From: Kiritimatiellia bacterium | Lineage (GTDB): Bacteria; Verrucomicrobiota; Kiritimatiellia; RFP12; DVOR01 | NCBI GenBank assembly: GCA_017531445.1 | Contig: JAFXKZ010000002.1 | Location: forward strand, 451,286 to 515,285 | Direction: 5' to 3' | Length of the DNA: 64,000 bases | Shown here: in pieces, positions 1 to 64,000 of the stretch | Position numbering within the stretch: the first letter of the stretch is position 1 | Layout: the number at the start of each line of letters is the position of its first letter | Translations under genes and position numbers: made by a program | Notes under the pieces: generated by a model | Database searches by the model: none | What the model was told of the DNA's origin: nothing | Seen by the model: only the letters and a program-made list of their open reading frames with translations

Positions 1-1
1 T

Positions 2-475
2 ATCCCCACCGATATACAAATTCGGATTTTTGATAACCGAGTTGAAGTAGAAAGCCCGGGTAAATTGCCTGGACATGTAACTGTGGAAAACATATTAAAT
101 GCACAGGCTGCAAGAAATCCCAAAATTGTCCGCCTAATTAACAAGTTCCCTGATGCACCGAATAAGGATGTAGGTGAAGGTCTTAACACTGCGTTTGATG
201 CAATGAATAAGTTGCGGTTAAAATATCCTGAAATTGTTGAATGTGAAAATTCTGTTTTAGTGATAATTCGGCATGAAAGGCTTGCTTCTCCTGAGGATAT
301 GGTCAGAGAATACTTAGAAACTCATGATGAAATTACTAATAGCCAGGGAAGAGAACTAACAGGTATTAAGTCAGAAAACTCTATGAAGCGTGTTTTTTGG
401 AAATTACGCGATCAAGGGATAATCGAGATGATTCCTGGACGAGCATTGTGTAAATCTGCTTGGCGGAAAAAATAA
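2..475 (+). CDS. Schlafen/AlbA_2-HATPase family protein, C-terminal part (partial)
   Basis: The reading frame is open from the first full codon at base 2, so the gene begins upstream of the window; the first possible start inside (TTG at 65) is not the true start. The visible 157 residues begin with a run resembling the end of a GHKL-type HATPase_c_4 domain (IRIFDNRVEVESPGKLPG, then RNPKI and a GEGLNT glycine motif), followed by a linker and a C-terminal winged-helix-like stretch. This pattern is known from putative transcriptional regulators or RecG-like proteins that carry an N-terminal AlbA_2 (Schlafen) domain; that domain would be outside the window. It lies 13 bases before hsdR on the same strand, as ATP-binding accessory proteins often do inside type I restriction loci. 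The gene is markedly A+T-rich compared with hsdR and the rest of the window, which suggests foreign origin. Its role is unknown. Confidence 0.72.
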   Translation: MPTDIQIRIFDNRVEVESPGKLPGHVTVENILNAQAARNPKIVRLINKFPDAPNKDVGEGLNTAFDAMNKLRLKYPEIVECENSVLVIIRHERLASPEDMVREYLETHDEITNSQGRELTGIKSENSMKRVFWKLRDQGIIEMIPGRALCKSAWRKK

Positions 476-488
476 AGGAGTGAGACAT

Positions 489-3400
489 ATGTCCAACTTC
501 AAATTCTTTCTCTCCGCCCCATCCTTTGCCCCCTTCGCAGAGGTAGCTATTTCGGCGGAGAAAATCTTACATATTGACCCGGCTGCGTGTATTCTCAACT
601 GCCGCCGTGCCATGGAGTTTGCTGTGAAGTGGATGTATTCCGTGGACAAGGAACTGGAAATGCCTTATCAGGACAATCTCCAGAGCCTGATGGGCAGAGA
701 GGAATTCCGCTCCATCGTAGGGCCCGACATCTGGCGACGGATGGACTATATCCGCACCAAGGGAAACAATGTGGCACACAATTCCGGGAAGGCATCCAAG
801 GCGGCGGCTATGCTGTGTCTGGAGAATCTGCATATCTTCCTGGACTTTGTTGCCTACTGCTATGCGGACGAATATGAGGAAACTAAGTTTGATGCGGCGA
901 ATATACCCTCTCCGCCGCCGTTGGCGGCGCCTCTGCCAAAGGGAGAGGCAAGCTTGACTCCCCCTCTGGGGGAACTGTCACCGAAGGTGACTGAGAGGGC
1001 ATTGGCTGAACTGATCGAGGAAAACAAGGCACTGAAGGAGCAGCTCACTGCCCGCCGTGCCGAGCAACAGCAGACCTATGTACCCAAGCCCCTGGACATT
1101 TCCGAATATGAGACCCGAAAGCACTATATTGATGTGATGCTGGAGGATGCCGGCTGGACGGAAGGCAAGGACTGGATCAACGAAGTGGAGTTGCCCGGTA
1201 TGCCCAACAAGAGCGAGGAGGGCTTTGCGGACTATGTACTCTACGATGAAGCCCACAAGCCTCTGGCGGTCATCGAGGCTAAGCGTACCTGCGTGGATGT
1301 GTCCAAAGGCCGTCAGCAGGCGGAGCTTTATGCAGATATTTTGGAAAAGCAATACGGTCGCCGCCCGGCCATCTTCCTGACCAACGGTTTTGAGACGCGC
1401 ATCAGTGACGGCCAATATCCCGAACGCAAGTGTGCCACCATCTACTCCAAGCGGGACTTAAGCAAGATGTTCAACCTGCGCACCATGCGGACTTCCTTGA
1501 AAAATGTCATGGTGAAGAAAAACATCGCAGGCAGATACTACCAGGAAGGTGCAATCAAGGCCGTCTGCGATGCCTTTGATAAGAAGAACCGCCGGAAAGC
1601 TCTGCTGGTCATGGCCACCGGTTCCGGTAAGACCAGAACGGTCATCGCACTGTGCGATGTATTGCTGCAGCATGGCTGGGTGAAGAATATCCTGTTCCTG
1701 GCTGACCGGAACTCCCTGGTCACCCAGGCAAAGCGCAGCTTTGTGAATCTGCTGCCGGATTTGTCCGTGACCAATCTCTGCGAGGAGAAGGACAACTACA
1801 TCGCCCACTGTGTTTTCTCCACGTATCAGACCATGATGAATTGCATCGACAACGTGAAGGATGAGCAGGGTAAGCTGTTTACCTGCGGTCATTTCGACTT
1901 AGTGATCTGTGACGAAGCCCACCGCTCCATCTACAACAAGTACCGGGATATTTTCAACTACTTTGATGCACCTTTGGTTGGTTTGACGGCCACCCCAAAG
2001 AACGAAATCGATAAGAACACCTATGAGGTCTTTGAACTGGAAAACGGTGTGCCGACCTACGGCTATGAGTTGGCGCAAGCAGTCAAGGACGGATATCTGG
2101 TGGACTTCATGTCCGTGGAGACCAAGTTGAAATTCATGGATTCCGGTATCACTTATGAGGATTTACCGGAAGAGGAACGGGAAGAATACGAAAACACGTT
2201 CACCAACGAAAACGGTGAACTGCCGGAGAGAATCGTATCTTCTGCGCTGAATGAATGGGTATTCAATGAGGATACCATTCGTCAGATGCTCCATGTGCTG
2301 ATGACTGAGGGCATCAAGATTGACTACGGCCAGAAGCTGGGCAAGACCATTATCTTTGCCAAGAATCATGCCCATGCGGAGAAAATCTGCGAGATCTTCA
2401 ACAAGGAATATCCTCATCTGCCCGGATTTGCCAAGGTGATTGACAACAAGATCAACTATGCACAGAGCTTGATTGATGAGTTCTCCGATCCCAAGAAGTT
2501 GCCGCAGATCGCTATTTCCGTGGACATGCTGGACACCGGCATCGATGTGCCGGAGTGCTTAAATCTGGTCTTCTTCAAGAAGGTTATGAGTAAAGCAAAA
2601 TTCTGGCAGATGATCGGTCGCGGCACTCGCCTGTGCCCCGGTTTGCGGAATGGCGCGGATAAGGACAAGTTCTATATCTTTGACTTCTGCGGAAACTTTG
2701 AATTCTTCCGTATGGGAGGAAACGGTAAGTCAGCTACGCAAATTGCGTTGCAAGGCACAATCTTCAGCCTCAAGGCACAGATCGCCTATAAGCTGCAGGA
2801 CATCGCCTATCAAACACCGGAGTTGATCGCGTTCCGCAAGACCTTGGTGGATGACATGGTCCGCAAGGTGCAGGAATTGAACAAGGAGCACTTTGCGGTT
2901 CGCCAGCACCTTAAGTTTGTGGAACTATATTCCAACCCGGATAACTATACTGCGCTGACCTATGAGAACACATTGCAGATGCGGGATGAACTGGCGCCCC
3001 TGATTACACCGGATGCAGATGATGCCAAGGCGGTACGTTTTGATGCGCTGATGTATGGCATCGAACTGGCTTATCTTATGGGCAAGAAGTATGCCAAGGC
3101 AAGAAGTGACCTTTTTAAGAAGGTCAGCAGCATTGCTTCCGTGGCTAACATCCCGGAGATTATGGTGCAGAGTGAATTGATCAACAAGATCCTGCACACG
3201 GACTATTTGAAGAATGCAGGTATCAATGAGTTTGAACATATCCGTGAGAACCTGCGTGACCTCATCAAGTACATTCCCATCAATAAGGTGACCTATACCA
3301 CCAACTTTTCCGATGAGATTCTAACCATGGAATGGAACGAGTCCGAACTGGAAAATGACGATCTGGAAAACTACAAGATGAAGGCGGAGTTCTACATTCG

Positions 3401-3827
3401 TCAAAACCAGGACAATACGGTCATCGCCAAGCTGAAGACCAACCAGCCGCTGACATCTGCAGATGTGAAGATGCTGGAGGAAATTCTTTGGAGCGAACTG
3501 GGCACCAAGCAGGACTATGAAAACGAGTACGGCAGTAAGCCGTTGGGCGAGTTCGTCCGTGAAATCGTTGGCCTTGATATGATGGCTGCCAAGGAAGCCT
3601 TTGCGGAGTTCCTGAATGATACATCCTTAAACAGCAACCAGATTTACTTTGTGAACCAAATAGTTGAATACATTGTTCACAACGGTCTAATGAAAGATCT
3701 GTCCGTCTTGCAGGAGGCGCCCTTTACAGACAACGGCAGCATCGTGGAAATTTTTACTGACTTATCCCTCTGGCACAGAATCAAACAGATTATCGATTTA
3801 GTCAATACGAATGCCTCTGCGGCATGA
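489..3827 (+). CDS. hsdR: type I restriction endonuclease R subunit (HsdR)
   Basis: ATP-dependent translocase and nuclease subunit of a type I restriction-modification system; acts in the cytoplasm with HsdM and HsdS, which are not in the window and are probably upstream. The ATG at 489 is chosen over the GTG at 480 because AAGGAG at 475-480 is well placed. Visible order over 1,112 residues: an N-terminal DUF4145-like helical region (about 10-130); a low-complexity insert (140-171); an HSDR_N PD-(D/E)xK nuclease with the EAK motif near residue 263; an SF2 helicase with Walker A GSGKT near 378, DEAH at 475, LTATP, and motif VI QMIGRGTRLCPG near 707; and an EcoEI-type C-terminal region. All key motifs look intact, so it should be functional. 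Base and codon use look like Clostridia, and the insert derives from a Firmicutes-type repeat (see 906-1001), so horizontal transfer is likely. Confidence 0.93.
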   Translation: MSNFKFFLSAPSFAPFAEVAISAEKILHIDPAACILNCRRAMEFAVKWMYSVDKELEMPYQDNLQSLMGREEFRSIVGPDIWRRMDYIRTKGNNVAHNSGKASKAAAMLCLENLHIFLDFVAYCYADEYEETKFDAANIPSPPPLAAPLPKGEASLTPPLGELSPKVTERALAELIEENKALKEQLTARRAEQQQTYVPKPLDISEYETRKHYIDVMLEDAGWTEGKDWINEVELPGMPNKSEEGFADYVLYDEAHKPLAVIEAKRTCVDVSKGRQQAELYADILEKQYGRRPAIFLTNGFETRISDGQYPERKCATIYSKRDLSKMFNLRTMRTSLKNVMVKKNIAGRYYQEGAIKAVCDAFDKKNRRKALLVMATGSGKTRTVIALCDVLLQHGWVKNILFLADRNSLVTQAKRSFVNLLPDLSVTNLCEEKDNYIAHCVFSTYQTMMNCIDNVKDEQGKLFTCGHFDLVICDEAHRSIYNKYRDIFNYFDAPLVGLTATPKNEIDKNTYEVFELENGVPTYGYELAQAVKDGYLVDFMSVETKLKFMDSGITYEDLPEEEREEYENTFTNENGELPERIVSSALNEWVFNEDTIRQMLHVLMTEGIKIDYGQKLGKTIIFAKNHAHAEKICEIFNKEYPHLPGFAKVIDNKINYAQSLIDEFSDPKKLPQIAISVDMLDTGIDVPECLNLVFFKKVMSKAKFWQMIGRGTRLCPGLRNGADKDKFYIFDFCGNFEFFRMGGNGKSATQIALQGTIFSLKAQIAYKLQDIAYQTPELIAFRKTLVDDMVRKVQELNKEHFAVRQHLKFVELYSNPDNYTALTYENTLQMRDELAPLITPDADDAKAVRFDALMYGIELAYLMGKKYAKARSDLFKKVSSIASVANIPEIMVQSELINKILHTDYLKNAGINEFEHIRENLRDLIKYIPINKVTYTTNFSDEILTMEWNESELENDDLENYKMKAEFYIRQNQDNTVIAKLKTNQPLTSADVKMLEEILWSELGTKQDYENEYGSKPLGEFVREIVGLDMMAAKEAFAEFLNDTSLNSNQIYFVNQIVEYIVHNGLMKDLSVLQEAPFTDNGSIVEIFTDLSLWHRIKQIIDLVNTNASAA
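906..1001 (+). repeat. Firmicutes-type palindromic repeat inserted in frame in hsdR
   Basis: The stretch reads CCCTCTCCGCCGCCG, then a short spacer with GGGAGAGGCAAGC, then CTCCCCCTCTGGGGGA and CACCGAAGGTGACTGAGAGGG. It folds into nested hairpins (CTCTCC with GGAGAG; CCCCCTCTGGGGG; GTCACC with GGTGAC). From memory, this is the layout of an abundant intergenic repeat of Faecalibacterium, Ruminococcus and related Firmicutes. Here it is 96 bases long, a multiple of three, and is translated as a Pro/Leu/Gly-rich loop (residues 140-171) between the DUF4145-like and nuclease domains without breaking the frame. Confidence 0.8.
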
Positions 3828-4441
3828 GCTTCTCTTTGCGCACAACTCCCAGTGCAGCTAATCTTGCACACATAATGCTGAGCGATCGCACATAATAAGG
3901 GCTAATCCAACCAAAACAGCACGGAAGAAATAACATTCAAAGGATTCTGAATTAAGTCATGAGAATTTCAACACTTTCAATATGACAATAACACGAGCAC
4001 AACATAACGATAAATGACAGAAGCCGAGACCTACTCTTGAAACAATTGCCGATGTACTCTCCATATTCCAAAGACTTCTAACTTAAATCTTTGAAATAAC
4101 GACTTAACGTCTTTCGCTGTCGTATCACGATGTAATCTATCCAGCGTAAAAATGTTTTCCAATCTTAACCTATTAACGATAAAAGATTTATATTACCACC
4201 GTTACTACATCTGCCAGATATACGTGTGCGGCTGCACATTGACGAAGCGCGAAGTCATGTGACTTCGCGCTTCGTTTTCATCATATCGTTCTACATCCTT
4301 TCTTTACATACTATCACCTATTAACGACATATCGTAATCCCGTTATGACAATCTCATTGCATTAGCATTCACGGCTTCTTCTGATATTTAAGTCGTAAGG
4401 AACAGAAAAGCATCAAAACATTTTCCCTTTCAAAGCATGAA
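3828..4441. other. A+T-rich intergenic region after hsdR
   Basis: About 610 bases between the foreign-looking restriction locus and mreB. No convincing reading frame, tRNA or integrase remnant is visible. Composition is clearly more A+T-rich than the core genes around it. The only structured element is the 16-bp hairpin at 4242-4275. The region probably marks the end of the acquired segment; no direct repeats that would define an attachment site were seen. Confidence 0.6.
4242..4279 (+). terminator. strong intrinsic terminator between hsdR region and mreB
   Basis: ACGAAGCGCGAAGTCA at 4242-4257 pairs perfectly with 4260-4275 (16 bp, almost no loop), followed by TTTTCAT. It would insulate mreB from upstream transcription. 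It sits more than 400 bases after the hsdR stop, so it may end a long 3' tail or a transcript that starts in between. Confidence 0.75.
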
Positions 4442-4444
4442 AAA

Positions 4445-4474
4445 TTGCGAATACCATGAAAAATATGCTATTCT
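4445..4474 (+). promoter_or_regulatory. sigma-70-like promoter of the mre operon
   Basis: TTGCGA (4445-4450), 18-base spacer, TATTCT (4469-4474), 30 bases before the mreB start codon. An AAGGAG ribosome site follows at 4493-4498. Prediction by eye. Confidence 0.6.
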
Positions 4475-4504
4475 ATAAGTGCTATTCACTTTTAAGGAGT
4501 TTCT

Positions 4505-5542
4505 ATGCCCAATCTTTTCAAACGTTTGCTCGGTGCGCTCTCTTGTGACATTGGTATTGACCTTGGCACGGCAAATACGCTTGTTTTCATCAAAGGTCAG
4601 GGTGTTGTGTTGCGCGAACCTTCTGTTGTAGCAATGCAACGTGGGACAAAAACCATCGTAGCTGTTGGCGCAGAAGCAAAGAGTATGTTGGGACGCACCC
4701 CCGGAAACATTATTGCAGTTCGCCCTATGAAATCCGGGGTAATTGCAGATTTTGACATCACTGAAGCGATGATTCGCTACTTCATCCGCAAAGCGCGTGG
4801 CCATAAAATGATTCAACTTTTGCGTCCGCGTGTCGTAATCGCAACGCCCTCCGAGATCAATGAGGTGGAACGTCGCGCCATCCGTGAAGCGGCAACACAT
4901 GCCGGAGCACGCGATGTAACGCTTATTGAAGAACCAATGGCTGCGGCAATTGGCGTCGGGATGCCTGTTGATGCCCCGGCAGGAAACTTGATTGTTGATA
5001 TCGGAGGCGGCACCTGTGAAGTCGCGCTCATTTCACTGTCCGGTATCGCAGAAGCCAAGAGCGTTCGTATCGGTGGCGATACAATGGACGAATGCATTAT
5101 GAACTATATGCGCCGCGTCTACAATCTTTTGATTGGTGAACGTATGGCAGAAGACATCAAAGTTTCGATCGGCTCTGCCTATCCTCTGGAAGAAGAAATG
5201 AGCATGGAGGTGCGTGGTCGCGACTTGGTAGCAGGTTTGCCAAAGACATTACTTGTCGGCTCCGAAGAAATTCGAGAGGCTCTTAAAGACCCGGTTACGG
5301 CAATTGTAGATGCCGTGCGCCAAGTGCTAAACGATGCAAAACCGGAATTGGCAAGTGACCTTGTTGATCGTGGCATTGTTCTCTCTGGCGGCTCCTCATT
5401 GTTGCGCGGTCTTGATCGCTTAATCTCAGCTCAAACCGGGCTCCCGGTTACCGTAGCAGATGATCCGCTGTCAGGCGTTGCGAATGGCACCGGAAAAGTC
5501 TTAGATGGACTTGATTTCTATAAATCGCGCAGTTTCCAATAA
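4505..5542 (+). CDS. mreB: rod-shape-determining protein MreB
   Basis: Bacterial actin that forms membrane-associated filaments and directs lateral wall synthesis by the elongasome. At 345 residues it has the usual length. The N-terminus carries the actin-fold phosphate-1 loop GIDLGTANT (residues 17-25), the middle the phosphate-2 region VDIGGGTCEVAL, and the C-terminus the adenosine motif GIVLSGGSSLLRGLD. The start is supported by AAGGAG seven bases upstream. It is the first gene of the mreB-mreC-mreD-mrdA cluster, the common order in rod-shaped bacteria. The 139-base gap to mreC is longer than the other gaps in the cluster. Identification is firm. Confidence 0.98.
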   Translation: MPNLFKRLLGALSCDIGIDLGTANTLVFIKGQGVVLREPSVVAMQRGTKTIVAVGAEAKSMLGRTPGNIIAVRPMKSGVIADFDITEAMIRYFIRKARGHKMIQLLRPRVVIATPSEINEVERRAIREAATHAGARDVTLIEEPMAAAIGVGMPVDAPAGNLIVDIGGGTCEVALISLSGIAEAKSVRIGGDTMDECIMNYMRRVYNLLIGERMAEDIKVSIGSAYPLEEEMSMEVRGRDLVAGLPKTLLVGSEEIREALKDPVTAIVDAVRQVLNDAKPELASDLVDRGIVLSGGSSLLRGLDRLISAQTGLPVTVADDPLSGVANGTGKVLDGLDFYKSRSFQ

Positions 5543-5681
5543 ACCCTCCTGAACTCCACGAATCTCGATTCGTAATTGCGAAGGAGGAGTGATTGCAAGT
5601 CAACTCCGTTTAAGATTTTATTTCAATCGGATACCGTTTGATTTGTGATGCACTTCCGCGCAATTTTTGATTCAAAACGCT

Positions 5682-6551
5682 ATGCGCCGTCGCGTAATCA
5701 TCACTTTTGTCACACTCTGCGCGTCTGTGATTTTCCTTTTTTGCAACAGTGCCATCCGGGGCTTTTGCTCCGAAATGACGTATCCTTTTCAGAGGATGCT
5801 TTCAAAGGCCTCCTTTCAAATACGTTCCCGTTTCGCTGCTGCATGGCGTGGCCTTTGTGATGGACCGACCCGAGACAATTACGCGATTGAAGTTGAGCGT
5901 TTACGCGTAATGCTTCAAGATTCAGATTTAATTGCACAGGAGAATCGCGTTTTACGTCAAACACTCGCTTGGCAGGAACGCATACCTTATAAGGTAGTCG
6001 CAGCACCCATCTTTTCCTATGGCGGCGGACTTGGTGTGTGGCCCCGTTTGCAACTTGCCGCCGGTTCGGCAAATGGAATCGCACCAGGCAATATCGTTCT
6101 CGTCCCCGATGGTCTGGTTGGTCGGATTGCCGACAGTGTGACCTTGCATACATCTGAAGTCATCCTTCTTTCCGATCCTGCCAGTCGTGTTGCAGCAGAA
6201 GTCCCAGGTGGAGTAAAAGGAATTGTACAGGGGGCACAAGGAATTGATTATGCCGAGCATGAAGAAGAATCGCTCCTTTACGTTTCTCACCCCTTGGTAA
6301 TGCGCTTTGTCGCGAAAAATGCAGCACTCTCTCCGGGACAAGAACTCTACACAGAAGGAAGCGGCGGACTTTTTATCCGTGGCATCAAAATCGGAACGAT
6401 CATTGAGCGGAAAAACAACACCGCTGACCTTCTCTCTGAAATCCTAGTTGAACCGACGGTTGACCCGGCCTTACTCAATACGGTTTTCATCCTGACCATA
6501 CAAGCACCCAACCAAGCACCTGACAAGGAGCGTACCACCGATGCGCACTGA
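5682..6551 (+). CDS. mreC: rod-shape-determining protein MreC
   Basis: Bitopic inner-membrane protein that links MreB to PBP2 and activates it. The 289-residue product has an N-terminal membrane segment (VIITFVTLCASVIFLFC), a coiled coil (about residues 70-105: EVERLRVMLQDSDLIAQENRVL), and a C-terminal double beta-barrel containing the family motif VPDGLVGRIADS and a GLFIRGIKIGTI strand. No good ribosome site precedes any start; ATG 5682 is preferred over TTG 5667 because it directly precedes the Arg-rich membrane anchor. Its end overlaps the mreD start by 11 bases, implying translational coupling. The last 15 residues are polar and unstructured. Confidence 0.92.
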   Translation: MRRRVIITFVTLCASVIFLFCNSAIRGFCSEMTYPFQRMLSKASFQIRSRFAAAWRGLCDGPTRDNYAIEVERLRVMLQDSDLIAQENRVLRQTLAWQERIPYKVVAAPIFSYGGGLGVWPRLQLAAGSANGIAPGNIVLVPDGLVGRIADSVTLHTSEVILLSDPASRVAAEVPGGVKGIVQGAQGIDYAEHEEESLLYVSHPLVMRFVAKNAALSPGQELYTEGSGGLFIRGIKIGTIIERKNNTADLLSEILVEPTVDPALLNTVFILTIQAPNQAPDKERTTDAH

Positions 6552-7080
6552 ACATTTATGGGGCAGCTTGTGGTTCTTCCTCTTTCCCATATTTCTGGTA
6601 GCCGTCAGCCAAACCTTTTTACCCCACACGCCTCCGCTCCAACTCCTCATCTTGCCAGTCTGGGCTGTGTATTGGATGCTTTCACGCCCCTTAAAGCAGG
6701 GCTTCTGGATTAGCGGGTGGCACGCATTACTCTGTGAAGTGTATTGGTCTCTACCGTCTGGGGCCTGTATTACGTTTTTCCTTTTGATTTGGTGGCTTAT
6801 TCGCTCTTACCGCGAACTTCTTCCCACGCGTCCAAATCCTTATCACGGATTGCTCTGCGGAGTCATATTACTTCCGGCATTACGCAGTTGGATTTGGCTC
6901 TACGCGCTTCTCTGGCCTACGCTCGAAGATGCAGGGCCCCTTTACCCATCTTTGGTTGAAATTATCACCATTCCTGCTGCCGGAGCACTTGGCGGAAGCG
7001 CAATTTTCGCTTTGGCAGCGAAGACAGAATTCCTGATCTTTAAGCCAAACCCAAAAGAACTTCGTGCCGATGCTCGTTGA
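6541..7080 (+). CDS. mreD: rod-shape-determining protein MreD
   Basis: Polytopic inner-membrane partner of MreC in the elongasome. The 179-residue product consists mainly of five hydrophobic segments, from SLWFFLFPIFLVAV near the N-terminus to IITIPAAGALGGSAIFAL near the C-terminus, as expected for MreD. Sequence conservation in this family is low, so the call rests on topology, size and position between mreC and mrdA. It overlaps both neighbours (11 bases with mreC, 17 with mrdA). Confidence 0.82.
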   Translation: MRTEHLWGSLWFFLFPIFLVAVSQTFLPHTPPLQLLILPVWAVYWMLSRPLKQGFWISGWHALLCEVYWSLPSGACITFFLLIWWLIRSYRELLPTRPNPYHGLLCGVILLPALRSWIWLYALLWPTLEDAGPLYPSLVEIITIPAAGALGGSAIFALAAKTEFLIFKPNPKELRADAR

Positions 7081-8890
7081 AGACTTTTCTCCGCAACAAC
7101 CCATCCAAGCGTGGCGTCTGCTTCTCCTTGCCGCGTTGTTCTCAATAGGTACGGGAATACTTTTGTGGCGTCTGTGGAATGTTCAGGTACTTGACAGTCC
7201 CCGCTACGGAGCTGCACAATCCGAACAAAGTTTCCGTTATGTTGAGATTCCAGGATTGCGCGGTCGTATTCTTGACCGACATGGGAACATTCTCGCAGAT
7301 AACCGTCCGGCGTATTCCGTTGTGTTGTATTGTGAAGAACTTCGTTCCGCCGGTCGCTATACGACGTTGGCTGCAGATGCGCTTATTGACCAACTCGCCC
7401 TCAGGCTTGGGCTTCCACGCACCATCTCACAAAAGCAAGTCGCCCACCACATTCATACCAGTCTTCCCATGCCACTCGTGATTTGGGAAGACGTAGACTA
7501 TCGTACGATCGCCTACCTTTCCGAATGGTCCGAAGAATTGCCAGGCGTTGCCGTCCTGCCGCGTCCCAAACGGATTTATCCGAATGGTGCCCTTGCCGCG
7601 CATGTCATCGGCTATGTGGGTGCTCCGGGGAAACAAAGCCAACACCTCACCAGAAATGGAAGACGGTGGAACTATCGGCTCCCGGAATTGCGAGGACGCG
7701 CCGGGCTTGAAGCCCGTTACGATAACATCCTTGCAGGGAAAAGCGGCGAGGAAAATCTTCGCGTTGATTCCCGAGGATACACCCGGGAGCGATGGGTTTG
7801 CGAAGAAGCCATCCCCGGCCGTGACCTGTACACAACCCTCGACCTCCGCCTGCAACGTGTAGCAGAAGCCGCGCTCGCTGAACGCCCCGGAGCAGCAATT
7901 GCACTCAACCCCCGCAATGGAGATTTACTGGTTCTTGCTTCGGCTCCGGACTATGACCTTAACAGTATGGTGCCGCCCAATGCAGGCCCCACTCTCGCTC
8001 GCCTCAATGCCGCACCCGGTCTGCCATTCATTAACCGTGCAATTCAAGCGCAATATGCTCCCGGCTCCGTTTTCAAGCCATTCGTTGCCATTGCCGCACA
8101 AGCACACAATTTCATTCCTGAAACACTTTACGAATGCACTGGCATCTACACCGATTACAATTGCCGTTTACGATGCGCTCAACGTTATGGACATGGTGAA
8201 CTTGATCTCCGCCAGGCCATCATGCGTTCTTGCAATCCATACTTCTGCACGATGGGAGCACTTATCGGAATTGAAGCCATTACAGAGATCTCCCGGCAAG
8301 TTGGCTTCGGAGAGGTTACAGGCATTGACCTCCCTGCGGAAGCCGATGGGTTTATTCCCTCCCCCGAATGGAAGCTGCGTCGTCATAAAACCAAGTGGAA
8401 TCCTGTCGATACTGCGCAATGTGCAATCGGACAAGGTGCCATAACCACAACTCCGCTCCAGGTAGCCGTTGCCACGAGTGCTATCGCAATGCGTGGCAAA
8501 TACTACAAACCCCGACTCGTAGCCAATGGCAACACTCAAGGTGAACATTTGCGCACCCTCCCATGGAAACGGGAACACATTGAAACCGTTGTTGAGGGAA
8601 TGGAAATGACTGTTCGTGCCGGAACCGGACAAACGATGCAAGTTGATGGCATCCGTGTTGCTGGAAAAACCGGCACGGCTGAATATATGGATCGTGGCGT
8701 CCGAAGAAAACATGTATGGTGCACAGCCTTCGCGCCAGCAGAGAATCCAGAAATCGTTGTCTGCGTAATGCTCGACAATGGTGTCGGGGGCGGACGTGAT
8801 GCCGGACCTGTTGTACAAAAGATTCTGGCTGATTACTTCAAAACAAGTGCGACGATCATCAATGCTGATGATGAAACACTCAGCGATTAA
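7064..8890 (+). CDS. mrdA: penicillin-binding protein 2 (elongation transpeptidase)
   Basis: Class B PBP that cross-links peptidoglycan during cell elongation, working with RodA and MreC. The 608-residue product has an N-terminal membrane anchor (LLLLAALFSIGTGILLW), a PBP dimerisation domain with the RGRILDRHG motif near residue 65, and a transpeptidase domain with all three active-site motifs: SVFK (in YAPGSVFKPF), SCN (in IMRSCNPYF) and KTGTAEY. The start is GTG 7064 or ATG 7070, both inside the end of mreD. RodA would be the usual next gene but is not present; the operon ends here. Confidence 0.95.
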   Translation: MPMLVEDFSPQQPIQAWRLLLLAALFSIGTGILLWRLWNVQVLDSPRYGAAQSEQSFRYVEIPGLRGRILDRHGNILADNRPAYSVVLYCEELRSAGRYTTLAADALIDQLALRLGLPRTISQKQVAHHIHTSLPMPLVIWEDVDYRTIAYLSEWSEELPGVAVLPRPKRIYPNGALAAHVIGYVGAPGKQSQHLTRNGRRWNYRLPELRGRAGLEARYDNILAGKSGEENLRVDSRGYTRERWVCEEAIPGRDLYTTLDLRLQRVAEAALAERPGAAIALNPRNGDLLVLASAPDYDLNSMVPPNAGPTLARLNAAPGLPFINRAIQAQYAPGSVFKPFVAIAAQAHNFIPETLYECTGIYTDYNCRLRCAQRYGHGELDLRQAIMRSCNPYFCTMGALIGIEAITEISRQVGFGEVTGIDLPAEADGFIPSPEWKLRRHKTKWNPVDTAQCAIGQGAITTTPLQVAVATSAIAMRGKYYKPRLVANGNTQGEHLRTLPWKREHIETVVEGMEMTVRAGTGQTMQVDGIRVAGKTGTAEYMDRGVRRKHVWCTAFAPAENPEIVVCVMLDNGVGGGRDAGPVVQKILADYFKTSATIINADDETLSD

Positions 8891-9270
8891 CGCGTGCTCC
8901 TTTTCAAATAATCACACACTTCCCTCTTTCATCATGTGATGAAAGCATCGTAGAATCGTTTCTTTCATCCCAATGCGTGTATAGTGTCAAAATTAAACAT
9001 CACTGTGAATCCAAAAGAATATATTCTTTATCGGCGAACGCTGGGAACACACGAAGAGCAAAAGGTGTGCTCATATTCCTGGATTCTGCGATGTTTCATC
9101 CTGCTTTTCGTTTAGAAGAAAGTGGAACATCTTCTTCACTTATCTGGCGTTTGTCGATCAATCCAGAACGAGCAAGGCAAAAGTCTTATTGATCTATATC
9201 AGGGTCAAGCTCTGTAAAAAGCATTGCATTCTTCTACAGATATCACGCGAATGTTATCTCTGTCAGAAAC
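8891..9270. other. convergent intergenic region with hairpin
   Basis: About 380 bases between the convergent mre operon and sugar operon. A 9-bp perfect hairpin CTTTCATCA/TGATGAAAG lies at 8926-8945, 36 bases after the mrdA stop, but it lacks a T run, so it is at best a weak terminator or an mRNA 3'-end structure. A 71-codon frame at 8977-9192 shows no protein-like features. Nothing else is recognised. Confidence 0.5.
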
Positions 9271-9310
9271 TAAAAAGACTGCGGACTCCACGTTTATGGA
9301 GTCCGCAGTC
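9271..9310 (-). terminator. intrinsic terminator of the GH109-kinase-transporter operon
   Basis: GACTGCGGACTCCA (9277-9290) pairs perfectly with TGGAGTCCGCAGTC (9297-9310) around a 6-base loop. Read on the minus strand, the hairpin is followed by TTTTTA, 18 bases past the transporter stop. On the plus strand it lacks a proper T run. Confidence 0.92.
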
Positions 9311-9328
9311 AAACGAAGCAAGAACCAC

Positions 9329-11191
9329 TTAGCTCAACTTCTTTTTACCTTCAAAGTGAGCTTCAATCTCTTCAAGGGTGCGGCCCTTGGTCTCCGGCAG
9401 GAAGAAGACTGCGGTAATCCAGTAGATTACGGTGCAACCTGCGCAGAAGAAGAAGATTGTTGAATATCCCCAGTTCGCCACAACAGGCAGGAACGTTCCG
9501 GCGATAACCGTGGAAACGCCCTGGTTGATGAGAAGGGCGACAGACATACCGACGGCACGAATGCGATTGGGCATAAGCTCCGAGAGTGCCAACCACACGC
9601 AGACACCGGGACCGACAGCATACGTCGCGATGAAGAGCGCGAAGAAGAAGGTCACAAGCCAACCGTTCGTTGCGCCGGGAAGCGGACCGACCTCAAAGCT
9701 TTCAAGCTTGAAGGTCTTAACCTTGTCGCCTTCGGTCTGTTGCGCAATTTTCACGGTGAGGTCGTTCTTCCATGCTTCAGCCTGCTTTTTCACTTCAGCA
9801 GCATACGCATTTGCGGCGTCTATATCAGCCTTTGTAGGAATAGCACCGGCGAATGCGGGCTTCTCGGCGGTGGGAGCAAACGGCTTGACAACCACATTCT
9901 TAATGCCAATACCACCATCGTGCGAGTAGACGATCTTCACCTGCGCGCCAGCTTCCGGCACGTCATAACCGGTCAGAGCTTTAAGCGTCATCGGTTCGAG
10001 CACGGCATAAAAATCATAAGCATTGTCAAGCATCTTACCGGTTTCCACCCCGGCTTTGACTTCAGGCTCTGAAACAACCTTGGCAAGTGTAGGAAGAACA
10101 GGTGCCAACTTGTCGGTGGCATCTGTCATCTTGCGTTCAGAGTTCCAGAAAAGGAAGGCCACGCCGAGAAGACCAAGAATGATACCGGAAGTACCGATTG
10201 CCAGAAGCATCTTACGGCCGAGACGATCCACCAACAACATCGCAACAAGTGTCATTCCAACGTTGAGGAACTTCACCACGAGGTCGCCCATATTGGCAAT
10301 TGCACCATCAAGGCCTGCCTGACGAAGCACGTCCACAATGTAGGCAAGCACAGAGTTGATACCCGTTGCCTGATTGCAAGCGAGAATCACCACGGCAAGC
10401 ACGAAGGGAATGATATACTTCTTCTGGAAGAGAGAATCTTTGGGCTTGTCGATTGACGTTGTCTCTTCAGCAGGCTCTTCAGCTTTGCTCATCTCATCGA
10501 GTTCAACCTTTGCCTGTTCCGGACCGCGTGAACGGGTAAGTGCGGCAAGTGCGGCTTCCTGATTGCCTTTCTTATAGAGCCAACGCGCAGATTCTGCGAT
10601 GAACAGTGCGCCGACAGAGAAAATGACACCCGGAATTGCACACACCCAGAAGATTGCTTTCCAAGCAAACTCCATCGCGGCAAAGACATTACCGCCGGCG
10701 GCCTTGACGCCATCAACGTAGGAGGCACATGCCAAGCCAACCAGTGCGGCGAAAAGCAAGCCGATGGTCAACATGAATTGGAACATACCCGTACCAAAAC
10801 CACGCTTATCGGAAGGAAGGCATTCTGCGAGGTAGAGCGGCACCACCACACCGATCAATCCTCCGGCAACGCCTTGAAGAATGCGCCCGAGAAGCAACCA
10901 GGTGATTCCGGTGGGGATACAAATGACCGGCACAGAAAGCACAAAGCAAATACCGGAAACGATCATCAACTTTTTACGTCCCATCCACTCTGCCAACGAT
11001 CCGGCGAAGAGCGAGGAGAGCACGGAACCGAGCAATACCGCAGCCACCACAGAGGAAAGCTCACCGGCAGTGTAGCTGGTCGTAGCTTGAAGATAGGGAA
11101 GTGCGCCGGCAATCACGCCGACGTCAATACCATAAAGCAAACCACCGAGACCTGCAATAAAGAGAAGGTATTTATTGTAAAGGGAAGGCAT
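9329..11191 (-). CDS. sugar-porter MFS transporter with large extracytoplasmic insert
   Basis: Proton-coupled or facilitative sugar uptake carrier of the SP branch of the major facilitator superfamily. Visible signatures: GLLYGIDVGVIAGALPY (helix 1), GRKK after helix 2, GRILQGVAGG (helix 4), ESARWL at the end of helix 6, DRLGRK after helix 8, and the classic C-terminal PETKGRTLEEIE. The protein is 620 residues, about 150 longer than usual. The extra part is a hydrophilic segment (about 352-508) between helices 9 and 10, which by SP topology faces outside the inner membrane. Preceded by AAGGAG. It is the last gene of the operon with GH109 and a ROK kinase, so its substrate is probably the sugar they handle (inference). 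Confidence 0.9.
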   Translation of the reverse strand: MPSLYNKYLLFIAGLGGLLYGIDVGVIAGALPYLQATTSYTAGELSSVVAAVLLGSVLSSLFAGSLAEWMGRKKLMIVSGICFVLSVPVICIPTGITWLLLGRILQGVAGGLIGVVVPLYLAECLPSDKRGFGTGMFQFMLTIGLLFAALVGLACASYVDGVKAAGGNVFAAMEFAWKAIFWVCAIPGVIFSVGALFIAESARWLYKKGNQEAALAALTRSRGPEQAKVELDEMSKAEEPAEETTSIDKPKDSLFQKKYIIPFVLAVVILACNQATGINSVLAYIVDVLRQAGLDGAIANMGDLVVKFLNVGMTLVAMLLVDRLGRKMLLAIGTSGIILGLLGVAFLFWNSERKMTDATDKLAPVLPTLAKVVSEPEVKAGVETGKMLDNAYDFYAVLEPMTLKALTGYDVPEAGAQVKIVYSHDGGIGIKNVVVKPFAPTAEKPAFAGAIPTKADIDAANAYAAEVKKQAEAWKNDLTVKIAQQTEGDKVKTFKLESFEVGPLPGATNGWLVTFFFALFIATYAVGPGVCVWLALSELMPNRIRAVGMSVALLINQGVSTVIAGTFLPVVANWGYSTIFFFCAGCTVIYWITAVFFLPETKGRTLEEIEAHFEGKKKLS

Positions 11192-11258
11192 AAATGACTC
11201 CTTTTAGGGTTAACAAAAGAGATGCGCCGCGGCAGAAGCTGCGGCGCACCCTCATCAA

Positions 11259-12650
11259 TCAGCACTCGGGAAGCGAGGCGGCAGCAGCGGACTGACCGAG
11301 ACGGCGCACCTGCTCATCGGGCATAAAGATGTCGATATTGTATTCCGGGAACTCTTCGGTGAGCACCTTCTTGGCGGTGGCGAGAATCAAATCGCCGCCC
11401 TTTCCGGAAGAGACGCGCCCCAAGAGCATCAACGAAGTGTAATCATAGAACTCTGCATACCAAGGCAAGGTGTAACCGAGATAGATACCGATAGCTTCAT
11501 AGATCTTAACTGCGGTCGGATCATCTGCTTCCATTGCTTTCTGCACTTCCTTCAGGCGCAAGGGGAGCGTTTCTTCCTTGAAGGGAAACCCTGCTGCAAG
11601 ACCCAGCTTATTGACAGCCTGCTGCGAGAAGTAGAGCGCGCCGACACCCGCATCACCAGACCAGGGGTCAACGGCGGCATCGCAATTCAAATCCACCGGT
11701 GCGAATGCAAGCTCGGAGATGCGGCCTGTCAACACACCCTTTTCAGAGTTGTCGATGTAACCAACCGCTTCAGAGGTGCCCATGGCCAGACCGATAATGC
11801 CCTTCTTGCCCAGTGCGAGGCGGCCGACAAGCGCAGAGACGTCACCGTCATTAGCCACTTCCATCGGCACACCGTAATCAGCCTTGAGACGCTTGAAGAG
11901 CAGCTGCGCCTGACGATACTGGTCAGGATCCTTGATTCCCTTGATCAAACCGGCGTGACGGAGTTCATTATCCACGATAACGCCCGCAGACGATCCGCCG
12001 ATCGCGTCCACCTTGCCGCCGGGAAGATGCGAAATTGTTTCTTCAAAGCCGGCCTTGATGTGATCGTAGTGATACGCGGCATCTGTCGCATTGTAGGGAT
12101 CCCACGGCACTTCTTTCTGCCAAACGCTCTCGCCGTTCACCATCGCGGTGAGCTTGAAATCAGAACCGCCAAGGTCAAAACCGATACGATTGCCATTCAT
12201 ATTGCCACCGAGAGAGATCGCAAGGTCGTGCCCGGCGGGGATTTCTGCAGCCGGCATCGCCACCACTTCAATCGGGCGGGCATAAACGGTCTTGAAGAAG
12301 CCGTAATCAAAAGAACGTTCACCTGCTTCGGTGTAGTCAGCCTTGATCTTCTCAACAACAGCTTCCGGAGCATCAATCATAATTTTGTAGCCACCGGCCG
12401 ACCAGAGCATGAACTTGACCAAGCGTTCCACGAATTTCGGGAAGCCTTTGCATTCCAATGCGGCCTTGGGGTAAGGCAATTCATAGCGATTGACTGCGCC
12501 GTTGTCGCGTTCAATCGCGATAACAATCAGTCCGGCTTCAGGATCTGCCTTCGCGGCTTCACGAATCTTGCGAAGCTTGAGGAATGCCGGTTTGAAGCCC
12601 GGATCAAAGGGAGGGGTGAACTTGAGATTGCAGCAAGTGCAGTCAGACAT
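11259..12650 (-). CDS. ROK-family sugar kinase-like protein
   Basis: Predicted ATP-dependent sugar kinase of the ROK/ASKHA fold. The ROK core starts near residue 155 with the phosphate-1 motif IGFDLGGSDFKL; the NDGDVSALVG block (267-276) corresponds to the catalytic-Asp region NDANxAxxGE of ROK kinases; LAMGTSEAVGY follows. The usual cysteine-rich zinc motif of ROK enzymes is not evident. At 463 residues it is about 150 longer than a typical ROK protein because of an N-terminal extension with a Cys-rich tip (CTCC). It sits between GH109 and the transporter (gaps of 52 and 67 bases), which suggests that it phosphorylates the imported monosaccharide, possibly GalNAc. Substrate is inferred only. 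Confidence 0.78.
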   Translation of the reverse strand: MSDCTCCNLKFTPPFDPGFKPAFLKLRKIREAAKADPEAGLIVIAIERDNGAVNRYELPYPKAALECKGFPKFVERLVKFMLWSAGGYKIMIDAPEAVVEKIKADYTEAGERSFDYGFFKTVYARPIEVVAMPAAEIPAGHDLAISLGGNMNGNRIGFDLGGSDFKLTAMVNGESVWQKEVPWDPYNATDAAYHYDHIKAGFEETISHLPGGKVDAIGGSSAGVIVDNELRHAGLIKGIKDPDQYRQAQLLFKRLKADYGVPMEVANDGDVSALVGRLALGKKGIIGLAMGTSEAVGYIDNSEKGVLTGRISELAFAPVDLNCDAAVDPWSGDAGVGALYFSQQAVNKLGLAAGFPFKEETLPLRLKEVQKAMEADDPTAVKIYEAIGIYLGYTLPWYAEFYDYTSLMLLGRVSSGKGGDLILATAKKVLTEEFPEYNIDIFMPDEQVRRLGQSAAAASLPEC

Positions 12651-12702
12651 AATGTTACTCCTTAGTTGGATGGTTACAAGTTAAAGTGTGAATTTGCCCC
12701 TG

Positions 12703-14166
12703 TTAGACGTTCATCTGCCTACCAGTTTTGGCCTTATTGAGGTCAAAGTTGATGTTTACCGTTTCGATGCCCAGCGGCACGATATCCTTCCACGCGCCAC
12801 GTGTGAAGTCCGGGACAGCCACCGGCGAGCCGTCTTTTTTGGAAGATTCTTCGGTGAGACCTGCAATGACCGACCATTGACAGGATTCGTAAACGTTGAT
12901 ATCAAGCGGCAACCCGTTCTGCAGACAATAGCAAAGCCGGAGATCCATCAGAAAATCCATGCCGCCATGTCCACCCATCTTTTGTGCAAAAAGACCAGCC
13001 TGACGCCACAACGGATGCTGATACTTTGCGTGAATCTCTTCCATTTGTTTCTGGTTGGCCCACCCCAGGTGCGGTGCATCATAGTGCTGATCAAGCGCGA
13101 TTTGCAGCGGATAATCTTTGAGCATACCGCGTGTGCCGCTGATAAGATTGATACGCGTATAAGGGCGCGGACTGGTGGTATCGTGCTGTACCATGATGGT
13201 ACGCCCCTGCTCGGTCTTGATAATGGCCGTTGACATATCGCCCTGCTGCCACGGTCCGCGCAACGCATCTTTGTCGCTCATGCCATACTTGGTGCCATTG
13301 GATTTGGCCGCAAGCGTATCAATCTTCGCCTTGTTGTGCCGGACATACTCTTCAAAGCCGAAACCGCCGGAATTCATCGCCGTCAGCACACGCATCTGAT
13401 CCCCGCGCCCCACGCTCATGTATTGGCAAATCGGTCCCAAACCGTGTGTTGCATAAGGATTGCCGGTATGCTGGGCGTTCCATTTCAAACGCCAGTATCC
13501 CTCATAGGAATTTTCCGCAAAAAGCCAACCGCGCAAGTCGTGAATATAGGCCCCTTCTCCATGCACCAGCGTCCCGAGCACGTTGTTGCGCACCATATTC
13601 AATGCAAGCATCTCGTTGTAACCGTAACAGCAGTTTTCCAACAACATGCAATGAACGCGCTTTTCTTCTGCCTTTTCAACGATTTTCCAACAGTCGTCAA
13701 CTGTAAAAACCATTGGCACTTCACAAGCGACGTGCTTGCCGCATTCCATGGCATACATCACCATCGGCACGTGCCATTGCCAAGGCGTTGCCACATAGAC
13801 CAGATTGACTTCCGGATCTTCAACCAGCTTTTTCCAGGTGTCCTCTGCGCCATAATAAGCGGTAGCGGCGGCAAAACCATTGCGCGTCAACCAAGCATTC
13901 TGTGCATCCACACGCGCCTTATACAAATCTGCAAGTGCCGTAACCCGCGCACCGGGAATTGCAGAAATACGGGAAACAGCCCCGGGTCCGCGCATTCCAA
14001 GACCGATAACACCCACTTTCACCGTTTCAAGCGGCGCACATGCCAGATTACCTACATGTTCATATTTGCGGGCAGGAACCACGGCGCCGAGAGAGCCGAC
14101 CATTGTTGCGGCTCCCGCCATTCCGGAAGCTTTCAAGAAGCCTCTGCGCGTCGAGAAGAAACTCAT
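12703..14166 (-). CDS. GH109-type glycosidase (Gfo/Idh/MocA fold), Tat-exported
   Basis: Probably an alpha-N-acetylgalactosaminidase of family GH109, which uses tightly bound NAD to remove terminal GalNAc, for example from mucin O-glycans. The 487-residue product begins with a twin-arginine signal (STRRGFLK plus a hydrophobic stretch), then an NAD-binding Rossmann motif GLGMRG (55-60), CEVPM (Glu149), ENCCYGYNE (177-185), EGAYIHDLRGW, and NPYATHGLGP with Tyr238 and His241. The E...YxxH pattern and the ENCC/HDLR blocks fit the GH109 subgroup rather than a generic sugar dehydrogenase. Preceded by AAGGAG. First gene of a three-gene minus-strand operon. If not GH109, it would be a secreted Gfo/Idh/MocA oxidoreductase. 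Confidence 0.85.
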   Translation of the reverse strand: MSFFSTRRGFLKASGMAGAATMVGSLGAVVPARKYEHVGNLACAPLETVKVGVIGLGMRGPGAVSRISAIPGARVTALADLYKARVDAQNAWLTRNGFAAATAYYGAEDTWKKLVEDPEVNLVYVATPWQWHVPMVMYAMECGKHVACEVPMVFTVDDCWKIVEKAEEKRVHCMLLENCCYGYNEMLALNMVRNNVLGTLVHGEGAYIHDLRGWLFAENSYEGYWRLKWNAQHTGNPYATHGLGPICQYMSVGRGDQMRVLTAMNSGGFGFEEYVRHNKAKIDTLAAKSNGTKYGMSDKDALRGPWQQGDMSTAIIKTEQGRTIMVQHDTTSPRPYTRINLISGTRGMLKDYPLQIALDQHYDAPHLGWANQKQMEEIHAKYQHPLWRQAGLFAQKMGGHGGMDFLMDLRLCYCLQNGLPLDINVYESCQWSVIAGLTEESSKKDGSPVAVPDFTRGAWKDIVPLGIETVNINFDLNKAKTGRQMNV

Positions 14167-14223
14167 TTCTTAACTCCTTGTCCAATCATTACGTGAAATG
14201 ATCCTCTAAAGCAATTTGCATAA

Positions 14224-14252
14224 ATAGTAGCGCAACTTTACATTCTGGTCAA
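14224..14252 (-). promoter_or_regulatory. promoter of the GH109 operon
   Basis: On the minus strand TTGACC (plus 14247-14252), a 17-base spacer and TACTAT (plus 14224-14229), about 58 bases before the GH109 start codon. Confidence 0.65.
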
Positions 14253-14259
14253 CCTTTTA

Positions 14260-15143
14260 TAGAAAGAAAATGCGCTATGCGCTCAAAAGATTGCACCCGT
14301 CATCCTGCTTTTAAGCAGCAAAACTTTGCGCTTTCCCCGTTCTGTATGCCGACCACCACCCAGAACAAGCCCCCCTCAACAGCCTTACGCGACACAACGC
14401 CACGCACTTTTTCCGTTACCCCGGCCTTGACTTCGCACAAAAAATCACTGCCCCTCCTCATCTTACCGACAAAACCAACTGCGAACCCTCCCGGCAACGT
14501 GCGCAACAGACCTTCTCCCTTTGACAACCACTAGATGTAGTAGTCCCCCGCGCCACGAACCGAATACGCGCACATCCGCACTCCCCCCCACCCTGCGGAC
14601 TGTCAAGTCTCTTTTCTGGAAACATCCGCCCTTTTTTGAGAAAATCTCCACCCTCTGAGGGAGCTTCGTTGCGAAAATCATCGCTTCCGGGTGACATTAT
14701 CCTGAAAAAATGCCCCTCCCTTTCGGCGATACCCACGCACCTGACCGCAACTATCGGCGACATTCCCCGGAAAGATCGCCGGGATTCTTCCCCGTGTCCG
14801 CCCGAGTTCATTCATCACCACGCGCAAAAAGCGGCACAAACCCGTTTTGCCCGATTCTTTTTTTTGTTGATTTTGTGGCTTGACAACCGCAATTGCTTTC
14901 ACAGTTAAGAACGGCACGCGTGCATGGGAAATGCGAAACCAATTGCACCTTGGGCATTTCAAAAACATACGGGTGACCGATGAACACAACCCGGAAGACG
15001 CTGAAACTTTTTGAAGCCGCCCTCTGCACGATAGGCCGCTCCACGCCCAAAGTTTCCCCGGCACCGCTCCGCAACGCAAAAACGCTGAACGCGCTTTGAG
15101 TGTAAAAATCTTCAAAAAAGCATCGTATTTTGCGAAAGCCATC
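14260..15143. repeat. C-rich non-coding element A with TTTCGGCGAT motifs
   Basis: An 880-base gap between divergent GH109 and pyrH with no supported gene. The plus strand is strongly C-rich and G-poor (14341-14460 holds 52 C and 16 G). It contains TTTCGGCGAT at 14721-14730 and ATCGGCGACATT at 14753-14764, matching motif clusters in four other intergenic regions of the window. Frames such as 14678-15142 on the minus strand show no recognisable protein features. It could be a long regulatory leader, a family of repeats, or a non-coding RNA gene. Confidence 0.6.
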
Positions 15144-15172
15144 TTGCGTTATGCGGAAAAATCACGTATACT
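15144..15172 (+). promoter_or_regulatory. promoter of pyrH
   Basis: TTGCGT (15144-15149), 17-base spacer, TATACT (15167-15172), about 31 bases before the pyrH ATG. A good sigma-70-like match directly downstream of element A. Confidence 0.75.
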
Positions 15173-15203
15173 GTTGTCGTAAGTAGAAGAAAGCAGCGGA
15201 CGT

Positions 15204-15929
15204 ATGCAACCGAAATACAAACGCATTTTGTTGAAACTCAGCGGCGAAGTTCTCAAAGGAAATTCGTCTGCCTGTCACGACGACGCCATCTTGACAGATG
15301 TCGCCCAACGTCTTTCCGGTTTGGTTGCGCTCGGCGTGGAAATCGGCATTGTCCTGGGAGGTGGCAACATCTTCCGCGGATTGACCGGTGTCGCCGGCGG
15401 CACCAATCGTGTGCTGGGCGATACAATGGGGATGCTGGCGACGATTATCAATGCACTGGCTGTGCAGAATGCGTTGGAGCGCATTGGCGTGCCGGCCGTA
15501 ACCATGACCGCGCAACAAATGCCGCAAATTGCCCCCCCATTCAATGCGCGTTTAGCCGATGAGTATTTGAAGCAAGGCAAAGTCGTCATCTTTGCCGGCG
15601 GCACGGGGAATCCTTTCTTCTCTACCGATTCCGGAGCGGCTTTGCGCGCTGCAGAGATTGAAGCCGATGCGCTCTTGAAGGCAACAAAAGTTGATGGTGT
15701 CTATTCTGCCGATCCGAAGAAAGATCCCACCGCTACGCGCTACGATCGCTTAACTTGCGAGGAAGCCCTTGCCAAACGTTTGAATGTGATGGATGCTGCG
15801 GCATTCGCACTCTGCCGGGACAACGGGATTCCCATCGTGGTATTTGACTTCCATACCCCCGATGTCATGCGCCGCATCCTCTGCGGCGAGGAGGGGCTCG
15901 GCACCGTCGTAGGTGATACAACCATTTGA
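15204..15929 (+). CDS. pyrH: uridylate (UMP) kinase
   Basis: Converts UMP to UDP with ATP, the bacterial hexameric enzyme of pyrimidine nucleotide synthesis. The 241 residues match the whole family: KYKRILLKLSGE at the N-terminus (phosphate-binding lysine), GIVLGGGNIFRG, the UMP-binding region DTMGMLATIINALAVQ, FAGGTGNPFFSTDSGAALRA, and VDGVYSADPKKDP. The ribosome site is weak (GAAGAAAGCAGCGG). It is followed after 36 bases by frr; pyrH-frr is a widely conserved pair (commonly tsf-pyrH-frr), but tsf and rpsB are absent upstream, replaced by element A and the sugar operon. Confidence 0.97.
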   Translation: MQPKYKRILLKLSGEVLKGNSSACHDDAILTDVAQRLSGLVALGVEIGIVLGGGNIFRGLTGVAGGTNRVLGDTMGMLATIINALAVQNALERIGVPAVTMTAQQMPQIAPPFNARLADEYLKQGKVVIFAGGTGNPFFSTDSGAALRAAEIEADALLKATKVDGVYSADPKKDPTATRYDRLTCEEALAKRLNVMDAAAFALCRDNGIPIVVFDFHTPDVMRRILCGEEGLGTVVGDTTI

Positions 15930-15965
15930 TTTGAACCAACTTTTTAACAGCATAAAGGCAACGTT

Positions 15966-16529
15966 ATGACAAATGCACAGGATGTGATTAAAGATGCCAC
16001 CACGCGTATGGATGGCGCACTCGCAGCACTCAAAGACCGTTTTTCGGGACTTCGCACCGGGAAGGCCTCGCCCTCGCTGGTCGATTCGCTTCAAGTGCCC
16101 TATTACGGTGTCCCCACCCGCCTGAAAGATATGGCAAACATCTCCACCCCGGAAGCCCGTCAAATCACCATTGCCCCCTTTGATCCCTCGGTCTTGTCCG
16201 ACATCGAAAAAGCGATTCTCGCGGCCAACTTGGGCGTAACCCCCCGCAATGACGGCCGCATGATCCGCATCACCATGCCGGAACTCACCGAAGAACGCCG
16301 CAAAGAAATCGTCAAAGTCGCAAAGTCGCAAGCAGAGGAATGCCGAGTTGCCATCCGCAACGTGCGCCGCGATGCCAACGATGCCATCAAAGCACTCCAA
16401 AAGAGCAGCACTATTTCCGAAGATGAGGCAAAGAAGGGCTTGGACGATGTGCAGAAGTTGACCGATGCAAAGATTGCCAAGGTCGATGCCGACACGAAGG
16501 CCAAAGAAGCCGAAGTGATGGCTGTCTAA
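15966..16529 (+). CDS. frr: ribosome recycling factor
   Basis: Splits post-termination ribosomes together with EF-G. The 187-residue length is typical. Conserved blocks are visible: the FSGLRTGKASPSLVDSLQVPYYG loop in the N-terminal part of helix 1 and hinge, ISTPEARQITIAPFDPS, the GVTPRNDGRMIRITMPELTEERRKE core, and the C-terminal helix DDVQKLTDAKIAKVD. It lies directly after pyrH in the same operon. Confidence 0.98.
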   Translation: MTNAQDVIKDATTRMDGALAALKDRFSGLRTGKASPSLVDSLQVPYYGVPTRLKDMANISTPEARQITIAPFDPSVLSDIEKAILAANLGVTPRNDGRMIRITMPELTEERRKEIVKVAKSQAEECRVAIRNVRRDANDAIKALQKSSTISEDEAKKGLDDVQKLTDAKIAKVDADTKAKEAEVMAV

Positions 16530-16580
16530 GCGACATTTTGAAACTTTTTCCGCAAGTACAGACAAAGGAGCGCGGTAATC

Positions 16581-17468
16581 ATGGCAGATGCACCCCGGAA
16601 AATCACCATCAAATTGAGACCTGTTGGCGCGAAAGCAGCCCCCGCGGCTGCTACGCCTGCCCCTGCGGCTCCAACGCCCGCGCCGGCACCTGTGCCCGCT
16701 GAAGAACCCGTTGAAATGACGCCGATTCCGGAAACGCCTGCGGCGGAAGCTGCCGCGACACCTGCCGCGCCGGCTCCAACGCCCGCGCCGGAACTCAAGG
16801 CTGAAGAGCTTGCACAACAGGCCAAGCGTCAGACTTCGCGCATTGAATTACCCCCGGAAATCACCAAACAGCCGATGAGTGGCGATGCTGAAGCCCCCAC
16901 CATCAAGCTTAAGCCCATCAGTGATACGGCTCAAGAAGCACCGGAAAATCCGCAAGCTGCCAAGTCGAAAACCGCACGTATTGAATTGGATGCCGTGCTT
17001 GGAGGCATTCAAACCAATACGCCTTTGGCCAATACCACGCAAAAGACCATCAAGTTGAAGCGTGTAGCCCCTGCCGGAAGTGCAAAGCCCACAACTTCTG
17101 CTCCGATGAGTCCGGTAAAGGCTCCTGCTGGTGCAAGTGCCGAAGCACCGACAATTAAATTGCAGCGCCCCGCCAAACTCAACCTTCAGAAGGATGCTTC
17201 CGCTCCTGCCGCAACCGAACCGGAATTGGAAACACTGGAGCCTTTGGAAGACTTGGATTTGTCCCCCATCTCTGCTTCTCCTGCGACACCCGTAGAAGAA
17301 TCCGCTGGCGCGAAAGCGTTTACGGTGGCAGCAATCGTAGCAGCCGTTGCCTCTTTGGTAGCAGCGGCCATCGTTTGCATCGTTCTGCAAAAACATGGCG
17401 CATCTCCTGATGGTTCTCCGGTAACCGGGAACACGATGCATTCGTTGCCATTTGAACGCCTGTTCTGA
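16581..17468 (+). CDS. Pro/Ala-rich membrane-anchored protein with repeated TIKLK and RIEL motifs
   Basis: No family is recognised. The 295-residue product is a long disordered Pro/Ala-rich chain with a C-terminal membrane helix (about 246-270) and a short tail. Scattered through it are near-identical short motifs: ITIKLRP (8-13 region), PTIKLKP (106-112), KTIKLKR (155-161), PTIKLQR (190-196), and SRIEL/ARIEL (near 87-90 and 133-136). Such evenly spaced beta-like motifs in disorder suggest docking sites for a partner, or modification sites, held at the inner membrane by the tail. The start is supported by AAGGAG upstream. It follows frr after 51 bases and precedes the zinc-ribbon/EIIA protein, so the three may be co-transcribed. 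Low complexity makes homology searches difficult. Confidence 0.75.
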   Translation: MADAPRKITIKLRPVGAKAAPAAATPAPAAPTPAPAPVPAEEPVEMTPIPETPAAEAAATPAAPAPTPAPELKAEELAQQAKRQTSRIELPPEITKQPMSGDAEAPTIKLKPISDTAQEAPENPQAAKSKTARIELDAVLGGIQTNTPLANTTQKTIKLKRVAPAGSAKPTTSAPMSPVKAPAGASAEAPTIKLQRPAKLNLQKDASAPAATEPELETLEPLEDLDLSPISASPATPVEESAGAKAFTVAAIVAAVASLVAAAIVCIVLQKHGASPDGSPVTGNTMHSLPFERLF

Positions 17469-17664
17469 TAGTGGTCTCCATGTGCGCCGTATGGGAAGAC
17501 CTGTACGGCGTCTTTTTCGTGTCGGTGCGCCGACAACTCCTGCCCTGAATGCTTACTTGGACTGTAACGATGGGGCGTTTTCTTTTCTTTCTGCAATAGC
17601 GTCTGCCACCGAAAACAACAACACACGTGGCGTGAAAGAGTTTTCTCAAGGGAGTGTTTCAAAA

Positions 17665-18519
17665 ATGGAAAATGCCAAAAAAAGCATTAAAAGCGTAATC
17701 AATCAGCTGCTGCAATTGCAAGAATTGATTTTTGCTTTGGAAGAGCACCGGGAAACCGGAAATGGCACAAGCATGGAACGCTTGCACCAGTCGATTGAAG
17801 AAATGGCAGAAAAATTGCCGGAGGAGGTTCAAGCTCAGTATTCTCTATTGAGTACACACGGCGCGCAAATTCTTGCGCCGATGCACAATAACAGTTGTGC
17901 CGTCTGCGGTGTTTCATTACCCAATCGGCAAGTGCAAGCTGTTCGTCAGTGTGAAGTGGTCCAAACCTGCCCGGGATGCGCACGTATCCTCTATGAAGAT
18001 CCGGATGCGCCCCGCTGGGTCGCCGGCGTTGCCGGCCGTAATGAACCCCGGAAAACAGGTATCTCCCGCTTCTCCGCAGAATCATTGATGGTGCCGGATT
18101 TGGTTGTAAGCTCGGCGGAAGATGCCATCGAGGTGCTCGCCGGGCAGTTGGAATCTGAAGGTTATATTTCCCGTGCTGACCGTTTAATTCAATCCGCGCT
18201 GGAACGCGAAATGATGCTGAGCACCGCCATGGATCACGGGCTCGCATTCCCGCACGTGCGCGGTGTGGAAGGCGGATCGCTTGCACTTGCTTGCGGTGTC
18301 AGCAAGGAACCCTTTGTGTGGGATGCCTCCGGCGCAAAAACAAATATTGTCTTTCTGATTACCATTCCTTCGGCTGTAAGTGCATTTTATATGCGGTTAA
18401 TGTCGGGCTTGACCGAAGCTTTCCTGAAAGAGTCCAACCGCAAGGCTTTAATTGCAGCAGAGACACAGCAGGCACTCTGGAAGGCTCTCACTAAGGCCAC
18501 ACGCTATACAATCAAGTAG
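17665..18519 (+). CDS. zinc-ribbon and PTS EIIA (PtsN-like) fusion protein
   Basis: Predicted cytoplasmic regulator of 284 residues. ATG 17665 is chosen because AAGGGAG lies just upstream; the longer frame from 17452 has an implausible leader. Order: a helical coiled-coil region (about 1-70); a four-cysteine zinc ribbon (Cys78, Cys81, Cys102, Cys105; zf-RING_7 style); and a C-terminal PTS EIIA type-2 domain (about 140-284) with the phospho-acceptor-like histidine in GLAFPHVR (His197). PtsN-type EIIA domains receive phosphate from the PTS phosphorelay and regulate transport or stress responses. No sugar-specific PTS genes are near, which favours a regulatory rather than a transport role. The domain combination is unusual to me; each half is a reasonably clear match. 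Confidence 0.82.
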   Translation: MENAKKSIKSVINQLLQLQELIFALEEHRETGNGTSMERLHQSIEEMAEKLPEEVQAQYSLLSTHGAQILAPMHNNSCAVCGVSLPNRQVQAVRQCEVVQTCPGCARILYEDPDAPRWVAGVAGRNEPRKTGISRFSAESLMVPDLVVSSAEDAIEVLAGQLESEGYISRADRLIQSALEREMMLSTAMDHGLAFPHVRGVEGGSLALACGVSKEPFVWDASGAKTNIVFLITIPSAVSAFYMRLMSGLTEAFLKESNRKALIAAETQQALWKALTKATRYTIK

Positions 18520-18577
18520 AGAAACGCACCATTGGCGTATTGTCTCCGGTCAATAGAGCCATCACAAATGCGCTGCT

Positions 18578-18612
18578 TCTCCGCGTCAGACTGTTGGCGC
18601 GGAGATTTCTTT
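18578..18612 (+). terminator. intrinsic terminator after the pyrH-frr gene group
   Basis: TCTCCGCG (18578-18585) pairs with CGCGGAGA (18598-18605), 12-base loop, followed by TTTCTTTT. It lies 58 bases past the stop of the zinc-ribbon/EIIA gene. Confidence 0.7.
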
Positions 18613-18729
18613 TGTACGGAATCCGCCCCCTGCACCAAGCACTTTTTCAGTGTCAGAGAGCTTTACTTTTGATATGATAATGATGTTTTTAATGCATTGT
18701 TATTTTGATAAAAACAGTAAGGAACGATT

Positions 18730-19899
18730 ATGAAGCTGCTGAACGAAACCATTACAGCCATCGCCCCTTCCGCAACACTTGCCATCACCAGCAAGGCCGC
18801 AGAACTCAAAGCACAAGGAATCAAAGTCTGCGCTTTCGCTGCAGGCGAACCGGACTTTAACACCCCGGATTGCATAAAAAAGGCCTGTGCCGAAGCTCTC
18901 AACAGTGACAAAACCCGCTATGTCGCAGCGGCAGGTCTGCCTGAATTGCGCACAGCTTTGTGCGAAAAACTTCAAAAAGAGAATGGTATTTCCTATGAGC
19001 CTTCGCAAGTGCTCGTTGCAAATGGCGGTAAACATGCGCTCTCCCAAGTTTTCCAAACCTTGATCAATCCCGGCGATGAAGTCATCATTCCTGCGCCGTT
19101 TTGGTTGTCTTATCCCGAAATGGTGCGCGTAGCCGGAGGTATTCCAGTCTTCGTAAAGACCTCGGTAGAAGATGGCTTCCTGATGAGCCCGGCACAGCTT
19201 GAGGCGGCCATTACACCGAAAACCGTCGCGGTGGTGATGAACTCGCCTTCCAATCCTACCGGCATGATGTACACACCGGATCAATTGCGTGCGATCGGTG
19301 AAGTCGCGATCAAGCATGACCTTTGGATTGTGTCAGACGAGATTTACGAGAAGATGGTCTACGGAGGCGTGGAACAGGCCTCCATGGCAGCTTTCGGTCC
19401 TGACTTCTACAATCACACCATCACGGTAAACGGATTCTCTAAAACCTTCGCAATGACAGGATGGCGTTTGGGTTATGCAGCTGGCCCCAAAGCATTTATG
19501 AAAGCCCTTTTCGCACTTCAAAGCCACATGGCCTCCGCACCAAACACCTTTGCGCAATGGGGGGCGATTGCGGCATTGCAAGAAGCAGCACCGGATGTCG
19601 CCACAATGGTAAAGGCCTTTACCGAACGGCGTGAACGCATCTATGAACTGCTCTCCTCCATCCCCGGAATCAAATGCCCGAAGCCGGATGGTGCTTTTTA
19701 TGTCTTCCCGGATATCTCCGCATTCGGATTGACGTCTCTTGAATTTGCCCAGCGTCTTTTGGAAGAACAGCATGTTGCAGTCGTTCCAGGCGTTGCTTTC
19801 GGTGATGATGCCTGTGTGCGTTTGAGTTATGCCTGCTCAATGGAGAATATTGAAGAAGGCTGCCGCCGTTTCGCCGATTTCTGTGCCACGCTCAAGTAA
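18730..19899 (+). CDS. class I PLP aminotransferase (aspartate aminotransferase type)
   Basis: Pyridoxal-phosphate enzyme of fold type I, subgroup I-beta, probably transferring the amino group between aspartate and 2-oxoglutarate. The 389-residue length is typical. Visible: FAAGEPDFNTPD near the N-terminus, YVAAAGLPELR, the NSPSNPTG substrate-binding motif, SDEIYEKMVY, and the PLP-lysine motif NGFSKTFAMTGWRLGY; the C-terminal arginine region is VRLSYACS. Preceded by AAGGA. Other amino-donor specificities of this subgroup (prephenate, for example) cannot be excluded by sequence alone. Confidence 0.9.
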   Translation: MKLLNETITAIAPSATLAITSKAAELKAQGIKVCAFAAGEPDFNTPDCIKKACAEALNSDKTRYVAAAGLPELRTALCEKLQKENGISYEPSQVLVANGGKHALSQVFQTLINPGDEVIIPAPFWLSYPEMVRVAGGIPVFVKTSVEDGFLMSPAQLEAAITPKTVAVVMNSPSNPTGMMYTPDQLRAIGEVAIKHDLWIVSDEIYEKMVYGGVEQASMAAFGPDFYNHTITVNGFSKTFAMTGWRLGYAAGPKAFMKALFALQSHMASAPNTFAQWGAIAALQEAAPDVATMVKAFTERRERIYELLSSIPGIKCPKPDGAFYVFPDISAFGLTSLEFAQRLLEEQHVAVVPGVAFGDDACVRLSYACSMENIEEGCRRFADFCATLK

Positions 19900-19910
19900 T
19901 AGGGGGTGCT

Positions 19911-22094
19911 ATGCATCGTTTTGGTTTCTACCGGATGGCACGAACAACGCAGGCTGCGTTAAAGTGCGGTGCCGACATTGAACACTTGAGTGAACTTGGG
20001 CGTCGGTATTGGTTGGTTCTCTCCTGTCCGGTGAATACCACACCTGCACTCAATGATGTTGCGCCGCTGTTGGACACTGACAAAGACGGCCGTGTTCGTA
20101 TTCCAGAGGTCTTAGCCGCTGTCGAATGGTTGAAGCCCCGCTTGAGTTCTTTTGATGTCCTATTTACGGAAGCGGAGGGTCTCGCTGCATCTGACATCCG
20201 GCAAGACACCGAAGAAGGAGCTGTTCTCAATAAACTCTTCACCTCCCTTTCCGATGGTTCTGCGTTATCCGAGCGAACACTTGCTGAAGCAATTGCCTCA
20301 TTCAAAGCCGGAGCCGCCAATGGCGATAGCGTCATTCCCGCAAGTGCGATTGACGCAAAATTCTCAACTGTTGCAGAGGCAATTCTCGCCGTTACCGGAG
20401 GAACACCTGCGTGTGACGGATCAAACGGCATCTCCGAGGCAGATTTAGAAGCATTTGCAGCAGCCCGTGATGCTTACCTCGCATGGAAACTTGCCAAGCC
20501 GGAATTCGGCGACTCCCTCAACGGGATCGCACCAGACGATGCCGTCGCATGCGTTGAGTCCATTGCAGCAAAGGTTGAAGCCTTCTTCTCTTCGTGCGAA
20601 CTCGTACGTTACAATCCGGCAGCGAAGGACGCCTTCATCCTTCCGACGACAACTGAAGCACTTCCGGACGCGCTCCTCGCGCTTCCCACGCCGGATGTAA
20701 AAGGCTTGCCGCTGACCCATGGCGTAAATCCGGCATGGGCCGGGCCATTGGCACAGCTCGCAAAGTTGCTTGATGAAGAAACGCTCACACCTGAACTATG
20801 GTTAAAAGCCAAAGAACGCGTTGCCCCCTTTAAGGCTTGGGCAGCGTCCAAACCTTCCGGCGCAGATATTTTTGCCGGAATGGATGAGCATATTCTGGAG
20901 ATGTCCGGTGACGACAACGTAAAGCGCATCATCAAAGAAGCCATCGCTGCAGATGCTGCGAATGCGCCGCTTGCGGCAGCCTTTGAAGATCTTAAGCGAT
21001 TAACAGTGCTTCGTCTTGGCTTCTTACGCTTCTTGCGGAACTTTGTCAATGTGGAAGATCTTTATCCTCCAGTTGCGAAACCTCTCTTCCTCACGGGTAC
21101 ACTTTATATGGATGAACGTGCCTGTTCGCTCTGCTTCCCGATTGAAAAGGCCGCAGCAGCCCATGCAAGCACAGCGGCAAACTCAAAGTGTTGCCTCGTC
21201 TATTGCACACTCTCACGCCCTGCAGAGAATCGTACACGCACCATCCTCGCTGTTTTCACTTCCGGTACTATCGGCAATCTTACCACAGGCAAACGCGGCA
21301 TTTTCTTTGATCTTGAAGGGAAAGATTGGGAAGCTACCGTCTGCCATGTCGTTCCAAATGCAATCAGCCTCACGGAAGCATTCTTTGCCCCATGGCGTAA
21401 GGTTGGTGAGGCGATCGCAGGGACGATCCACAAGTTCGTCGCCGGGAAAAACGATGCTACTACGGCGGCCATTACAACGAAAGCAACCACTGCAACCACT
21501 GCGGCAACGTCAGGTACTGCCCCTGTCTCCGGCGCGAACAACGGTGCGATGATGGCATCTGTTGCCACGCTTGGCATCGCACTTTCGTTCGTTGCTTCGG
21601 CCGTGGCGGGAATTACTTCGGCTCTTACAAGCACTCCGCTTTGGAAAACTGCGCTCGTAGTTCTGGGGATTATTTGCGTCGTTTCTGTGCCAAGTGTGAT
21701 TCTCACATGGTTGAAATTGCGCGCAAGAGACCTCGCGCCAATTCTCAATGCTTCCGATTGGGCAATCAATCGTTCCATTGGTTTCACGGCACGTATCGGA
21801 GCATTCTTTACCCAAAAAGCCTCATATGTCGGGAAGCGGTTCGTCTGTCCTCCAATGCGTCATCGCCTCTCGTGGGCGCACATCCTGCTGATCCTTACGA
21901 TTCTCCTTCTTGTGATTGGGATTTCAGGTTGGTTCTTCTGCCCCTTATCGCCGCGTAATCAAGCGAAAGCGGAATCAAAAGCTTCCTCTTGCTGTGCTGC
22001 GGCACAACCGGAAACACCAGCACCGGAATCAGAAACTCCTGCAACACCGGAAAAAACGTCTCTTCCGCAAACATCATCCGGATTGCCTGAATGA
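19911..22094 (+). CDS. large membrane protein of unknown function with an EF-hand loop
   Basis: No family recognised. The 727-residue protein has a canonical 12-residue EF-hand calcium loop DTDKDGRVRIPE (55-66). A long soluble region, rich in Ala and acidic residues, follows (about 70-520), with a CSLCF pair and a second Cys pair. A Thr/Ala-rich linker (about 525-545) leads to hydrophobic segments at about 550-572, 580-602 and 668-690, then a Pro/Glu/Thr-rich tail. The N-terminus lacks an obvious signal peptide, so the large domain is probably cytoplasmic, or exported by an unrecognised route. Starts 12 bases after the aminotransferase stop; its stop overlaps the agmatinase start (ATGA), so they are translationally coupled. 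Confidence 0.75.
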   Translation: MHRFGFYRMARTTQAALKCGADIEHLSELGRRYWLVLSCPVNTTPALNDVAPLLDTDKDGRVRIPEVLAAVEWLKPRLSSFDVLFTEAEGLAASDIRQDTEEGAVLNKLFTSLSDGSALSERTLAEAIASFKAGAANGDSVIPASAIDAKFSTVAEAILAVTGGTPACDGSNGISEADLEAFAAARDAYLAWKLAKPEFGDSLNGIAPDDAVACVESIAAKVEAFFSSCELVRYNPAAKDAFILPTTTEALPDALLALPTPDVKGLPLTHGVNPAWAGPLAQLAKLLDEETLTPELWLKAKERVAPFKAWAASKPSGADIFAGMDEHILEMSGDDNVKRIIKEAIAADAANAPLAAAFEDLKRLTVLRLGFLRFLRNFVNVEDLYPPVAKPLFLTGTLYMDERACSLCFPIEKAAAAHASTAANSKCCLVYCTLSRPAENRTRTILAVFTSGTIGNLTTGKRGIFFDLEGKDWEATVCHVVPNAISLTEAFFAPWRKVGEAIAGTIHKFVAGKNDATTAAITTKATTATTAATSGTAPVSGANNGAMMASVATLGIALSFVASAVAGITSALTSTPLWKTALVVLGIICVVSVPSVILTWLKLRARDLAPILNASDWAINRSIGFTARIGAFFTQKASYVGKRFVCPPMRHRLSWAHILLILTILLLVIGISGWFFCPLSPRNQAKAESKASSCCAAAQPETPAPESETPATPEKTSLPQTSSGLPE

Positions 22095-22966
22095 ACATCG
22101 TTGATTATCCGCCCTTTCTCGGATCAGAACATCCGCCTGTCGCGAAGCGAGAGGCGGCATTCCATGTTATTCCCGTGCCAATGGAATTATCCGTATCGTA
22201 TGGTTCCGGTACAGCACTGGGGCCTTCTGCCATCCTGAAAGCATCTGACCAGCTTGAAGCTTACGAGGCGAATGGTTTCCCTTGTGCAGGAGGGATTTAT
22301 ACGACGCCGCCTATCCAGCCGTTAGAAACGCGTAAATCGGAACCGGAAGCATGGGTTGAAGTAATTGAACAAGCAGTCGGCGAAGCACTTGATTGCGGTG
22401 CAAAACCAGTACTTCTTGGCGGCGAACATACCATCACGCTTGGGGCAATCCGTGCGTATAAAGCCCGAGGAAAAGCAATTGGAATTGTTCACTTTGATGC
22501 ACACGCCGACCTGCGTGATACGTATGAAGGCTCTTTACTTTCACATGCGTGTGTCTTGCGACGTTGCCATGAACTTGGGTTCCCGTTGGTGCAATTTGCC
22601 ACACGCGCCTACTGCAAGGAGGAAGCCGATTATCGCACAGCTCACACCAACATCTTTGCGATGGATGCCGAACAGCTCGCTTTGAAAGGGCCGCCCTCTC
22701 CGATTCTTCCCAAACAATTTCCAAAGCAAGTGTATGTCACCTTTGATGTTGATGGACTGGATCCTTCCGTAATGCCTGCAACGGGAACTCCTGTACCGGG
22801 AGGCCTGTTATGGTATTCAGCCCTTTTCATGTTACGTGAAATCGCCGCCACACACGAAATTATCGGGTGTGACATCAATGAACTTTCTCCGATTGCCGGA
22901 CTTCATCACGCCGATTTCACGGCGGCAAAACTCACCCAAAGACTAATGGGGCTCATGAACGTTTAG
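22091..22966 (+). CDS. speB: agmatinase / arginase-family ureohydrolase
   Basis: Binuclear manganese hydrolase that releases urea, most likely from agmatine to give putrescine. All metal-ligand motifs are present: GGEHTITLG, FDAHADLRD with SHACVLRR after it, and DVDGLDPSVMPATGTPVPGG. The N-terminus has the family pattern VSYGSGTALGPSAILKAS. 291 residues is normal length. The agmatinase reading (over arginase or formiminoglutamase) rests on overall pattern and is the less certain part. Start overlaps the previous stop by four bases (ATGA). Confidence 0.87.
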   Translation: MNIVDYPPFLGSEHPPVAKREAAFHVIPVPMELSVSYGSGTALGPSAILKASDQLEAYEANGFPCAGGIYTTPPIQPLETRKSEPEAWVEVIEQAVGEALDCGAKPVLLGGEHTITLGAIRAYKARGKAIGIVHFDAHADLRDTYEGSLLSHACVLRRCHELGFPLVQFATRAYCKEEADYRTAHTNIFAMDAEQLALKGPPSPILPKQFPKQVYVTFDVDGLDPSVMPATGTPVPGGLLWYSALFMLREIAATHEIIGCDINELSPIAGLHHADFTAAKLTQRLMGLMNV

Positions 22967-22986
22967 TTTGAGCGACGTGCAATCAC

Positions 22987-24069
22987 ATGAAAACACCCCC
23001 GTTGAAACGAAGTAACTTTACGCCATCGGATGTCCCCATCCCGATGACAGGCAGTTCCGCTCAAAGTGGCAGTATGCCGACACTTGAACAGCCTTCTGCA
23101 TCCTCTTACGAACAAATTCAACGGGAAGCGTTGCTACGATTTGAAGGCGCACAGCTCTCATTTATTGACGGTGTTTGGGTCAACGAATCCGTTAAAGGGC
23201 GCGACCTCAAATACTATGTCTTTGATTGGGACGACAACGTCCTTTGCATGCCGACCCGCATCCACATGGAGCGACTTTCTTCTGACGGGAAGTGGGTGCC
23301 GCATCTCTGCTCAACCGCAGCCTACAGCGTTATCCGAAAAGACGAACGCCACTACCGCTTTCCGCAAAACAAACGCGAGATGGCCTTTGTGGAATTCCAG
23401 GACAAGCGCACCCCGCTTGGAGGCGGCACATTTATGCAAGACCTGGACTTGGCGTTGGATGATATCGCGTCCGGGAAAAAGCAACCGCCCCCGAGCTTCG
23501 CCACATTCCGCAAGACGTTGATTGAAGGACGCCTTTTTGCCATCGTTACTGCACGTGGACACGAAGAAAACACCTTGCGCGCCGGAGTGCAACGCTTCAT
23601 TGACCGCGTCTTGACGCCGGTGGAACGTGAAGTGATGCTTATCAATCTTCGCGGCTATGACTACTGTTTTGACCACGTGCAGACCTTTCCTTCCCAATCA
23701 AAAGTGCTGCAACACTATCTTTCGCTTTGCCACTATCACGCCATTACCTCTCCAGCTTTCGGCGCACGTATTGCAGAGGAAGCTCCGGAAGTTCAAACCA
23801 GCGAAGCGCGTAAACAATTTGCCATTCAGGACTTTATCGACCATCTGGTCCGTATTTTAGATCGCACAGGGATGGCCGCCCTGAGGCTCCCTATTTCCAT
23901 CGGATTTTCGGATGATGACCGCCACAATGTGGCGGCTGTCCGTGATTACATCGAAAAGGTTCTTGTGCGCCAGTTCCCAACGGTTAAATTTTGTATTTAT
24001 GACACCTCTGACGGTTCCGGTGCGCACAAAATGATGATTTCCGGTCAACTTGAACTTCCTTTGGAATAA
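22987..24069 (+). CDS. HAD-like hydrolase family protein, function unknown
   Basis: A 360-residue cytoplasmic protein with the marks of a haloacid-dehalogenase-type phosphohydrolase: motif I YYVFDWDDN (Asp80 as nucleophile, Asp82), motif II AIVTARGHEENTLR, and a motif IV-like GFSDDDRHNV near residue 310. Between motifs I and II is a large insert (a C1 cap-like block) containing RFPQNKREMAFVEFQD. The DWDDN form of motif I and the C-terminal SGAHKMMISG block are not from any family I can name. It sits between agmatinase (20-base gap) and mnmA (2-base gap), apparently in one operon, which does not reveal the substrate. Confidence 0.65.
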   Translation: MKTPPLKRSNFTPSDVPIPMTGSSAQSGSMPTLEQPSASSYEQIQREALLRFEGAQLSFIDGVWVNESVKGRDLKYYVFDWDDNVLCMPTRIHMERLSSDGKWVPHLCSTAAYSVIRKDERHYRFPQNKREMAFVEFQDKRTPLGGGTFMQDLDLALDDIASGKKQPPPSFATFRKTLIEGRLFAIVTARGHEENTLRAGVQRFIDRVLTPVEREVMLINLRGYDYCFDHVQTFPSQSKVLQHYLSLCHYHAITSPAFGARIAEEAPEVQTSEARKQFAIQDFIDHLVRILDRTGMAALRLPISIGFSDDDRHNVAAVRDYIEKVLVRQFPTVKFCIYDTSDGSGAHKMMISGQLELPLE

Positions 24070-24071
24070 CG

Positions 24072-25097
24072 ATGAGCACCAAACCGCACATTGGCGTGGC
24101 GTTTTCCGGCGGAGTAGATTCCGCAGTCTGCGTGAAACTGTTGCAAAATGAGGGTTATCTTGTTTCCGCATGGCATATGCTAACATGCCATTCTGCACCA
24201 TCTCCGACGACACTTGCACTCGCCGATGCACTCAATGTCCCGCTTCATATTGTAGATCTTCGAGCGGAGTTTGAGCACGAAGTTGTCGCGCCTTTTTTCC
24301 GGGACTATGCCGAGGGGCGCACCCCCAATCCTTGTCTCCGTTGCAATGCACGGCTGAAGTTCGGCCGATTACATGAAGCAATCAATGGACCGATGGCCAC
24401 AGGACATTACGTCCGCATTGCCTGTTTTCCCGGGACGCAAACACTCACATTACAGTGCGGTGCCGACCCGGCCAAAGACCAAAGTTATTTTCTTTACGCC
24501 CTTCCCCGTGCCGCACTTACCTCGCTCCGTTTCCCGCTTGGAGCACTTACACGCGCTGATGTCGTCAACTATGCACGCCAATGGCAACTCCCCATCCCGG
24601 AAGAAAAACTTACTTCCGGCAGCCAAGACATCTGCTTTCTCCCAGATGGAGATTACCGCCCGGAGCTTTGTAAACGCCACCCGGAAACCGCACGACCGGG
24701 AAATGTGTTGGATATGAACGGCAACATTATCGGCAGACATAACGGATTGTCCACCGTCACACGCGGTCAAAGGAAAGGTTTGGGCATCGCAACAGGCGGA
24801 CGCGCCTTTGCCGTAGCTTTCGACCATGCGCGCAATACGCTCACGCTCGGCCCGAAGGAGGCGTTAGCAGTATCCCAATTCTTTATTTCTCAAATCAACT
24901 GGTTCGTTGAGCCGGCTTTTCCGTTACAATGCGAAGCTGTCACGCGCTACCACCACCGCCCTGTTCACTGCACCGTATGGGCTGATGGACGCATCGTGCC
25001 CGAACAACCGCTTACGTTGGTTACGCCCGGTCAAGCGTGTGTCCTCTACCAAGAAGGGTACGTCCTTGGCGGTGGATTGATCCACGCACTTTCCTGA
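24072..25097 (+). CDS. mnmA: tRNA-specific 2-thiouridylase MnmA
   Basis: Makes 2-thiouridine at the wobble position (U34) of tRNA-Lys, -Glu and -Gln, using ATP and a persulfide donor. The 341-residue product has the PP-loop SGGVDS (near residue 12), the catalytic cysteine in TPNPCLRCN, the ATGHYVR block, KDQSYFLYAL, the second cysteine in SQDICFLPDGDYR, and a C-terminal beta domain. It begins two bases after the HAD-like gene. It is slightly shorter than the usual 360-380 residues, with abbreviated loops but no missing key residue. Confidence 0.95.
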   Translation: MSTKPHIGVAFSGGVDSAVCVKLLQNEGYLVSAWHMLTCHSAPSPTTLALADALNVPLHIVDLRAEFEHEVVAPFFRDYAEGRTPNPCLRCNARLKFGRLHEAINGPMATGHYVRIACFPGTQTLTLQCGADPAKDQSYFLYALPRAALTSLRFPLGALTRADVVNYARQWQLPIPEEKLTSGSQDICFLPDGDYRPELCKRHPETARPGNVLDMNGNIIGRHNGLSTVTRGQRKGLGIATGGRAFAVAFDHARNTLTLGPKEALAVSQFFISQINWFVEPAFPLQCEAVTRYHHRPVHCTVWADGRIVPEQPLTLVTPGQACVLYQEGYVLGGGLIHALS

Positions 25098-25325
25098 ACG
25101 GTTTTATCCGTGCAATCTCTTATGTCTCCCTTTGTGCTTTTACTCAAAAGGAGCCTCTGTATATCTTATTTTCCTCATTGAAACGTATGTTTTGGCAGGG
25201 AAATGCAGGAGGTGGTCTTCTTCTTTGCGGTATCACCACCATATTGGCGGCCAACTAGGTCTCCGCGCCTTTCGAGGTGGAAAAGTAACGCTTTCACTTG
25301 CGCCAAATTCTCCCTTGAAGAAGGT

Positions 25326-25364
25326 GTATAAAACAGATGGGGACGGGAACGCTCCTATCTGTTT
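25326..25364 (-). terminator. terminator overlapping the stop of the giant surface protein gene
   Basis: AAACAGAT (25331-25338) pairs with ATCTGTTT (25357-25364), extended inward by four mostly G-C or G-T pairs. On the minus strand the hairpin is followed by TTTTATAC. The hairpin base includes two bases of the stop codon at 25363-25365, so termination begins right at the end of translation. The 233 bases between mnmA and here hold no recognised gene. Confidence 0.7.
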
Positions 25365-28300
25365 AATTGAGGTCTGTTCGGCGGATACGCGCTGTTAGCT
25401 CTGTGGTTCCTATCGGAAAATTTGCTTCTGTAAACGGAATGGCGTAGAACCGCACCCCCGGCGTATGCGTTTGTGGAACAACCGTCGGCAAGGTCTTTTC
25501 TTCGAAGGTGGCAAGTTCCGTTCCGCTGAGGAAGGTTCCTTCTCCCACATCAAAGTCAATCACGGTATTCAACTGAAAGTCAGCCTTATTACCCGAACCC
25601 AAAATTGTTGAATCGAAAACTACAGCCAACTTATTCTCTACCTCAACCTTAACAACCACATAGAGTGATCTACCCTCTGCGGAAGTGTCAGCCAATTCAC
25701 GAATAACCAAATCGCTAATACCAAATTCATAGGCCATAAGCAGATCGCTCTCATCTTCTTTTCCTGCCACAGGTGCGAAGGTCCAGATATTGGAGAAGCA
25801 ACGGAATGCATTGCCGATCTCTGCTGCGTTCAACGCATAATAAGAGGTGACATGCGTTTCAGGTTCCATCTGTACCATCGTACGACCATCCGTTTTCGTC
25901 AAACGTGCGACATTATAACCTTGATAGTAACGAATAAGAATGGACTCAATCGTCGGATCATAAACATTCCCTTCGGCCATGCTGGGGTTTTGTGGAACTG
26001 GCACACCTGGTCTGTAAACTACATAATGTGACTGACACACCTTAGGCGATTCGCCGGCATCATGATTCACACCAACATCCCAACGTTCGCCATTGAATGT
26101 CGCAGCGTAGAAACGGCGACGAACTTCCGTGCGTGCAGTATCATCCAAGATATGAAAGAGAATGTCCCCATTTTTCACTGCGTCAGGCAATACCACCTGC
26201 ACGTCTGCAACCATACTTCCGTCCACCACGATCTTACGCACCGTCATACCAAGGCTGTCGGACAACTGCGCATCGCGGTTCAAACGTAAGACTCCGCCAA
26301 TCATTCCCGTCCCACTCAAAGTCTGTCCACCCTTGATGCAGGCAATGATATCCTCGGGGTTCGCGTAGTGATTAGGCTCAAGTGAGGCTCCTGCTGCCAC
26401 ATGCAACCCACTGTGTCCAATGGCAGCAGTAAGATGTTGGTCTAAATTCAAGGCGTCATCCGAGAAAGGTTCCGTACCCACGCGCAACTTCCCTTCTTCC
26501 ACGCGCACAGGCCCCGTCACCGTGGGCGGCGTAGGTGAACGGAAAGCCATAATGCCTGTGCCAACCTTGGTTAAACCGAGCGAGCCTCCTGTTGCGGTGT
26601 GATCAATGAGGCTTCTTGCCGTGTAACAGATCCAGCGTTCATTGCCTGCGGAATTAAGTGTGAGTACGGCAGGTTGATCCATTGGACCTTCAATGGCAGC
26701 AGCAGTAAAATTACAACGATGCGTATTATCCACACCATCAGCCTGACCATAACCATGCAACGTCGCTGTCGGGCCTGTCATCTTCACATTTTCCGTAAAG
26801 ACTACACCATTGGATTCCGAATCTTCACCAGCAGCATGGAAACGGAAGATTGCGTCCTTCCCCATCGTGAGCGACTTCGCCCAGAGGTGATTAGCTTCGC
26901 CATCTTGTTCTAGAATCGCATCATCGGCAATCACAAGATGAGTATCACGCAATTCGAAGTTCTGCCAGAAGTAGTTCTCTTTGCCATGCACTTCCAGCAT
27001 GGCGATAGAGTCACTCACCATCGGACGGCTAAAGGTACGATTCCTAAAGGCGTAGGTGCCCGTGGTGTGACCGTGAATCAAGGCACTCTCCAGTGTCACA
27101 AGCGTGGATGTACCACCCAATTCACCATTCACCTGTTCACCGATATCCTCAAGACGCACCGAAGTAATCAACTGTTTGGTGATGTACATGGCTCCATTGC
27201 CTGAGGTGGTGAGCAATTTTAAGGTCGGCACAGCTTCTTTATCAGTTGCGCCATTCTCTATGTGTAAGGTTGCGATAAGGCGTCCAGAGCCGGAAGGCAA
27301 GCTCTTATTTGCGTGAATCTTCCAAATTCCCTCCGGCACACGAATCTGGAAGGCGATAGCCGTCCCCATATCCGCTTGCGTTGCAAGAACAGGAGCCGGC
27401 GAAGCGTTCGCATCATCCTTGTAACCATAACGATACCATGGCAAGCCCGTGTTGGTGTTCGCATCAAAAGCTTCAAAGAAATCGCGAATATCTGTTATCT
27501 CCGTGTCGCTCAGATCCAAATAGAGACGACCGGGAATCTGCCGAATCTCTGCCAAGAGACCTGCTACCGTGCCGCCCGGATTGGAGTTCTCGCCATAAAT
27601 GGAGTTCGTCACATCCGTTAAAATCCAATTCACGCCATCATTGAACGCGGGCACCCAAACATACTCCGAGACCTGACCATTGGCATTCGGTTGCTCAATT
27701 TCCGCATTGCCCACAACCTTACCGCGACCTTCAATCTTACCGGTGAGGTGCAAGAAGTCCGTTTCCTCTTCTTCACGGCCACGAATCAAGGAGTAGTCCG
27801 CGTGCAATTCCAAGGTGGCTGGCACCAATTCACCATCCGCGGCAACACTTTCCGTAATCCAGCCGGTTTCATTCCACGCAGACCAATTATCATCGGAGTC
27901 CGCAGCATACGCAGGCTCCCAAAGATTTGACCACGTGATGTTGTTCTTGTTATTGCCCAGCCCCGACTGTGTTTGCGTTATGGTACGTGTGGCCGTCATG
28001 GTTTCCGTACCTGTCGTGGTTGAAACGCCGCCCACCAAAACACTGGCCAAACGCGAGAATTGAGCCACGCCGGCCGAGGGCGCAAAGGTCGCCGCCACAT
28101 CACCCCCTGTGAAGTTGCGACGATAGAGGCGTGTTTGTGTTACCGTGCGTGTCTTTTGCCATCTCACCTTCGAGACAGACTCAGCAGCACTTTCGGCTCC
28201 CACTGTCACCTCATCAGAAACAGGCGTTGGCGTACCCCCCACCTTTTCTACCGAACGGCGACCATGCACACCAAGTGCACTGTGGGGATTGTCATAACCA

Positions 28301-31300
28301 TCTGCTTCATATGCGGCTTTGGGATGAATGGCATCATTTCCTCCGCCGACGAACTTAATCGTGCCATAGCGCAATTCGTCACCTTCAGCAGTGGTCGAGT
28401 CCGCATTGACGATAACTTCCTTTGCCGTCATCCACTCGTGCATTTTCTGATTCTCAAAGGTGACTTCGCCACCGATGGGCTGCAACACCAAACGTGCACC
28501 CGTCGTCTTTGATGCTTCTGTATGGGGCAGGACATTGAGCGCAGAGTAGAGACGATTGGCCGAAAGAAAACCACTGACAGCATCCTTTTCGGTGTTCACC
28601 TGCAGCGTACAGTTACCCTTTACGAAGAGACGGATTTCTGCTCCCTCTGCGGGGCGTGCTTCACCTTCATCGGCGTGCACCCATACCGAGCCATTCCACG
28701 CTTCACGATGCCATGGTTTTGTGATGGCATCTTCCCAAAGGCCATCTTCCGTTACATCTCGCACATAACGCACGCCTTGATAGACAGGTGGGGCTTCTTC
28801 TGCCAAAGCCGCCATTGCTTTTGCCGTCAAAGCCCCCTTGTAGAAGCGGATGTAGTCCACATAACCGCCATCATCGGGTTCTGCCGAACGGAGGTTATTC
28901 ATGTCACCTGTATTCGACGAACCACTGAGAATCTGACCGACCTGCAAACCACCTGTCGCGAGGCCCACCCAATTCTCAGGCAATAAATATTCGGTCAACA
29001 AGCCGCCATCGAGATAAACGGTGAGCAACTTTCCATCGCAAACCACCGAAATCACATGCGGGATTTCAGAGATGTCAGCGATGTAGGCTGTTGCCACAGG
29101 CACCAATTCATCTGGAGCGGCGACATTGTAAGTCTCGCCAGTAATCGCATGATCAATGGCACGATAGAGCACAATCGGAATGGGCCCTGTCTGCCCCACC
29201 GTTTCACCCGTGGCCAAAATCAAAGCATCACCGTCAGGCAATTTGGGATTGTACGCACCACCGCAAGTGGAGCTGAGAGCCAAAAGGGTGGTATTGGCCT
29301 TACGCGGTGCCGTCAAACGAACGGCTGCGCTCCATACCTTCGGATATTGCAGATCGGAGAGTTCGATATACGGACGATAACAGAGCTTCACACCCTTACC
29401 GGCAGGGTTACGCGTATCGGTAAAGAACTTCTCTTCAGTCATCACTGAACCATAACTGTTCATATTGACCGAGCCGTTCCAATCCGTTCCCTTGAGGAGC
29501 GCATTGTGTTTGCCCACGCGCATCCAACCTGTATTGTAGGAATTGCCTTCAAATTCCGCATCAATCCATGCACTATTATGTGCGAAGTTGGGATATTCCC
29601 ATTCAAAGGTGTCATACGCACCATCCTCATTGGGCGTAATCGTCCATGTATTCTGATAATGCGGCACGAGGATGTTATTGTGGTCGTAGTGATAGAAGAC
29701 CAGGTTCTGCGCCACGATTTCCGGCAGGTGCGGAATGATGAGTTCACCACCATACGCACCCGCTTCTACGATTTCCAACTTCGGCGGATTCGCTTCATCA
29801 ATATTCTCCGGCCAGAGAATTGTCGCATCAGCGAATTGGTCCAAACGAATACGTAACGTCTGACCGTTCTGAATGCGCAGACGCGCATAGACATCAAGCT
29901 CTTCGGTTTCAGAGACATCTACCATCGGATACTGCGTCGCATCAAAACTCAAAATACCGCGATAAGGCGCAACCTCATCCTTGTGCGTTAAGGCCAAAAT
30001 ATCCGCCACCACAGAGGTGTCACGACGCCCTAAATAGCCAAAGGTGATATCACTGGTAATCCCATGCAGAGCATTCAAGCGAATGCTGCCGCCATCTAAG
30101 GCGTCATCACTTGAGGGGGACTGCGCTTGAATTGTGCCCTTAAAGTAACCCAAGTTATCAATGGTGACCGTGCCATTCACCGTGAGTGAACCTTCACCCA
30201 TGCCCGAAAGCGCATCAATCGTCAAGGTCGGACGCAAGGCTCGCACTTCACCCGCAGTAAGCGCGCGATCCCAAATGTAGCAGTTATCTACCTGCAGATT
30301 TGTAGCGGTCACACTATAACCGGCATTACTATAGCCTGCACCAATCTGAAAGCCTGGATATTCTGTGAAGATAAAAGGCGTAAGCATTGTTCCGGCCGTC
30401 GATACGCCATCAACAGAGAGCGTCACCTTTGTAGCAGTGATGGTTTTGGTGACAACTTCTTTCCCTTCCTCACCTTCCATCTTTACATGGATGTCGTGGT
30501 CGACCGCCACCACAAAGAGATGCCACCCCGAGGTGAGCGTATCAGACGTATAGCTCGCGTCCACAGTGACATCACTGCCATCATTGCCATCATAGCGAAT
30601 CACCTCAATGGTATTCCCACGCTTACGCAAAGCCAGAGCATTATCCCATGAACCCACCGAGAAGAGAACAGCATTCTCGGCCGTCACATTTTCCAAGTTC
30701 GCACCGAGCACAATCGAGTAATCACTCTCCACTGGCGGTGTTACACTTGCATAAGGCGTAACGATATTGCTAACGACAAATCCCTTTCCGGAGGGTGTAT
30801 CAATATAACTCGAGGGCGCGTTGCCACCCCATGCGGTAAACCAGGCCGCTTGAGCGTCTTTCACCACAATGGCATTATTCCCCTCAAACTCCATCTTCAT
30901 ATCGGCCTTCTCTGCAGCCGCCTTTTGGAAGCGCGGGGTGGCTTCCGAAGCATCAATGAGCACATCGCCATTCACGGCTAAACCACCGCCATTCACAAAG
31001 TCCGTGCCGAAAGTATAGATCGGCGTGGCACCCGTGGCCTTCAGTGTGCCCCCATTGAGCGTCATACGACGGCGAAGCGAAGGGGTCATATTCAAGTCAC
31101 CTTCAAGCACCAATTGACCATCCGTATTCACCATCACTTCGGCGGTACCGGTGATGGTCTCGGTAGAGCCCGCAGGCTGCGCCAAAAGGACGGGAACAGT
31201 CGCTTTGGCAGAATTGGCCTCACCTTCGCCATCACCCACAATCAATGCCGCATCATGCACTTGCGCGCCAAAGGTTATCTGCCCATGGAATTCACCTTGC

Positions 31301-32853
31301 TGTACGATATACTTCGCCACGGCTGCATCACCTTGGCCCAAGATAAGTCCCTCGCCGCCCACTGTCACCGTGCCGGCCTTTTGCACATACTGCGCATTGT
31401 TGTTCACACCATAACCCAAAACGAGCGAACCCACAAACTCGGTGGAGTCATAAGATTGAAGCGTTTGCACCGAAGGAGGTGTTGCTGCATCATTGTCAAC
31501 GCCGAGCACCAGAGAGGTGTTGCCCTCCTTCAACGGAATCGTGAAGGGCGAGACCATACGCAAAATACCAGAATTCTGTTCAATGAGTTCACGATAGTGT
31601 GAAAGCACATGCGGTTCACTCGTGGGAATCGCCAAAGCCAAACGCGAGGTCGCATCTCCATAAATGATGTTGGGCTTATTATTTTCGTCAATATGCGTCA
31701 CAATACGAATACTGCGCCCTGCAGGAATCGTGAGCGGATTACGGCCGAACCATGAAGACTGCGCATCCGAATCAATCAACATATCCGGATATGCAGCCAA
31801 TTCCAAGTCGCAATGAAGCGCAAAGGTTATCGGTGCCCAAATCTCACGCGGGATGACAGGTGCTCCTGCACCATCATACTCCAGGCGGATCATCTTAATC
31901 TCGCCTTCTGCATCTGCGACGTCACGGAAGTCTACCGGACCCTTAAAGGTATAACCATTGATAAAACGCACCGTGCCTGCGCGTGTGGCAGGTTGCCACG
32001 CCACCTCTCCTTCACCGGCAGGTTTCGTCCAAGTGGTGGCCGGCGTATTCGAGGCCACCACAAGTGCAGCCTGATTGAGGCTGTGGTCCATCGTCAAAAT
32101 GGCATCAGCCTCCATGAAGCGCACCACCACCATCGTATCCACGGCGTCATCGGTGGCATCAGTGAAGTTGTCCGTCGCCAACTGTTCCGACAATGAATGC
32201 GTCCCTGCCGTTAAATCATAACGGAAACGCTTCATCGTCATTGTGCCATCAAAAGACAAATAGGGCGAATAGAGAGGATCTCCCCCATCAATGCGCACAA
32301 AGGACTGGTCTGCATCCGTATATTCACTCGAAGCATTCCGGAAAACCGGTAAAAGCGGAGGCGTCGCTGCCGAGGTGACCAAACGCAATTTGTACGTCGC
32401 GTTTGTATTTAAGACTACCCCTTCACCAAAAGTATACTTATAGACACGTGCCTCTGCATAAGTGCCATTCTGGGCCGGCAAGCGCACCTGCGCGACCTCT
32501 TCTTTGGCTGTCGCATCACAGACTACCCCCCCCCGTTCATCCAAAATGGTTACGGTGCTGACGTAATTCAGGTTCGCAGTATTCGTCACCAGGTCAGGCA
32601 AAGATACCGATTTCACCGTCACTTGCGAACCCACAAAGTCAATCGGGCTCCCATTATAGGTGTAATGCCAGATCGGATCATTTAATGTAAAGGAAAGCGT
32701 CCGCTGCGTCAAACGCACATCATGAATCATCTCATGCGTTGACACTTGATCAAAGGTACTTGCTGTTAAAGGTGCTGAAAACTGTTCGGACACTGAAGCC
32801 ATGGTCAAGCACGACCATCCGAATACTAATACCATCCAAAACCGCTTCATCAT
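25363..32853 (-). CDS. giant secreted surface protein with LamG-like and autotransporter-type repeats
   Basis: A 2,496-residue protein, predicted to be exported. The ATG pair at 32853/32850 is chosen over an upstream start at 32994 because AGGAG lies 10 bases upstream and a clear signal peptide follows (MKRFWMVLVFGWSCLTMA). Two concanavalin-A/LamG-like regions are visible (around GWHLFVVAVDHD with SVDGVSTAGT, and IPHVISVVCDGKLLTVYLDGG). Near the C-terminus LTKVGTGIMAF...VRVEEGKLRVG resembles the autotransporter-associated beta-strand repeat. Many segments look like beta-helix turns, such as MTLNGGTLKATG. There is no autotransporter barrel and no PEP-CTERM, LPxTG or obvious type IX signal at the end. 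Probably a cell-surface adhesin or glycan-binding scaffold; monocistronic with its own promoter and terminator. Confidence 0.85.
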   Translation of the reverse strand: MMKRFWMVLVFGWSCLTMASVSEQFSAPLTASTFDQVSTHEMIHDVRLTQRTLSFTLNDPIWHYTYNGSPIDFVGSQVTVKSVSLPDLVTNTANLNYVSTVTILDERGGVVCDATAKEEVAQVRLPAQNGTYAEARVYKYTFGEGVVLNTNATYKLRLVTSAATPPLLPVFRNASSEYTDADQSFVRIDGGDPLYSPYLSFDGTMTMKRFRYDLTAGTHSLSEQLATDNFTDATDDAVDTMVVVRFMEADAILTMDHSLNQAALVVASNTPATTWTKPAGEGEVAWQPATRAGTVRFINGYTFKGPVDFRDVADAEGEIKMIRLEYDGAGAPVIPREIWAPITFALHCDLELAAYPDMLIDSDAQSSWFGRNPLTIPAGRSIRIVTHIDENNKPNIIYGDATSRLALAIPTSEPHVLSHYRELIEQNSGILRMVSPFTIPLKEGNTSLVLGVDNDAATPPSVQTLQSYDSTEFVGSLVLGYGVNNNAQYVQKAGTVTVGGEGLILGQGDAAVAKYIVQQGEFHGQITFGAQVHDAALIVGDGEGEANSAKATVPVLLAQPAGSTETITGTAEVMVNTDGQLVLEGDLNMTPSLRRRMTLNGGTLKATGATPIYTFGTDFVNGGGLAVNGDVLIDASEATPRFQKAAAEKADMKMEFEGNNAIVVKDAQAAWFTAWGGNAPSSYIDTPSGKGFVVSNIVTPYASVTPPVESDYSIVLGANLENVTAENAVLFSVGSWDNALALRKRGNTIEVIRYDGNDGSDVTVDASYTSDTLTSGWHLFVVAVDHDIHVKMEGEEGKEVVTKTITATKVTLSVDGVSTAGTMLTPFIFTEYPGFQIGAGYSNAGYSVTATNLQVDNCYIWDRALTAGEVRALRPTLTIDALSGMGEGSLTVNGTVTIDNLGYFKGTIQAQSPSSDDALDGGSIRLNALHGITSDITFGYLGRRDTSVVADILALTHKDEVAPYRGILSFDATQYPMVDVSETEELDVYARLRIQNGQTLRIRLDQFADATILWPENIDEANPPKLEIVEAGAYGGELIIPHLPEIVAQNLVFYHYDHNNILVPHYQNTWTITPNEDGAYDTFEWEYPNFAHNSAWIDAEFEGNSYNTGWMRVGKHNALLKGTDWNGSVNMNSYGSVMTEEKFFTDTRNPAGKGVKLCYRPYIELSDLQYPKVWSAAVRLTAPRKANTTLLALSSTCGGAYNPKLPDGDALILATGETVGQTGPIPIVLYRAIDHAITGETYNVAAPDELVPVATAYIADISEIPHVISVVCDGKLLTVYLDGGLLTEYLLPENWVGLATGGLQVGQILSGSSNTGDMNNLRSAEPDDGGYVDYIRFYKGALTAKAMAALAEEAPPVYQGVRYVRDVTEDGLWEDAITKPWHREAWNGSVWVHADEGEARPAEGAEIRLFVKGNCTLQVNTEKDAVSGFLSANRLYSALNVLPHTEASKTTGARLVLQPIGGEVTFENQKMHEWMTAKEVIVNADSTTAEGDELRYGTIKFVGGGNDAIHPKAAYEADGYDNPHSALGVHGRRSVEKVGGTPTPVSDEVTVGAESAAESVSKVRWQKTRTVTQTRLYRRNFTGGDVAATFAPSAGVAQFSRLASVLVGGVSTTTGTETMTATRTITQTQSGLGNNKNNITWSNLWEPAYAADSDDNWSAWNETGWITESVAADGELVPATLELHADYSLIRGREEEETDFLHLTGKIEGRGKVVGNAEIEQPNANGQVSEYVWVPAFNDGVNWILTDVTNSIYGENSNPGGTVAGLLAEIRQIPGRLYLDLSDTEITDIRDFFEAFDANTNTGLPWYRYGYKDDANASPAPVLATQADMGTAIAFQIRVPEGIWKIHANKSLPSGSGRLIATLHIENGATDKEAVPTLKLLTTSGNGAMYITKQLITSVRLEDIGEQVNGELGGTSTLVTLESALIHGHTTGTYAFRNRTFSRPMVSDSIAMLEVHGKENYFWQNFELRDTHLVIADDAILEQDGEANHLWAKSLTMGKDAIFRFHAAGEDSESNGVVFTENVKMTGPTATLHGYGQADGVDNTHRCNFTAAAIEGPMDQPAVLTLNSAGNERWICYTARSLIDHTATGGSLGLTKVGTGIMAFRSPTPPTVTGPVRVEEGKLRVGTEPFSDDALNLDQHLTAAIGHSGLHVAAGASLEPNHYANPEDIIACIKGGQTLSGTGMIGGVLRLNRDAQLSDSLGMTVRKIVVDGSMVADVQVVLPDAVKNGDILFHILDDTARTEVRRRFYAATFNGERWDVGVNHDAGESPKVCQSHYVVYRPGVPVPQNPSMAEGNVYDPTIESILIRYYQGYNVARLTKTDGRTMVQMEPETHVTSYYALNAAEIGNAFRCFSNIWTFAPVAGKEDESDLLMAYEFGISDLVIRELADTSAEGRSLYVVVKVEVENKLAVVFDSTILGSGNKADFQLNTVIDFDVGEGTFLSGTELATFEEKTLPTVVPQTHTPGVRFYAIPFTEANFPIGTTELTARIRRTDLN

Positions 32854-32901
32854 CTGAGCTATGCTCCTATGTGTAACCACGATCTCTACAAGTGCCAAAA
32901 A

Positions 32902-32923
32902 CTCACAGAGAATTACCTGTGAG
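32902..32923 (-). other. leader hairpin of the surface protein gene
   Basis: CTCACAG/CTGTGAG with an 8-base loop lies in the untranslated leader, between the early terminator-like hairpin and the ribosome site. It may be part of an attenuation switch or an mRNA-stabilising structure. Confidence 0.45.
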
Positions 32924-32940
32924 CGTGACATCATGACATC

Positions 32941-32973
32941 AAAATAAAAAAAGCTTCTCCTATTCAAGGAGAA
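32941..32973 (-). terminator. early terminator-like hairpin in the surface protein leader (possible attenuator)
   Basis: On the minus strand TTCTCCT-TGAAT-AGGAGAA (plus 32955-32973) is followed by GCTTTTTTTATTTT. This is a textbook intrinsic terminator, yet it begins only about 3 bases after the predicted transcription start and about 90 bases before the start codon of a 7.5-kb gene. It either truncates most transcripts unless antiterminated, or protects the 5' end. Confidence 0.65.
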
Positions 32974-32982
32974 CTCACTACC

Positions 32983-33011
32983 AGTATATCTCAAATAAGG
33001 AAATTATGCAA
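32983..33011 (-). promoter_or_regulatory. promoter of the giant surface protein gene
   Basis: Minus-strand TTGCAT (plus 33006-33011), 17-base spacer, TATACT (plus 32983-32988). Predicted start near 32976, leaving a leader of about 120 bases. Confidence 0.75.
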
Positions 33012-33857
33012 CCCCTGCGGAAAAGAGAAAAGGGAAATGGCACACGCTTTGTCTGTTAGAATTCCCCCTCCTTCTCTTCTCCCCTCCCGCATTACCGGGC
33101 AGGCTCTTTCTCCCGACAGGGCACACGCACCATCAGGCATAAAAAACAAGCACCGCAAGTGCTCTCGTTACCGCAGCGCAGCCGCTTTTCCATGAACACA
33201 CTGCACATCGATCAGGGCACACAGCGCGCAGGGACCTGTCCGGCCACCGGGTGTTTCCACTCCTTCATTCTCCACCGTTCTTCTTTCGCTCACCTCAACT
33301 TACTACCGCAATTTCATCACGGGCACGTTTCAACAGTGCGCACGTTTCCTTCCCGCCTTTAATGAATTACGGCTCCTACGGGGTCACTTTCCTGATGCAG
33401 CATAAATTGGGCGACCTTACCGATTTACCGCGCTCGGTCCGGATGGCGTTGTGACTAGGCGGCAGGAAGGTGCCTGCAACCGACAGTCTTCCCTTTTGTA
33501 TCGATTTTCCCGCCCGTCTTCCGGCAGCACCATTTACTGCACTTTTTCGCCGCGTGCTTCTTCAAAATTGGATTCTGCGGATTTTTCCCCGCCCTTTCCA
33601 TCCATCCCTGTTCACACTTCCGTAGACCTCCATTTCAACATCGCCGAAACCCGCCTTCTTCATCGGCGAAGTTGGCGTTCAGTTTCGGCGACATTCACCC
33701 CCCGAAGCCGCCCATATTCAAACGCTACGCGCACCGGTCTCAATCCACCTTCGGGGAACCTTTTCTTCCGATCTGCCCCCGATGCCACCCGAAGAAAAAT
33801 CCGCTAAATGTTGCAACTTTTATTTTCCATCCCCTCCGCCACATGAAAAAGGTTTGC
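33012..33857. repeat. C-rich non-coding element B with TTTCGGCGAYRTT cluster
   Basis: About 850 bases between the divergent surface protein gene and yicC, without a supported gene. The plus strand is C/T-rich (33061-33120 has 28 C and 9 G). The motif cluster lies at 33637-33695: AACATCGCCGAAA (33637-33649, the exact reverse complement of the motif at 61008-61020), ATCGGCGAAGTTGGCG (33662-33677) and TTTCGGCGACATT (33683-33695). Frames such as 33451-33807 look random (Arg/Ser/Pro-rich). Confidence 0.6.
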
Positions 33858-33863
33858 TAAAAT
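33858..33863 (+). promoter_or_regulatory. possible -10 box of yicC (near-leaderless mRNA)
   Basis: TAAAAT ends 9 bases before the yicC ATG and there is no purine-rich ribosome site in between. No good -35 is visible. If real, the message would be leaderless or nearly so. Confidence 0.35.
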
Positions 33864-33872
33864 AAGCGTGTT

Positions 33873-34745
33873 ATGGTGAAATCAATGACAGGCTTCGGGC
33901 GTGGCGTGGCCACTTGTGATGCGTATACCCTCACCGTGGAAATCGCCACAGTAAACCGTAAACAATTTGATGCGAGCATCTGGTTGCCGCGTGAATGGAT
34001 GTGCTTTGAGGTAAAACTTCATGGGCTCTTGAAAAGTGCCATCGCCCGGGGCGCGGTGAAATGCACGGTAAACGTCAAATTGACGGCGGCGAAAGACGAC
34101 GCCTCCCAGGCTTTGACCGGGCGGTTCCGTCAACTTTGCGCCCTGGCAGATTCGCTGAATCTCGCCTGCAATCCGACGCTTTCCGATTTGATTGCACTCG
34201 CAACTGCCGAAGCTGCCCCATTGTCGCTCCCCGAACCGGATGAAACGATTGAGACGGCTCTCCGGGAAGCCACACACGCAGCGTTGACACAACTGGAAAC
34301 GATGCGGCGGCACGAAGGCGAACGGATTGCCGCAGATATCCGGGAGCGTTTGGCGCGCCTGCAGGAAATGTATGAAGCGATCAACACCATTGCCCCGACA
34401 CTGCCGCCACTCTATCGCGAACAGTTGCGAAAACGCATCCACGAACTTTTACCGGAAGGAATCGCACTTGAAGAGGGGCATTTGGAACGGGAAGTCGCGC
34501 TCTTCTCGGACCGATGCGACATTTCCGAAGAGCTGACGCGATTGCAAGCCCATTTCGCCCATGCGCAAACGTTGCTCAACGGCACTGAGCCTTGCGGCAG
34601 AGCTTTGGATTTTCTCTGCCAGGAATTCTTCCGGGAAATCAACACCACCGGCTCCAAATGTGCCAGCAACGAAATCTCCGCTTTGACAATCCGCTTCAAG
34701 ACACTGCTTGAAACCGTACGCGAACAGGTGCAAAACATTGAATAA
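33873..34745 (+). CDS. yicC: YicC/YloC family endoribonuclease
   Basis: A 290-residue member of the YicC/YloC family. E. coli YicC has been reported to be an endoribonuclease that takes part in small-RNA turnover. The N-terminal signature MVKSMTGFGRG is diagnostic; the C-terminal DUF1732 block is present (GCRALDFLCQEFFREINTTGSKCASNEI region with LDFLCQE). No Shine-Dalgarno precedes the ATG. It heads a tightly packed run (small ORF, murC-murB, pdxA, membrane protein, rsmD). Confidence 0.93.
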   Translation: MVKSMTGFGRGVATCDAYTLTVEIATVNRKQFDASIWLPREWMCFEVKLHGLLKSAIARGAVKCTVNVKLTAAKDDASQALTGRFRQLCALADSLNLACNPTLSDLIALATAEAAPLSLPEPDETIETALREATHAALTQLETMRRHEGERIAADIRERLARLQEMYEAINTIAPTLPPLYREQLRKRIHELLPEGIALEEGHLEREVALFSDRCDISEELTRLQAHFAHAQTLLNGTEPCGRALDFLCQEFFREINTTGSKCASNEISALTIRFKTLLETVREQVQNIE

Positions 34746-35067
34746 CGCGAACGCCACAGCAACCCTTTGTCATCTCACGCCAAAGGACCTTCTTTCCGAG
34801 GGTTTCTTTCTGCGGTTGAACGCGGCGGCACTGGCACACGAGGCGACCATTTTTCTGATTCACAACAATGGCTTTGCCGGAGATACGCCCTTGCCCTTAG
34901 CCTTTGCCAACCCCTGTTTGATTGACTTGGCACCAGCGTTTCGCATTCGCGGCGCACGCATCGGTCCGGAACAACTGGCCGCGACGCTTGAACGCGCCGA
35001 AGCGGTCTGCGCAGCAGGCCATGGCCCCTTTTTAATTGAAGTGATCGAGGAGAACGCACCATGCTGA
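34738..35067 (+). CDS. small protein of unknown function, weakly like a TPP-enzyme C-terminus
   Basis: A 109-codon frame beginning at TTG 34738 (alternative starts overlap yicC further). It overlaps yicC by 8 bases and murC-murB by 7 bases, a packing that suggests a real translated gene. The second half, with FLIHNNGFAGD, LAPAFRIRGARI, LAATLERAEA and GPFLIEVIEE, resembles the C-terminal TPP-binding part of acetolactate synthase-type enzymes, but everything else of such an enzyme is missing. It may be a remnant, or a small protein that evolved from one. Function not assigned. Confidence 0.55.
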   Translation: MNNANATATLCHLTPKDLLSEGFFLRLNAAALAHEATIFLIHNNGFAGDTPLPLAFANPCLIDLAPAFRIRGARIGPEQLAATLERAEAVCAAGHGPFLIEVIEENAPC

Positions 35068-37436
35068 CGACGCCCCCCGTCAATCTCTTTCTGTTACCTC
35101 CGAAACGTGTCCATATCATGGGCATTTGCGGTGTAGGTGCAGCCGGCATCGCCTGGATGCTGCACTTGCGCGGGTGGAAAGTTTCCGGTTGCGACCGGCA
35201 TATCCCGCCGGCGATGAAGAAATTCTTTGAGCGGCACGGCATCTTCGTAACACAAGATCACAATCCGGCCCATCTTACCGAATGCGATGCGCTGGTCTAC
35301 AGTGCCGCCGTAAAAGCAGACGAACCGGAATTGATCATGGCGCGCAACGCCGGCATTCCTGTCCTTTCCCGAGGTGAATGTCTGGCCGGATGGATTGGCG
35401 TCCTGCGCACGATTGCCGTCTGTGGCACACATGGGAAAACCACCACCAGCTGCTTCACCACGCGCTTGCTGCAATGTATCGGTCAAGCACCTTTCTGGTG
35501 TTTAGGGGGGTACACCTCGCGTCTGCATACCAATGCCGGACCGATTTTGGGCGAATACGACTGTTCGCTTCAGCCGGAACAAATTGCCGTAGCCGAGGCC
35601 GATGAAAGCGATGGCACACTGGCCTATGATTATCCGGCGGTGACAGTGATTACCAATATCGACCTGGACCATCTGGATCACTTTCAAAATGCAGAAGAAA
35701 TCGAACAGTGCTTCACCTCGGTAGTCGAGCATACAAAAGAGTATGTCGTAGTCTGTGCCGATGCTCCTCGTGCGATGCGTGTCGTCACCCGGTGCAGAAA
35801 TGGCGCAATTCTCACCTATGGCTTCAACGAAAGTGCAATGTTGCGCGCAGAGGTGCAGAACCGTCTGCCGGACAGTACCGACTTGCGATTGTGGCTTCAC
35901 GGAGAATTGTTGGGCGAAATCACCTTACCCATTCCCGGCGACCACAACGTCTTGAACGCATTAGGCGCCATGGCCGCAGTGCTTTCGCTCGGATTCCCGG
36001 TGCACGAATTGATAAAAGCACTTCCGCAAGCCTGTTCAGAGCTTCCCAAACGCCGCTTTCAATGGATGACACCTCAAACGGCTTCCATCCGGGCGGTGAT
36101 TGATTATGCACATCATCCTGCAGAAATCCAGGCGATGCTCTCCATGGCACGGCTGCAAAATCCCAAACGGTTGCGTATCGTCTTTCAACCGCATCGCTTC
36201 TCACGCACGTTGAAGTTCTTGGATGAATTCGTGGAAGCCCTTCGGGGTGAACAGGAGGTTATTCTGCTTCCGGTCTACGCTGCCAGTGAAGATATTCACA
36301 AAGGATGCGACAGTTACGAGCTCTATGCCGCCATCCGCGCAGCCGCACCCGAACAGCAAGTCGTATTGGCACGCGACATCCACGAGGTGCTTCACTACTT
36401 GCGGCAAAGTGCGCAAGAAGGAGACCTCTTCCTGATTGTTGGCGCAGGTGACGTTGAAAAAATTGGGCAACAGATCTCGGAAAATCCGTTGCAACCACAC
36501 GCAGACAACCCCACCTATGCACAGCTTTCGGAGTGCTTCACATCCGAAGAAGTATGCTTGCGCCCCAATGAATCTCTCGCGAAGCACACCTTCTTCCGCA
36601 CCGGTGGTATCGCAGAAGTCTATGCTGAACCGCGTTCTATCGCTGCACTTGTTGCCCTTACGCTTTATTGCAAACGGAAACATATCCCCATCCATCTCGC
36701 CGGAGGCGGTTCTAACAGCTGGTTCTCCGATCTTGGATTGCCCGGTGTCCTCTGTTCATTGCGTGGCGAAGCGTTTGAAAGTTATCAGGCAGATGGCGAG
36801 ATTGTTACAGCCGGAGCGGGAATGACCGGCGCGGCACTTTTAAGCCAACTTGAACGCGAGGGTCGTTCCGGACTGGAGTTTATGCAAGGTATTCCCGGCA
36901 CCGTGGGCGGATGGACGCGGATGAATGCCGGAGCGCATCAACATGCCATTTGGGAATTTATCACGGCGGTGCGTGTCTTGGAGCATGGACGGATTACCCA
37001 TATCACTGCCCAAAACTTTACCAGCGGGTATCGTTCGGTACGAGGCTTGGACAAGATGATTGTGCTTGCCGTATCTTTCCGCCTTCCCACCGGGACTCCC
37101 GCCGAAACGATTCGTCAAACACGTGAAGCATATGCCCAAAAACGCATCCCATTGGCAGGATTGAATACGTGCGGATCGCTCTTTCGGAACGACAGCTCCT
37201 GTTTGGCCGGTGCGATGTTAGATCAACTGGGAGCCAAGCAGTGGCGTATCGGAGATGCCTTCGTAACCTCTGTACATGCCAATGTTATCGCTGCCGGAAA
37301 CGCATGTAACGGATCCGACTTGCTGGCCTTGATGCAACGGATGCGCCACGCATTGAAAACTGCCACACAGATCGATTTCATTCCGGAAATCCATGGTTTT
37401 TCCGCCGAATCCAAGAACATTTACACGTCATTATGA
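35061..37436 (+). CDS. MurC-MurB fusion: UDP-MurNAc-alanine ligase and UDP-MurNAc dehydrogenase
   Basis: One 791-residue chain with two successive peptidoglycan-precursor enzymes. Residues about 10-465 are MurC, which adds L-Ala to UDP-MurNAc: HIMGICGVGAAGIAWML, the ATP loop CGTHGKTTTS, AEADESDG, NIDLDHLDHF, DYAHHPAEI and FQPHRFSRT. Residues about 490-791 are MurB, the flavoprotein that makes UDP-MurNAc: KHTFFRTGGIAEVY, HLAGGGSNSWFSD, GIPGTVGGWTRMNAGA, the catalytic-region CGSLFRN and VHANVI. MurB acts just before MurC, so the fusion may channel the intermediate. A MurC fusion with Ddl is known in Chlamydia; MurC-MurB fusions occur in a few lineages. The gene is separate from the mraZ cluster 4.7 kb downstream. 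Confidence 0.95.
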   Translation: MLTTPPVNLFLLPPKRVHIMGICGVGAAGIAWMLHLRGWKVSGCDRHIPPAMKKFFERHGIFVTQDHNPAHLTECDALVYSAAVKADEPELIMARNAGIPVLSRGECLAGWIGVLRTIAVCGTHGKTTTSCFTTRLLQCIGQAPFWCLGGYTSRLHTNAGPILGEYDCSLQPEQIAVAEADESDGTLAYDYPAVTVITNIDLDHLDHFQNAEEIEQCFTSVVEHTKEYVVVCADAPRAMRVVTRCRNGAILTYGFNESAMLRAEVQNRLPDSTDLRLWLHGELLGEITLPIPGDHNVLNALGAMAAVLSLGFPVHELIKALPQACSELPKRRFQWMTPQTASIRAVIDYAHHPAEIQAMLSMARLQNPKRLRIVFQPHRFSRTLKFLDEFVEALRGEQEVILLPVYAASEDIHKGCDSYELYAAIRAAAPEQQVVLARDIHEVLHYLRQSAQEGDLFLIVGAGDVEKIGQQISENPLQPHADNPTYAQLSECFTSEEVCLRPNESLAKHTFFRTGGIAEVYAEPRSIAALVALTLYCKRKHIPIHLAGGGSNSWFSDLGLPGVLCSLRGEAFESYQADGEIVTAGAGMTGAALLSQLEREGRSGLEFMQGIPGTVGGWTRMNAGAHQHAIWEFITAVRVLEHGRITHITAQNFTSGYRSVRGLDKMIVLAVSFRLPTGTPAETIRQTREAYAQKRIPLAGLNTCGSLFRNDSSCLAGAMLDQLGAKQWRIGDAFVTSVHANVIAAGNACNGSDLLALMQRMRHALKTATQIDFIPEIHGFSAESKNIYTSL

Positions 37437-38371
37437 GCAAGCCTCTGGCAATTACAGGTGGAGATTGTGCCGGAATCGGCCCCGAAATCACTGCGAAAGC
37501 AATCGCAGCGTTTCCGGATATTTGCTTCCATCTCTATACTCATCGTGCCCTTTTTGAAAGAGCATGCCACGCAGCCGGGGTCGCAGTGCCGCCCAATATT
37601 GTCTGGAAAGACATCAATCTCACGGCTGATGTTCAAGCGGTTATTCCGGGAATCAACCAGGCAATTACCGGAGAAATCGCCTACCGTTCCGTTGTCAATG
37701 CCGGGCAGGATGCACTTGAAGGCCGCCTCCGTGCCATTGTAACGGCACCATTCAGCAAAGCCGCTTTGCATCTTGCCGGGCACAAAAACATCCCGGGACA
37801 CACGGAATTACTCGCCCATTTGTGCGGCAAACAAGAGGCTACCATGGCGTTCTTTTCGCCGAACCTGTTAGTCTCTTTGGTCACGATTCACTGTGCTTTG
37901 CGCGATGTGCCCGGAAGAATTACACCCGAACGGTTGTTACGTGTGCTGAAAGATACTGCGACCGCTGTCCATCGTCTTAAGCAACGCCGCCCGCGCATTG
38001 GCGTTTTAGCCTTGAATCCTCATGCGGGGGAAGATGGGGCCTTTGGCGATGAAGAACAGAAAATCATTCTGCCAACGCTAAAACAAGTTCAGGAGTTTGC
38101 CGACTTTGAGGGGCCGCTTGTTCCTGATACTGCGCTTATCACCCGCCCTCAGCAACGTCCATACGATGCGTTTGTCGCCATGTATCATGATCAAGGTTTG
38201 ATTCCTTTCAAGTTGACTGCCTTTACGTGCGGCGTCAATGTTACGCTTGGATTACCGATTATCCGCACCAGCCCGGATCACGGCACAGCCTTTGACCTTG
38301 CATGGAAAGGGGTTGCTTCTGCTGAGAGTATGATTCATGCCATTGGCTGTGCGCAAGAGCTTTCACGATGA
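37433..38371 (+). CDS. pdxA: 4-hydroxythreonine-4-phosphate dehydrogenase PdxA
   Basis: NAD-dependent enzyme of the DXP-dependent vitamin B6 pathway. The 312-residue product shows the family motifs LAITGGDCAGIGPE at the N-terminus, GHTELLA with the metal-binding His, LNPHAGEDGAFGDEE, MYHDQGLIPFK and GLPIIRTSPDHGTAFD. Its ATG overlaps the murC-murB stop (ATGA). Related PdxA2-type enzymes act on other substrates in sugar-acid pathways, but no such genes are near. Confidence 0.93.
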   Translation: MSKPLAITGGDCAGIGPEITAKAIAAFPDICFHLYTHRALFERACHAAGVAVPPNIVWKDINLTADVQAVIPGINQAITGEIAYRSVVNAGQDALEGRLRAIVTAPFSKAALHLAGHKNIPGHTELLAHLCGKQEATMAFFSPNLLVSLVTIHCALRDVPGRITPERLLRVLKDTATAVHRLKQRRPRIGVLALNPHAGEDGAFGDEEQKIILPTLKQVQEFADFEGPLVPDTALITRPQQRPYDAFVAMYHDQGLIPFKLTAFTCGVNVTLGLPIIRTSPDHGTAFDLAWKGVASAESMIHAIGCAQELSR

Positions 38372-38913
38372 TTGACGATCCGGAAACATTGAAAAGAGAA
38401 CGAAGAGACCGACTGGTTACGCGGTGCTTCTTATGGTTGCTGCTCCCATTTACTGCCGCTTACTTCGTTGCAGATGGCATGGGATTCCTTCCCGCCGCAG
38501 TCTCGGTGCGAATCAGAAGTGAGCGCAAGAGCCGTGCCGATCTCTTTGTAAAAGGCGATGACTCCGACCCGGATACGGTGCTTGGCATTGCCATTGGTGA
38601 TACGCGTTTCCGCTTGAATTACACGAATGCTCACGCGATTGTTACACGCCCTTTGCACGGTGTGGAAGAGTGGGTCATCCCATCGCACTTTACCTATCAG
38701 GGCATCACATTTACTGTAACGGCGTTGGATTCTTTTGCCCTTCTCCACGCAACGCAGGCCCACACAATTTCATTACCGCCGACCTTGCTTCACCTGAACG
38801 ATGCCCCGTCTCTGGCCAATGATGTGCTCAAACATCTCTATCGGCGCCGCCCCAATGGCGAAATTACGCACTATATCTATCCCCGATCTGAAAACGCTCC
38901 CCCCATCGAATAG
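38368..38913 (+). CDS. membrane-anchored protein of unknown function
   Basis: 181 residues. A charged N-terminus is followed by one hydrophobic helix (CFLWLLLPFTAAYFVADGMGFLP, quoted in part: WLLLPFTAAYFVA) and a soluble, probably periplasmic, domain. A stretch with IPSHFTYQGITFTVTALDSF and SLPPTLLHL has the rhythm of a single BspA-type leucine-rich repeat, which is only suggestive. The start overlaps the pdxA stop by four bases (ATGA), so it is translated in the same operon; rsmD follows after 10 bases. Confidence 0.7.
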   Translation: MIDDPETLKRERRDRLVTRCFLWLLLPFTAAYFVADGMGFLPAAVSVRIRSERKSRADLFVKGDDSDPDTVLGIAIGDTRFRLNYTNAHAIVTRPLHGVEEWVIPSHFTYQGITFTVTALDSFALLHATQAHTISLPPTLLHLNDAPSLANDVLKHLYRRRPNGEITHYIYPRSENAPPIE

Positions 38914-38923
38914 GAGTTCTTCT

Positions 38924-39541
38924 ATGCGAATCACTGGAGGTCAATGGTGCGGACGCACCTTGCTGATGCCGAAGTCTGAAGAAGTACGTCCCACGCAAGA
39001 TCGCGTCCGGGAGGCCCTCTTCAACCTCTTAATGCCCATCCTTTCACAAGCACGATTTCTGGATCTCTTTGCCGGCTCCGGCGCAGTGGGTCTGGATGCA
39101 CTCAGCCGGGGCGCAGCGGTGGTAACATTTCTGGAGCGCGACAAAGCCGTCTTCAACACCCTCGGGAAGAACCTGAAAGCATTTGGGGTGGAAGGCGCGT
39201 GCGCCCACAATACCGATGCGTTAAAATGGCTTGGTCTGGCCACTTCTCCGGAGACTTCCAGCGGAAAACGCCCGGCATTCTCCACCGCGCCATCGCTGCA
39301 CTCCGGGCAACCATACGATATCGTTTTCGCCGACCCTCCATATCTTTGGGCACACGAAAACGGTTTTTCCGCCATCGCAACGGCCCTCATTGAACGCGGA
39401 CTTCTCGCAGCAGATGGATGGTTTGTCACAGAAACCGACTACCGCACCGACGCGTGCGAACTGCCGGGATACACGCTCGTCCGTGACCGTCTCTATGGAA
39501 AAACACGTCTGGCCATCTATCGACGTGTGCCGGGCAATTGA
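38924..39541 (+). CDS. rsmD: 16S rRNA m2G966 methyltransferase RsmD
   Basis: SAM-dependent methyltransferase that modifies G966 of 16S rRNA in the 30S subunit. ATG 38924 is chosen for the GGAG site eight bases upstream and the conserved start MRITGGQWCGR; the frame upstream of it is not part of the protein. 205 residues include RPTQDRVREALFNLL, the SAM motif LDLFAGSGAVGLDALSRG, and the catalytic FADPPYLW. A slightly longer loop than usual (residues about 105-125) lies before the catalytic motif. Confidence 0.94.
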   Translation: MRITGGQWCGRTLLMPKSEEVRPTQDRVREALFNLLMPILSQARFLDLFAGSGAVGLDALSRGAAVVTFLERDKAVFNTLGKNLKAFGVEGACAHNTDALKWLGLATSPETSSGKRPAFSTAPSLHSGQPYDIVFADPPYLWAHENGFSAIATALIERGLLAADGWFVTETDYRTDACELPGYTLVRDRLYGKTRLAIYRRVPGN

Positions 39542-39611
39542 TTTTTCTCCCAACGCGTTCATCTCTTTGCTACACTGAAAAAAGCATTCGTTGCCCAGGA
39601 AAGGATCTGCC

Positions 39612-41366
39612 ATGTTAAACATTGATTGGAAACGAATTGGTAAAAATTGTGCGGAACGCTTCCGCCCGGAACTGTTTCTCTGCCTTAAGGAAGGCACCAC
39701 CGCCAAAACCTTTATGGCAGATGCCGTAGCCGGATTGATTGTTGCCGCTGTAGCCCTTCCTTTGGCAATTGCTTTCTCAATCGCTGCCGGGCTTCCTCCG
39801 CAAGCGGGCCTGATTACCGCAGTAATTGCCGGCTTTGCCATCTCTGCTTTTGGCGGATGCCGCGTACAAATCGGCGGACCTACCGGTGCTTTCATCGTCA
39901 TCATCTACGGCATCTATTCGCAATTCGGTGCTTCCGGACTCGCCATTGCCACCATGATGGCCGGAGCCATCCTGATTGTGCTCGGTTTCTGTGGTTTGGG
40001 CTCCATCATCAAATATATCCCCTATCCTGTCACCGTCGGCTTCACTTCCGGCATTGCACTCATCATTTTTGCCGGACAAATCGAGGCTCTTTTGGGCTTG
40101 AACTGCTCCGAAGCTCTCAAAACACTCGCCTATACAAAAATGCCGGGAGACTTCGTTGGCAAACTCAATGTCTATGCACATGCCTTGGACACTATTGATT
40201 TAGCCACTGTCGGCATCTCGCTGATTACGATTGTCATCTGCCTTGTATGGAAACGCATTACGCAGAAAGTGCCGGGGTCAATTGTCGCCATTGTCATCAC
40301 CACCATCATCGCCATAATTCTTGAACGTTGCGGCATTCCAATCGCCACAATCGGCAGCAAGTTCCCCGCCGTAGCTCAAGGGATGTCGCTCACCCTGCCG
40401 GAACTCCCGGTGATTGCATGGAGCGATGTGCGCGAACTGGTCTCGCCGGCGATTTCAATTGCCTTGCTTGCAGGCATTGAATCCCTCCTTTCAGCGGTGG
40501 TGGCCGATGGTATGATCGGGCGCAGACACAACTCCAATACCGAATTGATCGGCGAGGGTATCGCCAATATTCTCTCCCCGCTCTTCGGCGGCATTCCGGC
40601 GACAGGTGCCATCGCCCGCACAGCAACCAACATCAAAAACGGCGGGAAAACGCCCCTCGCTGGCATCCTTCACGCGCTTTTCCTGCTCATCATCATGCTC
40701 TTCCTCGGACGCTATGCTGCGCTCATTCCCATGGCAACACTCGGGGGTGTCGTGGCCATCGTCGCCTACAACATGAGCGAACTGCACTTGGTAAAAGGAT
40801 TACTCCGCAGCACCCGTTCGGATGCGCTTGTCATGTTGACCAGTTTCCTTTTGACGGTTTTTATCGACCTTACAGTCGCCATCCAAGCGGGCGTTCTGCT
40901 GGCAGCGTTCCTCTTTATCCGCCGCATGAGTGAATCAACCGAAGCACGGAACATCACGCGTCTGCTCTCCGGTTCACCGCAAACACCCCGGGCCGACGAC
41001 CTCGGCCAACCGGGTATTGACGTGCCGCCGCAAGTCGAAGTTTTTGAAATCTATGGAGCTCTTTTCTTCGGTGCCGCCGATAAGTTTAAGGACACCCTTC
41101 TCTCGCAACGCCGCCGACTGCCGCGTGTGCTCATCTTGCGTATGCGCCACGTTCTCGTGCTGGATGCCACAGCCTTGCACTCACTTGAAGAAGTTTATGC
41201 CCATGTCAAAACGCGTGGAATCACCCTGGTGCTTTCCGGTGTCACAGCACAACCGCTTATGCTCATGGTGCGCTCCGGCTTCCTTGATCGTATCGGCCAG
41301 CAAAATGTTCACGGACATATCACTGAAGCACTTGAGCGCGCACGAGAAATCCTGGCGGAGAAATAA
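39612..41366 (+). CDS. SulP-family anion transporter with STAS domain
   Basis: Inner-membrane anion carrier (sulfate, bicarbonate or dicarboxylate) of the SLC26/SulP family. ATG 39612 is chosen because AGGAAAGG lies in front; a TTG at 39591 is less likely. The 584 residues begin with a cytoplasmic stretch, then a membrane domain with DAVAGLIVAAVALPLAIAFSIAAGLPP, the sulfate-transporter-like signature FGGCRVQIGGPTGAF and NTELIGEGIANILSPLFGGIPATGAIART, and end with a STAS domain (about 475-580, LILRMRHVLVLDATALHSLEE). Substrate cannot be told from sequence. It stands alone between rsmD and a strong terminator. Confidence 0.92.
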   Translation: MLNIDWKRIGKNCAERFRPELFLCLKEGTTAKTFMADAVAGLIVAAVALPLAIAFSIAAGLPPQAGLITAVIAGFAISAFGGCRVQIGGPTGAFIVIIYGIYSQFGASGLAIATMMAGAILIVLGFCGLGSIIKYIPYPVTVGFTSGIALIIFAGQIEALLGLNCSEALKTLAYTKMPGDFVGKLNVYAHALDTIDLATVGISLITIVICLVWKRITQKVPGSIVAIVITTIIAIILERCGIPIATIGSKFPAVAQGMSLTLPELPVIAWSDVRELVSPAISIALLAGIESLLSAVVADGMIGRRHNSNTELIGEGIANILSPLFGGIPATGAIARTATNIKNGGKTPLAGILHALFLLIIMLFLGRYAALIPMATLGGVVAIVAYNMSELHLVKGLLRSTRSDALVMLTSFLLTVFIDLTVAIQAGVLLAAFLFIRRMSESTEARNITRLLSGSPQTPRADDLGQPGIDVPPQVEVFEIYGALFFGAADKFKDTLLSQRRRLPRVLILRMRHVLVLDATALHSLEEVYAHVKTRGITLVLSGVTAQPLMLMVRSGFLDRIGQQNVHGHITEALERAREILAEK

Positions 41367-41401
41367 CCGCCTCACTTGATTCTCTTTGCACCTCCGTTTT
41401 C

Positions 41402-41435
41402 ACACCCTTCCTATTAAAAGGAGGGGTGTTTTTTA
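41402..41435 (+). terminator. intrinsic terminator after the SulP gene
   Basis: ACACCCTTCCT (41402-41412) pairs with AGGAGGGGTGT (41419-41429) over 11 positions with one G-T wobble, followed by TTTTTT. Confidence 0.92.
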
Positions 41436-41439
41436 TTGC

Positions 41440-41966
41440 CTTCCCGCCAAATAATCATGTGACATTTCGGATAGCGGATTAAAAGAAGGGGTGACTTTTT
41501 GTCGCGTCCCCGCCTTTCCCATGCGCCCCTTGCATCCAGGCGGCGCAGATGCCGGATAAGAGCTGATTTCATTCCTGCACACGCGCCGCATTTTTCTCAA
41601 CGCGCTTCACTTTCACTTCTTTCAGAGCCGTCTATCCCCCCTGCTGAAACACCGTTTCAATCCCGGCGATGTTGCGCGCGCGTTTCGGCGATATTGGCGC
41701 AACAGATGGGCGACATTGAACGTCACTCTCGCCCATCTTCAAAATCAACTCCGCACGGCATTGCCGGCAGTGCGCTCGGCACCCTCAAAAGCAACCGCAT
41801 GATGATGCTGAATAGCGCGCTTCTCCAAAGAGAAAAATGCCGCTTCCCCAAACCAATTCATCCTGCATTTTCTATCTGAAAATCACCCATTGTGGAGCGA
41901 TGTGTCATAAAAATAAATACGCAAGTCCGAGAGACCACCGCGCCACCCGCCCAAATAAAAAGACGT
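41440..41966. repeat. C-rich non-coding element C with TTTCGGCGAYRTT cluster
   Basis: Lies between two terminator hairpins, upstream of mraZ. The densest part, 41661-41736, holds CCGGCGATGTT (41663-41673), TTTCGGCGATATT (41683-41695), ATGGGCGACATT (41706-41717) and the inverted TCGCCCAT (41729-41736). Because both flanks have intrinsic terminators, a separate short transcript from this interval is possible, but no convincing promoter was found. The plus-strand frame 41499-41879 looks non-coding. Confidence 0.6.
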
Positions 41967-41967
41967 A

Positions 41968-42016
41968 AAAATCTCAAAAGTTATTGAAAAATCAACCTTT
42001 TTGAGGATTTTTTATT
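41968..42016 (+). terminator. terminator-like hairpin before the mraZ promoter
   Basis: AAAATCTCAAAAG (41968-41980) pairs imperfectly with CTTTTTGAGGATTTT (41997-42011), followed by more T. It would shield the division cluster from upstream transcription, or end a transcript of element C. Confidence 0.5.
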
Positions 42017-42033
42017 GTCCGCATGATTTTTGC

Positions 42034-42063
42034 TTGACGGCGAAGTGGGAGAAAGTGTTTAAT
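42034..42063 (+). promoter_or_regulatory. mraZ promoter with possible MraZ operator
   Basis: TTGACG (42034-42039) and TTTAAT (42058-42063) with an 18-base spacer. The spacer contains AAGTGGGAGAAAGTG (42043-42057), a direct repeat of AGTG spaced by 10 bases, like the GTGGG-type repeats bound by MraZ in other bacteria. Placement between -35 and -10 would allow MraZ to repress its own cluster. Confidence 0.6.
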
Positions 42064-42114
42064 AATGTCAGAAAAGGTCAAATGGTGGAACAGGAAATCA
42101 ACGAGGTCAAATCA

Positions 42115-42561
42115 ATGTCCGGAGGAGCTGTGTTTTCAGGCAGCTTCGTACACGCATTGGACCCTAAACGCCGCGTAACGATTCCTTCCGGATGGCGCGA
42201 TGCGATGGGAAAACCGGCGTTTATCTTTGTAATGGCCGACCCTCACGAAAAATGTTTGCGCCTTTTGACCAATGAACGGATGCAAGGGATTCAAGAAAAG
42301 CTGCTCGCAAAGCGTTTCGCAGATCCGACCGTTGCACAAAAGCTCCGCATCATCGGTGAAAACACCGAACAGCTGCCCCTCGACGTGCAAGGACGCATCC
42401 GTATCACCGACCGTCTGCTGGAATTCGCAGGCATCAAAGGCAAAATCGCCTTTGTCGGCGCCGTGACCTATGGAGAAATCTGGGCCGCAGAAACCCGCGC
42501 CCCGGCTGAAACCGTGGATCAGGCCGCCTTGAATGAAGCCTTGGCCGCACTTGATTTTTGA
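42115..42561 (+). CDS. mraZ: transcriptional regulator MraZ
   Basis: AbrB-like ring-forming DNA-binding protein that represses the dcw cluster. ATG 42115 (148 residues) is preferred since FSGSFVHALDPKRRVTIPSGWR, the first MraZ repeat (quoted in part: HALDPKRRVTIPS), follows closely; ATG 42082 is an in-frame alternative with AAAAGG upstream. The second repeat is QLPLDVQGRIRITDRLLEFAG (in part: LDVQGRIRITDRL). Both DxxGR-type blocks are present, the first as DPKRR. Followed after 9 bases by rsmH, the standard gene order. Confidence 0.93.
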   Translation: MSGGAVFSGSFVHALDPKRRVTIPSGWRDAMGKPAFIFVMADPHEKCLRLLTNERMQGIQEKLLAKRFADPTVAQKLRIIGENTEQLPLDVQGRIRITDRLLEFAGIKGKIAFVGAVTYGEIWAAETRAPAETVDQAALNEALAALDF

Positions 42562-42570
42562 GCGTGAACG

Positions 42571-43512
42571 ATGCATATCCCCGTACTCTTGCATGAAACC
42601 GTTGCCGCACTCGCGCCCCGTCCGGGATGTGTCTACATCGATGGCACTCTCGGGCAAGCCGGGCATGCTTCGGCAGTGATGCGTCTGGCAGGAGCAAACG
42701 GCAGGCTTTTAGGGATTGATCGCGATCGGGAAGCACTGGAACGGGCGAAGAATAATTTGGTGCGCGAGGCTGTTCCCGGCACACACACGCTGGTTCATGG
42801 TGCCCACGGAGACATCGGCACCATCGCCAAAGCGCACGGATTTGAAGCCGTTGATGCCATCCTGCTGGATCTCGGTGTGAGCAGTGACCAACTTGATACG
42901 CCCGAGCGCGGATTCAGTTTTCGTCAAGACGGACCGCTCGATATGCGGATGCGCAATGATGCCGGCGAGACCGCCGCCGATTTGATCGCACGGCTCACGA
43001 TTGGAGAAATGACCGCGCTTTTCCGTGAACTCGGCGAAGAGAAACGCGCAGCCGCCATCGCACGTGCCATTGACCGTGAACGCCAGAAAACACCGTTTAC
43101 GCGTACCTTGCAACTCGCCGACTGCGTAGCAAAAGCCGTTGGTCCGGCGCACACCAAAGGCCGTCACCCGGCTACACGCGTCTTTCAGGCACTGCGGATG
43201 GCCGTCAATGACGAGATGGGCGACTTGAAAAAAGCCCTTGAAGCCGGATTGAATCTCCTGAAGCCCGGAGGCGTAATGGCCGTGCTCACCTTTGAAAGTT
43301 TGACCGATCGCATTGTCAAGCAAACCTTCAAAGCCCACTGCGGACAGGAGGTTTCGCTCCAGCAAGGCGGCAGCGAGTGGCGCGGAAGTCTGCCGAGAAC
43401 AGAACCGATTTTCAAAAAAGCTGTCGCCGGACAGCCTGAAGAACTTGAGGCCAACCCACGGGCTCGCAGTGCAAAATTGCGCGCCGTTCGACGTGTGAAG
43501 GAGTATGAATAA
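42571..43512 (+). CDS. rsmH: 16S rRNA m4C1402 methyltransferase RsmH
   Basis: SAM-dependent enzyme that N4-methylates C1402 of 16S rRNA. The 313-residue protein opens with HIPVLLHETVAAL and shows YIDGTLGQAGHA (SAM loop, with GQ replacing the commoner GG), AILLDLGVSSDQLDTPERGFSF (in part: DLGVSSDQLD), HPATRVFQALRMAVNDE and a C-terminal RSAKLRAVRR. Second gene of the mraZ operon; its stop overlaps the ftsL start by one base (TAATG). Confidence 0.97.
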   Translation: MHIPVLLHETVAALAPRPGCVYIDGTLGQAGHASAVMRLAGANGRLLGIDRDREALERAKNNLVREAVPGTHTLVHGAHGDIGTIAKAHGFEAVDAILLDLGVSSDQLDTPERGFSFRQDGPLDMRMRNDAGETAADLIARLTIGEMTALFRELGEEKRAAAIARAIDRERQKTPFTRTLQLADCVAKAVGPAHTKGRHPATRVFQALRMAVNDEMGDLKKALEAGLNLLKPGGVMAVLTFESLTDRIVKQTFKAHCGQEVSLQQGGSEWRGSLPRTEPIFKKAVAGQPEELEANPRARSAKLRAVRRVKEYE

Positions 43513-43958
43513 TGAGAAAACACAACCGTCATCGGAAGACGCATCATCTGAAACTCTCCCAAATCGGGAGCGTGGTTCTCATTGCAGCGATCATTCTGCC
43601 GTGGGCATGGCCGGCGTTTGTGGATTTGAGCAACACGCAAACGGCCACGCAAATTAAACATTTGGAATATTCCAAACGCTCGTTGGAAGACTCTCTCCGG
43701 CGTCAAGTCGCAGACTGGAATCAGTTGATCCAACCGGAAAATCTGGATGAAGCCGTCCGGCAAAATGGTTTTCAACTTGCCTTCGCTCCGCCGGAACGCA
43801 GCATCATTGTGCGCAAAAACGGCCGTATTGAAATCCCTGCCACACTGCACGCTTCATTGGAGGCAACACGCCTTGCCAAGGCTGAAAAATCCAAACAGCG
43901 CAGTCTTGCTGCGACATCAGCGAATAAACCGATGACGCCTACCCGCCGCCGACGTTAA
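43512..43958 (+). CDS. ftsL: FtsL-like cell-division protein
   Basis: A 148-residue bitopic membrane protein: basic N-terminus, one membrane helix (IGSVVLIAAIILPWAWPAF), a short helical periplasmic stretch with heptad character (IKHLEYSKRSLEDSLRRQVADW, in part: LEYSKRSLEDSLR), and an unusually long basic tail ending RRRR. FtsL sequences are poorly conserved; the assignment rests on size, topology and position between rsmH and ftsI. The C-terminal tail of about 60 residues is longer than in model FtsL. Confidence 0.75.
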   Translation: MRKHNRHRKTHHLKLSQIGSVVLIAAIILPWAWPAFVDLSNTQTATQIKHLEYSKRSLEDSLRRQVADWNQLIQPENLDEAVRQNGFQLAFAPPERSIIVRKNGRIEIPATLHASLEATRLAKAEKSKQRSLAATSANKPMTPTRRRR

Positions 43959-43989
43959 CACTTTTTTACCCAACCGCACTCCGTTTCTC

Positions 43990-45801
43990 ATGCCTTCGCA
44001 CCCGCACCGCGTTGCACATCGATGGATGATTGCCATTCTCATGGCAATCTGCATCGTTTTTATAAAGGTGTTGCTCGCACTGATTGACCTGCATCTGATC
44101 ATCCCTGCTTCACCGGAATACAAAGCAAGAAAATATACCGACTCCTTTGAATTGCTGGGCGTTCGCGGGCGGATTCTGGATCGGAACGGAATTGTTTTGG
44201 CAGAGAGTGTCGCCGGACGTGACGTTGTCGTTGATCGGAAAGATCCGGCCTTGCAGGACAAACACGTCAACAGAGAGACGCTTCCGATTGAGGTGGCACA
44301 GTTGCTGGGCGTTGATCAGGAGGTGATGTTAGATGCCTACAATGGCACCCATCGCAGCCGGACGACAAAGATTATGACCATCACCGACGACGCGTTGATC
44401 CAGGAATTGTTGCGCAGAAAGGACTTTTCCAACAAGACAAATCGTATCGTAGGGCTGAACATTTCGGATATGCGTTCGGTGCGTTCCTATCCGAATGGTG
44501 CCCGACTTTGTCATGTGCTTGGGTTCATCAACCATCAGGGGAAAGGCGTCTATGGCATTGAAGAAGTGTTCAACCGTCAGCTCAGCGGCACAAATGGCGT
44601 TGTAACAACGGTCTATGACGGGCGGCGACGTGAAATACGTTCAAAGCGTATTTCGGAGATTCCGCCACAGCATGGCAACGATGTTTATCTTACAATTGAC
44701 AACAACATCCAATTTATTATCGAGACGGCTCTTTCCAATGCACTGGAGCAATTTCAAGCGGAATCGGGCGTAATCATCGTCCAAAAGGTCAAAACCGGTG
44801 AAATTCTCGGCATGGCTTCACTTCCCGGCTTCAAACCGCAGGAATACGGAAAGCATGAACACGATGAATGGAAGAACGCCGCGATTTCAAAAACCTACGA
44901 GCCGGGTTCTGTGATGAAAGCCATCACAGTAGCCTGCGCATTACAGTATGGCGTCATCACCGAGCACACCGTCTTTGATGTCGGCAATTCCGGCATTTGG
45001 TATTACGCAGGGAAGCCTTTGCGCGACAAGGTCTATGGACGTATCACAGCACGCGAACTGCTGATGAAATCCTCCAATATCGCCACTGCACAAATAGGAT
45101 TGCTCTTGGCTGCTCCTGCTCCTGATAAAGGGATGCCGCAGGCAAATGAACTCTTGTGGCGTGCCTTCAACGCGATGGGGTTAGGACAAAAGACGGGAAT
45201 TGAATTGATTGGTGAGGAACACGGGATTTTTTGGAACTACAAACGCACCGCGCATTGGAGTAAACTTTCACCCACCCGCATCCCGCTCGGGCAAGGAATT
45301 TCGGTGACGGCAATTCAACTTATCAATGCTTATTCCACCATTGCCAATGGCGGTTATTTGATGCAACCGACGATTCTTAAAGAGATTCGCGCTCATGATG
45401 GCACGTTGCTCCGGCAAAACAGACCGAAGATCAAGGGGCGTCCGCTCTCAACTGATGTCTGCAATAAAATGCTGGATATGCTACAATCTGTCACCGGAAC
45501 AAATCCGCGTGGCACCGGTGCGCGCGCGGCATTGCCGAGTTATACCGTTGCCGGCAAGACCGGCACCGGCCAGATTCCGATAAACGGGAAGTATAATCAC
45601 AGCGATTACAACGTCTCTTTTATCGGCATCTATCCGGCCACACGCCCGGAGCTTTCAATCCTTGTTACGATTGAACGTCCGCGTGGTGCCATTCGTTCCG
45701 GCGGCGGCGTCGCGGCTCCTACATTCGCGGCGGTGGCAGAGGAAATCGGGCGCTATCTTGCAATTCCGGCAGACAAGCTCCCTAAAGAACGGGTGAAGTA
45801 A
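43990..45801 (+). CDS. ftsI: penicillin-binding protein 3 / FtsI, septal transpeptidase
   Basis: Class B PBP that cross-links peptidoglycan at the septum. 603 residues: N-terminal membrane helix (WMIAILMAICIVFIKVLLAL, in part), a pedestal domain with RGRILDRNG, and a transpeptidase domain with SVMK (in YEPGSVMKAI), SSN (in LLMKSSNIA) and KTGTGQ. The C-terminal region LVTIERPRGAIRSGGGVAAPTF is typical of the division-type enzyme, and the gene lies next to the ftsL-like gene. No murE, murF or mraY follows; the cluster continues with a DedA-family gene that overlaps its stop by one base. Confidence 0.95.
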   Translation: MPSHPHRVAHRWMIAILMAICIVFIKVLLALIDLHLIIPASPEYKARKYTDSFELLGVRGRILDRNGIVLAESVAGRDVVVDRKDPALQDKHVNRETLPIEVAQLLGVDQEVMLDAYNGTHRSRTTKIMTITDDALIQELLRRKDFSNKTNRIVGLNISDMRSVRSYPNGARLCHVLGFINHQGKGVYGIEEVFNRQLSGTNGVVTTVYDGRRREIRSKRISEIPPQHGNDVYLTIDNNIQFIIETALSNALEQFQAESGVIIVQKVKTGEILGMASLPGFKPQEYGKHEHDEWKNAAISKTYEPGSVMKAITVACALQYGVITEHTVFDVGNSGIWYYAGKPLRDKVYGRITARELLMKSSNIATAQIGLLLAAPAPDKGMPQANELLWRAFNAMGLGQKTGIELIGEEHGIFWNYKRTAHWSKLSPTRIPLGQGISVTAIQLINAYSTIANGGYLMQPTILKEIRAHDGTLLRQNRPKIKGRPLSTDVCNKMLDMLQSVTGTNPRGTGARAALPSYTVAGKTGTGQIPINGKYNHSDYNVSFIGIYPATRPELSILVTIERPRGAIRSGGGVAAPTFAAVAEEIGRYLAIPADKLPKERVK

Positions 45802-46475
45802 TGTCTCTTTTCATGGCCTTTTCAGGCATCAACCTGGACGCTTTTGTCGAGGCCATCCGCGCTTCGGTGGAATTCCCATGGCTTCAGGGTTGGTTCACGG
45901 CAATTGCGACATTCTTCTTTGAAAACATCGTCTGCTGGACAATTGTCCCTCCCCTCCTTTCAGAAGGGATCCTCCATTGGATGACGGCCCTCCAGAGCAC
46001 CTTCTGGGGTGTTTTCATCGGAGACCTCCTGATGTACCTGCCGGTTCGGTTCGCCATGCGGTATGTCGCCAAGATCAAATGGATCCAAAAGCATCAAAAT
46101 CAGATTGAGGCCTGCGGTCATTTCTTTGACAAACATATCGGCAAGACAATGTTTGTCATCCGCTTCACGCCCGGGATCCGCACCCCGGCACTCCTGGCTG
46201 CCGGAATGTTACGCGTCCACTTCGGCATCTACACGCTCTATTCGGCACTCTCCTGTCTGCTGCAAAGCTCGATCATTACCTTCTTTATGCCCAAACTTTA
46301 CGCCCCTGCGATTGCTTGGCTGAAACAGCAATGGACTCAGCAACCTTTCCTTGTGGTCAGTATTATTCTGGGATTTTTGGTATGTTTCTGCGTTGCACAA
46401 TGGTATATCGCGCGCGCCGCCATGCGCCACCTGACGGAAAAAAACAAGACGAACATCTCCCCGCCATCACCTTGA
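45801..46475 (+). CDS. DedA-family membrane protein (VTT domain)
   Basis: Polytopic inner-membrane protein of 224 residues; DedA/VTT proteins are known or proposed lipid flippases, some recycling undecaprenyl phosphate. Seen here: hydrophobic N-terminal half, the re-entrant-loop pattern FWGVFIGDLLMYLPVRF, and the signature GKTMFVIRFTPGIRTPALLAAGM with conserved Arg and Pro. Translationally coupled to ftsI (TAATG overlap). A role in lipid-carrier recycling would fit its place in the division cluster (inference). Confidence 0.88.
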   Translation: MSLFMAFSGINLDAFVEAIRASVEFPWLQGWFTAIATFFFENIVCWTIVPPLLSEGILHWMTALQSTFWGVFIGDLLMYLPVRFAMRYVAKIKWIQKHQNQIEACGHFFDKHIGKTMFVIRFTPGIRTPALLAAGMLRVHFGIYTLYSALSCLLQSSIITFFMPKLYAPAIAWLKQQWTQQPFLVVSIILGFLVCFCVAQWYIARAAMRHLTEKNKTNISPPSP

Positions 46476-46503
46476 GGGTTTTGTCTTTCGGGCTTATTTA
46501 CGC

Positions 46504-46536
46504 TGACAGCGATGGTCTCCATCGCTGTCACTTTTT
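46504..46536 (+). terminator. intrinsic terminator of the mraZ-dedA operon
   Basis: GACAGCGATGG (from 46505) pairs perfectly with CCATCGCTGTC (to 46529), followed by ACTTTTTAA. About 30 bases after the dedA stop. Confidence 0.9.
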
Positions 46537-46539
46537 AAT

Positions 46540-47040
46540 CCCGGCATCTTCTTTTCATCACCTGTTCAAGCGCGTGTCAAGCCACAATTTCATGCAATTT
46601 TGCCACGCCATTCATCAATACCGCGAAAACACATCCGCCCTGCACAACGCCCGTTTCGCCGTCTCTCGCCTTCATTTTCGCCGTTAATGACAACCTGTTT
46701 CGGCGATGTCGGCTCTGTGTATCGCCGATGTGCAGCGACCATATGCACCCAACCCCCATTCCATCCGCTCACGATACACGCACTTTTTTCCGGAAGATTC
46801 AACGCCAGCCCTCTTTGATGCTGCAAAAAGTGCTTATCAGATCGCCAAAAGCGGCTCATTATTCACGCTTTAACGGTTCGATCACGTTAACGACGCGAGT
46901 TGCCCGTCTTTGCGCACCACCATATCTTGTGGCAGTGCTCGCATCCGGAATACGCATTCCAACTCCGGAAGCTCCGCCTTCGGCCATGCCCTGAACCATG
47001 CTCATTTCCCCGACTGCTTTTTCTCTTATGCCGTCACATT
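46540..47040. repeat. C-rich non-coding element D with TTTCGGCGATGT cluster
   Basis: About 500 bases between dedA and the haem/SUMF1 gene. The cluster at 46650-46731 holds CGTTTCGCCG, TTTTCGCCG, TTTCGGCGATGTC (46698-46710) and an inverted ATCGCCGAT (46721-46729). The rest of the region is C/T-rich on the plus strand. The haem/SUMF1 reading frame stays open upstream to 46910, but this part looks non-coding and precedes the promoter. Confidence 0.55.
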
Positions 47041-47057
47041 TTCACGAAATAATATCA

Positions 47058-47086
47058 TTAACATTTTCACATTAGTATGTTATGAT
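47058..47086 (+). promoter_or_regulatory. promoter of the haem/SUMF1 protein gene
   Basis: TTAACA (47058-47063), 17-base spacer, TATGAT (47081-47086), about 48 bases before the ATG at 47135. AAAAGGTG serves as a ribosome site. Confidence 0.6.
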
Positions 47087-47134
47087 AATTGTGTCGTTTT
47101 TCACACTTTGAATGTTCAAAAAGGTGACACGCTT

Positions 47135-50100
47135 ATGAAAATGTTTCCGACAACCGTTGCCCTCTGTGCTTTTAGCATAGTCGCATCCACGCGTTTGCAA
47201 GCTGCCGTTGACGCCCGTTTCATAACAATTGATTTACCACGGGATTCTGCAACGCTCTCTCTGGCAGAAGTGGAAGTCTTTGCCAACGGCATCAATGTTG
47301 CCACAAAAGGTGCTGCCACGCAAACCGACACCGCGCATGGCGGCGCAGCAGCACGTGCCATTGACGGGAACATTTCCGGAGTCTGGGAGGAAAACTCCAT
47401 CACCCACACGCCGGAAGGCAGCAATCATCCCGCATGGGAAGTTGATCTGGGAGCCACCTACCCTGTTGAAAAAATTGTTGTCTGGAATCGCAACATACTC
47501 ACCGAGCGTCTTGACGGCTTCCGCGTCACCGTCTCCGATGCCGGGCGCACAATCCTCTGGGAAGCCACGCACGGAAAAGCCGGACGCACGGCTTATTTTG
47601 TCCCGGAAGTCGGCAAGTCACCCCGTGCAGGCCAGCGGTTGCCGACGCTGGACGAACAGCAAAAGCAAATCCGTTTGCGCTCCCTGCTTGCAAACATGAA
47701 CACCCAATCGCTCCGCGAAGCACTCACGGTTTATGCCGAAAAGTATCCTGACGCCTACCCGGATGCCGCAGCGACCTTGCAAGCGATTGACGACCTCGAA
47801 AAAACCATTCTCGCCGGGCAAGCCAACGACAACACCCTTAAAGCTTTCCGGGAATTGCAGAAAAAAGTGCTCTTGAAGCACCCGGCCGTGGATTTTGACG
47901 AGCTCCTTTTCATCAATCGCCCCAAAGGAACCAAACAAGGGCTTTTCCAAAACTATCAAGGCAATACCGCCTGGCTCGGCGACAACAATCAAACGCTCCG
48001 CGGCTACCGTAACACCCTCTTGCGCGGCCCCATCTGTCAGGATATGGGCGAAGCGAAGGTCATCCGCGCCTCCACTGCCTACATGGGCGAACTTTGCCTG
48101 GATTGGGATGCTCAAAAAATCCTCCTCTCTTCCGGCGATGAAAAGAGCGGTCCTTGGGGGATCTATGAAGTGAATCTCGATGGCACTGACTGGCAGAAAG
48201 CCTACGAAGATCCCAATCCGGAAGTGGACTATTACGATGCCTGCTACCTCCCCGATGGACGCATCATCACCACGGCAACGGTGGGTTTCAATGGCGTGCC
48301 CTGTGTCTCCGGCGGCGACTATGTGGCGAACTTGCAATTGATTGAGCATGATCGCAAAACGGCCCGTCGCATTACGTTTGACCAGGATATCAACTGGAAT
48401 CCGGAAGTTTATCCCAATGGACGCGTCGTTTTTCTGCGCTGGGAATATACCGACTCGGCGCACTATTTCTCCCGCGTATTGATGACGATGAATCCTGATG
48501 GCACCGATCAACAAGAATTTTATGGTTCCAACAGCTATTGGCCCAACGCTGTTTTCTACCACCAGAATATTCCGGGCAGCTCAACGAAGTTTGTCGGCAT
48601 CGTTACCGGTCACCACGGTGTCGCACGAAAAGGCGAACTGGTGCTCTTCGATGTCGCCAAAGGACGCATCGAAACACAGGGCGCAGTGCACAAGTTTCCG
48701 TTCCGTGGCAAGCCCATTGAAAACATCACAAAAGATCAGCTCGTTGACCATATCAAACCTTACTTCCTCCATCCCCGTCCGCTCAATGACGAGATTATTC
48801 TCGCAGCAATGCAAGACGATGGTGCCTCTCCCTGGCGGATTGTGCTCGTTGACATCTACGACAATGTGCTGACGCTTTGGGAAGCTCCGGATGCGAACTA
48901 TTACGAGCCCATCCCGCTCAAAGCGCGTCAACGCCCGGCCTACCGCCCGGACATGGTAGACCTCTCCAAGAAAACGTGCAATGTCTATATGGCAAATGTC
49001 TATCGCGGGCAGAAAACACTGGAAGGTGTGCCCAAGGGAACGGTGAAAAAGCTTCGCGTCTTCAACTATGAATATGCGCCCCGTCATTCCGGCGGACACT
49101 ATGCCATCGGCATGGAAGGCCCGTGGGACGTACGCGTTCTGCACGGCACCGTTGATGTGGAAGAAGATGGATCGTGTATGTTCGAGTTCCCGGCCAACAC
49201 CCCGCTCAGCGTTCAGCCTTTGGACGAAAACGGACGCGCTTTGCAGATGATGCGCTCGTGGCTGGTTGGTATGCCGGGCGAAACGATCAGCTGCATTGGC
49301 TGTCATGAAAGCCAAAACGCCGCAGCACCTTCCGGACAATCCACCGCTGCTGCACGCAAGCCGCCTCAAAAGATCAAACCTTGGTACGGAGAGAAGCGTG
49401 GCTGGGGCTTCGATCGTGAAGTGCAACCGCTTCTTGACCGTAAGTGCGTGGGGTGCCACAATGGCACGAATACCGCCACGACCAAGTTGGGGATGCCGTT
49501 GCCTAATTTCACCTATCGCAAGAACGTCTGGAATGGTTTCAGCGGAGCCTACCTTGCCTTGCATCCCTATGTCCGCCGCAATGGTCCTGAAGGGGACTAT
49601 CATGTGCTGACGCCTTTGGAATTCAACGCCATGACCTCTGAGCTTATTCAAATGCTGAAAAAAGGGCACCATGGTGTCACATTGACAACCGAAGACTGGG
49701 ACCGTCTCTATACGTGGATCGATCTCAATGTCCCCTATTTCGGCACATGGTCTGAGCGCGGAGCCAAGCAACACTACATTCAAAGTCGGCGCGACTATGA
49801 AAAGCGATTGGCTGCATTGGATTATAATCCCGAAGAGATTATCAATCCATACGAACCGGGAAAAATCGCTTTTGAAGCACCGGCAACCGTTGAAAGCAAA
49901 ACGGAAGCAATTGCGCTTGACGGTTGGCCGTTTGACGGGAGTAAGCGTCAAGGAAAGCAAGAAACCATGACGTTGAATATCGGCGGTGACCAAACCTTGA
50001 CCCTCGTTAAGATTCCCTCCGGCTCCTTCATCATGGGTTCCAACTCGGAATCGCCGGCCGAAGCTCCTGCACATGTCGCCACCATTGACAAGCCTTTCTA

Positions 50101-50785
50101 CATGGGAACGACTGAAATCACCATGGGCATGATGCAGCAATTCGACCCGACATTTGAAAATGGCGTCTACGATATGCACTACAAAGATCAAGTGCGTCGC
50201 GGATACTTCGTGAATGATCCTGACTTCCCGGCCATTCGCGTTAGCTATGAGAAAGCCGAAGCGTTCTGCGCATGGCTCTCGGAAAAGACCGGCAAAAAAG
50301 TGCGCCTGCCGACCGAAGTCGAATGGGAATATGCTTGCCGGGCCGGGACTGATACACCGATGAACTATGGCGATTTCAATACCGATTTCGGCACTCATGC
50401 CAACCTCGCCGATGTAACCATGAAACGCCTTGCCGTGCATGGTATTGATCCCCAACCCATTCGCAACCCCGACAAATGGTGGGACTACGAACTCAAAGAC
50501 CCGCGTTTCTATGATAAAGTCCTCCACTTGGCAAAGGTTGGTTCCTACACCGCCAATGCCTTCGGACTGAAAGATATGCACGGCAATGTGGCAGAATGGA
50601 CAAGCTCGCCCTTCACAGCCTATCCCGGCGGAGTTGAAGTTGAAGCATTTGACCCTGCGCTGCGCGTCATCCGCGGCGGCTCGTGGTATCAACGTCAACA
50701 CCGCGCCACTTCTGCATGGCGCTGGGGTTATCCCACCTGGCAACGCCCCTACAATGTCGGCTTCCGCGTGGTTGTTGAAGACTGA
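47135..50785 (+). CDS. secreted multidomain protein: discoidin-like, HzsA-like with two CxxCH, SUMF1
   Basis: A 1,216-residue exported protein. ATG 47135 is chosen because a ribosome site precedes it and a signal peptide follows (MKMFPTTVALCAFSIVASTRLQA, in part). Order: an F5/8C discoidin-like carbohydrate-binding region (about 25-150); a helical linker; a beta-propeller-like region related to the hydrazine synthase alpha subunit (about 260-800); two haem c motifs, CIGCH and CVGCH, about 60 residues apart; and a C-terminal SUMF1/FGE-sulfatase fold (about 950-1216: PSGSFIMGSN, RLPTEVEWEYACRAGT, MHGNVAEWTSS, RGGSWYQ, GFRVV). The cysteines after GGSW needed by true formylglycine-generating enzymes are absent (YQRQHRATSAW), so the SUMF1 part is probably a binding module. 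Such proteins are known in PVC bacteria without clear function. Likely periplasmic or surface-located, redox-related. Confidence 0.9.
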   Translation: MKMFPTTVALCAFSIVASTRLQAAVDARFITIDLPRDSATLSLAEVEVFANGINVATKGAATQTDTAHGGAAARAIDGNISGVWEENSITHTPEGSNHPAWEVDLGATYPVEKIVVWNRNILTERLDGFRVTVSDAGRTILWEATHGKAGRTAYFVPEVGKSPRAGQRLPTLDEQQKQIRLRSLLANMNTQSLREALTVYAEKYPDAYPDAAATLQAIDDLEKTILAGQANDNTLKAFRELQKKVLLKHPAVDFDELLFINRPKGTKQGLFQNYQGNTAWLGDNNQTLRGYRNTLLRGPICQDMGEAKVIRASTAYMGELCLDWDAQKILLSSGDEKSGPWGIYEVNLDGTDWQKAYEDPNPEVDYYDACYLPDGRIITTATVGFNGVPCVSGGDYVANLQLIEHDRKTARRITFDQDINWNPEVYPNGRVVFLRWEYTDSAHYFSRVLMTMNPDGTDQQEFYGSNSYWPNAVFYHQNIPGSSTKFVGIVTGHHGVARKGELVLFDVAKGRIETQGAVHKFPFRGKPIENITKDQLVDHIKPYFLHPRPLNDEIILAAMQDDGASPWRIVLVDIYDNVLTLWEAPDANYYEPIPLKARQRPAYRPDMVDLSKKTCNVYMANVYRGQKTLEGVPKGTVKKLRVFNYEYAPRHSGGHYAIGMEGPWDVRVLHGTVDVEEDGSCMFEFPANTPLSVQPLDENGRALQMMRSWLVGMPGETISCIGCHESQNAAAPSGQSTAAARKPPQKIKPWYGEKRGWGFDREVQPLLDRKCVGCHNGTNTATTKLGMPLPNFTYRKNVWNGFSGAYLALHPYVRRNGPEGDYHVLTPLEFNAMTSELIQMLKKGHHGVTLTTEDWDRLYTWIDLNVPYFGTWSERGAKQHYIQSRRDYEKRLAALDYNPEEIINPYEPGKIAFEAPATVESKTEAIALDGWPFDGSKRQGKQETMTLNIGGDQTLTLVKIPSGSFIMGSNSESPAEAPAHVATIDKPFYMGTTEITMGMMQQFDPTFENGVYDMHYKDQVRRGYFVNDPDFPAIRVSYEKAEAFCAWLSEKTGKKVRLPTEVEWEYACRAGTDTPMNYGDFNTDFGTHANLADVTMKRLAVHGIDPQPIRNPDKWWDYELKDPRFYDKVLHLAKVGSYTANAFGLKDMHGNVAEWTSSPFTAYPGGVEVEAFDPALRVIRGGSWYQRQHRATSAWRWGYPTWQRPYNVGFRVVVED

Positions 50786-50828
50786 TTGCGATACGTAGTC
50801 TCCATAGCGTAGACAGAATATCCAGTTG

Positions 50829-50867
50829 AGCGATGCTCCATCCCAAGGGGCATCGCTTAGTTTTTTT
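50829..50867 (+). terminator. intrinsic terminator of the haem/SUMF1 gene
   Basis: AGCGATGCTCC (50829-50839) pairs with GGGGCATCGCT (50847-50857), with one G-T pair, followed by TAGTTTTTTT. Confidence 0.92.
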
Positions 50868-51391
50868 CAGACTCCTTGCGCTCTATTTTCGTCTGTCCCA
50901 CACCGAAATCAACACGTCATCTGCAAACTTCAAGCAAATCTGCTATCCTCTTTTCACAGGGCGTCTCTGCAAACATTCCTTTAACGGTTCTCCATTCCCC
51001 CTCTTACCTCCTACTCTTTTCCATTTCAATGCTAGCGATATCACACAAAAATACACGTTGTATTTCGCAGCAATGCAACTGAAATTACAGGTTTGATTTG
51101 AAGGGCAGCTGGGCTTATGGAGCGTTATAGGGGGTGTCACAGATACATCAATGAAACGTGCGCTTCCCCCTATGCGACCGATTCACTCCGCTCAAGTGAA
51201 TTCCTTGAAAAGAACATCCTTTTGTTTTTACAAGAACATTCATTCATATGATAAACGCGCACGTTCTTTTCGACAACCATTTACGTTGTTCCAGCAAGCA
51301 TGGTAATTAAATCGTTTTCACTCACACGATAACTGATTTTTGTGCTATACTGATTGCGTATTTCACCCCTCCATGCAGCGAAGGAGTTGTT
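50868..51391. other. intergenic region upstream of thioredoxin
   Basis: About 520 bases without a supported gene; frames at 50833-51096 and 50876-51082 look random. A TATACT box at 51346-51351 is the likely -10 of trxA, but no fitting -35 is seen. It lacks the TTTCGGCGAT motif found in the five other long upstream regions. Confidence 0.45.
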
Positions 51392-51715
51392 ATGACTGTT
51401 GAACACTATGATGCCGACACATTCGCCCCCGCAATCGCCACAGGCATTACGCTTATTGACTTTTGGGCAACATGGTGCGGCCCGTGCAAAATGCAAGGCG
51501 CAATTCTTGACAAAATGGAGCTCCCGCCGGATTTGGAAGGAAAGGTGCGTATCGGAAAAGTTGACATCGACAAAGCACCGCTCCTTGCGGCGCAATACAA
51601 GGTGCAATCAATCCCCACATTGGTGCTTTTCAAAGACGGGCAACCGATAGAAACAATGATTGGTTTGCAGCGCGCAGATACCATTCTGGAAAAGCTCAGA
51701 GGAGCCGTATCTTAA
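51392..51715 (+). CDS. trxA: thioredoxin
   Basis: Small cytoplasmic disulfide reductase of 107 residues, normal length. Active site WATWCGPCKMQ with the CGPC pair near residue 30; the cis-proline loop is SIPTLVLFKDGQP; the central strand VDIDKAPLLA is present. GAAGGAG lies just upstream of the ATG. It stands alone between a terminator and the LysM protein; thioredoxin reductase is not in the window. Confidence 0.96.
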   Translation: MTVEHYDADTFAPAIATGITLIDFWATWCGPCKMQGAILDKMELPPDLEGKVRIGKVDIDKAPLLAAQYKVQSIPTLVLFKDGQPIETMIGLQRADTILEKLRGAVS

Positions 51716-51726
51716 AACTGTAGAGC

Positions 51727-51766
51727 AAAAGGCCGTGCAATAATTGTGCGACCTTTTCTTTTTGTA
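51727..51766 (+). terminator. probable terminator after trxA
   Basis: AAAAGG and CCTTTT flank an imperfect inner stem (CG with CG around CAATAATTG) and are followed by CTTTTT. The stem is weak. Confidence 0.5.
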
Positions 51767-51770
51767 TCTC

Positions 51771-52313
51771 ATGAAATTCTTCATTCTTTTCATTACTTTT
51801 ACCCTGTTTACTGCTGCGCCTTTATGTGCGCAACGCTCCGCAAAGATTTCAACCGCCAATCAAGCACTTGCGCAACAAGCGCAGACACTCCGCGAGATCC
51901 AATACACGCTGCAATCCTTTTCTGCTCGTATTGAAGCCCTTGAACAACAACAAGCGATGCTCAACTCGCGCATATCCGCACTTGAACGCAATGATGGCGG
52001 AGTTACCAAAGACGATCTTGCGGCCGTACGTGCCGACCTGAATGCGCTCAAGAACGAGCAAGGGAAGTTACGCGGAGAGATTGTGGCCGATCTTTCCACA
52101 AAGATTAAAACCATTGCCGATAAGCAGCGTGCCGCCGCAGAGTCACAAGCCAAACAGAAGTCCGGTTACACACACGTGGTGGAAGCCGGACAAACAATCT
52201 CTGCCATCGCGCAGGCATATAAGGTCTCGGTAACCTCTATCATGAGGGCCAACAAGATTAAGGACGCGACTAAAATCCGCGTCGGACAAGAACTTTTCAT
52301 CCCGGACCCTTAA
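51771..52313 (+). CDS. secreted coiled-coil protein with C-terminal LysM domain
   Basis: 180 residues. ATG 51771 is chosen because the next residues form a signal peptide (MKFFILFITFTLFTAAPLCAQ, in part) ending at ALCAQ-like cleavage; a start at 51744 would add an unlikely leader. The mature part is a long coiled coil (about 30-120; TLREIQYTLQSFSARIEALEQQ, in part) and a C-terminal LysM motif (about 132-180; YTHVVEAGQTISAIAQAYKV and GQELFIP) that binds peptidoglycan glycan strands. Probably a periplasmic wall-associated protein or trimeric/dimeric spacer. No catalytic domain is present. Confidence 0.87.
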   Translation: MKFFILFITFTLFTAAPLCAQRSAKISTANQALAQQAQTLREIQYTLQSFSARIEALEQQQAMLNSRISALERNDGGVTKDDLAAVRADLNALKNEQGKLRGEIVADLSTKIKTIADKQRAAAESQAKQKSGYTHVVEAGQTISAIAQAYKVSVTSIMRANKIKDATKIRVGQELFIPDP

Positions 52314-52352
52314 TCTGTTGTTATTGACTTTTCAACCGTACAAAGGACACTT

Positions 52353-54077
52353 ATGAATATCCTCCTTGCCTCTACTGCTGCCAATGTTTTCACATTCGCG
52401 ACATTCGCCGCTGTTGTTGGCGGTCTTGGAATCTTCCTGCTCGGCATGAAGCAAATCTCGGAAGGTCTCCAAGCCGTTGCCGGCCCCAGAATGCGTAAAC
52501 TTGTTGCAGCTGCGACCACGAATCGCTTTGCCGGCGTATTGACCGGTGCAGTCGTTACGGGCATCATTCAAGCCTCTGCCGTTACAACCGTTATGGTGGT
52601 CGGCATGGTGACTTCCGGAATTATGACCTTGATGCAAGCGATCAACGTCATCATCGGCGCAAACATCGGCACTACCGTCACCGCGTGGCTCGTGGCGATT
52701 TTCCCGAAACTGGACGCGACGTTCGGGCTCGGACTTGCAGGTTTTTCAGCGTTGGTATACCTCTTCGCTAAACGCGAATCCTGGAAATATTGGGGCTTAA
52801 TCTTCCTCGGTCTTGGCTTAATCTTCTATGGATTGGATCTGGTGAAGAGCAATATGTCGCCGCTTTCCCAGACGGAAAGTTTTATTGATGCCTTAAAATC
52901 ATTTGCAGTATCCGACCCGACCACCGGTGCTTTTTCTGTTTGGGGAATGCTGAAATGTATTATTGTTGGCGCGATTGCCACTGCGTTGATTCAAAGTTCT
53001 TCGGCGACCACGGCGATCGCTGTGGTATTGGTTACACAACGTATGATCTCGTTTGATACGGCAGCTACGTTGGTGCTTGGTATGAATATCGGAACCACCG
53101 TCACCACTTGGTTCGCTGCCATTGGTGCCCCGACAGATGCGCGGCGTGCAGCACTGGCGCACACCCTTTTCAACTTGATTGGTGTAATTATCATGGCACC
53201 TTTCTTCCCGATTCTCCTGCCGATAACCGACAAACTCTTCGGCATCTCGCAAATGGATACCACCGGGCTCGGTTTTGCCGTTGCCGGCATCCATACCGCC
53301 TTCAACATCTTGAACACCTGTATTTTCCTTCCGTTCACATCTCAATTTGCGTGGTTGATTACCCGTATCATTCCCGCAGCCAAAATCCATGAATTGCCAC
53401 GCCTTACCGTGTTGAATCCGCTGAAATTGGCACCTGTCGTAGCGGTAGAACAGGCGCGAAAAGAAGTTGAACAAATGAGCCTCCGTTGCGAAACAGTACT
53501 TGATAACATCCATCAGGTCTTGACAGGTAAGGCGACAGAGGAAATTGAAAACAGCATCTTTCACACCGAGGAAGAGTTGGACATCCTTCAACACGAGGTT
53601 TCACAATTCCTTGGGATTATCATGACCACCAACCTTCCTTCCGACGTTGCCAACCGCGCCCGTATGCTCTTGCGCGTCGCCGACGAGCTTGAATCTGTTT
53701 CAGACGATGCTGTTGCTCTCCTCAAGCAATTCATTCGTATGCGCAAGGCCAATATGAAACTCTCTGAACGCGGCCTTGCAGACTTGAGCAGTCTGCACGA
53801 TATGTGCCGAGCATTCTCCGGAGTTGTCTGCGAAGCTTTCCGGCAAGGAAAAGCCTATGCAGCTGATTTGTTGAATCATATGCACTCTGATGCAGCAAGC
53901 ATCACTGCGCGTGTCAAGGAAATCCGAAAAGCCCAAATGACGCGAATGGCGGATCGTGATCCCACAATCAATCCATTGTGCGCAGTAGTTGTATTGGATA
54001 TGCTCAATCTCTACCGTCGAGTGAAAGAGGATTGTCTCAACATCGGTGAAGCGATGCTTGAAGAAGGACGTGTGTAA
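52353..54077 (+). CDS. Na+/phosphate cotransporter family protein with PhoU-like domain
   Basis: Inner-membrane Na/Pi symporter of the NptA/SLC34-related family. The two inverted membrane repeats each carry the family motif: GIIQASAVTTVMVVG with GANIGTTVTAW, and ALIQSSSATTAIAVVL with GMNIGTTVTTWF. About 574 residues; the last 200 form a helical PhoU-like domain (EEELDILQHEVSQFL onward) in the cytoplasm that may regulate transport. Gene spacing: 39 bases after the LysM gene, 8 before rpe. Confidence 0.93.
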   Translation: MNILLASTAANVFTFATFAAVVGGLGIFLLGMKQISEGLQAVAGPRMRKLVAAATTNRFAGVLTGAVVTGIIQASAVTTVMVVGMVTSGIMTLMQAINVIIGANIGTTVTAWLVAIFPKLDATFGLGLAGFSALVYLFAKRESWKYWGLIFLGLGLIFYGLDLVKSNMSPLSQTESFIDALKSFAVSDPTTGAFSVWGMLKCIIVGAIATALIQSSSATTAIAVVLVTQRMISFDTAATLVLGMNIGTTVTTWFAAIGAPTDARRAALAHTLFNLIGVIIMAPFFPILLPITDKLFGISQMDTTGLGFAVAGIHTAFNILNTCIFLPFTSQFAWLITRIIPAAKIHELPRLTVLNPLKLAPVVAVEQARKEVEQMSLRCETVLDNIHQVLTGKATEEIENSIFHTEEELDILQHEVSQFLGIIMTTNLPSDVANRARMLLRVADELESVSDDAVALLKQFIRMRKANMKLSERGLADLSSLHDMCRAFSGVVCEAFRQGKAYAADLLNHMHSDAASITARVKEIRKAQMTRMADRDPTINPLCAVVVLDMLNLYRRVKEDCLNIGEAMLEEGRV

Positions 54078-54085
54078 GGTTCATT

Positions 54086-54760
54086 ATGCGGATACAAATT
54101 CTGCCATCATTGCTTGCTGCCGACTTGGCATGTCTGGGTCGCGAGATACAACGCGTTGCAGAAGCAGAAGCAGACGCGCTCCATTTGGACATCATGGATG
54201 GCCATTTCGTTCCTAATCTTTCGTTCGCGCCAGACACCTCTGCGCTTTGCAAGAAATATCTTCCCGCTGATTTTCCGATCAACACGCATCTGATGATGAC
54301 AAATCCCGATGCCTATGCCATGCGCTTTATCGAGAAAGGCTCCACGACAATCCAATTTCACTTGGAGATGCGTGAGCAGGTAGACATTTGCAAGCTTGCC
54401 GATGAAATCCATACAAAAGGAGCGCGTGTCGGACTGGCTTTGAATCCGGACACACCTGCAGAAGCCGCACACCCCTACCTTGAATGCGCAGACGAACTTC
54501 TCTGCATGACGGTGTTTCCAGGTTACGGCGGGCAAACGTTCATTGCCGACGTGCTTCCCAAAATCAAACAACTCAGGGCGATGGCACCTGCAATTGACAT
54601 CATGGTTGATGGCGGCATCAATTTTGAAACGGCAGAACTTGCTGCAGCTGCAGGGGCCAATGCATTCGTAGCAGGTTCGTTTCTCTTCAAACAACCAGAC
54701 ATGAAGTCTGCCATTAAAGAACTTCGTATGCGTTGTCAAAAAGCTTTTGCGCATCCTTAA
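54086..54760 (+). CDS. rpe: ribulose-phosphate 3-epimerase
   Basis: Interconverts ribulose 5-phosphate and xylulose 5-phosphate in the pentose phosphate pathway. A TIM barrel of 224 residues with ILPSLLAADLACLG at the N-terminus, the metal/catalytic block LHLDIMDGHFVPNLSF, THLMMTNPD, TVFPGYGGQTFI and the phosphate-binding MVDGGINFETAEL. The usual FGGQxF appears as YGGQTF. Starts 8 bases after the Na/Pi transporter. Confidence 0.96.
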   Translation: MRIQILPSLLAADLACLGREIQRVAEAEADALHLDIMDGHFVPNLSFAPDTSALCKKYLPADFPINTHLMMTNPDAYAMRFIEKGSTTIQFHLEMREQVDICKLADEIHTKGARVGLALNPDTPAEAAHPYLECADELLCMTVFPGYGGQTFIADVLPKIKQLRAMAPAIDIMVDGGINFETAELAAAAGANAFVAGSFLFKQPDMKSAIKELRMRCQKAFAHP

Positions 54761-54839
54761 AGCACAAAACTCGCCCTTGGCAATCTTGCCTCTCAGCTCT
54801 AAAAGCAGACCACTTTCTCTCTTCTGAAACACAAACGGT

Positions 54840-56267
54840 ATGAGCGGAACGCGTATCATTAAAGAACTTGGACGATACCCTATCGCCCCACTTCTTTTGA
54901 AATACTCGCTTCCTTCTATTGCCGGGATGTTGGTAGCTGCGCTCTACAATGTCGTAGACAGGCTCTACGTCGGGCGCTGTGTCGGCCCTGAAGGACTCGC
55001 AAGTTTCGCGCTGACTTTTCCAGCAATGATGATTACGATTGCTTTCGGAACGCTTATCGGTCACGGCACTTCAACGCGCATCTCGATTGCGATGGGACAA
55101 GGGAAACGCAAGGTCGCCCAGTGCTACCTTGGACAGGCCATTTGCCTTTTTCTCATTCTCTCTTTCACCTTTTATCCCCTTTGTGCATTTTTTGCAGAAC
55201 CGATTCTACTGCTTTCAGGCGGCACCCCTGCAACGGTTCCACCGGCCGCACACTACTTACAAATTATTTTCTTCGGTGTCATCTTTCAATATCTCAGTCA
55301 CGGACTTAACAATACACTTCGGGCAGACGGTTATCCTAAAAAAGCACTCATTTCAATGCTTCTTGGGGCAATCATCAACATTGTTGCCGATCCGTTTTTC
55401 ATCTTTGAAGAAGTCCCGCTCGTCTTTTTTACAGTCCCTGGACTGGGCATGGGAATTGTTGGAGCGGCTGTTGCGACCGTTCTTTCTCAAGTCATTGCCT
55501 CCATTTGGGTTGTCAGCCACTTTCTCCGAAAAGAGGCTACCATTCCCTTAAAACTGGGCTATATCCGCCTCTATCCTCCGCTCTTGTGGGGGATGCTGTT
55601 TTTGGGTCTTCCTCCCTTTGTGCTCAACCTTGTGGGAAGCCTCGTCAACACACTTTACAATGTCCTCTTCCACTACTATGCTCCCACAGAGACCATTGCC
55701 GAACGGGAAATTGCATCAATTGGCATCGTGATGACCGTTCAAATGCTGCTGTGTATGCCCGTCCTTGGCATTGCACAAGGGATGCAACCACTTTTAGGAT
55801 TCAACATCGGAGCAAAAAACTATTCACGCGTACGAAAAACATTCAAACTTGCAGCTTGGTGGGGAGGCGGTTGGATCTTTCTCACATCGCTAGCGACTAT
55901 TTTCTTCCGCGTCCCCATTTTCAAACTTTTCTGCCGGGAGGAAATGGCAACAGAATTGCTTCTCCATGGTCCGCATCGGTTGCTCATTTTCTTTTCAGGT
56001 TTCCAATTTGTGGGATACGCAATCCTCGTAGGACAATATTTCCAGGCTATTGGGCGTGGGAATATCAGCCTGACCATGAGCCTCTCCCGTCAGTGTTTTC
56101 TGCTCGTACCGCTGATGTTCATCCTTCCCCGAGTGATAGGAAATGCCGGCATCTGGTGGGCAGCCCCCATCTCAGACATCCTCTCAATCTTGATTGCCGT
56201 AGGCTTTCATTTCATTGAACATCGTCGCCTGAATCGCCTAATTGCGAGCGAAGTCCCTTCTCTTTAA
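54840..56267 (+). CDS. MATE-family efflux transporter
   Basis: Multidrug and toxic-compound extrusion antiporter in the inner membrane, 475 residues with about 12 hydrophobic helices in two halves. Characteristic beginnings: LLLKYSLPSIAGMLVAALYNVVDRLYVG, of which LPSIAGMLVAALYNVVDR is the diagnostic part; second half GLPPFVLNLVGSLVNTLYNVLF in part. GMQPLLGFNIGAKNYSRV is also family-typical. The NorM/DinF-type subgroup is likely; substrate unknown. Its last codons are duplicated downstream (see repeat 56244-56338). Confidence 0.93.
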   Translation: MSGTRIIKELGRYPIAPLLLKYSLPSIAGMLVAALYNVVDRLYVGRCVGPEGLASFALTFPAMMITIAFGTLIGHGTSTRISIAMGQGKRKVAQCYLGQAICLFLILSFTFYPLCAFFAEPILLLSGGTPATVPPAAHYLQIIFFGVIFQYLSHGLNNTLRADGYPKKALISMLLGAIINIVADPFFIFEEVPLVFFTVPGLGMGIVGAAVATVLSQVIASIWVVSHFLRKEATIPLKLGYIRLYPPLLWGMLFLGLPPFVLNLVGSLVNTLYNVLFHYYAPTETIAEREIASIGIVMTVQMLLCMPVLGIAQGMQPLLGFNIGAKNYSRVRKTFKLAAWWGGGWIFLTSLATIFFRVPIFKLFCREEMATELLLHGPHRLLIFFSGFQFVGYAILVGQYFQAIGRGNISLTMSLSRQCFLLVPLMFILPRVIGNAGIWWAAPISDILSILIAVGFHFIEHRRLNRLIASEVPSL

Positions 56268-56338
56268 GGAAGGCTGGTCACAGACACACAGGCTCCGGAT
56301 TGACTCTAATCACGAGCGAAGTCCCGTCTTTTTAAGGA
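56244..56338 (+). repeat. tandem duplication of the 3' end of the MATE gene
   Basis: A 27-base unit, GCGAGCGAAGTCCCTTCTC followed by TTTAAGGA (56244-56270), recurs 68 bases later as ACGAGCGAAGTCCCGTCTT plus TTTAAGGA (56312-56338). The copy preserves the reading frame of the end of the gene including its stop (SEVPSL versus SEVPSF), so it is a duplicated gene tail. Confidence 0.75.
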
Positions 56339-56383
56339 GCTGAAACGTTTTCGCCACACACCATTTGCAAGTTTATTCATCTG

Positions 56384-56606
56384 CAACACCTCTAACAACA
56401 TCATAAGAACGTTCCTTAAAAAGAACCGCCTGTGGCTCTCGCTCCCCGCCTTTTCCGGAAAACATTCCACTTGAGAAGCGATTCTTTACTTCCAACACCC
56501 TATGCAGTTCTCCATATGGGTGTGAGTATTGAAACAAGTGTAAGCCAAGTCGGTCAATAGCCAACACCTTACGTGATTCTTCATATAGGTGTGAGCGTAT
56601 AGCAGT
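56384..56606 (-). repeat. degenerate hairpin repeats between MATE and yeiH
   Basis: Two clear copies, 56492-56528 and 56561-56599, share CCAACACCYTAYG, a short middle and YCATATRGGTGTGAGYRTA; each can fold (ACACC with GGTGT). A third, weaker copy starts at 56384. On the minus strand they lie in a 108-codon frame (56373-56699) that translates as repeated SHLYEESRKVL, SHPYGELHRVL and SYDVVRGV units. I see no start-site signal or other evidence that it is translated; the 370-base region otherwise holds nothing recognised. Confidence 0.6.
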
Positions 56607-56735
56607 ACATACCGTATTCCCGGTGGCGGAACTTCTCCAAAGACAATCTTCCACCTCTTTGAACACGCCTACGAGGCTTAAAGGCATCAAACCGGGCACC
56701 GCGCAAACTACGCGTTCCCTTCTGTCTGTACACGC

Positions 56736-57779
56736 TTACCACAACCCCATAATCGCTTGAAGCACGAGCGAAGTTATCGTAATCCCAGCCCAACAAACCG
56801 CCCCAAGCAATAACGGTTTCCCACCGGTACGAATCAGTTTAATCAAATCGGTATTCAACCCGATCGCAGCCATTGCCATGATGATCAGAAACTTTGATAA
56901 TGATTTTGCAGGTGCAAATGCTGTTTCGGCCACTCCCAGCGACAAGCACACCGTTGTCACCAACGCCGCAGCAACAAACCAAAGAATGAAAAAGGGGAAG
57001 ATCTTGCGGAATGAGACGTTTCCCTGCGCGGAGAGATCTTCTTTTGCACGGCGTGCAGTAAGAAAGGCCAATCCTAACACAATCGGAATAATCGCCAATG
57101 TTCGTGTCAATTTCACCGTAACCGCTTTATCCAGTGTTTGGGAACCCAGTTGATACATGGAATCCCATGTTGCTGCACACGCCGTTACCGAGGAGGTGTC
57201 GTTGACCGCAGTCCCGGCAAAAATGCCAAAGGCTTCTCCGCTGGCAGTCTCCATTCCCAAGAGACTTCCCAAAAGCGGGAAAAGTATTGCGGCCATCACA
57301 TTAAAGAAGAAAATCACCGAAATTGCCTGCGCCACTTCACTGTCATCCGCTTTTATCACAGGGGCCGTCGCCGCAATTGCCGATCCTCCGCAAATTGAAG
57401 AGCCCACTCCGACTAAAACTGCAATGCGCTCAGGGATATTCCAAATCTTCCGCAAACAGTATGCCAACAGCAATGCAATAAAAATAGTTGAGACGATAAT
57501 CGGAAGCGATTGCGCCCCGGTCTTCAGCACCACCGATAGATTAAGCCCGAATCCAAGCAGAATTACCGCCCATTGAAGCACCTTTTTGGAGACCCATCGA
57601 ATCCCCGGATCCAAGCGCGAACGCTGTGTTTTCAACAATGGCACAAGCATCATTCCGGAAAGGATGGCAATTACCGCGCCCCCCACAAGCGGAAAGATTT
57701 TTCCGATAATCCATGCAGGAATTGCGAGAAAAAGGCACAACAAAATGCCAGGACCATGCGAATTAATCCACTGTTTCAT
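56736..57779 (-). CDS. yeiH: YeiH/UPF0324 family putative sulfate exporter
   Basis: Polytopic inner-membrane protein of 347 residues. Family signatures: [51 protein letters not shown] and [15 protein letters not shown]. Members are proposed to export sulfite or sulfate-type anions, or other small acids; direct evidence is limited. The stop is 5 bases inside from the repeat region. No regulator gene (yeiE-like) is adjacent. Confidence 0.9.
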
Positions 57780-58033
57780 CGGACATTCCTTCCTGCTTCA
57801 CGCGTTATTGTCTCCACATCGGTAAATCACGAACCGCAATCCATTCCGAACGATAGACAGAGGCCATGCAGCCCTCTGAACGACATCACCCAAACGCTTC
57901 ATGAATGATACCATAAATTATGACAGCTTGCGTTTACCTTTTGCTTCCCCTTGAAGCACTCTGATTCATTCTCCAATGGGAACCGGCAACTGACACCCGG
58001 ATACTTTGATGCGCGAACCGATAAAATCATGAA
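57780..58033. other. intergenic region between ispF and yeiH
   Basis: About 250 bases upstream of yeiH and beyond the ispF terminator. Minus-strand promoter elements for yeiH must lie here but no clear pair was found. Nothing else recognised. Confidence 0.4.
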
Positions 58034-58066
58034 TAAAAACGGACGCCAACGTTTTCCGTTGCGTCC
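58034..58066 (-). terminator. intrinsic terminator of the tRNA-Leu-ispF transcript
   Basis: On the minus strand GGACGCAACG-GAAAA-CGTTGGCGTCC (58041-58066, one bulged base) followed by GTTTTTA. It lies about 50 bases past the ispF stop. Confidence 0.85.
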
Positions 58067-58114
58067 AGTTTTGCGAACGAAAAAGTCTGCGCCTCAACGT
58101 GGAAACAGAACCAA

Positions 58115-58600
58115 TCACCTCTGCGCAGCATGGACTGTCGCAACCGCCATCGCCGAAATGCCTTCACGACGACCAATCGCCCCCAGCCCTTCAACGGTTG
58201 TCGCCTTTACCGAGACCGCCCCCTCCGGAATTTGCATTGCCCGGGCCAAACAATGGCGCATCGCAGGAATATGTGGCATCAACTTGGGACGTTCGGCTAA
58301 CACGGTGGCATCCACATTGTTAATGCGCCATCCTTTTTGATGAAGACGTTCTGTAACTGCCTGCAATAACGCCACACTGTCCGCTCCAGCCCATTTCGCA
58401 TCTGTATCCGGGAAATGCTGCCCGATATCACCATCAGCAATTGCCCCCAATAAAGCGTCCATAATCGCGTGTGTCAGCACATCTGCATCGGAATGCCCCA
58501 GCAAACCGTGCGAATGCGGGATATCCACACCGCCAAGAATCAATTTACGACCTTCCACAAGACGATGCGTATCAAAGCCAATACCGGAACGTGTCATCAT
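58115..58600 (-). CDS. ispF: 2-C-methyl-D-erythritol 2,4-cyclodiphosphate synthase
   Basis: Fifth enzyme of the MEP pathway for isoprenoid precursors, a zinc-dependent homotrimer. 161 residues with [21 protein letters not shown] (in part GIGFDTHRL, zinc ligands Asp and His), the motif [30 protein letters not shown], and the C-terminal [20 protein letters not shown]. Downstream of tRNA-Leu by 31 bases on the same strand, so probably on the same transcript. No Shine-Dalgarno precedes either of its two adjacent ATG codons. Confidence 0.97.
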
Positions 58601-58631
58601 ACTACAGACTTGAATAAAGGGGAAACGGATC

Positions 58632-58713
58632 TGGGCTCGGAGGGAATCGAACCCTCACATCTTGCGATACAGGAACCTAAATCCTGCGTGTCTGCCAGTT
58701 TCACCACGAGCCC
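58632..58713 (-). tRNA. tRNA-Leu (anticodon UAG)
   Basis: Acceptor stem GGGCTCG (plus 58707-58713, complement) with CGAGCCC (58633-58639 complement) and discriminator A. D-arm GGTGAAACTGGCAGACACGC, anticodon arm CAGGA-TTTAGGT-TCCTG with anticodon TAG, long variable arm TATCGCAAGATG as expected for a class II tRNA, and T-arm GAGGGTTCGATTCCCTC. CCA is not encoded (GAT follows). Reads CUA codons. Confidence 0.97.
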
Positions 58714-58728
58714 GCACATTGACGCCCG

Positions 58729-58757
58729 ATTATAACAAAACAGCCGTTCAACCGCAA
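58729..58757 (-). promoter_or_regulatory. promoter of tRNA-Leu and ispF
   Basis: Minus-strand TTGCGG (plus 58752-58757), 17-base spacer, perfect TATAAT (plus 58729-58734), 15 bases before the tRNA 5' end. The G+C-rich CGGGCG after the -10 could be a stringent discriminator. Confidence 0.8.
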
Positions 58758-58842
58758 CCCTCCCAACGCTTGCCAACAGCATGATCGCGGCAGCCGGCAA
58801 TTCTCTGGAAAAGACGGCAAGGCGATGGATTTTGAGCAAAGA

Positions 58843-59670
58843 TTACTGCGAACGTTTCCGTCTGGATTTGGCTTTACGCTCGATGTATTGTCCCTTTCCA
58901 AGCGTGGCAAGCGTTTGCAGAAGTGAGGAGGATTGACCGATGGCAACGCAGGAAAAGACAATCTCTTTCGGCGGTGGCGGCAACTGACGTGTCTGTTTGA
59001 AAGAGGGCATTGTGCGCGACTTCGGCCGCCACCTTGCCCATGTTTTCCGCCAGGCAGCTTTCAATTGCCGACACTTGCGCGCATGAGGCGTGGAGGCGGT
59101 TTCCCCCGCGGCATACCAGTCACTGACCGCTTCTTGAACGCAGTCGGCATAGGCCCCAATGTCATTATCACCCAGATAGATGATGCAGGTAATCGCATGA
59201 CGCGCAACAAACGGCCAGAGCGTCTCCCGGAAGGTTGTTTCAAAGTTGCCGCCGGAAAGTAGTTCTTTGCGCTCCAACAGTTCCAACAGTTGCTTTTGTT
59301 CGGAGGGCTTTCCCATATCAAAGGGACCAACCCCCTTATGTGCCTCACTGCCCCCCTCAAAGAGGATGCTCACGGAAAACGGCACCCCATGTGTGCGCGT
59401 TGCCGTATACATTTGCTCGCCCATGGTGCGCACTTCATCAATCAACGTCTCCCAACGCCGCCCGGGCGTAACACGTGCGGCATCTTTCCGGTTCATCGAT
59501 TTGGAAGCGTCAATAATCAACAGCAGATTCGCCCCTTCTGCCGGAAGGTCGATACCATAAAAAGAGATTCCGTAGCGTTCATGCGAGGTTGAAGCCGATG
59601 GTTGCGCCTTTACAATGGAAACAGGGCACAACAGCCCGAACAAAAAGAAAAGAAAAACGAGCCGACGCAT
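58843..59670 (-). CDS. secreted VWA-domain protein
   Basis: 275 residues with a signal peptide (MRRLVFLFFLFGLLCPVSIVKAQ, in part) and a von Willebrand factor A domain whose metal site begins LLIIDASKSMNRKD (DxSxS). ATG 59670 is chosen since GGAGAG lies 7 bases upstream; GTG 59676 is the alternative and would overlap the amidohydrolase stop. The remaining MIDAS threonine and aspartate regions (SGGNFETTF, YLGDNDIGAY) are plausible. Ends in a very basic tail (RKAKSRRKRSQ). Probably periplasmic, mediating metal-dependent protein contacts. Function unknown. Confidence 0.83.
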   Translation of the reverse strand: MRRLVFLFFLFGLLCPVSIVKAQPSASTSHERYGISFYGIDLPAEGANLLLIIDASKSMNRKDAARVTPGRRWETLIDEVRTMGEQMYTATRTHGVPFSVSILFEGGSEAHKGVGPFDMGKPSEQKQLLELLERKELLSGGNFETTFRETLWPFVARHAITCIIYLGDNDIGAYADCVQEAVSDWYAAGETASTPHARKCRQLKAAWRKTWARWRPKSRTMPSFKQTRQLPPPPKEIVFSCVAIGQSSSLLQTLATLGKGQYIERKAKSRRKRSQ

Positions 59671-59672
59671 CT

Positions 59673-60932
59673 TCACTCTCCGCGCAGTTTCCTTGCAGCT
59701 TCACGTGCTGCGGCAACAATCGCTGCCTCTCCGGGAACGATTTTCCCCTGCATTAAAATACGCCCGGCACAAATAACGGTATCCACACATGACGTATCCC
59801 CGGCATAGAGAAAATCGGCATCCGGATCGTTTCCGGCGGCAAAAGCCGGCGCATTCAGATCTATCAAAAGACAATCCGCCGCCTTTCCTTCGGCAATCTG
59901 CCCGGCCTCCGGAAAGCCCAATGCACGGGCGGCAATCTGTGTAACGGCCGCATCAATCTGCGCCAAGGGCACCTCTTCCGGAGACGCCGCGCCCAACTTC
60001 GCCGAAAGCGCGGCGGCTTTGGTTTCGGCAATCATGGAAAGACTATTGTTGGAGGCCGCACCATCGGTACCGACGGTGATGGCAACGCCTGCTTTTGCCG
60101 CCCGCACCCAGGGGAAAATGCCGCTGCCCAGTTTTTGATTTGATTGTGGACAATGCGCCACAATCACGCCACGCGCCGCCATCCGTGCGAGATCTTCATC
60201 GGTTACATGGCAGCAATGTGCGAGAATTGTCCCGGGGCGAAGCAATCCGCATTGCTCCAGATACGCAATCGGCGTAGCAGCATTGAACCGCGCTTGGGCG
60301 ATGGCACATTCCGTACGCGTTTCGGCGGCATGAAGATGAATCGGCAATCCGAGACGATCCGCCTCACGTGCGACATGACGCAATTGTTCGGGAGTCGTCG
60401 TATAGAGTGCATGCGGTGCCAGCGAAAGTTGAACCGTTGGCGGCAAGTCCGGGAGCATCTCAAGCGCGGCTTCATTTTCAATGTGTTCGGAAACCTGATT
60501 CATCACCATCAGCCCCACACGGGCACGCACGCCCATTTCAATTGCAGTGCGCAAAATGGCCGGTTGATGGAAATACATATCGTTGAATGCGACACATCCG
60601 GAGTGCAGACTTTCCACAATCGCCAGACGCGTCCCGGCGGCGACCAATTCCGGAGTAAGGCGCGCTTCCTGCGGCCAGATGCGCTCCTGCAACCACGCCA
60701 TCAGCGGTAAATCCTCTCCACTTCCGCGCAGCAAGGTCATCGCATGGTGTGTGTGAGTATTGTAGAACGGCGGACGTATCAGGAATGAATGCCCCTCAAT
60801 CACGCGATGAACGCTCTCCGGCGCAATCGTCCCTGCCGGTGCAACCGCAGTAAAACGCTCCCCCTTAATCGCAACATCCACGCGTTGATGCCGCAAAAGC
60901 ACATTCCGGATTAAAAGATCATGCCTCTTCAT
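59673..60932 (-). CDS. amidohydrolase, S-adenosylhomocysteine/methylthioadenosine deaminase-like
   Basis: Metal-dependent deaminase of the cytosine-deaminase/TrzA-MtaD branch. ATG 60932 is chosen because GGAG lies nine bases upstream. About 419 residues: a beta-sandwich edge, the metal motif NTHTHHAMTLLRGSGEDLPLMAWL (in part NTHTHHAMTLLRG), the HLHAAET histidine, AHCCHVTDEDL, HCPQSNQKLGSG and VTVGTDGAASNNSLSM with the catalytic Asp (TDGAASNN). In this family the pattern is typical of enzymes that deaminate 5'-methylthioadenosine or S-adenosylhomocysteine to inosyl products. Stop overlaps the VWA region by a few bases. Confidence 0.87.
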   Translation of the reverse strand: MKRHDLLIRNVLLRHQRVDVAIKGERFTAVAPAGTIAPESVHRVIEGHSFLIRPPFYNTHTHHAMTLLRGSGEDLPLMAWLQERIWPQEARLTPELVAAGTRLAIVESLHSGCVAFNDMYFHQPAILRTAIEMGVRARVGLMVMNQVSEHIENEAALEMLPDLPPTVQLSLAPHALYTTTPEQLRHVAREADRLGLPIHLHAAETRTECAIAQARFNAATPIAYLEQCGLLRPGTILAHCCHVTDEDLARMAARGVIVAHCPQSNQKLGSGIFPWVRAAKAGVAITVGTDGAASNNSLSMIAETKAAALSAKLGAASPEEVPLAQIDAAVTQIAARALGFPEAGQIAEGKAADCLLIDLNAPAFAAGNDPDADFLYAGDTSCVDTVICAGRILMQGKIVPGEAAIVAAAREAARKLRGE

Positions 60933-60962
60933 TCTTTTCAACTCCATACAGCAGTATATCAC

Positions 60963-61270
60963 AAGCGTCCCCTGCCCAACCGTACTCCCGCGACTCGCTG
61001 TTTTCAGTTTCGGCGATGTTTCGCGGCAATCTCACCGAAACGGCGTTACAACATGGGCGAAACCGGAAGGCAACATCGCCCATATTGAACTGCTGCTTGG
61101 CACGACTTCCGGAAAAGGTGCGCAACCCTTGAGCCGACGCCCCCTTATCACTGAAGAAAAACACCCGTGCTACAAGCATTATTTCCGCACACCTCAAAGA
61201 CGCCATCTTCCCGTGTGAATCCCCCAAACAGTCGCGTTCAGCACGGCAGTTTTGTTACACTATTCCCATT
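60963..61270. repeat. non-coding element E with TTTCGGCGATGTT cluster
   Basis: 308 bases between the divergent amidohydrolase and RsmC-like genes. Cluster: TTTCGGCGATGTT (61008-61020), inverted CACCGAAA (61033-61040), ATGGGCGAAA (61053-61062), AACATCGCCCAT (61072-61083), then ATTGAAC as also found after the motif at 41706-41717. This is the shortest and most compact example, hence perhaps closest to a minimal element. Confidence 0.6.
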
Positions 61271-62449
61271 ATGTTGACGATTTCGCTTACCCATCACCCG
61301 CACGCCCGCAAAGAACTCCTGCTGGAGCGCACACTCCGCATCGTCTCGCGAAGCGGCTTGAACCCCACTGAAACCGCACTGATCAATTGCCTGCCCGCCC
61401 TGCGAAAGCAACCAGCACCGTTGGTTTCTCCGCTCTTTCTTGGCGGACGCACGGGGGCTTTGGCCATGGCCGTATGGTTGATGGCAGGCGACTGTCTCAA
61501 AGGCAAAATAACGCTGCACACCTTTGATGCGCACACCTTGCAGACACTTGTGCGCAATCTTGCCGAAAATCACGCGCCGGAAGCCCTCCTGAGCGCAGTT
61601 TCAAGCACCGACCTTACCCCTCTCGCGCAAAAGGCCTCCATCGTTTTCTGGCAGATGACCAAAGGTGACGGCACTGCCGAACGCGACTTGGAAACATTGG
61701 AGCAGCTCCTCGAAGGGGAAACGGGTGCCAAGCGACAATTTCTGATTGCTGCCGATGAGCCCAACGAAACGTTTCTGAAGCGTTTCCGCAAGCATTGTAC
61801 CGGCGTTACCGTGCGCCGCCAAAACACCGTTACCCTGATTCAAGGGACGCTTTCCAAGCCAATCGCTTCAAGTGATCGCGCCAATCGCGCCGCCACTTTT
61901 GAAGTTTCACTCAAAGGTCATGAACCGATTACGCTCACCACGTTGCCGGGGTGTTTCTGCCATCGGCGCGCAGATATGGGCGGTCTTGCCCTTACGGAAA
62001 CCGTTGCCGAGCACATCTCCTTTGATTGTGGCGACCGGGTAATGGATATGGGGTGCGGATGCGGCATGAACGGGCTTCTGTTGGCGACAGCCTTTCCCGA
62101 GAAGCGTTTACAGATCACCTATCAGGATTCCAATCGTTGTGCGCACGACTCGACTGAATTGAACTTGAAACGTTATCCCCACCGTGCACAGTTGATTTTC
62201 TCTGCCGAAGGCGAAGGCAAGCGCGCCTCGTATGACCTTTTTATGGCCAACCCTCCCTACTTTGGCGATTGGCGGATTGCAGAATTCTTCATCCAAACCG
62301 CGGCTCGCCTTCTCAAGCGCGGCGGCATTCTCGCCTTTGTCTCCAAACGTGAAGCCAAACCATTGGAGATGATGCAACACGCCGGCTTTGAAGAATTGGG
62401 CCGCTTCTCACGACGAGGGTATACCATTCTGTTGATGACACGCAAATAA
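61271..62449 (+). CDS. RsmC/RlmG-like rRNA methyltransferase
   Basis: 392-residue class I SAM methyltransferase with the two-domain plan of RsmC (16S m2G1207) and RlmG (23S m2G1835): an N-terminal degenerate methyltransferase-like domain (about 1-195) and a C-terminal catalytic domain with VMDMGCGCGMNGLLLA (SAM motif), QDSNRCAHDSTELN (acidic loop replaced by Asp-Ser) and the catalytic MANPPYFGDWRIAEFF. The C-terminus has LKRGGILAFVSKR. Which rRNA is the target cannot be said from sequence. It is preceded directly by element E; no clear ribosome site in front of the ATG. Confidence 0.85.
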   Translation: MLTISLTHHPHARKELLLERTLRIVSRSGLNPTETALINCLPALRKQPAPLVSPLFLGGRTGALAMAVWLMAGDCLKGKITLHTFDAHTLQTLVRNLAENHAPEALLSAVSSTDLTPLAQKASIVFWQMTKGDGTAERDLETLEQLLEGETGAKRQFLIAADEPNETFLKRFRKHCTGVTVRRQNTVTLIQGTLSKPIASSDRANRAATFEVSLKGHEPITLTTLPGCFCHRRADMGGLALTETVAEHISFDCGDRVMDMGCGCGMNGLLLATAFPEKRLQITYQDSNRCAHDSTELNLKRYPHRAQLIFSAEGEGKRASYDLFMANPPYFGDWRIAEFFIQTAARLLKRGGILAFVSKREAKPLEMMQHAGFEELGRFSRRGYTILLMTRK

Positions 62450-62597
62450 TGCGTTCGCTGTGCAGGCCTGAAGGTCCTTTTCACCCTCGCACGGCACACA
62501 AATGTGACGCCGCCTGATCTGCCTGTGTGCGCTTCCGCTCCGGGAACGCGCCCCAAATCTACCATCATGCAGCCCGTGCGTCGGGCGAAGTGCGCTC
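62450..62597. other. convergent intergenic region rsmC-like / recD2
   Basis: 148 bases with no clear hairpin terminator, gene or repeat. Confidence 0.4.
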
Positions 62598-64000
62598 TCA
62601 CAGAGCCGTTAAGCGTTTCAGGCGTTCCGAGAGGGTGGTTTGACGGATTGAGACGGCCTCTGCGTGCAATGCAATCCAAAGAGCCTTCGAAGATCCGATA
62701 ACGACAACCAGCTTCTTTCCACGGGTAATTGCCGTGTAAAGAAGGTTTTTCCGCAGCAATTTGAAGTGCTGCGTGTGCATCAAAATAATCACAGCCGGAT
62801 ATTCACTCCCCTGCGATTTGTGAATGCTTGTGGCATATGCCAGCGTCAATTCATCCAATTCATCCGCCTTATATTCCACATAACGACTGTCGAAATTGAC
62901 AACAAGCGCGCGATTCTCCGCGTCTACCATCTGAATGATGCCGATATCGCCATTAAAGACATCCTTGTCATAATCATTACTGATCTGCATCACACGGTCG
63001 TTCGGACGGAAAGGCATTCCGCCGCGCCACAGCGCTTCTCCGGATGGATTCATCTCCTGCTGAATCAGCAAATTCAGCCGATCCGTGCCCAATTCGCCGC
63101 GCCGCATCGGCGTAAGCACTTGGATATCATGAAGCGGATCAAACGCAAATTTTGAAGGAATCCGTTGCAACATAAACTTCAATAGCAGTGCTTGCAACTT
63201 TTGAGGATCTTGCGCTTCAACAAAATAGAAGTCGCTCTCCACTCCTGGGGCCGGCAATTCAAACATTTCGCCTTGATTCACATGATGCGCATTCTTCACA
63301 ATCATACCGGAAGCATCTTGACGGAAAATCATTGTCAAATGGGTGCAAGGCACCACACCGGAAGCGATAATATCCGCCAAAACATTCCCCGCTCCCACAC
63401 TCGGCAATTGATCGGTATCCCCAACAAAAACGACTACAGCACTCTCCGGCACCGCCACCAAAAAATCTTTTGTCAACGCGGCATCCAGCATTGAACTCTC
63501 ATCTAAAATAAAAACATCTCCCGGAAGCCGTTGGTCGCAGTTGTAATAAAACTGTCCGGTTTGCGGTTGATATTTCAAGAGACGATGAAGTGTTGCCGCC
63601 GGGAAACCGGTGCTTTCGGCCATGCGTTTCGCCGCACGCCCCGTGGGAGCGGCAAGGAAAATACGTAATTTCCGCACGGAATAGACCGAAGCTAGGGCTT
63701 TGATGATCGTTGTTTTTCCAACACCCGGGCCACCGGTAATCACCGAGACCTTGTTCTCCAACGCCATTACCAGCGCACGCCATTGGGCAGAAGCGAGCGA
63801 AAGATGCATTTTTTCTTCGGCCCATGCGACCGCTTTCTCGGCGTTGATCGGACGAAACTTCGCTTTCGTTTTGACCAATTTCAAAAGACACTCGGCAATT
63901 TTCTGTTCATCAGAAAAGTGTTCTGCAAGATAAACACGGTCCTCTTCCAGCGTCACAACACCGCGCTCCGCATCGGCGTTCAACGCTTCTGCGAGCCGCT
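62598..64000 (-). CDS. recD2: RecD2-like ATP-dependent DNA helicase (partial, N-terminus outside window)
   Basis: The frame is open to the window edge; TTG 63983 is merely the first in-window start. The visible 467 residues cover the helicase core of an SF1B 5'-3' helicase: Q-like region SLASAQWRALVMALEN, Walker A ITGGPGVGKTTIIK, LAAPTGRAAKRM with TLHRLL (motif Ia), FILDESSMLD (motif II), VFVGDTDQLPSVGAGNVL (motif III), FRQDASGMIVKNAHHVNQG, DRVMQISNDYDKDVFNGDIG, YATSIHKSQGSEYPAVI (motif V) and LLYTAITRGKKLVVV (motif VI). This is the RecBC-independent RecD2 type, involved in replication-linked repair. No recB or recC is seen. Confidence 0.93.
   Translation of the reverse strand, partial: RLAEALNADAERGVVTLEEDRVYLAEHFSDEQKIAECLLKLVKTKAKFRPINAEKAVAWAEEKMHLSLASAQWRALVMALENKVSVITGGPGVGKTTIIKALASVYSVRKLRIFLAAPTGRAAKRMAESTGFPAATLHRLLKYQPQTGQFYYNCDQRLPGDVFILDESSMLDAALTKDFLVAVPESAVVVFVGDTDQLPSVGAGNVLADIIASGVVPCTHLTMIFRQDASGMIVKNAHHVNQGEMFELPAPGVESDFYFVEAQDPQKLQALLLKFMLQRIPSKFAFDPLHDIQVLTPMRRGELGTDRLNLLIQQEMNPSGEALWRGGMPFRPNDRVMQISNDYDKDVFNGDIGIIQMVDAENRALVVNFDSRYVEYKADELDELTLAYATSIHKSQGSEYPAVIILMHTQHFKLLRKNLLYTAITRGKKLVVVIGSSKALWIALHAEAVSIRQTTLSERLKRLTAL

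Follow-up and report, generated by a model that had tools for sequence, protein, structure and literature searches.

A hydrazine synthase alpha-like protein with a putative F-type lectin and a SUMF1 fold from a Kiritimatiellia bacterium, and its possible cytochrome c partners

Introduction

The origin of hydrazine synthase (HZS), in which the alpha subunit docks with the beta and gamma subunits, is a matter of debate, and to our knowledge the enzyme was until recently regarded as having no relatives. In a stretch of 64,000 nucleotides from a Kiritimatiellia bacterium (the window), one gene codes for a protein of 1216 amino acids in which an HZS alpha-like core, two CxxCH motifs, a lectin-like domain and a SUMF1 fold are joined, which raises the question of whether such a protein acts by itself or as one subunit of a redox complex, and at which target. 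A paper of December 2025 described homologs of HZS alpha and beta/gamma from outside anammox, with no function assigned to them according to the main text (PMC12758564), and a preliminary description of the locus was thus right that this domain combination has no described function. The same description took the organism for a fermentative gut-type bacterium, which it does look like, its closest named relatives being gut Kiritimatiellae such as Candidatus Spyradenecus. Its genome (1.4 Mb in two contigs) is about 50% complete, and absences were judged on congeneric genomes.

Results and discussion

The gene and its surroundings

The protein is encoded by a single open frame running from an ATG to a stop codon (Table 1), with AAAAAGGTG directly 5' of the ATG. 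The translation starts with MKMFPTTVALCAFSIVASTRLQA followed by AVDAR, which by eye resembles a signal peptide, and from this N-terminus we infer that the protein is exported. Taken together, the frame, the Pfam matches, the CxxCH pair and the signal-like start agree with the earlier reading of a fusion that looks secreted and unites HzsA-like, di-haem and SUMF1 parts.

A strong hairpin is found upstream of the gene (46504-46530) and a terminator-like one just downstream, and with the promoter-like site at 47058 they make the gene look like a transcription unit of its own. Promoter-like sites around the gene are not more numerous than in shuffled sequences, and the 47058 site is accordingly weak evidence. 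Elsewhere in the window are a 2543-aa ORF with a TTG start (25363-32994, minus strand) and a 727-aa ORF (19911-22094, plus strand), neither with a Pfam match at 1e-5, as well as a Type I restriction enzyme R-subunit-like protein (480-3827, plus strand; ResIII, EcoEI_R_C).

Table 1. Features of the HZS alpha-SUMF1 gene and its flanks, in window coordinates.
Feature	Position	Strand	Basis
Promoter-like site TTAACA-17-TATGAT, TG before -10	47058..47086	+	Consensus match 10/12
HZS alpha-SUMF1 protein with putative F-type lectin, 1216 aa	47135..50785	+	ORF, Pfam, genus matches
Signal-peptide-like N-terminus, residues 1-23	47135..47203	+	n/h/c-region pattern, by eye
Putative F-type (fucolectin) lectin domain, ~residues 24-160	47204..47614	+	phmmer to FBP32 3cqo and fucolectins
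TolB/HZS-alpha-type beta-propeller, ~residues 255-600	47897..48934	+	AF2 model, Foldseek 5c2v_A
HZS_alpha middle domain, residues 635-725	49037..49309	+	Pfam PF18582, 9.6e-32
CIGCH, haem I site (HZS haem alphaI position), residues 720-724	49292..49306	+	
CVGCH, haem II site (HZS haem alphaII position), residues 771-775	49445..49459	+	
SUMF1/FGE-fold domain without FGE cysteines, residues 956-1213	50000..50773	+	Pfam PF03781, 8.9e-42
Intrinsic-terminator-like hairpin, 16-bp stem and T-tract, just 3' of the gene	50824..50862	+	

Fold and domain composition

The domains follow one another in the order lectin, HZS-alpha propeller, middle domain, two CxxCH motifs and SUMF1 fold, and three Pfam families (F5_F8_type_C_2, HZS_alpha and FGE-sulfatase) match above their curated cut-offs. 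With 17 close sequences as input, AF2 gave a poor model (pLDDT 61); the one used instead was built from 56 sequences and has a mean pLDDT of 88.8 and a pTM of 0.81. When this model was searched with Foldseek, the best match among PDB chains was hydrazine synthase alpha (5c2v_A, 4.7e-27), over 786 columns and with a TM of 0.62 on the target, in agreement with a sequence profile search (1.7e-28). A viral fold search with the alpha model returned single parts only, for instance SUMF1-like proteins and propellers. The propeller, the middle domain, the two c-haem sites and their order are shared with HZS alpha of Kuenenia stuttgartiensis (5c2v chain A, 16% identity), whereas the 1216-aa protein lacks a Tyr591-type ligand and has the additional F-type lectin and SUMF1 domains.

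The N-terminal domain had been described as discoidin-like. A domain of the F5/8C type is indeed present (F5_F8_type_C_2, residues 74-139, 4.9e-11), but its sequence points to an F-type lectin and not to discoidin domains in general, since phmmer retrieves FBP32 (3cqo, 7.6e-31), the fucolectins 2j1r and 2j22, and bacterial members at 1e-11 to 1e-18. F-type lectins bind fucose through a His-Arg-Arg triad, to which H91, R119 and R125 correspond in the alignment, all three being unchanged in 15/15 genus orthologues. Both the sequence and the triad are thus shared with F-type lectins such as FBP32 (3cqo) and the SP2159 type (2j1r), from which the putative lectin differs in being fused to a haem protein. 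The family match and the intact triad make fucose binding probable, and the suggestion that the protein binds a glycan gains in weight.

Distribution of the family

Relatives from other genomes were collected at 79 loci, in records titled Kiritimatiellae, Verrucomicrobia, Lentisphaerae, Planctomycetota, Hydrogenedentota, Armatimonadetes and Omnitrophota. HZS_alpha and SUMF1 were found together in all 40 of the relatives that were scanned, with an F5/8C domain in 8-9 of these and an NPCBM domain in one. Within the genus, an alpha match exists in 17 of 17 genomes and is in most cases full-length. Paralogues occur in many of these genomes, and their sequences read as the same core with either an NPCBM-like N-terminus or none. 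Judging from these sequences, the HZS alpha-SUMF1 core is a widespread family and the 1216-aa protein no isolated oddity. In a tree of the alpha proteins, the main group without SUMF1 forms one clade (support 1.0); support is weak at the deeper nodes, and numerous loci are truncated. As a separate observation, the sister family (L168-L174) has up to 31 HZS_alpha matches per genome against one to three beta/gamma genes, and its highest-scoring HZS_alpha matches are without SUMF1.

Predicted haem loading and haem supply

The CIGCH of the haem I site aligns to C-S-G-C-H of HZS alpha, and the CVGCH of the haem II site to C-A-M-C-H. Of the 79 relatives, 77 have both sites and the remaining two are cut off before that region; with such conservation the pair is not a chance occurrence. 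According to the preliminary description, haem attachment would be unlikely in a genome devoid of cytochrome c maturation genes; both CcsA and ResB are encoded in the organism's own genome. With CxxCH motifs in an exported-looking protein and a maturation system alongside, the protein can be classed as a predicted c-type cytochrome.

How specific the maturation genes are was looked at in one congeneric genome (G027, 93% complete), which contains 52 CxxCH sites at the DNA level, compared with 105 for a reversed control pattern. When 50 of the 52 sites were examined (47 stretches), alpha and beta/gamma were the only exported-looking frames with at least two CxxCH. Two CxxCH also occur in one more frame (L205), which lacks a signal sequence and was judged to resemble a zinc protein, and an orthologue fragment at a contig end (L065) is without the haem region. 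Since no exported-looking multi-haem proteins other than alpha and beta/gamma were found there, CcsA and ResB of this genome are probably dedicated to the alpha-beta/gamma system. Ferrochelatase (PF00762) was found in 0 of the 17 genus genomes, the control being positive in 8 reference genomes, and CcsA is present in 16 of these 17 despite that absence. This suggests that members of the genus are haem scavengers which still build c-type cytochromes, with haem supplied from outside or by another route.

A putative beta/gamma partner and the case for a complex

In several phyla, the neighbour of the alpha gene codes for a protein with a YVTN propeller and a di-haem CCP/MauG part. One such neighbour matches both HZS beta (3.9e-36) and HZS gamma (1.8e-26), which identifies it as a fused HZS beta/gamma homolog. 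The organism studied here has its own beta/gamma gene (G000:C2:62263-63927; HZS gamma 3.7e-15, HZS beta 1.4e-12), adjoined by the gene for a double RidA/L-PSP protein, with ResB and CcsA genes adjacent to each other ~45 kb away. Having both an HZS_alpha domain and a beta/gamma homolog in its genome, the 1216-aa protein appears to belong to the non-anammox HZS alpha-like family. The alpha gene does not adjoin beta/gamma in this genome or at the loci inspected in the genus. Records from Planctomycetota, Akkermansiaceae, Fimbriimonadaceae and Hydrogenedentota have the two genes side by side. The gene order in the sister family is beta/gamma, RidA, ResB, CcsA (L162-L166, with Pfam support for L163), and a genome of another family (L247) has RidA, alpha, beta/gamma, ResB and CcsA clustered in ~10 kb, the alpha there carrying a laminin-G domain and no SUMF1. 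In a genome which we take to be that of A. muciniphila (G247; similarly, G235 is taken for Opitutus terrae), alpha-SUMF1, beta/gamma and RidA genes stand in a row (L244), the beta/gamma having three CxxCH; the literature searches made returned nothing on this row.

The published non-anammox pairs (clades I-IV, Hagglund et al. 2025, PMC12758564) likewise consist, according to the main text, of co-located alpha and fused beta/gamma, and likewise miss key HZS residues. By contrast, its main text on these clades has no SUMF1 or lectin fusion, RidA-like neighbour or cytochrome c assembly genes; gut Kiritimatiellae and Akkermansia are also absent from it, Opitutus terrae being the Verrucomicrobiota member that it names.

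The genes also co-occur across genomes. In a sample of the order (145 genomes), alpha was found in 62, CcsA in 64, beta/gamma in 57 and RidA in 65, with all four in 53; 56 genomes have both alpha and beta/gamma, 6 alpha only and 1 beta/gamma only. Alpha and beta/gamma were each found in 67 of 338 genomes sampled over the phylum, together in 62 of the 72 positive genomes and singly in five each. The Fisher p values for these counts are tiny and assume an independence which related genomes violate, so that the genus-level count is fairer: in the phylum sample, 25 of the 28 genera with alpha also have beta/gamma. CcsA accompanies alpha in 59 of 62 alpha genomes of the order, and in 14/14 genomes chosen outside it.

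Considering the HZS fold, the family, the adjacent genes, the co-occurrence, the presence of CcsA, the lectin and the exchangeable N-termini, we regard it as reasonably probable that the 1216-aa protein is a glycan-aimed alpha-type subunit of a non-anammox, HZS-like cytochrome c complex. Points against it are the separate position of the alpha gene in this genome and at the genus loci inspected, the surplus of alpha copies over beta/gamma, the two genus genomes with alpha but no beta/gamma named below, and the missing ferrochelatase of the 17 genus genomes. The earlier picture of a lone electron carrier does not fit a protein which is of the subunit type in a conserved gene set, and which has a beta/gamma homolog and a RidA-like protein in its own genome. 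An alternative, which we find unlikely while still deserving attention, is that the protein is a stand-alone surface lectin or sensor, with structural or redox-sensing haems, that never pairs with beta/gamma. Its gene is alone between the upstream hairpin and the downstream terminator-like one, the N-terminal lectins vary, and alpha is present in two genus genomes, G009 (94% complete) and G050, in which neither beta/gamma nor RidA was found. Alpha copies also outnumber those of beta/gamma, so that some alphas may act alone. Against this alternative stand the near-perfect co-occurrence of alpha and beta/gamma over the phylum and the adjacency of their genes in several families and phyla.

The SUMF1 domain

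The best SUMF1 match of the C-terminal domain is PvdO (5hha), with human FGE among the best PDB matches. The catalytic pair of human FGE is Cys336/Cys341, and no cysteine is found between RGGSW (aa 1180) and the C-terminus of the 1216-aa protein. As had been noted from the start, the FGE cysteines are thus missing, and the domain is no formylglycine-generating enzyme; with PvdO and FGE it has the fold and the DMHGNVAEW motif in common. The C-terminal region (RGGSWYQRQ..RA.SA.RWGY) is nearly invariant within the genus. A match to a Treponema variable protein had prompted us to consider a DGR-diversified CLec/SUMF1 protein, but the C-terminus is not hypervariable and ranks with the best-conserved parts of the protein, so this reading was dropped. 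Both the invariance of this region and the PvdO match would suit a catalytic SUMF1 domain that oxidises a glycan or peptide in the manner of PvdO or EgtB, the haems only supplying or removing electrons. We judge this improbable, since no metal-binding or catalytic residues can be assigned in it, and since alphas without SUMF1 adjoin beta/gamma elsewhere (L246, L247).

Residues of the haem sites and the possible reaction

HZS requires Tyr591 of its alpha subunit, the proximal ligand of haem alphaI (PMC12607021), which is placed four residues past His587 of the CxxCH in PMC12607021 and in the main text of PMC12758564. No tyrosine is found at this position in the CIGCHESQN of the 1216-aa protein, nor in its relatives. 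The published non-anammox homologs also lack Tyr591 and were judged unable to form hydrazine, as stated in the main text (PMC12758564). On the beta/gamma side, the position of HZS gamma His144 (counted on the 5c2v_C alignment) is occupied by Ile in the organism's own protein, by Ile or Val in those of the order and by Ser in L141; L104 is the single sequence with Trp, the residue of CCP/MauG. Near the second haem, beta/gamma of the order (L147-L167, L210, L226-L230) have PYLYDG in place of the conserved PYLHDG motif, a His to Tyr change. Most beta/gamma of the order have a Cys in a CNxxG motif that is absent in other phyla, and the alignment of this Cys (HCNRAG) with HZS gamma Cys165 carries a three-residue gap.

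That the protein belongs to a true hydrazine synthase, an unrecognised anammox chemistry in gut bacteria, is hardly credible: one genome does have homologs of all three HZS subunits, but the Tyr591 position, the Ile at that of gamma His144 and the conclusion against hydrazine synthesis which the main text of PMC12758564 draws for its own homologs all speak against it. Since the HZS and CCP/MauG catalytic sets are both incomplete in beta/gamma, the reaction cannot be read from the sequences; our guess is a peroxidase-like or NO/hydroxylamine-type chemistry on a small molecule or a nearby ligand, rather than hydrazine synthesis.

For the complex favoured here, the protein would be exported and CcsA/ResB would attach haem at both CxxCH sites, after which alpha could dock, on the outer side of the cytoplasmic membrane, with its beta/gamma counterpart. 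The gamma-like haem would then be the catalytic centre and alpha would give a second haem site, with the lectin, and perhaps also the SUMF1 fold, fixing the complex to fucosylated or other glycans. The other alpha paralogues, with an NPCBM-like N-terminus or no lectin, may serve other surfaces.

Conclusions

More tentatively, gut Kiritimatiellae and Akkermansia may possess all parts of an HZS-like alpha/beta/gamma redox system, together with dedicated genes for haem loading, a RidA-like helper and alphas aimed by lectins. If so, interchangeable lectins on many alphas would direct an HZS-like system at different glycans, fucosylated mucin for example, and fermentative, haem-scavenging bacteria would gain an undescribed extracytoplasmic haem chemistry, involving NO, hydroxylamine or peroxide. 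A genetic test is offered by at least one member of the genus, in which this system seems to be all that the cytochrome c assembly genes serve. As the HZS-like gene set (alpha, beta/gamma, RidA-like, ResB and CcsA) occurs in gut bacteria, among them probably A. muciniphila, which can be cultured, it makes a tractable system, from which the role of the HZS fold outside anammox could be learned.
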